Shown here in pieces: positions 1 through 54,201 of a DNA stretch of 54,201 bases. A program made the position numbers and the translations under genes. Source of the stretch: Actinomortierella ambigua (taxonomy: Eukaryota > Mortierellomycota > Mortierellomycetes > Mortierellales > Mortierellaceae); NCBI GenBank assembly GCA_016098155.1, contig JAAAJB010000093.1, positions 22,983 to 77,183 of the forward strand, in the 5' to 3' direction. Below the pieces are notes generated by a model. The model was not told the DNA's origin and searched no databases. It saw only the letters and a program-made list of their open reading frames with translations. Every line of letters starts with the position of its first letter. Within the stretch, counting starts at the first letter, position 1.

Positions 1-69
1 CAAAAAAAAAAAAAAAAAAAAAAAAACAACTCTCCCCTCCATCTTCTTCCATTATTGGGCCTCACAGTG

Positions 70-1749
70 ATGAACTCTAATGGAGGAGCTTCATATAGCA
101 CGCCATTCCTAAGGCGAGGCCATGTGATCAAGATTGGCATCGCGGTTGCAACGCTCGTCTTCCTTGCTTCGGTATCCCGCTTTCGCGGCCGGGGTGGGGT
201 GGCCATGGACGAGTATGGCGATATCGAGCCCGATAACGGTGGCGATGCGAGCTACCAGGTGCTCAAGAAGTACCACGTCGCCTGGTACGATCCAAAGACG
301 CTCCACCCACCCTGGACGGAGGCTGACAGCAGCCTGTTGAGGACAAAGCTCGGCAAGCAAGTCACCGATGAGGTGCTCCGTGTCAATGTCACGCAGCGTG
401 TAGACCCTGTCAAGAGCGAAAATGCCGAGGACCAGGACGACTTTTACCCACCCGACTTTCTAGCACTCACCAAACGGCTTCGTATCCACAAGGCACTGCT
501 TCGGTACCTCGAGCCATACTATACCGAGCTAGAGTCGCAGGGCCGCCAGGAAGAGTTCTTTACTGGACCGTCCTCACCAGAGTTGGCGCCGGCGCTGGAA
601 ATGTTGAGGAAGATCGAGCAGGTCACGTTTCCTTGGATCACGTCCAAGTTTCCGTCGACCTTCCACCTCCAGGACAGTTTCCGGAAGGGCGGTAAGGGGA
701 TTGTGATGTGCGTCGGCAATTACCATGTCATTTTTGCGCGCTCGGCGGTGAAGATCCTGCGCGAGGTCATCAAGACGACACTGCCGATCGAGATTTACTA
801 CATGGGCGAGGGCGACCTGGCGGTGAACCATCGGCAATGGTTTGAAAAGTTTGACAATGTCAAGACGATCGACATCCTGACCAAGCTCGACAACACGGTC
901 CCTAAGCTGGGTGGCTGGGCGATCAAGCCGTTTGCCATCTTGCTGAGCTCGTTTGATGAGGTGCTGAGCATGGATGCCGATGCGACGTTCTTTGAAGACC
1001 CTCGTATCCTCTTTGACGATGCTGCCTACAAGGAGACGGGTACTCTCTACTTTTATGATCGGACCTTGTTCCCCGGCGTCTGGGGTCCTCGTGACTGGAT
1101 GCGCTCTTTCTTACCAACAATGTCCAACCACCCACCAAAGACGCGATGGTTCAAGCTGACAGGCGCACACGAGCAAGAGTCGGGCGTGGTCGTCATTGAC
1201 AAGCGCGAGCACTTTGCGGGCCTGTTGGCCATCTGCAAGATGAACGACCGTCGCGAGCGCGATCATGTGACGTACCGACAGTCGTGGGGCGACAAGGAGA
1301 CGTTTTGGATTGGACTGGAGATGGTGCAAGAGCCCTATGCGTTCACGCCGTACTATGGCGGTGTGATTGGCGACTTTGGCGATCATGGCGAGAAGGACCG
1401 GATCTGCGGGAACCAGCTGCATTTTATGGCGGATGGACGACCGATCTGGTGGAACGGCGGCCTGTTGCGCGACAAGTATGCCAAAGAGAATGTGCACTAT
1501 CTCAAGTACCAGGGCTATCTGTACGACGAGGACGGTCCATGGGATTTCGGCACCTCTTGCATAAGCCCGCGACGTGTGGACTCTATTCGCGAGATGCCAT
1601 GGAAGGAGCGTCAAAAGATTTTCGAGTACCTCAAGATTGATCGTGAGGTCGCTGTGGAGTTGTCAAGCCCTTACAAGCAGGTCGTGGACGTGCCACCTTT
1701 GGTCCAGAGTGATGGCGCATACGGCGGCAAGGGCAACCCAGGAAAGTGA
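70..1749 (+). CDS. MNN1-type alpha-1,3-mannosyltransferase (GT71-like), type II membrane protein
   Basis: Single-exon ORF of 559 residues. The ATG at 70 is chosen because the open frame upstream starts only at a TTG. A short basic N-terminus is followed by a hydrophobic anchor (about residues 19-35), giving Golgi type II topology. The central block (about residues 215-400) has the fungal putative-mannosyltransferase pattern: GIVMCVGNYH, then LGGWAIKPFAIL, then the DxD-like SMDADATFFEDP that should bind Mn-GDP-mannose, then TLYFYDRTLFPG. It probably extends N- or O-linked mannan chains in the Golgi; the exact linkage is inferred. The gene runs toward the Atg22-like gene, leaving only about 210 bp between the stops. 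A CAG sits just before the ATG, so an upstream exon outside the window is possible. Confidence 0.88.
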   Translation: MNSNGGASYSTPFLRRGHVIKIGIAVATLVFLASVSRFRGRGGVAMDEYGDIEPDNGGDASYQVLKKYHVAWYDPKTLHPPWTEADSSLLRTKLGKQVTDEVLRVNVTQRVDPVKSENAEDQDDFYPPDFLALTKRLRIHKALLRYLEPYYTELESQGRQEEFFTGPSSPELAPALEMLRKIEQVTFPWITSKFPSTFHLQDSFRKGGKGIVMCVGNYHVIFARSAVKILREVIKTTLPIEIYYMGEGDLAVNHRQWFEKFDNVKTIDILTKLDNTVPKLGGWAIKPFAILLSSFDEVLSMDADATFFEDPRILFDDAAYKETGTLYFYDRTLFPGVWGPRDWMRSFLPTMSNHPPKTRWFKLTGAHEQESGVVVIDKREHFAGLLAICKMNDRRERDHVTYRQSWGDKETFWIGLEMVQEPYAFTPYYGGVIGDFGDHGEKDRICGNQLHFMADGRPIWWNGGLLRDKYAKENVHYLKYQGYLYDEDGPWDFGTSCISPRRVDSIREMPWKERQKIFEYLKIDREVAVELSSPYKQVVDVPPLVQSDGAYGGKGNPGK

Positions 1750-1958
1750 ACATTTTATCGTTTTCCTCTTTTATCTTTTTATTTACTGTGTGGAGCGGGC
1801 TAGAGCCACGCTGCTATACCGAATTGCAGCAGCGGAGCATTTTTGTTACATACTGCATCATATGATAGAGTACTATCCAATCCAATCCAATCCAAAAAAA
1901 CAGAAGTTTTTATTGCCTCAGCATCGTCAACAGTGTAAAGTATTAGAAGACCAGTCGT

Positions 1959-3990
1959 TTAAACTACTTCTTTGCCTTCTGCTTTCATGACAAAATCTTT
2001 TACGGAGTCAACTTGTTCCATGGATCCACCGTCTCCATTCTTCTCCAGAGCTGCGTTCTCTCCTTGATGCTCACGGTCATAGAAGTCACGAGCTTCCTGG
2101 ATACCTTTCTCCACTGGAGAGGGGGAGGGGAAAGAAGAAGTGTGTATTAAAGGGTAGACACGTTCGAATCAGTGAAATGTTCAACGAAGCAGACATTTTT
2201 TTTTCCCGAAGCAATCTTTGCCAAAGTGACATACTGTTAAGGAAGCAGAGCATGATTCCAGGAATGAAGAACTGTGTAGCAAGGAAGATCCAGGTGTGTC
2301 GAGCGGAGGCTCGTTCGATAATAGCTGCGCAAATCAGCGGGCCCATCCAAGAGCTGGTTGTGGATGCCTGGTAAAAAAAAAAAAAAAGTTTAGCCATTTT
2401 TCCTGACATTCGATGCTGCTCGGCATAGATACTACAGACTCCCAAACCTTCCTCCCCCATAGCACTCACCATCTCAAAAAGCGCATAAAGTTCATTCTCA
2501 TGACCCAAGGGGATAAGCTGAGAAAAGACGACACGGTTCGAAGAGTAGATGGCTCCGATAAAGAAGCCAAAGAAGAGAGCTAGAACATACAGCTCCGTGA
2601 CACTCTTCAGGCCAATGGGGCTGCTCTCGATCAAGCCAAGCAGACAGTACAATGGAATGAGACCAAACAGGAAAGCGTTGGCGACCACGACCGTTTTTGG
2701 TTTCACGCCGCGGTTATTTTGCACGTAGATCCAAAAGGTGATGCCTGCACCGGCTGTCACGTATTGGATCAGAGCAGCAATGATCAACGAATCATTGGAC
2801 GCATTGAGCTGCGACTGCGCAATCAGAATCGCCATGCTGGTCGCGGCACTCAGGCCATCGCCCAAAAAGAACCAGCACGCGAGATAGAAGAACATTGTTT
2901 TAAGCGTACGCGCCTGGCGGATCGTCTTGACAATCCGCTGATAGCCAAACAGAGGAACGATCGTGCCTGGTGGGAATGGCGGGAACTCTCGCTGGTAGCT
3001 CAGGCGCCAATAAGCAACTGCAAACACCAGCACAAAGCCCGTGGCGAGTACCATGCAGTATCCGAGGGTCAGCACAGAGGCGCTCACGGTGAGCAGGATG
3101 ACGGCCGCGATCAGGGTCAGCACAAACCCACCGAGGTAGCCTACCTGACTGGCATGGCCCGAGAAGAAGACGGCCATCTCCGTTTTGGCCAAGAGGTACT
3201 CCCTCGATGTCTCGCCATACTCAACAAGGGCGCGTACCGTCTTTGGGTGGTGTCTGGCAAGGATGGGGATGTGGGCTTCAAAGTAAACCATGCAACAGGC
3301 GTTGGCGACCAAGCCGAGCACCATGAGAAGACCAGAGATCCACCAGAGATCTGCTCTCAGGGCGCCAACGAACATGAAGCAAGTCAGCGAGGCCAGCAGG
3401 AAGCAGAAGAGGAGCATGAGCTTCTTGGCGTGGCGCCCATGGTCTGCCCAGGCCGAGGTACCGAGCGACACAAAGATACTGCACACGACACCGACAACGT
3501 TGATCAGCAGCGCGTACGAGGTTGGGTCGACCCAGATCCATCCAAATGGGACGACGCATTTTTCTGTAGAATCTTTCGGGCATGGAATGGAGTGGTCGCT
3601 TGATAGCTTGCTGGCACCCAGCGCGAGGCCTTGAATGAGGAGTGGTTGAAAGATACTGCTCTAAATTTTGTGAATGTGTATGTATGTTTGAAAGGGAGTG
3701 AGTGTAAGTGATGTTATACAGCATTACTAAACATGGAGGAAGAGGGGGGCGGTGTCGTGCGGAAACCCGGGTAATGTGATTCGGATAGTTACCGTTGAAT
3801 TGGCCCACCCAAAGTATCCAAAGCCAAAGAGCAAGTAGCCCCAAATCTCGGATTTACGGGTGAGGCGCTGTGAAATATGCGGTTGGAGTCGCTCCATTTC
3901 TTCCTCATCATCCTCAAACAGTTTTGCCTTGACCCGCTGAGTCCATGGGGCCCGCTTCCGTGACGTTGCAGATTCTTCAGCAGACGTCAT
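1959..3990 (-). CDS. Atg22-like vacuolar effluxer (MFS fold)
   Basis: Four exons on the minus strand: 3990-3793, 3660-2470, 2367-2235 and 2113-1959, together 558 residues; all junctions keep phase. The N-terminus is cytosolic and acidic, then the first membrane segment reads EIWGYLLFGFGYFGWANS, followed by a Cys-containing loop ending in VPFGWIWVDPTSYALL, as in fungal Atg22 proteins. About 11-12 hydrophobic segments follow, and a short charged C-terminus is supplied by exon 4. Atg22 proteins sit in the vacuole membrane and help release amino acids after autophagic breakdown; the transported substrate here is inferred. The third intron-flanked piece matters: intron 2 (2469-2368) is 102 nt, in frame and without a stop, so its retention would add 34 residues. 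Confidence 0.83.
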
Positions 3991-5569
3991 TAGGAGAATA
4001 AGCTGTGTTGGTCTCTAACACAAAGAGGTGGAGAAAGAGAGATGGAAAGATAAAGACAGGAACGTCGGGGAGTGAGAGGTAAGCTTATGCACCTTAGTAC
4101 AGACAGAAGAGACCTTTTCGTTCTCCGAGGTACCAAGATGGCAAGACAAAGACCGCTCTTCTTCCATACAGAAAAAAATGAGCCCTGCTGAAAAAGTATG
4201 GAAGTGAAAAGAGCGGCGTCTTTGAAGAAGAAAAAAGTTTTAACAACGGTGGAGAGGAAAGAGATTCGACAGGACAGTTGCTGGAAGGAAAAGGGGGTGA
4301 AGAAAGAAAAAGGGGGGGGGGGGGAAGACAAGAAGACAGGAAGACAGGAAACGAAAGGCTTTTCAAGCTTTCTGGCCTTGCCTTTGTACCGAGAAAAACT
4401 TTGATGACCATTTGTAGGCACTAAAACTGTGTTCATGTCCAGAATCTCCACCCGACCGGGTCGCTCCTGCTAACAAAAGAGGTCGCCTTATTTATCCACG
4501 AAAGTAAGCGTTCGCCTGCATGAGATATGACTCGCCAAAGTGCTCCACACTCTCAGGAGAGAGAGAGCGACGTGTCCGGGGTCGGACCCTTTACGTACAA
4601 ATGAATGAGTGGGAGGGTAAGCTGTACCGATCGTCCGATATGGACTTGTGGGTGGGAAAATGCAAAGGAAAGAACAAGAAAAAGGAATGCAAGATGGATA
4701 AAAGTGGGCTTGAAAAGGACGACGGAGCATATTTGTGTGACACCAATTGCCTCTGTCAGACTTGTTTGTGTAGCCTTACCAGTCATGCCTTGAACCGGAG
4801 TTATGGGCGCGGGGGAGAGATTGTGGGCGCAGACACATGCAAGACCATTGGAACGAGCCCCTTCTTCTTCCTCAAGTTGCACGCCGGTCAACACGCAATA
4901 CGGCGGGTGTAACACGGGGACCAAGGGGGCGGCAAAATGGGACCTTGGCCATAAAGGGGGGGGGGGGGGGGGGGTTGGGAGAGAGAGAGGCAGAGAGGAA
5001 TGAAAGGGAGCTGCACGAGGGAGGCGGGCATACAGAGTGTCGGCAAAAGACGCGGGCAGGGAAAAGAACAGGGCCCCGCCCCATTGGCATATCATCAGCA
5101 GGCGGTGCCTGCAGAGCATAAATCTCCTTCCTCCTACCACGCACCCTGCTGCACCCTCTCAACCCACACAATTGCATGTGGAGCAGGAGACTCGACTCGG
5201 CACCAAAATATATTATTTTGGGTGTGGTTGTCCAGTCTCCTGTTCCACATTTTTTTTGGTTGGCACCTGGACCTACCTACACAGCGAAAATGGTGGTTAC
5301 ATAATTATGATGACCATTTGTCCTGCCCACGATGCAAACGCAGATGCGAATGGCCCATTTCTGATTCCCTATTCCCCTTTGCCGTCGCCTCCCTTCCCTT
5401 CACCCACACTGAATCCTTTTCTTCTCCTGGCGCGTTCATCCCTTCTCACTGTCCTCTCATGGAAATTGTCCCCTGCACAACCCCATTCTCCCATTTCTGC
5501 CCCTTTCTTCTTCTATTACCATCAACGTCCTTGCCTGTCTCCTGTCTTCCTCTACTAGCATAAGGAAAC
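3991..5569. other. divergent intergenic region, no gene supported
   Basis: About 1.6 kb lies between the starts of the Atg22-like gene (minus) and the F-box gene (plus). It holds purine-rich tracts (4190-4350), a 12-nt G run near 4312, an uninterrupted 19-nt G run at 4956-4974, an imperfect inverted repeat at about 5199-5222, and a CT-rich leader (5360-5560) before the F-box ATG. Open frames here, such as the minus frame 5140-4553, are low-complexity and lack gene-like features. Confidence 0.6.
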
Positions 5570-8500
5570 ATGCCCGAACGGACCTTTCACCATGCAACAG
5601 TTTCTGCGCTGGGTGTAGAGCCAGCTGCACTCCCTACGTGGCAAGACACAAAGACACCTCGCTCCTCGCCGCCCTCATTGCCCACTGATATCGTCCTTGT
5701 CATCCTTTCCAAACTGGATGCTCCCTCACTCCTCCAAGCGACACTAGTCTGTCGCAAATGGTACAAACTTGCCTCGCAGTATCGCCAGTCGCTCTGGCGC
5801 GACCTTGCCATACAAGACTTTACATACACAGCACCGCGAGCATACTGGAAGCTGGAGCTCAAGTCAGAAGTGTCGGACGAGCATGCTGGTTTTGCTACTA
5901 TCGATGAAGAGAACAGGCCGCAGCAGCGACACCAGCAGCGGCAGACGCAGCAAGACGGTCCATTCTCTATGCAGGATGACGCACAGGTGGACGCACAAGG
6001 GGACAGGGTCTGCTCTCTACCATCGGAGCAGTCTCGTCATTCTCATCGACGTCGTATGGGCCGACATGGCTCACCCCATAGACGCGACTGGAAAGCGCTT
6101 TATCAACAGACAAGCAACTGGTACCGTGGACGCGCACGTGGATACTGCCCGCTGGTCTTTCCGCCATCCGCGTCAGATGCGCCATCGTCCACTGGGCCAT
6201 CCGCGTCATCGTCCACCACCACTACTACTACAAATACAACAGCAACAGCACCAGTGAGAATGACAGCGACGCGAGATATTGTCAATTGGCTTCTTAAGGA
6301 TAAAACACCAGAGGCTATTGTCGGACTACAGCATGAAGGATCGGCGTCCTCGACCATCAGCCTTACACCATGTCCTGCCTCTGCCCGGAACATTCTCGAC
6401 CACCGCCGTGCCATCCTTCGGTCCAATCCACACTATCGCCGACACGTACCTCGCAGTACGCACGCTGGATCATCTTTACAGCAGGAGCATCAGCATCAAC
6501 CACAGCAACATCCTAATATCATGGTACAAGATCCATTGATCCATGGAAAGATAGCCTTTGCGATTTCATCCGCAAATCCGTCATCCCAGCCACTCGAGGA
6601 AGAGCTGCCAGAATCCGAGTCTCCACTGCCAACTCCCTCCGCAGACCCGCCACCAGCGAACGTTGCAGCACAGGATCCAGATTCACCGCAACCATTGCCG
6701 GCGAGCGAGGATCCCGTGAACGATATTGTGTGCCACTACTCGTCACCGCATCACCCAATGATTGTCACTGGCCACATGGATGGAAGCGTTCGGCTATGGG
6801 ATCTTTCGGTTGAAGAGCCAGGACAACAGTGTATTCGTTCATGGCAGACGACTGCTCGACGGCGAGTTCTTTGCGTTGGAATGAACTCGAGAGTAGTCGT
6901 CAGCGGAAATGATGTATGTTTTGTTTCTCTGATTCGGGGCATTGAATGCATCAGTCAGGTAGAAAATGGACGCTAATTTGTTTGAGCCTATTTTTTTTGT
7001 CTGCTCGTTTACCTTCTTAGGATTCCACTATTTGCGTGTGGGAGATTCATCCAGACCCTTCCAAGCCGTCACCATCCTATGGTACTATTCACTCTGCGAG
7101 CTACTTGACGTCGGCGATCCCAGGACTGGACGACTGGATATCTGGCATTGAGCACATTTGTGTTGGCGACTCTCTCTTGGCGTGTTCGACAGAATCGTCA
7201 GGGTCTGTCCTTGTGTTCTCCCTGGCAACAGGGTCGCTAGTATATGAGATCCCAGGATTGTACCAGCCATCCAAGATATGCATGACCGAGTTCTTCCTGT
7301 TGACTGGCGGTCGTGGAGCATGGAACCAAGGCTCCCGAGATCGAAGGACAAATGTCGTGGAGCATCACCATCAGTACCACCATCCGTCATCCCCCGCGGC
7401 TACCACACCAACGATTGAAATGTCGATGATGGAAGCTGGGCTTGCATGGCCAGCCACTGGACCAACTTCACCGTCGTTTAACAACGGAACAGCTGCATTT
7501 CCCTCAGCACCCACGTCGCCACAAACACATGGCTTTGAGCAACCATTGCCAAATGGATGGTGGGGGCCGGCCCAGCAGCAACAACAACAACAGCAACAAC
7601 AACAGCAATTGAACATGCGCCCTCGCCCTCACATGGTAGCCCAACAAAGCATGCGTGCACCGGGCGTCGAGGAATACACAACATGTTGCATCAACGTTTG
7701 GGATCTCCGGACAGGACAGCGGCTCTACTCCTTGATCCCGAGATTATCCATTCAGCCTGATCCGGTCAGGTCTGCAGAGGAAATCTTTTTGCATGCTCTG
7801 CAGACGCGAGCTCAAAGGGCAAAGAAAACGCGAGGCAGTGTTCCAAGGGTGCAATCTCGGAACAAACATCGAGACGCCACTGGGAAAGGAAAGCAGGTTC
7901 AGCAGCCACTGATGGAGGATGAGAAAGAGGCCTCCAAGCATGGAAAGGCCAAGAAGGCGCTGATCCGGACAGCAAGTTACTCACCAGATATGACATCGAC
8001 TGGGACCTTTGAGCAATCACAGCATCATGAACAGCAGCAACAGCATCAGCATCAGCATCAGCAGCACCAGCAACAACAACAACAACAACAACAGGGATCC
8101 TCAAGATGTGGAACACAGCAGCGTGTTGCACGACAACGCAGAGTCTACCCTCAAGTCTCTGAAGCGCCCCCGCCATCCCTCTCGCCTCCAGCCTATTCCT
8201 CATCCGCCACCTGGTCCTCCGCTCCATTATCGACGTCCCTCTCCACGACTGCTTCGACCTACTCAACACCAGGATACGGCACGAACCCCCGACCGTCCAA
8301 CCTAACGCATATTGTCATTCCTGGACCAGGCGCAGGTTCAGGCGATGGACGGTTTGCTTCCCCGACCACCACCACGACATCATCATCATCGTCGTCGTCG
8401 TCGTCATCCTCTTCTTCATCCCCTTTCCCGGCCTCTGCTTCTCCGACAGGTGCCCCTCACTCATCGCACCACACCCATCCGTACTCAACCCCGTCGCCTC

Positions 8501-9306
8501 CTTCTCCAAGGGCAGAGACGCAACAAAGGCGACCCAAAACATCGACTTGCTCCACGTCCTCGTCGCCCAAGACGCCAGCGAGCCCCATCTCTCGACCGCT
8601 GACACTGCTCGATATGACGGTGACGCCGGACCACTCGACACTCATTGTCGCGCTTTGCGAGCGGTGGGGCCAAGGGCGTGAGGGCGTGTACGCGTGGGAT
8701 TTCAGTGGCACACGACTTGAAGGATACCATGATGACGGCGAAGGCGAGGATGAAGGCGAAGACGATGAAGAAGATGACGATGGCGATGATGACTACGAGA
8801 ATGATGAAGATGGTGATGATGAAGAAGACAAAGAACAAGAAGAAGAGGAAGAAGACGAAGAACGAGACTGGACTGATGATAGAGATGAGGTAGACGACGA
8901 CTACGACGACGATCATCTACCTGCGATGGAAAGGCAGAAGCATAGAGAAAGATTAGAGAATGATGGCGGTGAGGAAGAGCACGGACAAGATGGCAGGAAA
9001 GACGATGCGTTGCCCTTGCCGGCCGCTGCTTCTGCGAGCGGATCCGCCGTAGTACAGACACCGCCACGACCACCACGACCACCACCACTGTCATCACCAC
9101 CACCATCATCACCACCGGCGGTGGTATCATCACAGCGGTACCTCGTGGACACAAAAGACCTTTGCATGCGCAAGAACGACTTGATCATGCAGCAAGTCGA
9201 CCCAAGCGCGTTCGCTGCCTTCCATGAAGCGCGTATCACAGGCAAGATCTGGGTGGGCTGGAAGACCTCCAAACGTGGCCTGAGAAGATCGCAATGTATA
9301 GTCTGA
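5570..9306 (+). CDS. large F-box / WD-repeat protein with low-complexity insert
   Basis: Two exons, 5570-6913 and 7021-9306, joined in phase 0 (donor GTATGT, acceptor TTCTTAG), giving about 1209 residues. An F-box is clear at residues 37-79 (LPTDIVLVILSKLDAPSLLQ then CRKWYKLA). WD-type strands follow at about 400-410 (GHMDGSVRLWDLS), across the splice (DSTICVWEI), and near 660 (CINVWDLRTGQRLYSL). The second half carries long polyQ/His, polySer and Pro tracts and an acidic run coded by 8733-8925. Weak WD-like strands (VYAWDFSGTR, GKIWVGWKTS) return near the end. F-box/WD proteins are substrate receptors of SCF ubiquitin ligases: the F-box binds Skp1 and the propeller binds the target. The target is unknown, and the propeller is unusually split by disordered sequence. 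Confidence 0.85.
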
Positions 9307-9810
9307 TACCCTCACGAAAGCACATGGATGAGGAGGGTGGGGGTGGAGGGGGGGTTTATTCACTAGGGTGGTGCGAGAGGGAGGGAAGGGGGCGGGGGAA
9401 GGACGAGAATGAAGATGAAGATGACAAGGAGAGAGAGAAAAAAAAAGTTTTGACGTATGGACTTTAATAAACACCTCTTACTCCATTGTTTGAAAGGCAG
9501 GGCAAGAGAGGGGGAGCAACCAAGATTGGAGGTTCCGGTAATGCGGCACTCATCTTGGGGCACCCGCGGTGGTGTGCCAACTTTTTGATCATATAGTGCT
9601 AAAAAAAAAAGACGAAGAAAGAAAGCTGTCGTTCTGGCGAGCGGAGCGCTGAAGAATGGATAAGCTCAAAGGATATGGCCACTGTTCCCATAAATCGTTT
9701 CATTGGGCGCTGCAGCATTTATCCATCTTCTTTATTTCGGGGGGAGGGGATCATTCACCATGTCGCAGATTATTTATCAGTGAGAAGAAGAAAAAAAACC
9801 TATTTCAACG
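9307..9810. other. convergent 3' intergenic region
   Basis: About 500 bp between the F-box gene stop and the stop of the minus-strand gene at 9811. It holds G-rich and A-rich homopolymers and a possible polyadenylation hexamer (AATAAA near 9466). No gene is supported. Confidence 0.5.
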
Positions 9811-10257
9811 TTATGGCTTGTAGGCAGGAAGAGGAGGATCCTTCGGCATGGGCGGGTATGTCGAAGGCTGGTCCTGCGTCGGCAGTTGTTTCTTGTCGGC
9901 GTCGGATGGGGTGATGTTGCCGTCACTGTTGCCATTTCCACGCGGTAGCAGGTAGCTTGGAACGGTGTTGTTGGTGGTCTTGACGGCCTTCCGGGCCGCC
10001 TTGAAGGCAAGGACGTGGCGGTTACCCTTGATGGGTTCGGGTTGGGCGGCGCCAGTGTCCATCGCCAACATGCCGGCGCGATGCTCGTTGGACACTGGGC
10101 GATGGGAGGCTTCGATGGCTGTAGCACTGACACCGGCGAGCCGTGACGGCGGACCATCACGAGGGTCGGCTTGTTGGCCGTTGGTCTGCAGCTCCATCCT
10201 GGCAAAGTCGCTAAAGACCCTGTTAAAGCCATCCGAGAGTTTCTTGAGGAATGGCAT
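9811..10257 (-). CDS. hypothetical 148-residue protein, Pro-rich C-terminus
   Basis: Uninterrupted ATG-initiated frame on the minus strand. I do not recognise a family. The first 20 residues (MPFLKKLSDGFNRVFSDFAR) could form an amphipathic helix. The rest is polar and probably disordered, ending in a Pro-rich tail (YPPMPKDPPLPAY). There is no signal peptide or membrane segment. It lies back to back with the Y14 gene, sharing about 570 bp upstream. The Pro/Tyr ending resembles the tails of the membrane proteins farther right, but that is only a compositional likeness. Codon use is even and no stop interrupts it, so I treat it as a probable gene. Confidence 0.5.
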   Translation of the reverse strand: MPFLKKLSDGFNRVFSDFARMELQTNGQQADPRDGPPSRLAGVSATAIEASHRPVSNEHRAGMLAMDTGAAQPEPIKGNRHVLAFKAARKAVKTTNNTVPSYLLPRGNGNSDGNITPSDADKKQLPTQDQPSTYPPMPKDPPLPAYKP

Positions 10258-10828
10258 CTTAAGGTGGGGGTGGATTATCGCTTAAGAAGGGGTGGGGAGG
10301 AGAGGTTATGTGAAGGGAGAATATGACGAGAACTTGCTTTCTTCTGTGTGTATGCGTGTGTGTTGATGTCAAACGGGGAGAATGGAGAAAGAGGACAGAT
10401 ACCTGCTCACTATTTAAAAGTGTTGGCAACTTCACATGGTCAACACTATGTATTATCAAGATTAGTTTGAGCAGCTGCCCACGAAAAACCCGCTCTTCTA
10501 AGCCTGTTTGCTGGGACAATCCCTCCAAGACAGGCCAACCGACATGCAAGAGCAGGGAGTAGTTTGTTGTTTTGCTCAACTTTTTCCTGGAATGTTGGCG
10601 TTTCGCCCTTCTGGGCAAATTACGAAAATACGGCTGTGCAACCTGAACGTCGACTTTGCGCCAGAGGGGCTCGAGCTTTTGCAGCCACAAAAAATCGATT
10701 TCAACGTAATTGTGCTTCCATTGCGCTTCAACCTATTTGATCACCTTCCAAAGCATGAACAGTCCATGATGCAGTGCTGCCTTGACAACTCACCTTCACC
10801 CTGCAGAGAACACCGTCAGAATTTCGCC
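10258..10828. promoter_or_regulatory. divergent promoter region between hypothetical gene and Y14
   Basis: About 570 bp separating two divergent starts. It contains a TG-rich microsatellite (10345-10368) and CT-rich stretches but no recognisable gene. Promoter activity is inferred only from position. Confidence 0.4.
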
Positions 10829-12230
10829 ATGGCAAAATACGAGGAACTCGACGTCCGGGCAACTGGTGACCTGCAGGACCTGGAAATGGCTGGTAATAGC
10901 CCTCACTACATCATCTCCATGGCTCGCAAGGGAATGCGTGGACTTGAACTCAATTCTTTCACACCTCTGAGGGGGGCTTTCGTTCTTCACCTGCCCCTTT
11001 GCCTTGATATTCGGAGACGTGGATGAGGCATCATTCACACCGCTTCCCCGGGCAGGATACCCAGTGGATTTTATGACCATGGGTGTTGAGACATTGGACT
11101 CCTCGCGGAAGAACATCGCTTCTGGAATAACGATGGCATATGCGCAAATCAGCCAGTCTCATACTGTATCGCTTCCAATCGCTATTTTTCTTTCTCACTC
11201 GTACAATAGACTCTCAACCAGAGATCACTATCCGGCGAAAGGGCCGTGGTTTCCAGAGCGGAGGTATTATATTCGAGCCTAGAAAGTAGCGGTTGTGCAT
11301 GTACCTTGCTTCTTGTCAAGATCGAAAAAAATCAGCGCTTTCTGACTGTCTCTCCATTTTTTTTGTGGTCACCTTTCTCTGGATTATAGAGCAACGCGGC
11401 GATGGCGTTCATGGAAGTGAATTCGACAAACTGAGCTCGGTAGACAGCGCTGCAGGACGAGCACAAAAGTGTATGCCATCTTTGTGATTTACTTTTGAAC
11501 ATTAGTTTGAGCCTCCAACATCGGTGGAAAAAGTGGATATCATTGGTTTGCAATCGCATAACAGTTCAATCGTCTCACGCACGCGGCCTTCTATTTTTTT
11601 TTCATTTAGCCATTGAGGGCTGGATTGTATTGATCACAGGCGTTCATGAGGAGGCAACAGAGGAGGATATCAGCGACAAGTTTGCAGACTTTGGTCCTAT
11701 CAAGGACCTTCATCTCAATCTTGATCGCCGAACAGGATTTGTCAAGGTATTGCATCTCTGGAGGATAGAAAGGAGAAGAAAAGACGGAGAAAAAAATAGA
11801 AATCAGGACCACAAAGGAGTGGACAAATGCATGGAAGGGCATGGGTCGAACCTTGCACGAGTGGTTCATGAGAAAAGTTGGAATGGTGAAGAGGCAAGCG
11901 GATAGGAGCGAATCAACCCAAAAACCCAAAGAAAAAAAAACACCGGTGCCAACAAAGAGCTTTTCTTTTTTTTTTTTCACCCTTTTCGTGACTTAGGGCT
12001 ACGCGCTGGTAGAATACGACAATTTTGAGGAGGCCCAGGAGGCGATCAAGACAATGAACGGCGCCAAGCTCCTCGGACAGACCCTTGAGGTCGATTTTGC
12101 ATTTGTAAAGTCGGCAAACGAGGACCGTGGCCGGAGGGCAGGAGGCGCAGGAGGATTTACATCACGCAGCCGAGGTGGTTATGGTGGCCGTCGATCAGAT
12201 CGTCGTTCCGTTAGTCCGTCGCGTCGCTAA
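10829..12230 (+). CDS. RBM8A: RNA-binding protein Y14 (RBM8A), exon-junction-complex core
   Basis: Best model: exons 10829-10892, 11210-11263, 11390-11470, 11610-11746 and 11997-12230, giving 189 residues with all phases consistent. The start ATG has a strong context (gccATGG). Exon 2 codes the conserved KGRGF motif, exon 3 ends in AQKS and exon 4 begins IEGW, matching the PQRSVEGW junction of animal Y14. The RRM follows ([22 protein letters not shown]1 KGYALVEY), then an Arg/Ser/Gly tail ([11 protein letters not shown]). Y14 pairs with Mago and is deposited upstream of exon junctions, with roles in mRNA export, localisation and decay. The 317-nt first intron is long, and an extra exon near 11018 cannot be excluded, so the first 22 residues are least certain. 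A polyadenylation signal follows the stop closely. Confidence 0.9.
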
Positions 12231-12321
12231 TATGGAATAAAAAAATAAAGAAGGAAGGGAAAGCGGGAAAGATTGCGACTGGAGATCGCCCCCGAGGTTA
12301 GAGGAAGAGTACGTCGCCAAA

Positions 12322-12347
12322 GCACACACACACACACACACACACAC
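12322..12347. repeat. (CA)n microsatellite
   Basis: Thirteen CA dinucleotides in the 365-bp convergent gap between the Y14 stop and the stop of the minus-strand gene at 12596. Nothing else recognisable lies in that gap. Confidence 0.9.
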
Positions 12348-12595
12348 TACTGTCTTCTCCCACACCATCGTCGACCCTACTCTACCTCACTCTTGCCAAC
12401 ACATAGCCACTCCGTATTTTGCACCAAATATGCTTCTCTCCTTCTTTCTTTTACTTTTCCCTTGTACATTGTACTACGTCAATTCTCCAAGTATATAACT
12501 TCCAAAAGTCAACATGCTGTATCAACAAAATCACTTTTTTTCCCTGGGAAAATGTAGGAAATGCATTTCACAATTTTTTTTTGGCAGTTGGTTTA

Positions 12596-13213
12596 CTAAT
12601 GGTGGTCAAGGGCGGCGAGCAAATCAACAGCAGTGCCGACTACCTCGATCGCTTGCTCGCCCGTTTCGCCACGATCATCGTCTTTATCATTCTTGTCATT
12701 TTTGTCATTTTTGGAGCTTTCACCGGAAAGAGGAATAGGATATTGATTGGCAGGAGGAAGGGTTGTGTATCGTGGTAGAGGAGGGCAATACACGTTGGAT
12801 TTTCCTCTGGCAGAGTCTGGGATGGCAAAGGGGTCGCTTGTAAAGTTGTGGGATTGGTTGTTGTGGTTATCGCCAATGTCATTGTTGTGGTCGTTGTTGT
12901 TGCCATCGTCATTGCTCTTCCCTTCTCCATAGATCCATATGGAGGTATGGTCATCCGCTGTATCCTTGTCTACATCCTGGTCCACGCTCTCAAGTGCCAC
13001 CACCTCTGCGGTAAGAAGGTGGAAGCCAATAGGCTCGCCAAACGACTTGTCGGGGCCTACGAGATGCAATGGCAGCGGCTTCGTCTCGGTCACCTTGGCA
13101 TGCTCTGGACATTCTCTGTTTCTGCAGGCAAGGAAGCAACAGCAGACAAATATGATCGCTCCCATGATGGATAAAATGCCTTCTATCCCCAGCAGTGCGT
13201 CGTCCAGCGACAT
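12596..13213 (-). CDS. single-pass membrane protein with Asn/Asp-rich and PLPRYT tail
   Basis: ATG-initiated frame of 205 residues; the open frame upstream begins only with TTG. Residues 1-7 are followed directly by a membrane segment (about 8-29, ILSIMGAIIFVCCCFLACRN) with four juxtamembrane cysteines, possible palmitoylation sites. The long C-terminal side has an Asn/Asp/His-rich run, then CPPLPRYTTLPP, then Lys/Asp repeats (KNDKNDKNDKDDD). There is no cleavable signal. With so short an N-terminus the tail should be cytosolic, though charge flanking is only moderate. No known family is recognised. It belongs to a minus-strand run of similar small membrane proteins (14696, 17228 and 20143 starts), with which it shares a Pro-x-Tyr-Thr motif. 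Confidence 0.62.
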   Translation of the reverse strand: MSLDDALLGIEGILSIMGAIIFVCCCFLACRNRECPEHAKVTETKPLPLHLVGPDKSFGEPIGFHLLTAEVVALESVDQDVDKDTADDHTSIWIYGEGKSNDDGNNNDHNNDIGDNHNNQSHNFTSDPFAIPDSARGKSNVYCPPLPRYTTLPPANQYPIPLSGESSKNDKNDKNDKDDDRGETGEQAIEVVGTAVDLLAALDHH

Positions 13214-14387
13214 TGTGGGAAGGTGGATGATATGTGTGTGTTGTTGCCTAAAACGAGAGAAAGACGAGGAGGACAAGGGTGCAGGAGGACAAAGAGGACA
13301 ACGGAGGCGGGAGGGCTAGGAGAGCAAGGATGAAGAATGCAATGAGAGAATGCAATGCCTCATTGCTTCCGTCCTCTTGGCTTTCCCCATTCGACGCCAA
13401 AGGCTATGTTGGCCAGATCTACACATACAAGAGGGCAAAATTTAGGTTAGGATGCTGGGTTGAAATGCGAGGAAAAATCGAGCAGAATACAAAGACATCC
13501 ATGGCAGAGCCCACCCTTGTCAGCCCTGGGATGAATGGCGAACAGGGTGAACGAGTCAAGAAAAGCTTTTGTGGAGAGAAGCTAGAACGACAGAAAGGGA
13601 CAGGGCTATGAACATGCATGGTTGCCAGGTACAAGTCGGCCGGTTCAGAAAAGGTCTTATCTTGCTGCGTCCCGTGGGTGGTTGTCAGGGGCTTTTTCTT
13701 TGACCTGGCGCGCCACGCATTTGAAACAGTACCCATGGCCACGGTCGTGAGCCCCTTTCAACAACGTCAAGGTGTACTCAAAGTCATCCATCGCGAAATG
13801 GATTCATCCATAGCGTGCATGCATTCATTCAATCGTGTAGGAAAGGCTGAAGAAGCAAGGAAGGCACAAAGGGGGAAAAAAATGCCGGAGCAAAAGTGAA
13901 CTGGAAGAAGACATACATGTATGTACAATACAAAATGAAGAGCCTGCTGCTTATGAACGCCCTCGATGCTTTTATGTTTAAACGTCAGAGTCAACGAACA
14001 AGTCAGAATGCAGGGTGCACACAGCTGGGCGACGGTGGCCGTGGTATCCAACATTAGCCGCTCTCGGGGGCTATGGAGGTAGTGCAGCGAGGATATTCAT
14101 CGGTACCTGGCGTGGTACTCCGAGAAATTGAACCTACCACCAACGACAGATACACGCTTAGCAAGGCAGCACAGCACATACGAGGCAAAGACACGATTCG
14201 TCTAGTATCCGTGCCCACATGCCTGCACGTGTTTATCCCTTCGTGACAAGCCCTAGATAGAAATCATTTCTTTGGTGACTCTAATAGACACTTGGACACC
14301 ATGCCGTATGCTCTGGTGTTTATTCAGTACTGTACAATTTTGAGGAAGGTGAAGGGTATTAACGTGCGTTTCGTGGTGTGAAGGGTG
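13214..14387. other. intergenic, no gene supported
   Basis: About 1.2 kb. Open frames on both strands (for example minus 13742-13419 and 14054-13767) lack domain character, signal or plausible splice partners. It includes the upstream region of the 13213 gene and the 3' side of the 14696 gene. Confidence 0.5.
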
Positions 14388-14696
14388 TTATGCAACTGGA
14401 GAGGGAGAAGAGTTTACTGCCTGTGTGGAGAGCGTTGGTGTCGGGAAAGCGACTCCTCCGACATAAGAAGGCGGTCGTGAGACTGGCTCCTGGTCGACAT
14501 TGTGGGAATCTACATGGATGGTGTAGAGTGGGAGTGGGTCGATTGTATCCTCTACGTTGACGTTGGGTTCAGCTCGCGGCCGGGACCGGAAGAAGTTTGA
14601 CAGTTTTTTGTCTCTGACAAACAGTCCCCATAGGTGTGCCAAGACTATGACAACGATGACAACGCAGAAGACGATCGCGATCACAAGGGCGCTCAT
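14388..14696 (-). CDS. small single-pass membrane protein with PPxY motif
   Basis: ATG-initiated 102-residue frame. The membrane segment starts at residue 2 (SALVIAIVFCVVIVVIVLAHL), followed by a basic stretch (RDKK, RSRPR) that by the positive-inside rule puts the C-terminus in the cytosol. The tail contains DPLPLYT and the classical WW-ligand form RPPSY. No family is recognised. It is short, but composition and architecture match its minus-strand neighbours, which supports it being real. It may act as a membrane anchor for WW-domain partners such as Nedd4/Rsp5-type ligases; that is inference from the motif. Confidence 0.55.
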   Translation of the reverse strand: MSALVIAIVFCVVIVVIVLAHLWGLFVRDKKLSNFFRSRPRAEPNVNVEDTIDPLPLYTIHVDSHNVDQEPVSRPPSYVGGVAFPTPTLSTQAVNSSPSPVA

Positions 14697-15872
14697 GGGA
14701 TGTGTGTGTGGACTGCAGCGATGAAAGTAGAAGTGTAATAAAAAGAAGTCTATGCGAGACGAGGGTTCGCTCGTACTTTATATGAGTGTAGGAACGGCCG
14801 TTTTACATTATCTCTGTTGGCTGTTGTTGATTTCTAATGCGAGATGAGAGCGGCGGTGTAAGGACCAGAAGGTTACGATGGTTATCGCGTTGAGATTGGG
14901 ACACTATGGGAATGATGAATAGACACACACAAAGGCGTGAATCCTAACACTACAGCCCAGGTTGTGTGCGGGTATTTCACATAGTAGCATGTTGAAGCTT
15001 TTCTCGTGCAAAGTTCAATTGGATACTAAAAGCAGATAATCTTTGGATGCCAATGGCGAGAAATAGTGGCGAGAAAGGCATCGAATGACTCGGAGATTAC
15101 GCGGAGCCTATGTAAAATGTCAGCATTGTGTCGATCTTGCTGTGTATGATAGTGCTTGTACGTATTTATGGCGCGCATTGAGAAGGTGGATATTGAACGT
15201 GGTCACAGAGACTATTAGGCTCCTGGGCTATAGTGATAACTATCATAGGAAACCATGTTGCATTTTCGATCGCATGATTAGAGGGCTCGATGTTGGAAAG
15301 TACCAATACCCACGACGATCGGTGTATCCCGCTGCTCTGCCCATCTTTTGGCCGGATTTGATAGATTGTTCTGCTGGCGTGGCCGAGCGTCCCATGAAGA
15401 AAAAGAGACATGAAATAAACTGTTCCTGCACTCCTGCAGATGCCAAAAGGATACAGTTTTGGCGAATGGGGGAGGGAGAATCGTCAATGGCACCTTGTTT
15501 TTGCCAGAGAAGGATCGGACTCGATATCTATGTACATTGACAGGCATTGTCGAAGACACAGCTACATAGCTTTGCTCGAATGCCTTCTCACTTCCCAATT
15601 ATTCCCATGACCTCTTCCTACCCGCCAGTGTATTGACTCAGACACGGTATGAAAGAGCTAAATCCTTAACTATTGGCGCGATCGGCACTAGAGTCGAGGA
15701 ACCTAAGCGTGCGGAAGAATAACATCATGGAACCTCGGTCATTTGCGCTAAAGGGAGGACGTTGAAAGCAAAAACAATATCCTCGCACTATAGATTGATA
15801 TACACGTTGGAACAGTCTTTGCTGTTTGATCTTCAGCACCATCATGATCATGGGAGATAGAGCGTGTTTTTA
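14697..15872. other. intergenic, one unassigned ORF
   Basis: About 1.2 kb. The only sizeable ATG frame is 15085-15540 on the plus strand (151 residues, Cys- and Arg-rich, no recognisable domain). I cannot support it as a gene. No promoter or repeat signal stands out. Confidence 0.4.
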
Positions 15873-17228
15873 TTAGGGTATACTTGGTGCGGGTTGTAGC
15901 GAAGGAACCATACCACTACCGTACGAAAGACGATTAGGGTCTACAGAGATCGAAGTATGACGTTGCCGATGAATGTTCGTATGTGTTCCAGCCAGGAATG
16001 CGGGATAAGGAGTAGCGATTGGTGGCGGGAGAGGTGGGTATAGCGAGGGGGTGGCTGGTGGTGGCTGTAGAGACGGGTAGAGAGAAGAGGTGGGTGTAGT
16101 AATCATTAGTGGAGGAGCTGAGGAAACAACAGAAGAAGGAGATGATGATTGTAGAGGGTACAGTGCGCCTGGGAAAATGGTCGAAGGCTGAATGGTTGTG
16201 ATAGAGGGATAGAGCGAGCTTGTTGGTGGAGTCGCAGTGGGTGCTGAGCACGACAGCACTGGAGAAACTGATGGATAGAGAGGTTCTAATATAGGGGAAG
16301 GTGGCACTGCCAATGGCAATGGCGATGGTGGTCGAGGTGTGTAGTAATACGGATACAAGATACTTGGGGTGATGGATGGGGCTGCTGAGTTTGATGGTAT
16401 CCTGTTACTGCTGCTCTGTATCGTGGCTGCAGATATGGGCGCTAATGTAGATTGTGCGTGCGAAAACGATAACAATACTGGTGCAGGTGCTGGTGTAGTT
16501 GGCAAGGCTGTCGCACTCGTCATCACATGAAATGCTGTTGCTGTTGTTGCTGCTGTTGTTGTTGCTGTAGATGTTGTTGTCGCTGCTGATGTTGCTGTTG
16601 ATGTTACAGCTATTGCTGCCGCTGTCGCTGCTGCCACTGCCGTCGCTGTCGTCTCAACAGTCAGATCGACTGGCACATGGGAGGGAGGAGCAGCTGCAAG
16701 GGTCACAGTCATGGGAGCCAAGGCAACTGCGGGTGCCGGGCTTAGAGTGCTGATGCGGAGCTCTGGATACAGAGTGTATGGTGGGACAGGGTTGGCGAGC
16801 GCCTCTTGCTGGTCGTCGATCACCAAGTTCCTGTCGTGACCATGACCCTCTTCTAGCTGTCGCACTGTTGATGGTGGAGGATGGGGCCGAGATTGTGGTG
16901 GAGACGACGGCGGTTGTGGTATAGATTGGCGGACATGGATGACGACAGCTGCTGGAAAGGCATTGGTGAATGGCTGTGAGGTTTGCACCATGTGTTGTTG
17001 TGAGTTGGACCGCTCAGCTTGGTGCTGGCTTGAGTGTTGACGGCGACGGATGTATAGGCACCATACCAATAGAATAAGGAGAAGGGCCCCTAATACAGGG
17101 GCAACAATGTAGGCTATCATTTGTGCTTCGTCTTCATCCGGCACAAGAAGGTCTTGTGCCGTAACAAGAACGAGGAAGGAGAGGAAGACCGACGATTTAT
17201 TCCAGATAGACGATCTGGAGCGGTTCAT
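15873..17228 (-). CDS. signal-bearing single-pass protein with long Pro/Thr/Ala and LYP-repeat tail
   Basis: 451 residues. The ATG at 17228 is preferred over the open frame upstream, which starts with TTG, because it begins a good signal peptide (residues 1-25, ending VLVTAQ). A tiny acidic ectodomain (about 10 residues) leads to a membrane helix at about 37-60, then IRRRQ, which places the remainder in the cytosol. The tail holds PVPPYTLYPE, a Thr/Ala-rich low-complexity block (about 200-260), and at least six LYP repeats of the kind SSLYPS or EPLYPS mixed with PPP runs. No known family is recognised. The architecture (stub ectodomain, one helix, Pro-Tyr tail) resembles animal WBP1/VOPP1-type WW-binding membrane proteins by layout only. 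Confidence 0.7.
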   Translation of the reverse strand: MNRSRSSIWNKSSVFLSFLVLVTAQDLLVPDEDEAQMIAYIVAPVLGALLLILLVWCLYIRRRQHSSQHQAERSNSQQHMVQTSQPFTNAFPAAVVIHVRQSIPQPPSSPPQSRPHPPPSTVRQLEEGHGHDRNLVIDDQQEALANPVPPYTLYPELRISTLSPAPAVALAPMTVTLAAAPPSHVPVDLTVETTATAVAAATAAAIAVTSTATSAATTTSTATTTAATTATAFHVMTSATALPTTPAPAPVLLSFSHAQSTLAPISAATIQSSSNRIPSNSAAPSITPSILYPYYYTPRPPSPLPLAVPPSPILEPLYPSVSPVLSCSAPTATPPTSSLYPSITTIQPSTIFPGALYPLQSSSPSSVVSSAPPLMITTPTSSLYPSLQPPPATPSLYPPLPPPIATPYPAFLAGTHTNIHRQRHTSISVDPNRLSYGSGMVPSLQPAPSIP

Positions 17229-17927
17229 TCCGTATTCTGCGAGGATGGTGGCCAAAAAAGGGGGGGGGGGGGAAGGAAGTGTTGAGTGAGAGGATGTGTT
17301 TATGAGAGAGAGGGAAGAGAAGAGAGGAGGAGGGACGATGGGTGGTTCTCTTCAGTACCAAGAGCAAAGAGGGAGAGGAAAAGAGTTTAAAAGAGACAAA
17401 CGACAATAACAACAAAGTGCGACCCCCATCCTCTCCTCTTCTCTCCTCTTCTTTGGATCACGGTAGGCTTTTATTTGCAAGAGGCTTTTCTAACGCCCAG
17501 ACATTGTGCAACGAGAGAGGAGCACGGAGAGGGTCACTGGGCAACAGCCTTGCATTCAGCGCATTTTCTTCTTTTGCGAGACATGGATCTGAGAACCAGT
17601 GCAGGATGGGGGGTCAGTGAACAACACGATCTGCTCAAGGTTAGAGTTTTGGCTGTGGTGTCAACACTTTCAAGCTCATGTTAAGGGAAAATTTTTGCCC
17701 TCGGGGAGGGGTGGAAAGGGAGTGCTGAAGATCCAGGGCTGTTGTTTTTTGCTCAACCTTGTTCCCACAAGTTGCGGCAATGGATGTACAGCACTGTGTA
17801 CAGGTGTACTTGGCAAAGGCGTCTGAGAGACCAAGCATTTGGGTGCTCACCTGCAGGGAAACGAGGATTTCAGTTGCCCTCCTCCCTCTCTTCCTCCTGC
17901 TCCTCCTCCCCCGCCCCTCCCCCGCCC
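17229..17927. other. intergenic, no gene supported
   Basis: About 700 bp on the upstream side of the 17228 gene. It starts with a 13-nt G run (17260-17272) and GA/CT-rich tracts. Some minus-strand sequence (17850-17641) could be an extra 3' exon of the candidate gene to the right, but I cannot connect it. Confidence 0.4.
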
Positions 17928-18865
17928 CTATCCTGCACTTCCATATGCTGTCTGCAGCTTCACCCCCCCCTCCCTGGTTCGAACTGTGGAGGTGCGTATG
18001 GTGGACGTTGAATGGCCTTGGCTGATGTCCGGCTGTGGCAAGAGCAACACACCCCTTTGTCCCGCCGGGACTGCTCTCACGGCATTGATGACCAGGAGAA
18101 CGTGGCTGCTGCCAAGGCTTGACAAAGCTGCTAAATCGCAGGAACCATTAGCAGACACGAAACGGAAGTGCACGTAGTCTCGAATGAGAAGCCAGCCCAA
18201 CAGAAACAACCTGGAGGCACACGTATTACAGTGGCGCAAACTCAACTTACTTTCGAGGGCCACATGCCCTTTTCAAAGCCTGATCGTTTTTCTCCAGGCG
18301 CGTGTCTATAGTTTGCGGCAGTGCAATGTCTGCCCACTTTGAGAGAAATGGTAGTACATACCACGAGGCCGAAAAGTGACCGAGGCGCGACCAAAGGATA
18401 GCCTTTCGCGTGCATGCGTGCTCGTTTGCTCATCCTCCTCGAGTCTTCTTGGTCTTCCTCTGGCTCCTCTTCCTCGACTTTCTTCAAACCCTGGGGAGCC
18501 CATACTGTTTCAGGAACGCCATGCGTATGAGCTTGTGTCATCAAGATATAGTCAGGACAATCAAGTCTAAGTAAGTGGGGGAAGAAGATGAAGAAGGGAG
18601 CGCACAAATGAGCAACAGTCTATTTCCCAGTGCCCATGGGGCTAGCTTGCTTGACTACGAACTGCTTATATTCTCCATGTATTAACGCTTGCCTCTGCAT
18701 CCAGGTAATAAATAGACAGGGGGAAAAGACGCCCGTTAGAAGTAGGGACCTCTTTGCCCTGTCGCACTCGTGGACCAAAGACTTTCTACGCAGGAGGTGG
18801 GTGAAGACGGAATCCTTCGGCTGCAATGGCTGTTTACATTTCCAGCCATCTCGGATTTCATCCAT
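17928..18865 (-). CDS. candidate spliced gene, structure unresolved
   Basis: Several minus-strand blocks look like exons. One begins at ATG 18865 (MDEIRDGWKCKQ). A second, 18566-18362, has a good acceptor (CTTACTTAG) and a strong donor (GTATGT) and codes an acidic segment (KKVEEEEPEEDQEDSRR). A third starts after ACTATAG at about 18309 and ends at the donor GTAAGT. A fourth reads LFLLGWLLIRDYVHFRFVSA and is open to a stop at 17928. The third and fourth join in phase, but the second and third do not with the obvious sites. I recognise no family. It may be a real gene with an unusual splice site, or one that is decaying. Transcript evidence would decide. Confidence 0.3.
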
Positions 18866-19519
18866 TCGCAACCTTCACTTCCCCTCACTCATTCATTGCC
18901 TTTCGACCTGTCCATGGATGATTCCAGTGGACAGCCCCTTCTCATTTGGCTTCCTCCACGCTTAACCCAGGCAAGGTTCACTCGCTCGGAAAAAATGCGT
19001 TGGTGGATCTTTGTTGCTTAGCGGGTGTGTGAGTGTGTGTGTTTGCGTGTGAACACGGCCTATGACATAGACTGGTCGTTGTTGTATGTTGGAAGCACCT
19101 AGGATGGAAAAAAAAAAAGGCTAACATTCAGGTAAACGGCATTAAAGTGGCGCGTTGACAAGTTTCACTTTGGCTCGGAGAGGACAACACTCTCCGTAGA
19201 CTGAAGGACAATGATCATCCGCCGCTGTATCATGCTGGAACTGGGAAAAAGGTGGGAAAGAGGTAGAGAGTATTATTGGTGCCGTTTCCTTCAATACACA
19301 CATGGCCTTCTAGGAGGGAGAGACGGCGATGGAGATGCGGAGATGTTAACTTTGCATGTTGCCACTAAATAGGCAACTGCTCTGCCCCTCCTCCCCCAAC
19401 ACCACAGGAGCCAAACCCTGCTGGTCGTATGCATGAAGAACTTTTGATATAAATAATTATTATACATTCATGTTGACAGGGGGGGGGGTGCTTATCTAGC
19501 CTAAAGTGGTGAGAGTTGA
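18866..19519. other. intergenic, no gene supported
   Basis: About 650 bp between the candidate gene and the stop of the Gly/Pro-rich membrane protein. It contains a TG-rich tract (19023-19050) and short homopolymers. Nothing gene-like was seen. Confidence 0.45.
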
Positions 19520-20143
19520 CTATGGGCCAGGTGGGTAGGCTGCAGTGGTAGGCGGGTATGGGCTAGCAGGTGGGTACGCATTGGGCATAGGGGGGTACAT
19601 GCCGGGTTGCGGCGCGGGGGCGGGGCTGCCGTACTGAACTGGCGAGGGCGAGTATGTAGTCGAAGGCATGTATGGGCTGGGTGGTGGGTAGGTTGTGACA
19701 GGCGAAGGCGCAGCGTACGGCGAGGCCGCGACGGGAGCAACAGGCGAAGGGCTGTAAGGGGCGGGCGCAGGGCTCATGGGAGGATATGCTGCCGCTGGGG
19801 TCGGTGCAGGCGCTGGGGAAGGGATAGGCACAATCGTGGCACCGTTCGTCTTTTGTGGCTGGACAGGAACCGCGTTGGCGGTCGAGGCGGCCTGAGAGTT
19901 GCTCTTCTTGATCGCCGTGTAGCAGCACTTGAGGATGAGGATGAGGACAATAACACCAACAATGATACCAATGATGGCACCAGTCGAGAGACCCTCACAG
20001 TCCTCCTCTGTGCAGCTACCGCCACCACCGCCACCGCCACCACCACCGCGGCGGGCAGCCTCAGCTACGGGTGCGGCGTAAAGAGCGAAGAGGCAGGTCG
20101 AGGCGATCCAAAGGGACGAAGTGGAGAGGTGCGTTTTCATCAT
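19520..20143 (-). CDS. signal-bearing single-pass protein, Gly-rich stub and YPP-repeat tail
   Basis: 207 residues from the tandem ATG ATG at 20143; the longer open frame starts with TTG. Residues 1-29 form a signal peptide (ending PVAEA). The ectodomain is about 25 residues: ARR, ten glycines, then SCTEEDCEG. A membrane helix follows (AIIGIIVGVIVLILILKCC), then basic AIKKS, so the tail is cytosolic. The tail is Pro/Ala/Tyr-rich with repeated SPSP, PYxP and YPP motifs up to the end (AAYPPGP). It shares its layout with the other minus-strand membrane proteins of this block. It is divergently oriented to the first gene of the secreted array, with 502 bp between starts. Confidence 0.72.
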   Translation of the reverse strand: MMKTHLSTSSLWIASTCLFALYAAPVAEAARRGGGGGGGGGGSCTEEDCEGLSTGAIIGIIVGVIVLILILKCCYTAIKKSNSQAASTANAVPVQPQKTNGATIVPIPSPAPAPTPAAAYPPMSPAPAPYSPSPVAPVAASPYAAPSPVTTYPPPSPYMPSTTYSPSPVQYGSPAPAPQPGMYPPMPNAYPPASPYPPTTAAYPPGP

Positions 20144-20645
20144 CGTTGGTTCTCTTGAAGCAGCCGGTAGAAGAGACAAAAAGAAAAAGTCGGTGGAGTG
20201 GGGTGGATTGTTGGGAGAAAGTGACCGAGGTGAAGAAAAGCAAAAAAAAAAAAAAAAAAAAGAGGGGAGAGAGACGACATCAATACCTACTTGGTCATTG
20301 TGGTTAAGGTGGTGGGCATTAAAAGTGGCATGGGAAACAGGGCATCAGACGCACCGAAAAGCGTCCCATACGAAGAGCAATCTAGGAACAAGCCAGCTTC
20401 AGTTTGCAACTGAAAGAGTGGAATGTGAGACCTTTCTCACCTGTTGGCATTTGTCTTCCTTCTTCCACTTGCCTGCTCCCAGGCCATACCATCGTGTGTT
20501 GCGAACACAGATGTGGCCTTCGCTGTTATGCTATTAGTTCTCTTTATCTCGTCAACCATCGAGTCTCCTTCACAGGATTTGTACATATTTTATATTCTTC
20601 TGCCTTTCCCTTCTCTTTTTGTTCAGACCTCTACATAGACGCACC
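20144..20645. promoter_or_regulatory. divergent promoter region between membrane protein and array gene A
   Basis: 502 bp containing a long A-run (about 20242-20260) and a CT-rich stretch near the gene A start. The promoter role is inferred from the divergent starts. Confidence 0.4.
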
Positions 20646-21984
20646 ATGAAAATCATATCTCTTACCGCTTGCCTCATCCTCGTTTCAACTGCGGCGGCAA
20701 AGAATTACCAATGTAAGGTGACCATTCTATATTGCAGGGAGGACTTGAACGCGTCAACCTAAAACTCTCGCATACATTTTGTTCACACTTATATTAAACT
20801 TTTTTGATTCAGTGTTGGCAAGTCAGGAGGACGGGCAGGCGCAGCGACAGCTACCGGATCTCACGAGCGAGGTGGCGTTTCGTTCGCGGTTCTTGTCAGA
20901 TTTCGACGCGATGATCGAAGAGACGGAGGCGGTTCGCTGGAAGGGACAAAACAAGAGTATGGCGCCATCCAATGAGGACGGCGACCTTGCCGTCTGTATG
21001 TCGCGTCTCGAAGATATTAACCCATTGATGCAGTCGATCATGAGCCAGATACCAGCCAAGATCAATGTCCCAGGCATCCACGACTTGGCGCACACTTTAT
21101 TGGAGCATGTGGGCTCGGCAACGGACCTGTTGCTCCACCAGTTGGGCATAAATCTTGGTCCGATATTCGGCGTCCTCCACGCGGTTCAGGTCGCGCTCTC
21201 GGTCGTGGAGGTCGTGTTGACGGTCATCTCGTACGTGCATCCACATGTGACCCACTTCATAGGGCCAGTACACCATATCAAGGCAATAATCGACTCGATT
21301 CTTTCGTGCAATTCTGCCTCCGCGAATTCGGTTGAGCGCATCGACCAAATGATGTCCTTTGAGGTCGAAAGCTGCGCGGTTCTTGCTGATTTTTACCGCT
21401 ACACCGTCGACGCCGCCTCACTCAACTCTCCCCTGAGGAGCAGCGATGGCCACTCTGAAGATCTTACCGTCGAGCTCAAACGCGCTCTCGAGGGGGCGCA
21501 GGCCTTGGTTGAGTTGAGCAAGCTATCGATTGCTACTTCTAACGATGACTTGCTCAAGGTGCGGCCAGTCTTCACCACAAAAACCCTTAGGCTGTTTCAG
21601 CAGGAGATTGACCGAGTTTCTCAGACCGAAGCACAGAGAGAGTATGCCAATTTGTCGCTCTTCTCTATCATAGCATCTAGCAATGCCCTTGAAGCTTGCC
21701 TTCGCATTGCTGCCGACCCAGTTGGCGCTGTAGATGATTTGAATAAGGAGCAGGTTGCGGCGGACCACGAAGACAAAGGAAAAGATGATGTTAACGGCGA
21801 TCATCGCGACGAAGATGACGAGAAAGTGGGCGATGGCACTTCTGCTAAGGACGGTCTGCAGGCGAATGAGGAAAGTGAGCAACAGAATCAGAAACAAGAA
21901 CAGGCCCCACAGCAGCTGAGCCCCCAAGATCAGGCGAGCCAATCGCCACAAGTTCCTCAGGTTCAGAGCCAGCCAGAAAAGTAA
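20646..21984 (+). CDS. array gene A: divergent member of a secreted four-cysteine, Gln-tailed family
   Basis: Exons 20646-20712 and 20813-21984, phase-1 junction, 412 residues. Signal peptide MKIISLTACLILVSTAAA. It is the most diverged paralog: the usual SKDPLAAV segment after the splice is absent, but the LTSEVAFRSRFL region, four cysteines and NALEACLRIA remain. The hydrophobic core between C1 and C2 is about 103 residues, rich in Leu, Val, Ile and His. The C-terminal tail is the longest and most charged of the family (DKGKDDVNGDHRDEDDEK), followed by Gln/Pro repeats. No known domain is recognised. Secretion is supported by the signal peptide and absence of a later anchor, although the core is hydrophobic enough to consider membrane insertion. 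Confidence 0.83.
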
Positions 21985-23047
21985 GCCGGGCAGCCACGGC
22001 TCAGAGCCGCTATGAAGAGCAGAATCAGGAATGAGGAGCAAGGACAGCTTAGCCAATCTTTCATAGGGTCGACTTCACACATTTCTGAAATTCCCATCAC
22101 TAAAGGCGACATCGAAGAGCGACACAGGTCTTAAAGTTCTGTCTTTCTCAGCTTGTAGTCCGCAATTTTCACACGACCAACAACATCAGGTCCCAGTGCG
22201 GTCAGCCAAGCAGCAATGGGTGGACCATTAAAGTGGCTCCTTTCACCAAGCATTCTAGCTCTCTCTAAACTCATTATCGTTGTCGCTATCTCGAAAACTT
22301 GCCATTCATAAGAGTCTGAGAAGAGCTCGAAAGAGGTGAAAGAATGATCAAAGCACCTCTGTGTCTGAGAGAGTGCCATGTTCTGCTATTCCCCTGGCCG
22401 CCTCTTCCCTCCATTTTTTTTGTTTTTTTTTTCGCGAGCTTTTCTCCGTGCTGTTCGCGAACATTGAAATCCTCTCAGTATAGAGACCGGCTTTACTGGA
22501 TACTCTCACCACAGCCCATCTGCTATAGGTGCTTTCCGGGATTGTGATGGCTCGAAATTGCAGTGTTAGTGGCGTCAAGTAATGGTGTTTGGAGTCCCCA
22601 ATAGCATACCTAGTTAACCGATACGCCACAGCGCCTGCACCTGGAGGTTACCGTTGAGAAAAGGCACGACCTTTTCAGACATCAATACTGTTTTCAACCA
22701 AGACATCCGTACGTCACATTCGTCTAGGTGTTCTTTGTCATTGGAAAACAAGGAGCAAAGCAGGCCCCTTTTATATAATTACCAATCTCACTACCAGCAG
22801 AAGTAGATCAGGATGGAAAAGGAGCATAGCATATTATTGTTTACCTTTTCGCCAGGGACATGTTCTCGTCGCCCCTTTTTTCACTTTCCAATCTTTCTAT
22901 CTCCTATTTTCACAACCTGTAAAGGTACCTCTCATTGTTCCTTCCCACCATTTTTATCTATTTTCTCTCCTTCACACTCTTCAGCTTCCTATCTCTCCAT
23001 TATATTTGACTCCTTCCTTTAGTATATTGTGCACTCCGCCTTTCATC
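21985..23047. other. intergenic between array genes A and B
   Basis: About 1.06 kb. A minus-strand ATG frame (22379-22131, 82 residues, FEIATTIMSLERARMLGERS region) has protein-like composition but no recognised family; it could be a gene fragment. A promoter block shared with genes C and D lies at 22777-22820. Confidence 0.4.
22777..22820 (+). promoter_or_regulatory. conserved upstream block of array gene B
   Basis: The stretch ATTACCAATCTCACTACCAG followed by AGGATGGAAAA resembles blocks at similar distances upstream of genes C (24876-24915) and D (27061-27115). It lies about 230-270 bp before the ATG. It could be a shared regulatory element or simply duplicated flanking DNA. Confidence 0.35.
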
Positions 23048-24331
23048 ATGCGAGTCCTATCGATCACCTCCTGTCTTGCTTTGATCACTGTTGTCGTTGC
23101 TCAGGTGCAAGATGGTAAGAAATGAACTTCACAGAGGATGAATGGATGTATCACACAAAGGTTGATTTGAACAGGGTGTATTTATATTTTCTGGTAAAAT
23201 CTCGTCGGTGTCTGTTTGTATGTGTGTGTGCGGGGGGTGGGGTGATCATTAGGTGCCAATAATCGTCAGGCAGCGATTGGTTTAATACCCGACTATCAAT
23301 GGGGAGATGCAGACATCGAGGGACAGGATGCTTTTCGTACAGAGCTAGCAGACTCCATCAGAGAGCTCGAGTTCCGCGCGATGTTTTTGGACAGCCTGGA
23401 CGCCTCCGCTGAGGATGTGAGTAAGCTGGAGGCTGAGGAAACCTCATGCACAGTCAATTTATCACCTGCATCTGAGAGTGTCAAAAAGATCATCGACACG
23501 TTGAAAGATCCGGCCTCCAAAACAAGCGACCTCTACACACCGATCGCCAGCCAGGCCCAGACTATTGTCGATAGTTTCAATACTCCTGCTTCACTGGCGA
23601 GTCTCGGTAGCGCGCTGGTATCCCTTCAGACGTTTTCCAGACTGCTGGCCTATGCAAAGGATACCACCGCAGTTGGACCGCTTCTCTTGCAAGCGGCGAC
23701 GATTGTTCAGACGAACCTGGAGTGTCTGTCTAAAGGCAATAAGGACGCTGCCCCCGTTGATCCTGACATGGTGGTAGTAGGCAATTCACCTAGTAATGAG
23801 GCAGAGTTGTCGTTCCAGCAAGAGCGATGTTACCAAATCGCAGACCTCTACCGCAGTATGGTTGACGTCTTGGCCAAGAAGGCATCTTCTGTGTCTGAGG
23901 GGTCTTCCGATGAGATGAAGCGCTCCATGACTGGCATTCGTAATGTTCTGGATATCATGGCCAAGTCATCGATCTCAGCCAACAACGCCGACCTGCTCAA
24001 GATGCAACCGATCTTTATGGCCGACTTGCTGGGACAGTTTCGTGATGAGTATGTTCCTCTGGCTGACAAGGACGATCAGAAGCTATTTGCAGAGGCTGGT
24101 CTTTCCCTCGCCATTGGCTCCAGCAATGCTCTTGAGGCATGTCTCCGCATCGCCAAGGATCCTGTTACGGCCATTGCCGATCTGAACGAGGAACTGGAGC
24201 ATGAGGACACTGGTGAGAATGAGAATAAGGGAGCGCAGGGCCAGAACAAAGACGGTCAACAGGACCAACATGAACTGCCAGCAAAGGACCAACAAGAGCA
24301 ACAACAACAGCCGCAGCAGCAGCAGCAGTAG
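23048..24331 (+). CDS. array gene B: secreted four-cysteine, Gln-tailed protein, stop inside the tail
   Basis: Exons 23048-23114 and 23253-24331, phase-1 junction, 381 residues. Signal peptide MRVLSITSCLALITVVVAQ. After the splice comes DYQWGD, then ELADSIRELEFRAMFLD, which all paralogs share. Between C1 and C2 there are 91 variable residues, less hydrophobic than in C or D. The conserved module starts at FQQERCYQIADLYRS and includes EGSSDEMKRSM, NNADLLKMQPIF and NALEACLRIAKD, with exactly 103 residues between C3 and C4. The tail ends in Gln repeats at TAG (24329-24331). The next five codons, before a second TAG, read QPLMV, like the natural ends of C and D. Function is unknown. Confidence 0.88.
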
Positions 24332-25133
24332 CAGCCATTGATGGTGTAGGCCAAAGGGCGCTCTCGTATGAAGCTGGTTTCTGCGATATACATGGTGATG
24401 CGTCCTATCTACCTTTATGCTTCGTTCATTTCCGATTACTCCAGATCCTATTATGTGATTCAACACGAAGATCCCATCTTCCCACAATACAGACATACAG
24501 ATAGGAGTGATCGTAGTGATTGGTAAAATGAATCTGGAAAACTTCTATGCGCAATTCATATTCCAATTCAATAAGAAGGAATGGTCCCAACAGAACGCAC
24601 GGCTGGAATGCCACACAGGACGCGCGTAGAATTGCATTATCTCTGCTGACGAGAGCATAGCCTTTTCGTCCGCTAGGTTCCACATCATCTGCGGAGGTTG
24701 GTGCCACTTTCCCTGCTGGCTGCTGTTAGATAGCTACACGGTACTATCCAACCTTGGTACTCTTCCATCTATACATGAGTGGCAGGGATGCACATCAGAG
24801 TAATCTACCGTGGGTGAGGCGTGTAGACTGTATTTCTCTGTATTCGTACCTTTTGAATGTCCGCTATCTCCCCTAAATTACCAACTTTACCAGAAAGAGA
24901 GGTAGCAGGGTAAAAAAAAAAAAAAAAACCAAGGATCGCGTTGGGGCACATGGGAAAGAAGTACCTCATCCTTCACCCAAATACGTGAGGAGAGTATTCA
25001 GCTCCACGACCAGTCGTTTCTCATAAAAGACATCTCATCGTTGACGTTTTTCCCAATTTCGTCACCTCTTTATATCTTCCTTCCATCCGTTCTTCTGCTT
25101 GCTTTATTGTGGCCTGGTAAATCATACTCCATC
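24332..25133. other. intergenic between array genes B and C
   Basis: About 800 bp. It carries the shared upstream blocks of gene C: 24876-24915 (ACCAG then AGCAGGGTAAAA) and 24941-24958 (TTGGGGCACATGGGAAAG). The TATA-like TCATAAAAGAC lies at 25021-25031. No other gene is supported. Confidence 0.5.
25021..25031 (+). promoter_or_regulatory. TATA-like element of array gene C
   Basis: TCATAAAAGAC lies 113 bp before the gene C ATG. The identical 11-mer lies 115 bp before the gene D ATG (27196-27206), and a diverged form (GTTTAAGGAC) precedes gene E. Confidence 0.45.
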
Positions 25134-26308
25134 ATGAGAATCCTTTCGGTCACCGCCTGTCTCGTTTTGGTTACTGTTGTTGCCGCTCAGATCGCAGACG
25201 GTAAGAAACAAAAGGAGATGGCGCGATGAAACTAGGATGGAAATGTACAAAATATGATCCAACTTAACAGGAATGAGCATTCTTTTTGTGGGGTATATTA
25301 GGTTCCAAAGATCCTCTGGCAGCTGTAGATAGCTCCCCTGGATCTCAGTGGGTTGACTCGCCATCAGCTGGAGAGTTATCAGCTATTTCACGGCAAGAGC
25401 TATCGGATTCGATCAGCGAACTTGAGTTCCGCGCCGCTATTTTGGACATGGTGGTCCCAATACCTGATGGCGTGAGCAAATCCGAGGCATGCGATCCCAA
25501 CATGACTCCGCTTATTACTGCGCTTAGGGTCATCCTCCATTTCTTGACGTTCATCCCTGGCTTGGGGCACATTCTTTTGGGCCCAGTAGTCTTGCTTCTT
25601 AAACACACGATTGCTGTTCTCAGCGACACTGTCGTGGCGCCGGTTGTCAGAAACCTGCTGGTAGTACTGAAGCCCATCCTTTACGCAATTCTCTCCATGG
25701 CATTGTCTAAAGAGACGGCAGCTGCCATTCAGGAGGCATTGGTCCAAATTCAGAAGGTCGTTGATTGTCTCTCCACTACCATCAAAGGGGCATCCGCAGA
25801 TGTGGCAGTTATTACCTTCCAGCAGGATATTTGCTATGACTTCGCAGATCTCTACCGCAATGCAGTGAAGACGGTGGTAGATAATGTGGCATCCGTGCCT
25901 GAAGGTTCATCCGATGAGATCAAACGATCCATGGCTGGTATTCAGGCCACCCTGGATATTATGGCTACGTCGTCAATCGCATCCAATAATGCCGATCTGC
26001 TCAAGGTGCAGCCGATCTTTGCGGCTGATGTGCTTGAGCAATTCCGTGATGCATATGTCAGTCTGGCCGACAAGGATGATCAAAAGGCGTTTGCAAACAC
26101 TGGTCTCACCCTCGCCATCGGCGCAAGCAATGCTCTGGAGGCTTGTCTCCGTATTGCCAAGGATCCCGAGGCGGCTATCAACGATCTAAATGAGGATCTA
26201 GACTTCGATGAGGTCGAAAATAAGAGTTCAGTGGTGCAGAATCAAGCCCAAGGAGACTCTCAGGATCAGCAGCAGCAGCAGCAGCAACAGCAGCCGGCGA
26301 AGGTGTGA
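25134..26308 (+). CDS. array gene C: secreted four-cysteine, Gln-tailed protein with very hydrophobic core
   Basis: Exons 25134-25200 and 25302-26308, phase-1 junction, 357 residues. Signal peptide MRILSVTACLVLVTVVAAQ. The mature N-terminus reads SKDPLAAVDSS..QWVDSPS, then ELSDSISELEFRAA. C1 to C2 is 91 residues, here strongly hydrophobic (VILHFLTFIPGLGHILLGPV, then VVRNLLVVLKPILYAIL), so it could insert in or bind lipid or a hydrophobic surface; that is inference. The conserved module follows (DICYDFADLYRN, VPEGSSDEIKRSM, NNADLLKVQPIFAADVLEQF, LEACLRIAKD) and the gene ends QQQQPAKV with a short Gln run. At the DNA level its 3' module is close to that of gene D. Confidence 0.9.
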
Positions 26309-27310
26309 ATTCAAAGTACACTGTATGCGCAACGGTTATTCCATCGTTTTCATCTTCCAGCCGATACGCTTTCTCTTCCTCCTCTGTTTTGCTCCTTTTG
26401 CAGTTGTTCCAAAGCATAGTCAATGATGTATAATGAAGGCTATTTTACCTTCAAGTCTGGTCTTATTGTCTTGACCGCCATGACGGCATCTGGTAAAAGA
26501 GGATTTTTCCTCAGTGCTTTTCACTGACCGAGTGAGGAGAAAACAGAGTGGGCTAATTATCGAGGTGACCTAGAGCGTTGCTATGGCGAATTAAGACAAC
26601 CCATTGGTACTCTCTATCTTCAAACATCCGATCCCAGTAGATCGAGGAAGAGTTTCTCAAACACCATGGTAGTAATAAAACTGGTTCGGTCATATGCCTT
26701 TGCTCCATGAATTCACGGGCTCATAAAATGACTTTGAATGAATGGGAACACTAAATCAGTGACAACGATGAGTTCTTCTCTGTCATCTCGCTGTCGCTTG
26801 TCAGTTTTAGCGTTTTACCAAATAAACGGCACACCCTGGTCAACCGAACAAGTTTCCAGCTTTTTTTTTGCTATGCAGAACAATGTAGACCCTTATTGTT
26901 ACCATCTACCCTCCGTGAAGAAATCTGCGCTGTTCGTGTGCCATTTTTTTTTATTGCTTAAAGCTGCCGGTGGAGTCACACTATTGTCCTATCTCTGCTT
27001 CTCCCAAGAGGGAGGAAGGCCTAGAGACAGACGCAACAGATCTTTGGCAACCACCATCTCCTCTAAATCCCTAGCCTCACCAGAAAAGCAAGTCTCACAG
27101 GGTGGAAAAAAAAAGGGATGATAGAGTTGGGACACATTGGAAAGCAACATCCGAATCACCCCCCTTTTTTCTACACCCCTTTCTCATCTCCTTTGTCATA
27201 AAAGACTTCTTCTAGTCGAAGTTTTCTCGCCTTCAATCTTCTCACCCCTCACGCCTTCTCTTCCTCCTCCACTCGCTCTCACCTCACTTTCTGATACAAT
27301 TTTCTCCAAC
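26309..27310. other. intergenic between array genes C and D
   Basis: About 1 kb. It contains shared upstream blocks of gene D: 27061-27115 (CTCACCAG, then CACAGGGTGGAAAA), 27127-27144 (TTGGGACACATTGGAAAG) and the TATA-like TCATAAAAGAC at 27196-27206. The open frame 26738-27121 has no gene-like features. Confidence 0.5.
27127..27144 (+). promoter_or_regulatory. conserved GACACATTGG upstream element of array genes C-F
   Basis: TTGGGACACATTGGAAAG lies about 170-185 bp before the gene D ATG. Matching forms lie upstream of C (24941-24958), E (28929-28946, TTAGGACACATTAGAAGG) and F (30785-30802, GACACATTGGAGGG), at 130-235 bp. The recurring core is G-A/G-CACAT-T/G-G/A-GA. Confidence 0.45.
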
Positions 27311-28451
27311 ATGAGAATTCTTTCCATCGCTGCATGTCTCGCATTGGTTTCCATTGTCGTCGCCCAGGTTCCAGATGGTAAGGAAGAAGCGTTCCTAGGA
27401 AGCAACATGTGCGTATGTTATGTGTTATGAAGGAGTCACTCAATTTATAGGATTGGATCTAATAGGTGCCAGTGACCCTCTGGCGGCTGTCGGCAGCTCA
27501 CCTGACTATCAATGGGTCGACTCGCCATCCGTTGCGGAGCCAGCCGGCATTTCGCGTGAAGAGCTGTCGGACTCAATCAGCGAGCTCGAGTTTCGCGCTG
27601 CATTCCTGGACCTTCTGGTCCCACCAGAGGATGGGGTGATCAGGGCTGAGGCACTGGATTGCTCGGTGAACCTGAAATCAATTGTTGATACACTCAAGGG
27701 TGCCATCGATCATTTGGGGAATCTCCCTCTTCTTGGACACCTTCTTAAGCCTATAGTCACTTGTCTTGAAAATGCGCTCAGCACCCTCGCAACAGGGGTC
27801 TTGACGCCACTCCAGGGCGCCCTTCTGATTATTCTTCCGACGGTCTCCACGGTGCTTGATGTCATTGCAAGGGTGTTTTCCACTATCCCTGGGGTGGGAG
27901 ACATAATCAAGGTGGTTTTGGTCTCAATTGAAGGTGTCGTCAACTGTTTGACGACGGCCGTACGACAGGCTCCTTCGACCGGCGACAAGGTTGCTGCTTT
28001 GTCCTTCCAGCAGGATCAATGCTACCCGGTTGCAGATCTCTACCGCAACTTGGTGGACGAGATGAAAAAGAATGCAGAGTCCGTGCCTGAGGGTTCGTCG
28101 GATGAGATCAAGCGATCCATGAATGGCATCGTCGCCGTTTTGGACCTCATGGCCAAGTCGTCGATCGCAGCCAACAATGCTGATCTGCTCAAGGTGCAGC
28201 CGATCTTTGCGGCCGATGTGCTTGAGAGGTTCCGCGATGCATATGCCAGTCTGGCCGAAAAGGACGAGCAGAAGATGTTTGCCGATGCTGGCCTCACCGC
28301 CACCATTGGAGCCAGCAATGCCTTGGAGGCTTGCCTCCGTATTGCCAAGGATCCTACTGCTGCCATCGACGACTTGAATGAGGATCTAGACATCGGTGTG
28401 CCTGCAGATGTTGCTGGAGCGCCAGATAAAGCGAAAGAAGGCTCTCAGAAC

Positions 28452-28486
<35 letters not shown>

Positions 28487-28553
28487 GCCACAAGAGCAGC
28501 AGCCACAACAGCCACAACAACAACAACAGCAGCAGCAGCCGATCAAGGTGTAA
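27311..28553 (+). CDS. array gene D: secreted four-cysteine protein with longest polyGln tail
   Basis: Exons 27311-27377 and 27466-28553, phase-1 junction, 384 residues. Signal peptide MRILSIAACLALVSIVVAQ. N-terminal segment ASDPLAAVGSS..YQWVDSPS, then ELSDSISELEFRAA. C1 to C2 is 94 residues, hydrophobic and amphipathic (PLLGHLLKPIVTCLENALS, then GALLIILPTVSTVLDVIARV), with one extra cysteine. The module with C3 and C4 is nearly identical in sequence to that of C. The tail has two polyGln runs (28449-28484 and about 28516-28541) separated by Pro-Gln-Glu repeats and ends QQPIKV. No homologous domain family is known to me. The first intron sits at the same codon phase as in every paralog. Confidence 0.9.
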
Positions 28554-29072
28554 ATCCGAAGTGTGCTCTCAAGGAAGCTGATCACTCGCCAGCGATTCCA
28601 AGGTCCACGTCCTCGTGCCGATGAACCCTCTTTCTCGCCTTTGTATTGGTTGTTTCCCAGTTTCCCCAGAACTTTGTCAGCTCTACATTAGATGACAGTC
28701 TTCCTTTTTTGATTTTTCTCCTCGTTTCGAGAAACGAAAAGGGGTGGTTCTAAATACATACTTTCCAGCCTTTTCTTTTTGGCTACCAACGATGTACTTT
28801 TCAACATGTAGCTCGAATTTTAAGATTTACTCTGCAATGATTAGGGTAGGTCTCATCAATGGCTAGGAGTCTCCAAATGGCATGAGCAAGGCGTCGTCCT
28901 GCCCTTCATAGTTGGGCCTCCTATTCTGTTAGGACACATTAGAAGGGTGAACTTCACTCTTCCCCTATTTTCTTTCACTGCTCCCCTACCCCCACGTTTA
29001 AGGACGCTCTTCTCGTATCCCAAGGGCCTTCAATTTCTTTTCCTTTCACTATCTGCTTCATCGTCCTCCGTC
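28554..29072. other. intergenic between array genes D and E
   Basis: About 520 bp. The 3' flank just after the gene D stop is recognisably similar to that after gene E (CGATGAACCCTCT and TTTCCCAG stretches), showing that flanks were duplicated with the genes. The shared element of gene E is at 28929-28946. Confidence 0.5.
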
Positions 29073-30252
29073 ATGAGAATCCTTTTAATCGCCCCATGCC
29101 TACCCTTGATTTCGATCGTCGCTACCCATGCTCTAGATGGTAAGGAAGACGCTTTTCTAGGTAGAAACACGGTGTGCACTTTGATACAATGATGTGCTAC
29201 TATGAAAGGGCCATTCTATTCACAGTATTGCTTCTTCTTCTGGGGATGCTGAAGGTGCCAGTGACCCTCTGGCGGTTGTCGGCAGCTCATCTGACTATCG
29301 ATGGTTCGATTCACCATCAGCCAAAGAGTCATCTACCATTTCGCGTCAAGACCTGGCGCACTCTATCAGCGAGCTGGCGTTCCGAGCAGCATTCTTGAGC
29401 ACTGTGGTCTCATCGGTAGATGGAGTTAACAAGGCGGAGACCCCGCCTTTGGATTGTTCAACGGGTTTTCAAGCGGTCATTGACCTTCTCAAATCCGTCG
29501 CCAAGAATTTGGGTGACCTCCCTGGGGTTGAAACCGTCCTCAAAGGAGTGTTGGAGAGTCTTCAACAAGTGATCAACACTCTCGGCGGTGAGCCATCTTC
29601 GCAAGACCTTAATACCAGCTTGAATCTGCTCAAGGGTATTTCAAAGGCCCTTGGGGCGACCGAACCGGGTGTGAAGGTGATCCCTGGATTCGAAGACACC
29701 ATCAAGACGGCAGTGATCGGTATTAATAGTGTCGCTGAATGTCTGGAAAAGACCATCAAACAGACCCCTCCGATCCCAGGTAACGTGGCTGTTCTAGCCT
29801 TCCAACAGGAGTATTGCTATCCGATTGCAGACCTATACCGCAGTATGGTGAGGGCTTTGCTTGAGAATGCAGTGTACATACCTGATGGATCATCCGATGA
29901 AATGAAACGATCCATGACTGGAATTCTTGCTGTCCTGGATATCATGTCCAAGTCATCGATCGCAGCCAACAATGCCGACCTGCTCAAAGTGGAGCCGATA
30001 TTTGCAGCTGATATGTTGGAGCAGTTCCGTGATGTATATGTCAGTCTGGCCGAAAGGAATGAGCAGAAGCTGTTTGCTAATGCAGGGCTCACCGTCGCTA
30101 TCGGAGCCAGCAATGCTCTGGAGGCTTGTCTTCGTATTGCCAAGGATCCTACTGCAGCCATCGATGATCTCAAAGAGGATCTAGGTTTCGAGAACGTCTC
30201 GGACGAGGTTACAGGAGCGCCGAACCAGACAACAGACTCACAGAGTCAGTAA
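29073..30252 (+). CDS. array gene E: secreted four-cysteine protein, polyGln tail cut off by a stop
   Basis: Exons 29073-29139 and 29255-30252, phase-1 junction, 354 residues. Signal peptide MRILLIAPCLPLISIVATHA. The acceptor is CTGAAG instead of the TAG used by most paralogs. N-terminal ASDPLAVVGSS then DLAHSISELAFRAA. C1 to C2 is 94 residues, amphipathic rather than hydrophobic (FQAVIDLLKSVAKNLG, TSLNLLKGISKALG). The conserved module is complete (EYCYPIADLYRS, NNADLLKVEPIFAADMLEQF, LEACLRIAKD). The frame stops at TAA (30250-30252) after SQSQ, yet seven CAA codons follow directly in the same frame, then Lys/Gln codons and a stop at about 30340. A single C-to-T change in a Gln codon would explain the loss of the tail. 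Confidence 0.87.
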
Positions 30253-30654
30253 CAACAACAACAACAACAACAAAAGCAGCAGAAGCAGAAGACAACGCCA
30301 GCTACTGTGAGTGTGGCCTCGAGGTGCGCTCTCATGTGAGTGGCTCATCCACCGGTTATCCCAGGTTGCACATCTTCGTCGATGAACCCTCTCCTCGGCT
30401 CCTATGTGTTCGTTTCCCAGGTTCTTCAGATCTCAGTCAGCAATGCTTAGCATGGGATATCTTCCTGCCTCTTCTTCTCGTTTGTGCACCATGGTAATGG
30501 TCAAAGGAGTGTCAATCCTTGGAGCTCCATGGCTGAATATCGACAAGAGTCAGAGGTCCTCATAATAAAATCTCGCTCATTTATTTTATATTTGGAGGGG
30601 GAAGAGAACCAAGTAATCAAAAGCACGCTGTTTAGTGTGTTGCTCAGGGTATGG

Positions 30655-30746
30655 TATCCAGGAAGGGATGGCCAGAGCAAGACACCCAGTAGCCGGGATG
30701 TATCCAGGAAGGATTGGCCAGAGCAAGACACCCAGTAGCCGGGATG
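30655..30746. repeat. 46-bp tandem duplication
   Basis: Two copies (30655-30700 and 30701-30746) beginning TATCCAGGAAGG and ending GTAGCCGGGATG. They differ only where one has GGGATGG and the other GGATTGG. The near identity indicates a recent duplication. Confidence 0.9.
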
Positions 30747-30908
30747 TGCAATCTTACTGGAAAGGCAATATACTGCTCTTTCATTTTTGACACATTGGAG
30801 GGGAGGAGGTGGGCGCAAGGGAGTACCGAATTACCGTCCTTATTTTTCTGTCACATCCTCCCGTTTGTCGTTTACGATCTTCGCCTGGTGGTGGTTTCCT
30901 ATCCTTTG

Positions 30909-30955
30909 CTCTCTTCACTCTCTTCACTCTCTTCACTCTCTTCACTCTCTTCACA
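30909..30955. repeat. CT-rich 9-nt minisatellite upstream of array gene F
   Basis: About five copies of TCTTCACTC lie roughly 60-110 bp before the gene F ATG, in the place where the paralogs have a plain CT-rich leader. Confidence 0.85.
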
Positions 30956-31016
30956 CCTCACCTCTTCTTTCCTCCCTCCATTCTTCTCATCTCTTTCTGA
31001 TACACCATACTCCACC

Positions 31017-32241
31017 ATGAAAGTCCTTTTGATTGCTACATGTCTCGCTTTGGCATCCATTTTTGTCACTGATGGTAAGGAAGAGGCAATTCTGGGAGGC
31101 AACATGATGTGTTCATTGCGACAAAAGTGGAGTTATGAAAGGATCATTTACGGGATTGCGACTTCTTCTGGGGTATGCTAGGTGCCAGTGTCCCTCTGGC
31201 AGCTGTCGGCAGTGCGCCCGAGTCCGCTAATTCGCGTGAAGAGCTGTCGCACTCGATCAGCGAACTCGCGTCCCGAGCTGCGTATTTGAACAGTGCGATC
31301 CCATCAGCGATTGATGTGAGCAAGGCTGGTACACCAGCTGAAGATTGCTCGGTCAGCGTGCAACCAGCCATCGATGCACTCAAATCCATCCAAGAGAAGC
31401 TGAAGAGCATCGCTGCAGAAGGGTCTCCCACTGTCGAGCTGGCGATCCAAGCGATAGAATTAGTAATCACCAGTCTCAAAAGCACCAAAGATATTGCCCT
31501 GGATGCCCTAATCAAAACTTTGAGCGTGCTCGGGGGCGTTTTAGAGGAACTTGGTTATGATTCGGGGGAGGCCTATCGTGGCGTTGCTGAATGTCTGAGA
31601 AAGTTCGCCCAAAAGGATCCTGCGAATCCTGGCACCAAGAATGCTCTGGCCTCCCCACAGAAGATGTAAGAGGACAGGACATCCTCTACGCTCTACCGAC
31701 CAAGTGTTCGTGTCTCGACCTGCCAATAACTCCTATGGATGTTCCAGATGGCTTTCTTCATTGTAGTCTGATGGCCGTCGTGATAAGACGCCGTATCATA
31801 CTTTTTATTTCTGTGATTATCATTTTTATACAAATACGCTGTTCCAAGATAGCTTGTTCCACATCTTTTGATCAATACATTTTCACTCCCTATATATCTG
31901 TCCCCTTGTCTCTATCTACATAATAGGGGAGTTACTACCTGATTGCAGACCTCTACCGCAGCACAGTAGATGCGGCGATTATGAATGCAGCGTCCGTGCC
32001 TGAGGGTTCGTGCGATGAGATCAAGCGATCAATGACTGGTATCCTCGCCGTCCTGGACATCACGTCCGAGTCGTCGATCGCAGCCAACAATGCCGACCTG
32101 CTCAAAGTGGAGCCGATATTTGCAGCTGATATGTTGGAGCAGTTCCGTGATGTATATGTCAGTTTAGCCGACAAGGACGAGCAGGAGCTGTTTGCTGCTG
32201 CCGGGCTCAGCCTTACCATCGGAGCCAGCAATACCTTGTGA
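31017..32241 (+). CDS. array gene F: truncated, probably decaying paralog with an extra intron
   Basis: Model: exons 31017-31074, 31182-31665 and 31932-32241, 283 residues in one frame. The signal peptide is three codons shorter (MKVLLIATCLALASIFVTDG). N-terminal ASVPLAAVGSA and ELSHSISELASRAA are family-like, and C1-C2 is only 81 residues. A second intron, absent from the other members, starts at GTAAGA exactly where the others read FQQ. Using the second of two close AGs (GGGGAG) restores a colinear IYYLIADLYRS; using the first (AATAG) causes a quick stop. C3 is replaced by Tyr. After IGASNTL the frame stops because about 70 bp coding the C4 helix are missing, so C4 and the Gln tail are lost. 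It may be a pseudogene. Confidence 0.65.
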
Positions 32242-32742
32242 GAATGTTGAGGAAGACGTTGCAGGAGCGCCGGACCAGGCAAATGAAGAAGGCTCTCAGG
32301 GTCCGCAAGACCCACCAACTCAGGCGCAACAGCAGCAACCGTTGAATTTGTACATAATCAGAAAATAGCAGTAGGTCTCAAATAGCTGTCCTCTAGCTCA
32401 TCCCAGAATCCAGAATGTCGCCCCACTTCCTCCCTGTTTTGGCTTAGGAAAAATCCACGTGTGAGCGCAGCAAACTTCCAATGGGGGAGGGACGTTTGCT
32501 GAGGGTTCCTATCAGCATACTGGCTAGAGAAGGAACAAGGTTACAGTGTTGAAGATATGGATCATGAGATCGATGACACGAGGCAGCAGATCGACTCGAC
32601 CCACTAAAGCAGAGGTTCAAGGTTTCAGGGCGAATCTGTCGCGACTGCGAGCCCAGGCTACCGTTGCTTCTCGAGTCTTCATGCTTGTCATAACGGCGGG
32701 AAGCTTCGAGCTCAACACCGGCGACGTGCGATCATTGCCGTA
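32242..32742. other. 3' remnant of array gene F and flank
   Basis: Just after the F stop, out-of-frame sequence still resembles the family tail (GCAGGAGCGCCGGACCAGGC, then a short CAA/CAG run near 32330-32341). The rest to 32742 has no recognisable gene, although it may be a decayed upstream part of the zinc-ribbon fragment. Confidence 0.5.
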
Positions 32743-32955
32743 ACCAATGAGCGCTACGGCTTTTGTTTGCACCGTACCCGAGCAGCTAACTTGCGTAAGA
32801 TAAAGCGCGATGAAGAATCAAGAATGTATCTGTCACGAGAGCTATGGGTATGCTCCAACCAGCACTGTCCTTCATTTCGTTCCGGGTACACCACAAAACC
32901 GCGTGATTCACGGGGGACGCAGATCATTGGAACAAATGGCTTTATAGGATTTTGA
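32743..32955 (+). pseudogene. possible decayed TnpB/Fanzor-like transposase C-terminal fragment
   Basis: An open stretch of about 70 codons reads YGFCLHRTRAANLRKIKRD, then WVCSNQHCPS, then TTKPRDSRGTQIIGTNGF. A CxxxxCPS pair followed by a RDS-type motif resembles the zinc-ribbon end of TnpB-like transposases, where the consensus is CxxC..RDxNAAxNI. The upstream half is broken by stops and frameshifts and no start is present. The assignment rests on motif recall, not a search. It lies in the flank of the array, so a mobile element may have helped shape that locus. Confidence 0.33.
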
Positions 32956-33004
32956 CGGCCCACCTAGCCTACCCCTAATTTCAGGACATAAACGCCAGCC
33001 TCGA

Positions 33005-33169
33005 CTAGCTGGAACCACAACCTATGCCAAACTTCCGCCCGACCAGCCATGAGTACTCCCGGATCCGATACACATAGGAAGGTATGAGTTTTTCTTTCTT
33101 TCTGCAGCGAGACAAAATAATTTTATGAAATCCAGTGTTCTTTCCAGCAAGAGTCTCTGCTTCCATCGT
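33005..33169 (-). other. duplicated alternative last exon of the prenylcysteine oxidase gene
   Basis: On the minus strand an acceptor (TTCACGCAG) is followed by TMEAETLAGKNTG, almost the same as the start of the annotated last exon (TMETETLAGKNTA), then a different C-terminus up to TAG (54 residues). Its own upstream intron, with donor GTAAGT (33350-33345), is also a copy. The 5' neighbour of that donor, CTGATATCG, copies the CTGATTTCG of the true exon 3 end. Thus exon end, intron and last exon were duplicated together. Confidence 0.7.
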
Positions 33170-33359
33170 CTGCGTGAATACATCAATAGGTCCATAGAAA
33201 CAAAGGGAAAAAGAGAATAGATGGCGAAGTTAGCGACTCTGTGTCTACACCTCTCTCTCTCTTTTTTTTTTTCCTTCTGAAAACCGATATTGGAGTTTTG
33301 GGTCCACCTTGCACGCACGCGCAGGCACACACGCACAAACACAGACTTACCGATATCAG

Positions 33360-35327
33360 CTACTTTTGCAGAATGGGCACAGGGCAATATCCTAGGAAGC
33401 GGTTGCGGATCAATCGCGCGGTATTCTTTCCAGCAAGAGTTTCTGTTTCCATGGTCTGCGGTTCATAGAAACAAAGGGAAAGAGAGAATAGATGGCGTAG
33501 TTGTTAATTCGTCTGCCTCTCCCCAGTTTTGGGTCTCCCTGCACACACAAACACCCAAACACGCACGCACACACACACAATCAAGCACACACACACATAC
33601 CGAAATCAGTGGTTCAAAAGAGTTGACGTAGAATACGCCAGGGACCACCTCGACTTGTCCCCAGGCCTCGCGACTCCGCTGCTCCTCCTTGACCTCTTGT
33701 TTCTCTTCAGGGGTAAGAGCAGCCAGGTCATCAGCGGTGGTGGGCATGGGCTTGAGTTTGGGGTAGGCTTGCCAGGCCTTGCGCCTGACCCACGTTCGAG
33801 TGGTGTACAGACGGTTCAACAGCTCGTCCTCGATTGGCGCATGCGAAAACAACTTGGTGACCGTCTCACCAGTGTCGAGTGTCGTTTGCACGGATAACGA
33901 TGTAAATTCGGTTGTGTTGCTGTTGACTGTCAAGATGTGCGTCGGTAGCTTAGCATTCGATGTCCAGTTGAAGTAGCTGGGGTTCACGCGGCCTTTGACA
34001 AATGTGGCATGAATAGTGCGATAGTCTACATGTGGTTGAGGTGGGAGGTCCAGACTTGACAGGTCAATGCCGAGTAAGTGCTATTATGTTACCCCCCCCC
34101 CCCAAAAAAAATAGAAGTCGTAAGTCGTATTGCATCTTAATTACTGTCAGTCTAACTCTTGGACACGAAATAAAAACGAAATAGAGACAAAGAGAAATGG
34201 TATTGTTAGCTTGCCGAGTAGTAGTCTTACCAGTGGAGCGGCAAGTACGATTGCGTCAAAGGTTTGCTTGCTTCCTGTTGTGGTGGTCACCTCAAACTTT
34301 GTTTCTCCACCTTCCTTAAACCTAGTGATGCGCGCAATCTTGGTGCCGAGCTTGACACTGGCATGGCTGTTGGCGATCATACCCTCAAAGATCTGAAAGT
34401 TGCCTCCGACAACCTGGTACGCGCCGTCGGCTGCCATGGAGACGAGGCCACCGAGACCGTGGATTTCATCCAAATTTGAGCCATAGTTGACACGACTGGC
34501 GACTTCAAAGATCTCCCGGCTAAACGAATCATGGACGCCATGATCCTTCAGTAGCCGGTCCGAATGCACCGAGACAAGCTTATCGAGCTTGAACCGTGAC
34601 GCAAAAGCCTGGACGCTCTCGAAGGGCTCTGTGGTTTTGTAACTCGCCAGTAGGTTGTTGACGGCCTTGTTGACGACGCCCCTGACCTTGAAGGGTGCGT
34701 AGCCCCAGCGCCAAAGAGCACGAGCGATGTTCCAGAGTCGTGAAGGGTGGTCCTGATACACAAACCGTTGGCCGTCCCAAATAGCCAAATCTTCGTCGTC
34801 GAGCTTGCGCAGCTTGAGATCAAAAGCCTTGGCAGCATCCATGAGGTTGAGGTTGACCTTGACGAAGATGCTGGCTCCGGCTTCAACCACCTTGTCCGTC
34901 TGACCCGGCACGCGATAGACGGCACATCTTCCTCCGATTCGTTCGTTAAGCTCATAGATGGTGATTGCGTGATTGTACTGCAGATGCTTGGGAATGTAGG
35001 GCTCGTGCAAGTACTGCTCCAGGTAATATGCAGTCGAGGCTCCTGCCGCTCCAGCGCCTATACAGGCCATCCACGGGTGATTGCGAAAGTGTTAGGGCGT
35101 GGCGGTGGCATTGCATTCATACACTGACGATGGGAAAGTCAGCTGTGCAGAGATGCAGCATGTCTCCAACAATTTTTTTTCCCATAGTACAAAAGAGAGA
35201 GCCTACCAATGATGGCGACGGACTTGACAGGTGCTAATTCCGAGGGAAGACCATGACCGCTGGAGAGCAGCTGAGCAGCAGGTGCAAGGTAGGAGGAGAT
35301 AATTTTGGATAGAAAGTCAATCTTCAT
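33360..35327 (-). CDS. PCYOX1: prenylcysteine oxidase (flavoprotein)
   Basis: Four exons: 35327-35207, 35057-34231, 34080-33601 and 33455-33360, together 507 residues, close to the animal enzyme. A signal-like N-terminus precedes the FAD-binding Rossmann motif at the exon 1/2 junction (VAIIGAGAAGASTAYYL), then IYELNERIGGRC. The central region has WRWGYAPFKVRG and VNYGSNLDEIHGLGGLVSM; the C-terminal region has FVKGRVNPSYF and EVVPGVFYVNSFEPLISTME. The enzyme cleaves prenylcysteines from degraded prenylated proteins, giving free cysteine, the isoprenoid aldehyde and peroxide, in lysosome- or vacuole-type compartments. Intron 3 contains a (CA)n tract. The 3' end is unusual because a second copy of the last exon lies just downstream. 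Confidence 0.9.
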
Positions 35328-36914
35328 GGCGACTCAAATGGGGATGTAGGCATGGAAGAATGGAGTTCGCGTCAGTTTTGGGTTGGGTCGCGTTTTGTCT
35401 TGGGCGTGGCAGTGGGCAGTGCAGAAGGAGAGGGGGAGGAAGTTGTGGCAGGAGAGGGGGGAGAGGGAGGAAAGGGGGGGGGGTTTGCAGGGGAAGGCCC
35501 GAGGGGGGCAAGACAACAGGACCACACCAGCACGCCGGTCCAGTCCAGTCAAGTCTTGACAGTAACGATGCACACCCCTGCTTACTACGAGGTAGCCCTT
35601 GTCCGCGACATGCTTGCTCACACGACTACCAATACACGCGGAGGATCTGACTCCAGACCTCGTATGTACTTGCGCTCTCTGCAGGGCTCCTCTTGCTCTT
35701 TCTCGGAAGCTGTGCGAGGCCTCAGCAATCTCCCCTCCTTTTGCCCAGGTTTGAGAGTTGAGAGTCGAGGACACAACTACCCCAAAAAAGACAGGGGGGT
35801 CTTGGATGAATGGCAACGCCAAGGATCGGCGGTGTGATGCAGCAGCGCAAGCAGACCCAAACCTCATACCGAATGTTCGAGTATTGAAATCTAGGAAAGG
35901 GGGGATGTGCGAGACGTCGAAGACGAGTTGGTCGACAGGGCACTGCCCCAAAGACAGTCGTTTGCCACTGCGTTGTTCAATTTCAGCTGTCCTACATTGA
36001 GGACTGGGGTGCGGGAAGAAAACTGAGTAATGTACCGTACATACCTCACACCATAGAGTTGTCTCTCATCTCATCTCACCGAGCCTCTTGAATTGAGTGC
36101 AGCAGCAGAGCAGCATCAGTGAAGGGTGGTGGTATGCGTGCTGGTTTGGGGGTGGCCACTACGATGGATCTCGAGAGGGGCTCGAAGATTCCACGAATAG
36201 TTTGGCAAGGCACAACAATACGGGAGAGGAGAGCAGGTAAGGCCCAACAGTGGCGGCAACATGAGGGAGCTCCCCCCCCCCGGCCCCTTCGCTCGCTCGC
36301 TCACTTGCTCGTGCTCTCTCTCTCTCTCTGTCTGCTCTTCTACTGTTGTGAATACCCGGCAACAAGAGACAGTGGAGCGAAATGGTACGCCGCTCTCACC
36401 CACAGGTTCCACGAGTGCCCAGGTCTCGCTGACCAACATCGGGCGGGTGAGCAAAAATACTCAAGCCTCAACCCCCTCTCTGCCGTGAGTGGTTAAGTAG
36501 ACAGACGGTTTTCTTGTAGTGCTCTTTGGACAGCGGCTGAAGTCTGTCCACTCCCTCGTCTCCATTGAAGATGAACACAATACTCTTTTGAGTTGATTGA
36601 GAGCCGATCTGAGAGCCAAATGCGCAAAGAACAACAAAACCCACACTTTCTACGCCAGCCCCTGTTGGCCCAGACGACAAAGACGCTGTTCTAGTATTAA
36701 TCTTCTTTTTTTTTCCTGCTGCCTGCTGTTGTTGGTGCCGTGGTTCAGGAACAAAAACCCTCGACTTATTTTGTTTTTGCCTCTTTATCGCTTTCTCCTC
36801 ACCCCAAAAGCTTTCCACTTCCACTTCCACACTCCCCTTCCACGCCTCCGGCCTCGACAGTCTTTACGTCCCTTCTACTCCCCTTCTACTTCCAAACAAA
36901 CTATCATCTCCACC
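35328..36914. other. divergent intergenic region, no gene supported
   Basis: About 1.6 kb between the prenylcysteine oxidase and expansin-like starts. It is GA/CT-rich with short C and G runs. The minus frame 35951-35334 and plus frame 36119-36496 look like composition artefacts. A CT-rich leader precedes the expansin-like ATG. Confidence 0.5.
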
Positions 36915-37735
36915 ATGAAGATCTCTTTCTCCCTCCTCACTATTGCTGCGCTCTTTGCTGCCTCGACTGCTGATGCCCAGATGACAATCCGCAACGGCAA
37001 ATCGATCAACAAGGGCATTTCGACCTGGTTCGATGGCTCCCACCTCGTACGCCATTTTTTTCTTTCTTTTTTTATGAATCGCCTGGGCGTTTAGAGGCTG
37101 GAACGAAACAATAAGGTGATAATTAACACCCTACTCACGCGATGTTTGTAACCCCAAAAAAAAAAATAGAAAGGTGCTGCCTGCTACGGTAGACTGATGA
37201 ACCGCAATGTGAATGCCCGCGACAGCTGGCGCATTGCCGCTGTGAACTTCAAGTATTTCCGTGGTGCTGATAAGGGGGCCTGCTTCAAGTGCGCCCGTGT
37301 CTCGAGGGGCAAGAAGTCTGTCGATGTCCGTATCATTGACGGCTGCCGTAGCTGCAAGAGTGGTCAGGTAAGCCCAGCATTTCAGCTGATGCTCCTCCTC
37401 CTTATTTCATTCGAGATCGCCCCTGTCCTACTCTATCCTCGACTCACATGGGCGTTTTCTTTTTGTTTTATCCACCCTTGTAGATCGACCTTACCAAGAG
37501 CGCCTTCAGCAGACTTGCTCCCCTGAAAGAGGGTATGTTCCGAATTCACTTAAAGTTCAGAAAATTAATTTCCCCAAAAGTGACCCATGTCCAAAAACAA
37601 AAACGTAAGCAGCAAACGACTGATGCAACCTTTTCTGTCCTTCTTTTCAATTTCACAGGCAGGATCGGCGTCAAGATTACTTGGATTCCTTGCGACAAGA
37701 AGCCCAAGTATTGGCCCAACTCGCCCAAGCCTTAA
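36915..37735 (+). CDS. secreted expansin-like protein (single double-psi beta-barrel domain)
   Basis: Four exons: 36915-37046, 37170-37367, 37484-37532 and 37659-37735; 151 residues, with all phases fitting. Signal peptide MKISFSLLTIAALFAASTADA. The mature chain has STWFDGSHLKGACYGRLMN, ACFKCARVSRG, VRIIDGCRSCKSGQIDL and FSRLAPLKEGRIGVKITWIPC, the pattern of RlpA/expansin double-psi barrels, with six cysteines that likely pair and the Asp in IIDGC at the active cleft. There is no carbohydrate-binding second domain, so it is closer to short fungal expansin-like proteins (loosenin type). These loosen polysaccharide networks without hydrolysis; the substrate is not known here. Polyadenylation signals lie near 37877. 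Confidence 0.9.
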
Positions 37736-38457
37736 AGCTCAAGCCTTAAAATGCATTCATCCCCAATCCCATCTTGTGTATTTTGAAAATCAACAGCACC
37801 TTTTGCTGCAAATTGTCGCTACAATGAGCTGGTTCTCCGAGGCCCGACAACCCCCCCCCAAGAGGCGCAGCTGAAAATAATAAAAAGGATCATTCATTCT
37901 CTCATCATTTATACCGCCTGACTGTACTGTACCAAAGAGGCTGTTTCATGCTCTCCAAGACATATTTTGCATGCCACAGAAATTCCCGTCTCGCACAAAC
38001 AATAATACGAACAAATATCTTTCTCGATCGAGGCAGCAGCAGGCACGGCTGAAGATTTTTTTTTCAAATCCTTTAATTCATATTGATGAAACTAGTGTTA
38101 CAAAGAGGTCAACCAAGACCACACAATCCAAAGAAAATAAAAGAGAAGCAGAAGAAAAGAAGAAAAGAACGAGATTAACCACAAAGAAAAGTAGAGATTG
38201 TAGTAAAACAAACCCAAAACCAAACAAAAGATCCTCTCTCTCTCTCTCTCCCATCCTTTCATTCTTTTCTCAGTCATTGCCTCTTCTCTTTCAAGCTAAA
38301 AAAACAAATCAAACAAAGAAAACACAACGTATGAAGCCAAAAAAAGAGGCACGCAAAAGAGAATGGGAAATTGGGCAAAGTCGCCAGGGGAAAGGGAAGG
38401 AGGGGGAGAGAGAGAGAGAAGAGGCCGGCCCCCCTTTTTGTTTTGTTTTCCATTCGC
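37736..38457. other. convergent 3' intergenic region
   Basis: About 720 bp between the expansin-like and CCR4 stops. A-rich, with CT repeats (38234-38250) and GA repeats (38404-38422). No gene is supported. Confidence 0.55.
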
Positions 38458-40732
38458 TTATGCACTGGCCTTGGGTGAGCTCTTTTGTCCTGAGGAGCCG
38501 TCTCCCACATTGGTGCTGTTGGTGTTGCTGTGGGCGAGGCTATCATGCTTGTTCGCTGCTGCTGCACCGCCAAATCCGGAAGAGGAGGAGGACGAGGCCG
38601 GGGTCGACGACGAAGGGCGGCTCTTAAACTTGAGCTCTGTCAGGATGGGGATGTGGTCCGAGGGGAAATGTGCATTCGGGAAGCCAACCACGCGCGACAT
38701 GTACTCCTTGTCGACACCACCCAACAGGCCCAGGACGGACATGAAGCTGGCCGAGTAAAAGATGTAGTCAATCATGGCCGAGAACGACGGTGTAAAGTTG
38801 GTGAATGGCAGCTCGTTGATATGGCTGTACGCAGACCGCAGGTTCATCTTGTGCGACAGGCCCTCGGACGTGTACGTGCCGTATGCGTGGTTGCCAAAGT
38901 CATCGTGACCCTGCGCCACACTGCCCTTGACCAAGAACTCGTACACGCCTGAAGACGGGACCGAGTTAAAGTCACCACAGATCAGCGTCGGCAGCTTGCC
39001 GGAGGGACTGTCCGCCGGCGGTGGCAGCGGGGGTGATCCCGAAGATGGCGGCAGGTGCGCCCACTGGTTCAGCAGCTTGTCAAGCTCTTCAATCAGCATC
39101 GCCACCTGTACCAACTTGACATCCTTGAACGAAGGATCCCAGTGCGTGTGCGCATTTGCGACCACCAGTCGGTTCTTCGTCTCCTTGTGCTCAAGCAGCG
39201 TGATCACTGCAATGTTGTCCTTGGTCATCACACGGTTGAAAATGTCTTCTGTCTTGCGGAAATCAGGTCGCTGGAGCGCAATATGATTAAACTCCACGAG
39301 ATGTTTGTCCAACGCCTTAAACTTGGAAGCCTTGAAGAACGTGGCACAACCGTCCACCGAACGCCGGTCCTTCTCAGGCATGGTCTTGGCACGTGACTTT
39401 GGCCAGAAGACGCTGTCATAGTCTGCTTGGCGCTTCATCTGCTCCTTGAAGTAGTCCTCATACTGGCCAGACTCGACCTCCTACAAGAGCAAAAAAAAAG
39501 GAGGGGGGGATAGAGGGCCGAATTTACTTGCTACATTAGTCCTACCCACGTGTGCGACATACACTGTATATTTCCCTATCCACCATGCAGGTTATCAAAA
39601 AGAAAAAGGGAAAAACTGACCTGCAGACAGACAATGTCGGCGCTATAGGCAAGAATCTCCTGCAGAATGAGCTCCTTGCGGTACTCCCATGCCAAGGCCC
39701 AGGACGGAGTGTAGCCATAAAGCTGAGACGTAGCATACTTCTCGCTGAGGATGTTGTAGCAAAACACGGTGAAGGTATCCTGTCCTGTCGACGCACCACT
39801 GTCATTGTCTTCAAGTGCGATCCACTCACGCTCTGGCGGGGGCAAAGGAACTAACGAAACAATGAAGTGTACAAACATAAAAAGGAATGGACCATGAGAC
39901 TCTATGGGTCAAACCCTTTACCACATTTTTTTCTTCCCGCTCTGCACCATTCTAAAGATATCAATGTGGTTCAACAAAAAACGAAAAAGGGCAATTACCT
40001 GGACAGTTCTCTCGAAGGTAAACAATCACTGCATTGGTACCTTCCTGGTGAAGAAGGCTTTTGAGGCTTTCGTTCAATGGGTTGCCCTCGAGGCCTAGGA
40101 TCTCAAGCTGGAAGAGCGTACCTAGCTCTGGAGGGAGGGTCATCAGTGCATTGTCGACCAGAAGCAATTCCTTCAGGCTCGTAAGCAGGCCCAGTTCGGG
40201 TGGAATGGAGGTCAGCTTGTTTCCAGAGGCATCCAGGACTTGAAGGCTGGACAGGCGGCTAATCTCAGGCGAGAGGCGGTGGAGGTTGTTGTGGTTGATA
40301 TACAGTGTGGTGAGGAAAGAGTATTGGAAGAGCTCTGGGCTGATGTTCTTCAGACCCATGCCACCTAGATCCAGTGTACTCCATTGTTGGGGGGGCACCT
40401 CGCCATGCAAGCCTATGCCAGATCCTCCTCCTCCTACTCCTCCACCCGACATGGAGCCGTTCTTGTCTCCGTTGACTTTGTTGGGGTTATTGGGATCTGT
40501 GATGGTGATAGCGGAGCTGAGGCCAGTGCTTCTTGCCATGGCAGCCGCGGCTCGTGCACGATAGTGTGGTGCGGACGACTGGCGCGAGACGGCCGAACAG
40601 TGGAGCTGCTGCTGGTAGTGGGTCGACGCGGCGCCAGTCATCTGTGGGGTAAGTGAGGCAGGGATGCTGGCCGGCGAGGAGAGACCAGACTGCTGGCGAA
40701 GTGCCGTCTGGTGGTGTTGTTGCAAAGACTGG

Positions 40733-40770
<38 letters not shown>

Positions 40771-40971
40771 CTGAAACTTTTGAGCCAGGCTAAGCTGGAC
40801 GGGGAAGCGGGGCATGCCCCCATTATAAATGTTCATGCCATGGCCCATGTGGTACGCCGACGAGGTCGGGGCACCGACAAGCGATGCCGCTGGCGACTGG
40901 GCTGGCGAGTACAGGGACGCGGCCGAGTTGGGGCCATTGGAGTAGAGGAGTGGATTGTAGTGGTCAGACAT
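38458..40971 (-). CDS. CCR4: CCR4 mRNA deadenylase (LRR + endonuclease/exonuclease/phosphatase domain)
   Basis: Three exons: 40971-39999, 39850-39621 and 39480-38458; 741 residues in frame. The N-terminus (HYNPLLYS) is Gln-, Ser- and Pro-rich with a polyGln run near residues 68-85. Leucine-rich repeats follow (about 210-310; FLTTLYINHNNLHRLSPEIS, LLTSLKELLLVDNALMTLPP), which bind the Caf1/Pop2 partner. The nuclease domain has FTVFCYNILSEKYAT, the metal-binding Glu in EVESGQYEDYF, NAHTHWDP, ICGDFNS and the final FPSDHIPI Asp-His. The protein removes poly(A) from mRNA as part of the CCR4-NOT complex. The C-terminal Ser/Ala tail is an extension of about 60 residues. It starts back to back with DRG1, 427 bp apart. 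Confidence 0.93.
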
Positions 40972-41398
40972 GTGGAGCTAGGAAAGTGGAATGCTTGCAG
41001 AACGAGAGGCGATGCTACTTCAGTCATGGGCGACAAAAGAAGGGAGGGGAAACAAAAGAGGCAAAAAAAAAAAAGAGAAACAATAAAGACAGTTTGAGCA
41101 CCACTGCACCCTCGATGACAGGCAACACTATCCGCATGTTGGGGCATCCTTATGCTCACCATCCGTTCGCACTATCGGGAGGAGAAGAGATGGAAGAAGG
41201 ACAGAGTGGAGGACTGGTCAAGCGAGGGGAAGAGATGAAAGAATGGCTGGTTTCCTTTTTCAATGTCATGTGTGGAGCACAAAAGACAGAAGATGTGACG
41301 TCAGCCACCTCTCTCGAAAGTGGGGCACATATTTTGGATCAGCAAAAACAAAAAAGCATCAGCATGTTGCTCTAGAGACCATCCATCGAGCATCAGCA
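40972..41398. promoter_or_regulatory. divergent promoter of CCR4 and DRG1
   Basis: 427 bp between the two start codons. It contains A-rich and GA-rich tracts but no element I can name. Coupling of two post-transcriptional or translation-related genes is suggested only by their arrangement. Confidence 0.45.
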
Positions 41399-42992
41399 AT
41401 GACGACCGTTCAGAAAATCGCCGAAATCGAGGCCGAAATGGCCCGGACGCAGAAGAACAAGGTATTGCTTAGCGCTCTGTATGCCTTCAGCAGCTCCTTT
41501 AGCCCTGCACCGATAATCAAAATGCTAACCGACCCTTTATTTCGCTGTTCCCTCTTCCCCTGGGTGCACAAATCCATGTCGTCTATCTTGTAGGCCACGT
41601 CCGCCCATCTTGGTCTGCTCAAGGCCAAGCTGGCCAAGCTGAGGCGTGAGCTCTTGACACCTGACAAGTCGGGTGGAGGCGGTGGTGGCCGTAAGTCAAC
41701 TGAAAAGATCAGCAACAACAGCAATCAGGCACCTGTGTAACGGATATCGAGGAGAGATTTTCTTTGGACACTGATCATTGCGACATTTATACTGATCCCC
41801 TGCTGTCAATCAATAGTTGGCTTCGATGTGGCCAAGACGGGAGTTGGCCGTATTGGATTCGTCGGCTTCCCTTCAGTCGGCAAGTCGACACTTATGTCCA
41901 AGCTGACTGGCACACACTCGGAGGTTGGTGCTTACGAGTTCACAACCCTGACCACCGTGCCCGGTGTTGTCCAGTACAACGGTGCCCGACTCCAGATTCT
42001 CGATCTTCCTGGTATCATTGAAGGTGCTAAGGACGGCAAAGGTCGAGGTAAGTCTTTACTTGATCTCTTGTATTTTGGGTTCTTGGTGGCACTCAAGGTG
42101 CATGCACAGGGAGCGATGACATAGACTGACCACTCCTTTGTTCCAACTACCTTGAATATGTAACACAGGTAAGCAGGTCATTGCTGTCGCTCGTACCTGC
42201 TCTCTCATCTTCCTGGTGCTGGACGTGCTCAAGCCTCTGGGTGATAAGCGCATTATTGAGAGGGAGTTGGAAGGCTTTGGTATTCGACTGAATCAGAAGC
42301 CTCCCAACATTTTCTTCAAGAAGAAGGACAAGGGTGGTATCAACATGACCAATACCGTCCCTCTGACGCACTTGGACTTTGACGAGGTCAAGGCCGTGCT
42401 GAGCGAGTACAGGATCCACAACGCTGATGTCAGCTTCAAGTGCGACGCAACCATCGACGAGCTCATTGATGTCATTGAGGGCAATCGTGTCTACGTCCCC
42501 TGCATATACGTACTGAACAAGATCGACCAGATCTCGATTGAGGAGCTCGACCTGCTGACAAAGATTCCTCACGCTGTTCCGATCTGCGCACACCACGAAT
42601 GGAACTTTGACGAGCTTCTGTCCAAGGCATGGGAATACCTGGATCTGGCACGTATCTACACCAAGCCCAAGGGCCAGCTGCCAGACTACTCCTCGCCTGT
42701 TGTCTTGCGGCGTGAGCATGCTTCTATTGAAGGCTTCTGTAACAACATCCACAAGGCCATTTTGCGCGAGTTCAAGTAGTAAGTCCTTTTGTATACAAGG
42801 ATCCTGTCAACTCGTCGATCTCAAATTGGCATTCCAAAGGCAATCTCTAACGTAATTTTTCTCTCCCTTATTTTTTTTTCCTACTATAGCGCATTGGTCT
42901 GGGGAGCCTCGGCAAAGCACAACCCACAAAAGGTTGGCAAGGAGCATATTCTGGCAGACGAGGATGTTGTCCAGATTATCAAGAAGGTATAA
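41399..42992 (+). CDS. DRG1: DRG1 / Rbg1 ribosome-associated GTPase
   Basis: Five exons: 41399-41461, 41594-41690, 41817-42047, 42169-42778 and 42890-42992; 367 residues, the same length as human DRG1. The N-terminus is [18 protein letters not shown], then a basic [15 protein letters not shown] helix. GTPase motifs: G1 GFPSVGKST, switch [12 protein letters not shown]3 DLPGIIEGA and G4 NKID; the C-terminal TGS domain ends [18 protein letters not shown] GTPases act on translating or stalled ribosomes together with a DFRP partner (DFRP1/Tma46). The C-terminus converges on the Serinc gene with only about 70 bp between stops, so the transcripts probably overlap; a polyadenylation signal AATAAA lies at 43004. 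Confidence 0.96.
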
Positions 42993-43061
42993 AAGAACAC
43001 ACAATAAAAATGATATTCTAGACAGCAGTTTTTCCCCTGTTCTTTTTTTATTCTTTTCTTT

Positions 43062-44715
43062 TTAGTAATCACTGAAGCGATCGGGGAAAAGGACGGGCGC
43101 GAGTAGTGAGAATCCATAAAGACCATAGCAAATCCAAGACGACACAACCTTGACCCAAACAGCAGGCCAGCTTTGTCCGATAAGGATCAAGTTGTCAGAT
43201 CCTGCCTCGACCTCTGAAAAGGTGTTCCAGTTGGTGAGCACCATCGAGATATACATTGCAGCCAATGCAAAAACGACGTGGAAGAAGGAATAGTTGTACT
43301 GAACGCCATTCTTCTCATCGTCCTTGGCGTCAAAATCTCCTTCGTCGTCGTCGTCATCATCAGCCTCGTCCAGCGCCGACACTGGCAACGCACCACTCTC
43401 GACCGCGGCGAGCAATGCATCAGACCGACGCATCGATGTCCCGCTGGGTTGGCTGGTCACCATGGGCACTGGCTGGTATTCATTCTGGTTAATGCCTGCT
43501 TTGCCTCCTTGCGTAGCTGCTCGCGAGGTCGAGTAAGCAACCGCCAAAAACGTGAAAATGGCGCCCATAAGTACTGTCGTTGTCCGTGTGCCTCGAGCCT
43601 TGCGCAATGGGTTACAGTCGGTGCCCTCATCAGGCTCATTGGCCACAGCACTCAGAATGAGGTAGGCGCAGTAGATGACCACCATCGAGGACTGAGCAAG
43701 ACCTGAGCGCGGATTAGCATCTTGGACAGCGGGCAAGACGGCGATGAGGGTCACGCCAATGGCGAGGACGAGATTGAAGGTGATCCAAAAGATGTTTTTG
43801 GTGCATCCGCTGCCAGCAAAGTAGCCGTACATGATGCCCGTGAGAATAATGGCGCCCAGGTACATTAGCATCGTCGATCCGACGAGGATAAACTTCCACT
43901 TGTTGGTGTCAGACATCTCCCACTTTTCCATGCAGCTCTCAGACCAAGTGTGCGCAAAGTCGACCAGCAGAATGAGTCCAAAGAGAATGAAGATACCGGC
44001 GCCGATCAGTGCCACGTAATTGCCCCAGAAGACAAAGAAGCCGGTCGGGATAAAAAATGACATGACGACCAACAGGATCCAAATGACGACCTTGGGTCCC
44101 CACCAGCCATTCTGGATAGCGGCACGCTTGGAGCGTGAGTCGTGCACACCGATTAGGAGCAGGCTGAGGATGATGTGGAACAGGGCCAATGCAAAGCCGA
44201 CACGTTGTACTCCGAAAGCGCCGTAGCATGAGTTGTCTTTACAGTTGAGTCGTAGGTATCCATGAGTGATGCTTTCCAGCTGCTTGGACGCCCAATCAGA
44301 TAGTAAGATCCATGCAAACTATTGAAAAGGATATAGCATGTGTCCGTGTTAATAGATACTGGGGAGGGAACATGTCTCATAGGCAATAACAAGTATGCAG
44401 CGGCCTACCAGCGAGTTTGCAAGCATTATAAGCTAGACGTGCAACAGAGAGATGGATAACATGCCTATAACGTTAGTTTGCCATTCGTGGTCTGACATCA
44501 AAACAATACAAAAAGAAAAAGAAGATAAAAGGCCTGTGGTTTCCTCATCCCTCACTCCAAGGACATACAGCGTAGCCCACACGGGTGGCGATAGAGTTGT
44601 TGCAGTTGCACGAACGGCATGCGAGCGAGCAAGCAGCAGCAGAGAAGCAAGAGGCAAGAATGGAGCCTATGCCGCCTAATGCGGGCAAGGCAATGCAGCT
44701 CAAGGCAGCGCCCAT
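43062..44715 (-). CDS. TMS1: Serinc / Tms1 family multi-pass membrane protein
   Basis: Three exons: 44715-44569, 44432-44409 (only 24 nt, LIMLANSL) and 44318-43062; 475 residues with consistent phase. The N-terminus is MGAALSCIALPALGG, then the family-typical CRSCNCNNSIATRVGYA, which joins through the micro-exon to FAWILLSDWA. About ten membrane segments follow, with CKDNSCYGAFGVQRVGFALA, RAAIQNGWWGPK, an acidic loop (DEADDDDDDEGD), and the ending YNYSFFHVVFALAAMYISMV..TNW..PVLFP. Serinc proteins are lipid-scrambling or serine-incorporating membrane proteins (Tms1 is vacuolar in yeast). The donor and acceptor around the micro-exon are canonical (GTATGT..TCTAG and GTAGGC..AATAG). Confidence 0.95.
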
Positions 44716-45311
44716 TTAGCTAGTTGTGGATGGGTGGGTGGGTGGAGGTGTGAAGAGAGCGAAAATGGGTCATTCACGACAGAGGATGCAGGTGCCAAGA
44801 GTAACAGAGCATGCCGTTCGTTCACAGGACAGGACAGCATTCAATTATGCAATTACAGAGGGTCCAAGCCACCGACCTGATGGATGGATTTTTTTTGGAG
44901 CAAGGGGGAGAGGGAGCGGAGGGAGGCGAGGGCAGCGCAGGCCCAGACCTTGAAAATCCATTTGCGCACCAAAAATTTTTCTTCCTCTCTCTTCAATCGG
45001 AATATTTGGTACATGAGGGCAACATCGATCATCAGCGACAACGTTGGGCAAACACCTCTTGGACGCATAGGCGGTGATGGACAGACAGGCCGACATATCC
45101 GCATCAACGAGACGAGCTAGGAAAAACCAGGCGCCGCATCCACATACTGATGAGGAAACTGCCTCTTCCGTCTCTCTCAGCCCTGCCTTGTCCATCATCT
45201 CGCCTGGCATCAGAGAGATTGCCCAACCTCGTTACGGACCACCCTATGTTTTTCAAGGAGCAGCACTATTAACACTGGCTTGCCTTTCCTGTTGCTTGTA
45301 TTAGTAGCAAA
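44716..45311. promoter_or_regulatory. divergent promoter of Serinc and uS14
   Basis: About 600 bp between start codons. It includes TGGG repeats (44729-44744) and a pyrimidine-rich leader before the ribosomal protein ATG, as is common for such genes. No gene is seen. Confidence 0.45.
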
Positions 45312-46156
45312 ATGGCTCACTCTACCATCTGGAACTCTCACCCCCGCGGCTATGGCAAGGGCTCCCGCGAGTGGTAAGATCCGTTTCTTAGGGTCTCATA
45401 GACTTTCATCAGGACATCTTTCCAAGTCAAATCCAACATCATTCACATCAGAGGCGCTATACAGCATACATCATCCATCATCATAAGGACATCACCAACA
45501 TCATGGGATCAAGAATCATTTCGCAGGACATGACATGAATTTCGTCAATTTGCATGGGGGAACCCTGCATCATTTTCTGTCAATGAAGTTGACACCCACT
45601 TTCGGATTGGAGTTGACAGTATCCCTTTGGAGTTGTCTGACTTATTAAGCGGACAGGTGTTTCATGTGGATATGACATGGCCAAAGTCGAGAGTTCGGCC
45701 TATTTGCATATGCACCTGCTCTCGCCGCGCCTAGTTTCCCGTTATTATTCAGCAGTCGACTGGCCTATCCACTCCTATTCAACAACTAGGCTGCATTGCC
45801 CCTCTTTCGCTTTTCGGGATTCTGGAATCAGTTTACACACTTCAAAGATCTCAAGACGGACGCATGTCATATTAGATTTGTTCTATAGGATCATGGACTT
45901 ACCTGCCTATGTTTTGATACTATTTTCTCAATAGCCGTGTCTGCACTCACCAGGCTGGTTTGATCCGCAAGTACGGCCTCAACATCTGCCGTCAGTGCTT
46001 CCGTGAGAACTCTGCCGCCATTGGTTTCACCAAGGTATGTGTAGAAATATATCATTCGTGAAGCAAATGATTGCTCGCTATGTCACCGCGTTTCGTAACA
46101 GGAACTAATTGCATCCTACCCTATACCCTTTTTTGTTAAAACAATAGACCCGCTAA
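45312..46156 (+). CDS. RPS29: ribosomal protein uS14 (RPS29)
   Basis: Three exons: 45312-45373, 45935-46034 and 46148-46156; 56 residues, the exact family size. The sequence begins [29 protein letters not shown] and continues [23 protein letters not shown]. Two CxxC pairs (CRVC and CRQC) bind zinc. It is a small-subunit protein near the mRNA entry and decoding side. The last coding exon is just nine bases (Thr, Arg, stop). Intron 1 is long (561 nt), as in many ribosomal protein genes; I looked there for box C/D or H/ACA RNA signals and saw none. Confidence 0.96.
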
Positions 46157-49116
46157 ATTGTGACACCCCTTCTCTTGTTTTTTTTCCAATCAGCACCATA
46201 CGTTTGGAATAAACATTTGTCACTTTCACTTGCTGCTTTTTTATTTATTGCTTTTTTTTCCTGTGCTTCGATGCGAGGACGAAGGATAGGCTTCTTGGTC
46301 AAGTCAGGAGATGACGGGAAATACTGCCTAATTTGTACAGTCATTGTTGCCTGGGCGTAGGGTTCGGCTTGGTGGATTTGAATGACATGGATGGCTGAAA
46401 ACCCCAGGATGTTGCTGGCAATGCGCCGGGGATGTGAATCTTGAAGCGCCAGGGACATGGCTTCTGGACACCCCCCGGAGCATGGTTGCTGAAGTACCGG
46501 GGGTGTGAGTTTTGAAGCACCAGGGATATGGCTGTTGAAAAACCTGGATATTGAAGCATGGACAATGCATGAACAGTAGAATTGGCGTGGACGATAGGTG
46601 ATGGAGAAGAATTGGCGCGTAGCCAATGGACGGCCGCAGGTGGTTGTGAGAGATAAACACCCGACATCATTGTTGTAAAACGCGCCATTTTAGACATGGC
46701 TACACGCTGAAGTTTCTTCACATGTACATTACGATGGTACTTTGAAAACGATGGGTCGCAATGCACGAAATTGAGAGACTGTTAGGGTCAGTGGTCGACA
46801 CGCAAAAACCTGGGAGTGTTACCTCGTCTTTTCCGCATGTATGCAGGCATGGAGCAGGACCTTTCACGATGACGAGAGGTAAACACAGGGGTTATGATCA
46901 AGCCCTTCATCGAGAAGCAAGCGTATTGAATGCCCGGGATCCGTTGTGGCACTTACCACGGAGAATAATTTGTGGACTGCATTTATTGCTGCAGGGTATG
47001 ACGCTGATTTGCAAGCAACAGTGTTTGGCTTTCTCAAGATCAGGATGGACCAATGGTTTTGAGAAAGCACGCGGGAAGGACAAGCAATTTTCTTGATAAA
47101 TTTCTCATTTATTTGGTGTAACATGAATAGCGTTCCAAGGGAGGGGGGGTGGCTACGTGGAGGGAGAGATCGTTCCAACTGCGGTTGTCAATCGCGTCTT
47201 TGAAAGCGCCAGTGTGCCAACTTGTGAGTGCAGCAGCGGATAGGTTGACCATGACTTTGCTGACTGAGAGTGTGCATGTACATATGATATAGATGCACGG
47301 TACTGTACATATTCGATTGCATCGCGAAAATCCTTGAATACGTACAAGTTTTTCATGCACCACAGAAGTGATTGGCACCGTCGTATGTGAGGAGAAGGAG
47401 CCCGCCCTTAGTCAATCTTGCAGCCGATCTAGGCCTGAGCGTTGAGAGCAACCTAGGGTTACCTTCAAATCCTCGGAAGACTGGGGGTGTCTGTACCAAG
47501 GTTTGTTGAGAGCACTGCAGTCGTCCACTTTGCACTGCTGCTCTTCATGGCCCCTGCTCTACCAGTTGGCCCCTGGAGAAATGTCCGATTCGAATGAAGC
47601 CCGCACCGCATGAGAGAGAGAGAGAGACAGAGAGAGAGACAGAGAACACGCTGATTTGCATGGCGAGAGAGACCACATTCATCCAGGGTGGTCGGGGTTG
47701 ATTGAAGACCCAGGAAATCAGCAGTTGGAGGGAGAGGAGAGGGATGGGGAAGAGAGGGGGGGGGAAACTGCCTCTCCTCTCTCTCCCTCTCTCCCTCTCT
47801 CTCCTCTATCCCCCTCCTTCCGACAAATAGATGCAGGGGCAACTATTATCCCCCGAGAAATAATTTTCGACATTTCCAGGGCATCCAACCATCCCACTAG
47901 TGATTCCAAGGCACATCGGGGATTGGAGGGAAAAGGGGGAGGGCACCCACGACTCCCGATCACTCTTCGAAACGGGTACCTTTATTACTACTGCCTCTAT
48001 CTAGAAAGATACGCTAAACTCCATCTTCCATTAGTGGCAGGTCATCCATCCAGCGCTAACGCTAAACCATAACCTTCTCTCCCCTACAACTGACTGCTGG
48101 ACTTGGTGCAGACCACAGAGCGAGCGAGTTGGCGTGCGCCAGAGAGAACGAGAGGCAGGCAGTGGCTGCCACATGTGATGAATGAATGAATGAAACACAT
48201 AGCTGGTGAAAAAGAGGCTGTACCAGAACGCGGTACCCTCATGCTTTCTGAAACAAGGAGGGGGATAGTCGATGTCCAAATCGATGGCCGTGCCTGGAAA
48301 GGGAAGTGAGAAGCCAGATGCTTTGTTTCATTTTCATTTTCATTCTCGATCGCCTGCGTCTGCTCACAGTTCATGAAATGGTGCCTCACGCCCACCAATG
48401 CTGGCACGATCTAACGATTACACACCAAGTGAAGGAGGGCGCTCTCCTTTCATACGCCCATGCTCTATCTCCTCTGTGCCCAGGACTCCCCTCGAGCGTT
48501 CATGTTGTCGCAAATTAACTATCATCTTTTACTGGTATAGGAGATGGTGCTTTTCAGACGCTTGGCGGAGTGATGCGAAAAAAAGGCAGAACGGATGCCA
48601 CTTGTTGCCTCCTTGTTTGGTAGTAAATGGTCCGAGGGGTAACACGAGGAAAATATGCAATGTACTCAGTGTGTAAAGGGACGCCTCCTTGGGTAATTTC
48701 CCCTGTTCTCTCCCCTCCTCCCCCTCCTCCCCCTTGACACCCCCCCACCCATTACTACTACTATGTACAAGAGACAACTCAAGGTTCTTGCGAGATAGAT
48801 CAAACAAAGAGGCAAGGCTAGCCCTCCTTTTCTGTACACAGGTCGTCTCTGGCCCTCCGACAACGCCTACGATTGGACTGCTACAAGTCAGAAGCGATTT
48901 GAATTTCAGCGGAAATTAGGTTAATTAGATTGCTTGAACCATATGCCCAAGGTTTGTTGACAGCAGCGGCTGAATAAGCCCAACAGCTGCGTACAGTTCT
49001 GTGTACCAAGTGCTACCTATGGCCTAAGCAAGGTCTGTGACACCGTTTTATTGGTCCAGGGGTTTGTTCAGTCAAAGAGTTTTCAACCCCGGTACCTCGC
49101 GACGCAAGCTCCCTAC
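46157..49116. other. long gene-poor region
   Basis: About 3 kb without a supportable gene. It holds the 23-nt minisatellite (46386-46561), GA/CT microsatellites (47610-47645 and 47775-47815), and many short frames with no domain character or splice logic. The pyrimidine- and C-rich stretch near 48705-48750 is low complexity. Confidence 0.5.
46386..46561. repeat. degenerate 23-nt minisatellite
   Basis: About seven tandem units of roughly 22-26 nt, for example CCGGGGATGTGAATCTTGAA, CCGGGGGTGTGAGTTTTGAA and CCAGGGATATGGCTGTTGAA. Each begins CC(A/G)GG and ends in a TTGAAG-like block. Units differ by several bases, so it is old. Confidence 0.75.
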
Positions 49117-49126
49117 TATATAAAAA
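49117..49126 (+). promoter_or_regulatory. TATA box of the LPMO-like gene
   Basis: TATATAAAAA lies about 217 bp before the ATG at 49334 and is followed by a pyrimidine-rich leader (49140-49330). Among promoters in this window this is the clearest TATA element, fitting a strongly regulated secreted protein. Confidence 0.55.
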
Positions 49127-49333
49127 CCGTCTCCTCCCTCCACGATTGTACACTTCACTCTTCTTCAACTCATCCAACCCTCTCCTGCCACAACGGCAAA
49201 CCCACTACTACTATCGACATAGGCTCAAAATCTACCCCTTCCGCCCTATTTCAACCAACCCGCTTCGCTACCCATCTCTCTTGCCCTATCCACCAACACC
49301 AATCATCTTTCATAATCCTTACACTTCTCCAAC

Positions 49334-50653
49334 ATGCTTTTCCGCTCGTCCATCATTGCAACTGCCGCGATCGTGCTCATCGCCTCTATCTCTGAGAAGG
49401 CCGAGGCTCACTCTTGGGCTGACTGCGTCGACTGGCGCTTCAACGACCCCAAGAAGCCTGGCTGGAAGGCCAGCGACGGCAAGTGCTTCGGCTATGCACG
49501 TCAGTTCCCACTGGCCGAGAAGGTTCCTTTCGGTGATCTCGACAGCGAGTCGCCTAACCGTCACTACCAACAGGACCCCGAAGATTTCACCGCCTGCTCC
49601 AACGGCAAGGCTGGTCGCGAGCCTGGCGCTATCGAGACCCGCCAGAGCCCCATCTCCAAGGCTTATGGTGGCAAGTTCGGTCCCATGGCCTCCGTCAAGG
49701 CCGGTGACATGATGTGCGTCCGCTGGCCGGCCAAGAACCACGCGGTCAAGAACGAGGAGGACCGCGGTGTCTTTATTAACATGCCCAAGACCATCACCAA
49801 TAAGGACCCCAACCAGTCCGAGTTCATGAAGACCACCATTGCCAAGCTGCCTTACAAGAACTGCAACCACCTGTCTGACACCGACCACACCCCCTGTGGT
49901 GGCTGCTTCATCGTTCCTTCGGATCGCCAGCCAGGTACCTACACTGTCCAGTGGCGCTGGGAGCTCAACGACAACGAGTGGTACACCTCCTGCTGGGATC
50001 TTCAGGTCACTGCTGCTGGCCCTGATGCTCCCCCACCACCCACCGGCGTCCAGTTGGGTACGCTTCCTGGTACCGAGATCGGCAGCGTGAACGATGACAT
50101 CGTCGACAGCCCTGGCGATGATGGCGATAATGGCGATGACGATAACGGCGATGACGAGGAAGATAACGGCGACGACGAGGAAGATAACGGTGACGACGAG
50201 GAAGACAACGGTGACGACGAGGAAGACAACGGCGACGACGAGGAAGATAACGGCGACGACGAGGAAGACAACGGTGACGACGAGGAGGACGATGAAGATA
50301 ACAACGACGATGAGGAGGATGATAGCAACGACGATGAGGAGGATGATAGCAACGACGATGATGAGGAGGATGACAGCAACGATGACGAGGAGGATGATAG
50401 CAACGACGACGAAGATGATGGCGAGGACGATGAGGAGGATGACAGCAACGACGATGAGGAGGATGACAGCAACGATGACGAGGAGGATGATAGCAACGAC
50501 GACGAAGATGATGGCGAGGATGATGAGGAGGATGATAGCAACGACGACGAAGATGATGGCGAGGATGATGAGGAGGATGATAGCAACGACGACGAAGATG
50601 ATGGCGAGGACGACGATGAGGGTGACAACGACGACGATGAAGACGACGAGTAA
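49334..50653 (+). CDS. secreted LPMO-like copper protein with giant Asp/Glu tail
   Basis: Single exon, 439 residues. Signal peptide of 25 residues ending EKAEA, so the mature chain starts with His26 (HSWADCVDWRF), as needed for a copper histidine brace. A second candidate ligand is the His in WPAKNHAV, and the ending QWRWELN..EWYTSCWDLQV carries the Tyr and Cys typical of the last strand in lytic polysaccharide monooxygenases. Cysteines near 31, 49, 83, 128 and 176 to 217 would form disulfides. I cannot assign it to a numbered AA family. After a PPPPTG linker the last 190 residues are almost only Asp, Glu, Asn, Ser and Gly, first seven GDDEEDN units (50143-50300), then SNDDEEDD and DDGEDDEEDDSN units. 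A role in polysaccharide oxidation is inferred. Confidence 0.85.
   Translation: MLFRSSIIATAAIVLIASISEKAEAHSWADCVDWRFNDPKKPGWKASDGKCFGYARQFPLAEKVPFGDLDSESPNRHYQQDPEDFTACSNGKAGREPGAIETRQSPISKAYGGKFGPMASVKAGDMMCVRWPAKNHAVKNEEDRGVFINMPKTITNKDPNQSEFMKTTIAKLPYKNCNHLSDTDHTPCGGCFIVPSDRQPGTYTVQWRWELNDNEWYTSCWDLQVTAAGPDAPPPPTGVQLGTLPGTEIGSVNDDIVDSPGDDGDNGDDDNGDDEEDNGDDEEDNGDDEEDNGDDEEDNGDDEEDNGDDEEDNGDDEEDDEDNNDDEEDDSNDDEEDDSNDDDEEDDSNDDEEDDSNDDEDDGEDDEEDDSNDDEEDDSNDDEEDDSNDDEDDGEDDEEDDSNDDEDDGEDDEEDDSNDDEDDGEDDDEGDNDDDEDDE
50143..50650. repeat. coding acidic repeat of the LPMO-like gene
   Basis: Hierarchical tandem repeat: 21-nt units (GDDEEDN) in the first third, then 24-nt (SNDDEEDD) and about 45-nt (DDGEDDEEDDSN) units. 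Neighbouring units are almost identical in DNA, so copy number is probably variable. The opposite strand is open for over 200 codons only because of this composition. Confidence 0.85.
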
Positions 50654-51975
50654 ACCTGCCTGGCTGCAGTATTCGATCCTTCACTCCCCCCAATTTTGTA
50701 TATTTTTCACCTGTAATCTACTTTTTCCATCTTTCAAAACGCTAGTGCAGCGACATGTACCATCCCCCCCCCATCAAAAATAAAGAATTTGCAATAGAAA
50801 AAAAAACCTTTACTAGTTTTATTTCTCAACGCTGACAAAAGATAGGCCCCAGGGTGCTAAATCAAGGCAGGGTGCTCCTTACCATTTCTCAAGTTGCACA
50901 TGTGGAATAGGATAGTATTCCGTGTTGGATCGTGAATGAAATTTGGCGGGGTTCAGACCCAAGAACGACCATGGTAAACACTCGCGGACACATCGTGCCA
51001 CTGTTGAAGGGCTTAGCCATTCATGGACCACACTTTTGATACTACGCATTCCATTTCCTGCCGGATCTCTTAAAGTGAGGTTTGCCACGATGAAAAAGAG
51101 TGATTGTCCTGTTTAACCTCCTTTCTGAATGCCTTGGCCTATGGGTTGTAAAAGAAGGGGAACTGGTACCTTGTGTTCGCTGTTGCAAGCTGCGAAGAGG
51201 ATGAACCTCCACCATTTCTGATATTTGTAACAAGAAGGAGATCAAGTCTACTCGACATGGTGCTTCTGCTCACTTGGGCCAATAACTTGCTTCTATTTTT
51301 TTCGTGTCATGTTCGGTGGTGTTTAACGCCACTTGAGCAACGACACCAATACTCATCCAGTGTTTAACTCGCTTCGCGTGTGTAGCCTACGCATGCCTAT
51401 GAAAGTACATATTCTTTAGTCATGTTAGGCAAGGTGCGTACTCAAAGTGCCACATCCCGTAAGTGCAACCACTTTTGTGATTTCCTCTGCGTGGATAGAG
51501 ACGGGGTGCAGCAAAGTACCGCTCTGTAGTAGACACTGAGTCCCCCCTTTTAGAGACAGGTGGCGAACAGCCCTTGCTCTTTGACGAAGCATACACGGAA
51601 GAGCAAAGAGCAATACTAACGGGGAATGGTCTGGTACATGCGAAATGCCACAATGCATGAGACATTGGCCGAACATTCATGATGGCTACGAGTTAGAGTT
51701 GGCGTCACAAGCTATAGCAAGGAAGAACAGGTTTTGTCAGTTGTCCCAAGGAAGCAAGTAGCCACACTTTTGCTACACAAGTCCATGCAGAGGTTTAAAA
51801 TAGGTCTCTTTCCCAACAAGATGAAACAGCGAAGCAAAGAACACGCCCGATAGACCCAAGTCATTGAAGATGGGGGAAAAAAAGCAGGTTTTGTTTTAAA
51901 ACAACTTCGCTACTGGAAGTTTTGCAAGGCTATGTACATGGTATGGCTAAAGCCGCCGGGCCCTTGTTCCTTTGC
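50654..51975. other. convergent intergenic region, no gene supported
   Basis: About 1.3 kb between the LPMO-like and C2-protein stops. A polyadenylation signal (AAAATAAAG) lies near 50777. Frames near 51420-51680 have no recognisable features. Confidence 0.5.
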
Positions 51976-52356
51976 TTACTCGGGCTGGACGGTAAGCTCG
52001 AGCTCGACCTCGCCACGGAACTTGGAGCCCTCGCCAATCTGGTACCACTGCTTGATGTGGCCGCTCTCAAACACGGACTTCAGAGGGATCTTGGTGCTGC
52101 CAATGTCGTCGTCGGAGATGAGATCGTCGTCGAAGACCTCGACCCTGAGGGAATCGTCAGGCTTGGCAGTGAACAAGAAGGGCTCGTCGGTGAAGGTGAC
52201 AACGCCGGTCGCGTTCTTCTGGACCTTGGTCTTGTGCTTCTGCTTGTTGAGGAGGCGTCCGATGCTGAGCTCGACATAGGGGTCGTTCTTGCCGATAAGG
52301 CCGTCCTCACGCTTGAGGTCACGGGCTTGGTGAACTGTAACAAGGAGCTTAGTCAT
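51976..52356 (-). CDS. small single C2-domain protein
   Basis: 126 residues from the ATG at 52356; the longer upstream frame starts further out in low-complexity leader sequence. The whole protein is one C2 domain: KLLVTVHQARDLKRED, then GKNDPYVELSIG, then LRVEVFDDDLISDDDIGS and a final strand GEVELELTVQP. Asp residues in NDPYV and in DDDLISDDD fit the Ca-binding loops, so Ca-dependent phospholipid binding is expected. There is no catalytic or membrane segment. Such minimal C2 proteins occur widely in fungi and plants; the specific role is unknown. No intron is seen. Confidence 0.9.
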   Translation of the reverse strand: MTKLLVTVHQARDLKREDGLIGKNDPYVELSIGRLLNKQKHKTKVQKNATGVVTFTDEPFLFTAKPDDSLRVEVFDDDLISDDDIGSTKIPLKSVFESGHIKQWYQIGEGSKFRGEVELELTVQPE

Positions 52357-52932
52357 AGTGTATTGTGTAGGTGCGTGGATTGGTATGGGTACGGGTTGGT
52401 AGTGGAGGGGAAGGTGATAGGATGCTGCTGTGGATGGAAATGGGGAAGAGGGGAGAGGCGGGTCATTTATATGTAAGGGGGGGGGGAATGATTCCCACAG
52501 GTTGTGTCGTCGTCGTTGGCCAAAAAGACGTGTTTCGTTCGGGCCATCGTGTCCCGTACCTTTCACCGCCTTTTCATGGTGGTGCTGAGCTCTGCTATAA
52601 ACACGACTGGTTGGTGTGGTACGTAGAACAAAAAAATCGAACATCGTGCACCCTCTTACTTTTTTCCCCTTCTTCTTGGAGCGTGAGATTTTTTTTGGAG
52701 GAGGCTTTCGGGCTTACATCATTTCCAGCGGGAGCCCCAAATTTGACCTGCTGTACTTCTGTCCAAAAGTATCACCTTTGGGCTCAGAGGATAAGGAGAG
52801 CAAGGCTGGGGGGAATGGGAGAGAGAGAGGAAGAGGAGGAGAATCCCCTTGCACCTCACCATTTCTTCAATTTCTTATGTCATTGGTACGTCTTCCATCG
52901 CAATGCTTATGTTCGCCCCCTTGAGAGAAGGG

Positions 52933-52988
<56 letters not shown>

Positions 52989-53077
52989 AGGGGGGTGAGT
53001 TGCCGCAGAAGGAAGAGGGTAATCAGGGCGATCAGGCGCCGTGGCTGCCATGCTATATCACTACCTTATTCCAGCAC
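52357..53077. other. intergenic with (AG)n microsatellite
   Basis: About 720 bp upstream of the C2 gene. It contains G runs and a 46-nt (AG)n tract at 52937-52982. The plus-strand frames here are composition-driven. Confidence 0.5.
52937..52982. repeat. (AG)n microsatellite
   Basis: Twenty-three uninterrupted AG dinucleotides, the longest simple repeat in the window. It is followed by a GGGAGGG-rich stretch. Confidence 0.95.
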
Positions 53078-53809
53078 ATGCTGGTGTCCATGTTGTGCTT
53101 TGTCGTGTTTTGGATTGGAGGCTACATGATGGGTAAGGCTCGACAGGTGCTCCTATCAGCTCTCTCTACATGTCTCTCTTCGCGTGCGCGCTTTCTTTTT
53201 CTTTTTTATCTGCTGGGGCAGTAATCGGATGGGGGGGGGGGAAGAGCAGCGCGGTGAGACAACACTTGCCCACTCCATTTGCTGTTGATTCCAACAGGTC
53301 ACTTTCAATACGCTCAGTTTGGGCGCACGAGTCGCTAAACCTTGTAACAGAATAATCGGACACGAGCTGGGGTAGTTTCCTGGCATAGAATGGTCGTGCG
53401 TGTCTCGTGTCTCATAGAGTGATCCACCAAAGGCTCGCTCTGGTAAACACGAGACGTAGCTCGATATAATAACTTTGTTCACGTCTTCCAATATTTTCAT
53501 TGCCCTCTCTCTCACCTTCCTGTCCGCGTCTCACCATCCCTTCCACAGCTACGCCTCACACCACGGCTTGTGTTTCGAGTCCAACTCGTGGCATCATGGG
53601 CTCCCCACGCAAGAGCACGCCCAAATGGAGCCCGGCTACAAGTGGCACTCGAATGTTCACAACCAAGTCTTTTCGGTGTGTATGGTCGATGCTCCCAAAT
53701 GGCCAAATGGCTGCTTTCTGACGAGGCTTGCTCTTTTGGTCATAGGTCAAGGTTTATTCTCTCTGTTGCTCAACTATCTCGAGAGACTATAATGGTATGT
53801 GCGCTGTAG
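53078..53809 (+). CDS. candidate small spliced gene, unrecognised
   Basis: A phase-consistent model exists: exons 53078-53132, 53549-53675 and 53746-53809, 81 residues. It starts with a hydrophobic MLVSMLCFVVFWIGGYMM segment, then a Thr/Ser/Pro/Lys-rich stretch (TRGIMGSPRKSTPK), and ends SRFILSVAQLSRETIM. Donors (GTAAGG, GTGTGT) and acceptors (CCACAG, CATAG) are acceptable. No family is recognised and the first intron is long, so a chance fit is quite possible. Confidence 0.2.
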
Positions 53810-53847
53810 TGACTTCTCGAAGGCATGCTATCTCGCTCAGACTCTCA

Positions 53848-53970
53848 GACATAGTGCTATATCGCTCCGGCTCCGGCTCCTAGAAATAGTGCTATATCGC
53901 TCCAACTCCTAGATATAGTGCTATATCGCCTTGGCTCCTAGATATAGTGCTATATCGCTCTGGCTCCTCC
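53848..53970. repeat. 30-nt minisatellite with internal palindrome
   Basis: Four tandem units of about 30 nt, consensus TAGATATAGTGCTATATCGC followed by TCYGGCTCC. Each carries a near-perfect inverted repeat, ATATAG-TG-CTATAT, extended to 7-bp arms in the third and fourth units (GATATAG / CTATATC). Confidence 0.9.
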
Positions 53971-54201
53971 GTCTTGGGGTCATGACTTGATGGAGTTGGG
54001 CCTTTTCGGAGCAGAAAAAAAATAAAACAGTTAGAGCAGACTTGAAAATGAACATGGGAGGAAAGAAGATGGGGTTCTTTTTGTTCGGCTACGGCTTCTT
54101 ATATTGTGGCGATGTTGTGCACAGGTGGTCATCATCATGTCTCAGGATATCTCAGGGTTAAGAGCTTTAGCACCTCCCCTCTTTTTTTCTTTTTTTTTCT
54201 T
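53971..54201. other. window end, no gene supported
   Basis: A- and T-rich homopolymers, with a T-rich run at the very end. Nothing recognisable. Confidence 0.5.

Follow-up and report, generated by a model that had tools for sequence, protein, structure and literature searches.

Why would a soil fungus keep, side by side, genes for probably secreted proteins in which one domain is held nearly constant and another is scarcely alike from copy to copy? The question is raised by a 54,201-nt stretch of Actinomortierella ambigua DNA (Mortierellaceae; GCA_016098155.1, JAAAJB010000093.1, positions 22,983-77,183, forward strand), called the window here, in whose coordinates all features are given. The window contains a tandem array of related genes, A to F, all on the plus strand. 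As the initial annotation had described, a short first exon (67 nt in A-E, 58 nt in F) is followed in each by a phase-1 intron, and four cysteines (C1-C4) are common to the spliced products of A-E. In every gene, exon 1 runs into GTAAG. The leader encoded by exon 1 is typical and hydrophobic, judged by eye from the A-E translations, and two relatives (P0008 and P0009) carry the source name 'Secreted protein'. The proteins also have a short N segment bearing an ISELEFRA-type motif, a C1-C2 segment (the core), a C3-C4 segment (the module) and a low-complexity tail.

Gene A (20646..21984, exon 1 20646-20712, exon 2 20813-21984; 412 aa; protein record DFQ27_009745, P0004), with its core at 20995-21309 and its module at 21373-21699, is the array member that diverges most. 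Gene B (23048..24331, exons 23048-23114 and 23253-24331; 381 aa; protein record DFQ27_009746, P0001) has its core at 23447-23725 and its module at 23828-24142. Gene C (25134..26308, exons 25134-25200 and 25302-26308; 357 aa) carries the most hydrophobic core (25490-25768) and a module at 25832-26146. Gene D (27311..28553, exons 27311-27377 and 27466-28553; 384 aa; core 27660-27947, module 28020-28334) ends in the longest Gln tail of the array, coded by CAG/CAA, and the frame of gene E (29073..30252, exons 29073-29139 and 29255-30252; 354 aa; core 29455-29742, module 29815-30129) ends just ahead of a CAA run. Isolate DFQ26 has an orthologue of D (P0002) and one of E (P0003). Core hydropathy falls from C (1.11) and D (1.06) through A (0.70) to E (0.25) and B (0.21), in line with the range of character first noticed. 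Earlier hand counts of spacing also proved right: the C1-C2 gap is 103, 91, 91, 94 and 94 residues in A-E and 81 in F, and the C3-C4 gap is 103 in B, C, D and E (107 in A). Further cysteines are the signal-peptide Cys9 in all of A-E and residue 122 in the core of D. Gene F had been counted as an equal sixth member, but its first frame (31017..31669, exons 31017-31074 and 31182-31669; C1 at 31346, C2 at 31592) ends after the core with a stop at 31667-31669. A putative intron (GTAAGA...AG) or insert (31666..31931, plus strand) lies between it and a module remnant (31932..32241, plus strand), in which Tyr replaces C3 and the frame stops ahead of C4. Relatives of F occur on two contigs, C770 and C598, and the intervening segment is in part common to C598 (92% over query 31609-31894) and C770 (89% over 31602-31774).

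The family had been proposed as undescribed, and nothing found contradicts this. None of the six window exons has a Pfam match at cut-off (best E 0.02-0.54, all below cut-offs), and Pfam-A includes models for HsbA, hydrophobin, CFEM and cerato-platanin. When 70 members were scanned at E up to 0.01, Rpc31, GP24_25, pAdhesive_17 and DUF7162 appeared in one or two members each (best E 0.0009-0.0083, filtered by E rather than judged against curated cut-offs). Hydrophobins and CFEM proteins have eight conserved cysteines; their layout was not found here, the family-wide cysteines being four with C1-C2 and C3-C4 gaps of about 90-105 residues. In homology searches that scored about 8000 candidates each, named homologues were confined to Mortierellaceae; one of these may have spent words on low-complexity tails, and gene C was absent from its matches. 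No description of the family was found among titles and abstract beginnings of the top matches in a search of open-licence papers. All four cysteines are kept in 62 of 70 aligned sequences, with a C1-C2 gap of 89-105 in 60 of these 62 (66 and 68 in the other two). The remaining eight read GPCC (P0005), CCCR (P0027), -CCC (P0030, P0052), YCCC (P0040, P0066), C--C (P0047) and CC-C (P0063). Joint loss of C1 and C2, seen only in P0005, fits a disulfide pair and the other seven do not, unless misaligned or mis-predicted; with this mixed support, each domain would be closed by one disulfide (C1-C2, C3-C4). The Gln-rich tail reported initially holds for B, C and D and not for A (20%) or E (14%). Among the 57 of 70 sequences whose tail has at least 12 residues, at least 25% Q was found in 5 of 10 from A. 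ambigua and in none of 47 from elsewhere, where tails are mostly acidic, so by these counts the Gln tail is confined to A. ambigua and is not a family trait.

That the core varies within a constant frame is borne out by every comparison among B-E: their modules are 69-76% identical (z 32-44 over shuffles), whereas their cores, described from the outset as almost unrelated, are 20-29% identical (z 1.5-9.8). The two segments are therefore not equally conserved; neither this outcome nor a match to a known domain family, the two results named beforehand as fatal to the original interpretation, was seen. Across the 62 four-cysteine sequences (the eight short of four cysteines being left out), the core is the less similar segment in 1870 of 1891 pairs. 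In the other 21, for example P0013/P0036, P0053/P0055 and P0008/P0009, it is as similar as the module or more so; in these alignments, the fast core is not universal across the family. Over shorter times, D and E differ from their DFQ26 orthologues at 10/188 core residues and 1/206 module residues (Fisher p = 0.004). By the NG86 method, the paralogue pairs C/D, C/E and D/E have dN 0.75-1.03 and dS 1.07-1.15 in the core, and dN 0.16-0.18 and dS 0.65-0.80 in the module. Module dS among B-E as a whole is 0.65-1.10, and core dS for the pairs of B is saturated or not computable.

AlphaFold models of mature E (pLDDT 82.8, pTM 0.81) and mature C (pLDDT 81.0, pTM 0.78) predict that core and module fold into distinct helical domains, each with about four main helices. 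The predicted helix layout is alike in C and E despite 22% core identity, an agreement that is not independent because nearly the same alignment lies behind both models. One structure alignment comprised 64 of 70 sequences, with P0012, P0032, P0043, P0052, P0063 and P0064 left out by choice. Core and module are similar in length and helix number, so an internal duplication was considered; it was rejected, as the two profiles did not match in HHalign (probability 0.1, E 0.58). Foldseek searches with the E and C models brought up nothing in the PDB at E 0.001, and the fold libraries gave no significant match; a family missing there is not thereby excluded. A PDB sequence search with the family profile returned 18 weak matches (E 0.007-2.6; designed bundles, viral proteins and others), which are put down to helical or low-complexity composition rather than homology.

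Diversifying pressure on the core had been suggested at the start. It is not seen among A-E, where core dN/dS is below 1 wherever computable; what stands of it comes from the core-only copies F, C770 and C598, whose introns and 3' flanks are 87-94% identical and whose cores are 64-80% identical. Between F and C770, DNA identity is 101/107 in the intron, 98/112 in the 3' flank, 95% in the signal exon and 85% in the N segment, as against 146/230 in the core (shuffles 60%; core versus intron, p = 1.5e-10). Pure relaxation was rejected for this pair, core divergence being greater than that of intron and flank. Codon columns 37-72 have dN 0.40 and dS 0.16; in columns 73-144, third positions are 38% identical, as diverged as the others (dS 1.9), so that segment replacement or misalignment is possible there. 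Between F and C598, one block of 36 codons has dN 0.81 and dS 0.19, and the segments flanking it have dN 0.05-0.08 and dS 0.06-0.08. The best divergent segment reaches a log-likelihood ratio of 33.9, where 200 permutations never exceeded 6.3, with 41% mismatch inside its roughly 114 sites and 7% outside. Three gap settings were used to align the block by nucleotides only (37 codons): two gave identities at positions 1, 2 and 3 of 22/37, 20/37 and 29/37, and the third gave 23/37, 20/36 and 30/37, compared with 58/64, 61/64 and 61/64 ahead of the block (position 3 versus 1-2 in the block, p = 0.035; 0.004 in the codon alignment). Because positions 1-2 are scrambled and position 3 is largely kept, diversifying selection fits this block and relaxation does not, although the block is short, was chosen after its divergence was noticed and is drawn from one pair of core-only copies. 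In the sole close DNA pair where it can be read, the data thus fit diversifying pressure on the core.

It could also be hypothesized that cores recombine with a pool of divergent cores or with allelic donors, somewhat like the editing proposed for nematode HYP genes. The sharp drop in identity in the F/C598 block and the diverged third positions of F/C770 columns 73-144 would agree with this. However, replacement by an unrelated segment would not produce third positions kept as in the F/C598 block. Moreover, no donor for the divergent cores was found in the assembly, where the second core half of C598 matches only itself and the C770 core matches F and C598 across the first 52 bp only. Within 20600-32400, tandem repeats were confined to the Gln tails, intergenic DNA and the CAA run that follows E, and none was found in a core. 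Replacement, which is compatible with a role in recognition, is on this evidence unlikely.

Altogether, the best reading of sequence and models, held with moderate confidence, is that of a secreted helical protein for recognition or binding, one of whose domains diversifies. The array products would be soluble, two-domain and all-helical, and probably secreted, exon 1 being signal-peptide-like. The module would be the constant part, serving folding, assembly or docking of the protein, and the core would contact a changing outside partner (a microbe, neighbouring hypha or host surface) that drives it to amino-acid change. Copies would arise through tandem duplication, with modules partly homogenised by gene conversion. 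The existence of core-only copies suggests that the core can stand alone. A reading on the same footing with segment replacement, and so also improbable, is a surface-active or lipid-binding protein like hydrophobins or HsbA, in which the core needs only amphipathic or hydrophobic helices and drifts in sequence so long as its length and helicity persist. The very hydrophobic C and D cores, the helical models of the C and E cores and the narrow C1-C2 gap all agree with it. It is opposed by the wide span of core hydropathy among paralogues (0.21-1.11), by window exons without a Pfam match to such families and by the F/C770 core, far more diverged than intron and flank, since drift cannot exceed the neutral rate.

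Recognition by a diversifying domain also has to be set against a more trivial origin of the contrast, that for the most part the ends were homogenised by gene conversion and the core is no more than an old segment under weak constraint. A 90-bp tract is identical in E (29956..30045) and F (32074-32163; plus strand) within modules that are 82% identical overall (253/307), so gene conversion is likely there. The B core is 53% identical to P0006 from isolate BGZ73 and no more than 25% identical to any of the other six in the comparison (P0005, without C1 and C2, had its core cut at hand-set positions), while the B module is about as near to C, D and E (69-71%) as to P0006 (68%). Modules group by isolate: in a tree of 46 rows (45 of 70 named members with module length 90-125, plus a C632 paralogue), three BGZ73 genes group (support 91/60), as do B-E (99/94). 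Gene conversion may therefore add to the constancy of the ends, as concerted evolution in part. As an account of the whole contrast, homogenisation is doubtful: one-to-one isolate orthologues still differ more in core than in module, module dS among B-E is not far under core dS in C, D and E, and the core-only copies keep intron and flanks better than cores. Least probable of all is a secreted helical toxin or antimicrobial whose hydrophobic helices insert into competitor membranes and diversify against resistance, although C and D have hydrophobic cores and the VIA-align rows for both models include several alpha-pore-forming or related bacterial proteins (ClyA, Ahl, Smh, Mak, Nhe, Hbl).

With recognition or binding by a diversifying core as the preferred reading, one helical domain varies strongly, in one copy set more than the adjoining non-coding DNA, which fits what would be expected if something it meets pushes it to keep changing. 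A bolder and quite doubtful extension is that the locus would be part of a genomic repertoire of secreted recognition modules in an early-diverging soil fungus, with a helical domain that diversifies faster than the neutral rate in a constant setting and core-only forms dispersed to other contigs, representing incipient self/non-self or microbe recognition in Mortierellaceae. In one such form, C598, which starts at the edge of its contig, splicing of the putative intron would continue the frame into half a kinase, features that also weigh against the preferred reading. Most known secreted families that set a hypervariable domain in a constant frame come from parasites. Finding one in soil fungi, where many Mortierellaceae have relatives of it, poses the question of what these fungi must recognise or evade. 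The conserved module offers a marker by which further members may be found, and the cores form a natural library of domains that differ in sequence and yet are predicted to have one helical layout in common.

HsbA-type hydrophobic surface binding proteins are fungal, secreted and helical. Set against these proteins, the array family has no profile match, two domains, four conserved cysteines and a hypervariable core. Plant-pathogen effector candidates under diversifying selection combine a signal peptide with rapid divergence. No sequence relation to them was found in the homology searches, and the Mortierellaceae family holds one domain nearly constant; an example is barley powdery mildew (PMC3582587). 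A further likeness is offered by the HYP effectors of cyst nematodes, which are secreted, lack a Pfam domain and confine their hypervariability to a domain in one exon, flanked on either side by conserved coding sequence (PMC11228951). The array genes likewise show no Pfam match at cut-off and have a variable domain in one exon between conserved ends. HYP hypervariable domains consist of rearranged motifs, and HYP1 and HYP3 each occupy a single-gene locus that has very many alleles (PMC11228951), whereas the fungal cores are without tandem repeats (these being sought, rather than dispersed motifs) and the copies are paralogues. The conserved HYP ends are about 95% identical (PMC11228951), unlike the fungal modules at 69-76% (protein, B-E); the F/C770 signal exon reaches 95% and the N segment 85% at the DNA level.

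The window is part of contig C840 of an assembly of 33.8 Mb in 846 contigs, and the gene layout claimed in the initial annotation holds: exon 1 has 67 nt in genes A-E and 58 nt in F, followed by a phase-1 intron, and A-E, whose proteins have 354-412 aa, share the four cysteines. Array genes are separated by 519-1063 bp, and between E and F a 46-bp unit stands in two tandem copies with 95% matches (window 30654-30747). Elsewhere in the assembly, one more full-length paralogue was found on contig C632, likewise with a 67-nt exon 1 (hand count), and two F-like short copies on C770 and C598. DFQ27_009745 and DFQ27_009746, records from Actinomortierella ambigua (a member of the Mortierellaceae), are identical to the proteins of A and B. 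Six of the ten neighbouring frames scanned had Pfam matches (Atg22-like, F-box, prenylcysteine lyase, Exo_endo_phos, LRR, Serinc); these neighbours look ordinary and offer no clue to the function of the array. The adjoining frame at window 19520-20344 (minus strand) had no match in the Pfam scan; its protein is rich in Gly, has a single hydrophobic span and carries a long tail rich in Pro.

Searching Pfam with the six window exons gave nothing above cut-off, and scanning 70 family members at E up to 0.01 yielded only stray matches to four families, in one or two members each (best E 0.0009). Protein searches, with about 8000 candidates scored in each, returned 13, 66 and 19 matches; among those with a named organism, which matches from metagenome sources lack, only Actinomortierella, Linnemannia, Mortierella, Podila, Haplosporangium, Modicella, Gamsiella, Dissophora and Entomortierella were represented, all of them genera of the Mortierellaceae. 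Locus tags run consecutively in several species (e.g. BG015_006702/703, BGZ47_004442/443, BGZ73_004852-854), which suggests that neighbouring copies are common. All four cysteines occur in 62 of 70 aligned sequences, with C1-C2 gaps of 66-105 (89-105 in 60) and C3-C4 gaps of 92-150 (102-107 in 53). P0005, from isolate BGZ73, keeps C3 and C4 and lacks both C1 and C2, consistent with loss of a putative C1-C2 disulfide as a pair.

Among B-E, cores (C1-C2) are 20-29% identical and modules (C3-C4) 69-76%. Of the 1891 pairs formed by the 62 sequences, 1870 had a core less identical than the module, and median core identity was 47% in the 49 pairs at 80-90% module identity; a fast core is therefore not universal, since 21 pairs are exceptional, including P0013/P0036, P0053/P0055 and P0008/P0009. 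Compared with their DFQ26 orthologues P0002 and P0003, D and E have 3 and 7 core changes against 0 and 1 in the module (Fisher p = 0.004), with 0 and 1 in the N segment, 0 and 2 in the linker between C2 and C3, and 2 and 1 beyond C4, counts that leave out the differently modelled start of P0003. NG86 estimates of dN/dS for C/D, C/E and D/E were about 0.7-0.9 in the core and 0.2-0.3 in the module; core dS was saturated or not computable in every pair involving A or B.

The short copies are alike in intron and 3' flank, with F/C770 introns 94% identical and 3' flanks 87-92% identical across all three. Core DNA identity is 80% for F/C598, 67% for C770/C598 and 63.5% for F/C770 (60% for shuffles). 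F/C598 identity falls to 53-64% at codon columns 109-144 and is 94-95% after, other bins being 86-100%. This block has dN 0.81 and dS 0.19, and nucleotide-only alignment gave identities of 22/37, 20/37 and 29/37 at codon positions 1, 2 and 3, with 3-nt indels under two of three gap settings and about the same figures plus two 1-nt gaps under the third. Relative to the 3' flank, positions 1-2 differ (p = 2.5e-7) and position 3 shows no clear difference (p = 0.09). The block was picked after its divergence had been seen, a choice allowed for by a permutation scan, in which its log-likelihood ratio was 33.9 versus at most 6.3 in 200 permutations. Relaxation cannot produce positions 1-2 diverged beyond the flank with position 3 largely kept; the pattern is the one expected from diversifying selection on amino acids. 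The F/C770 core differs in that third positions at columns 73-144 have diverged as much as positions 1-2, so part of its divergence may be older or may reflect misalignment or replacement of segments.

The constancy of the gene ends may be due in part to selection and in part to homogenisation. The latter is suggested by an exact 90-bp tract common to E and F, whose modules are otherwise 82% identical, by the B module, whose identity to P0006 of isolate BGZ73 (68%) does not exceed that to C, D and E (69-71%) while the B core has a clear counterpart in P0006 (53%), and by a module tree in which genes cluster by isolate, several supports being moderate. Of the sequences from A. ambigua, 5 of 10 have a tail with at least 25% Q, versus 0 of 47 others; the tails of the latter are mostly acidic (median D+E 0.57). 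Those of B, C and D are encoded by AGC/CAG-type repeats; E is nearly without a Gln tail because its stop lies directly 5' of a CAA/AAC run (window 30250-30273), and P0003 has the same C-terminal residues. P0012 (Linnemannia zychae, 562 aa) carries a long tail of AESQAEATP-type repeats past the module.

Altogether, the data fit a secreted protein with a core that would be driven to change and a module that would be retained. Ranked first, at roughly even chances, is the putative function of recognising or binding a partner that itself changes; the core may bind microbes, other hyphae, surfaces of plants or animals, or lipids. The rivals, namely surface activity, action as a membrane-active toxin, bookkeeping effects and replacement of segments, partly overlap with this reading.

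On C770, a frame adjoining the F-like copy (L027:804-1292) had no match in a Pfam scan. By its motif it resembles the final part of a helicase of the PIF1/Helitron type, and this copy may therefore have been brought there by a transposon. On C598 (L028:2-1089), the F-like core-only frame stays in phase across a putative intron, with its donor at 388 and the next exon at 624, and runs on into a protein kinase of which only the C-terminal part is present (Pfam PF00069, profile 66-206 of 263); F itself reads in phase through a matching position into its own module remnant. This arrangement looks like intron-mediated exon shuffling.
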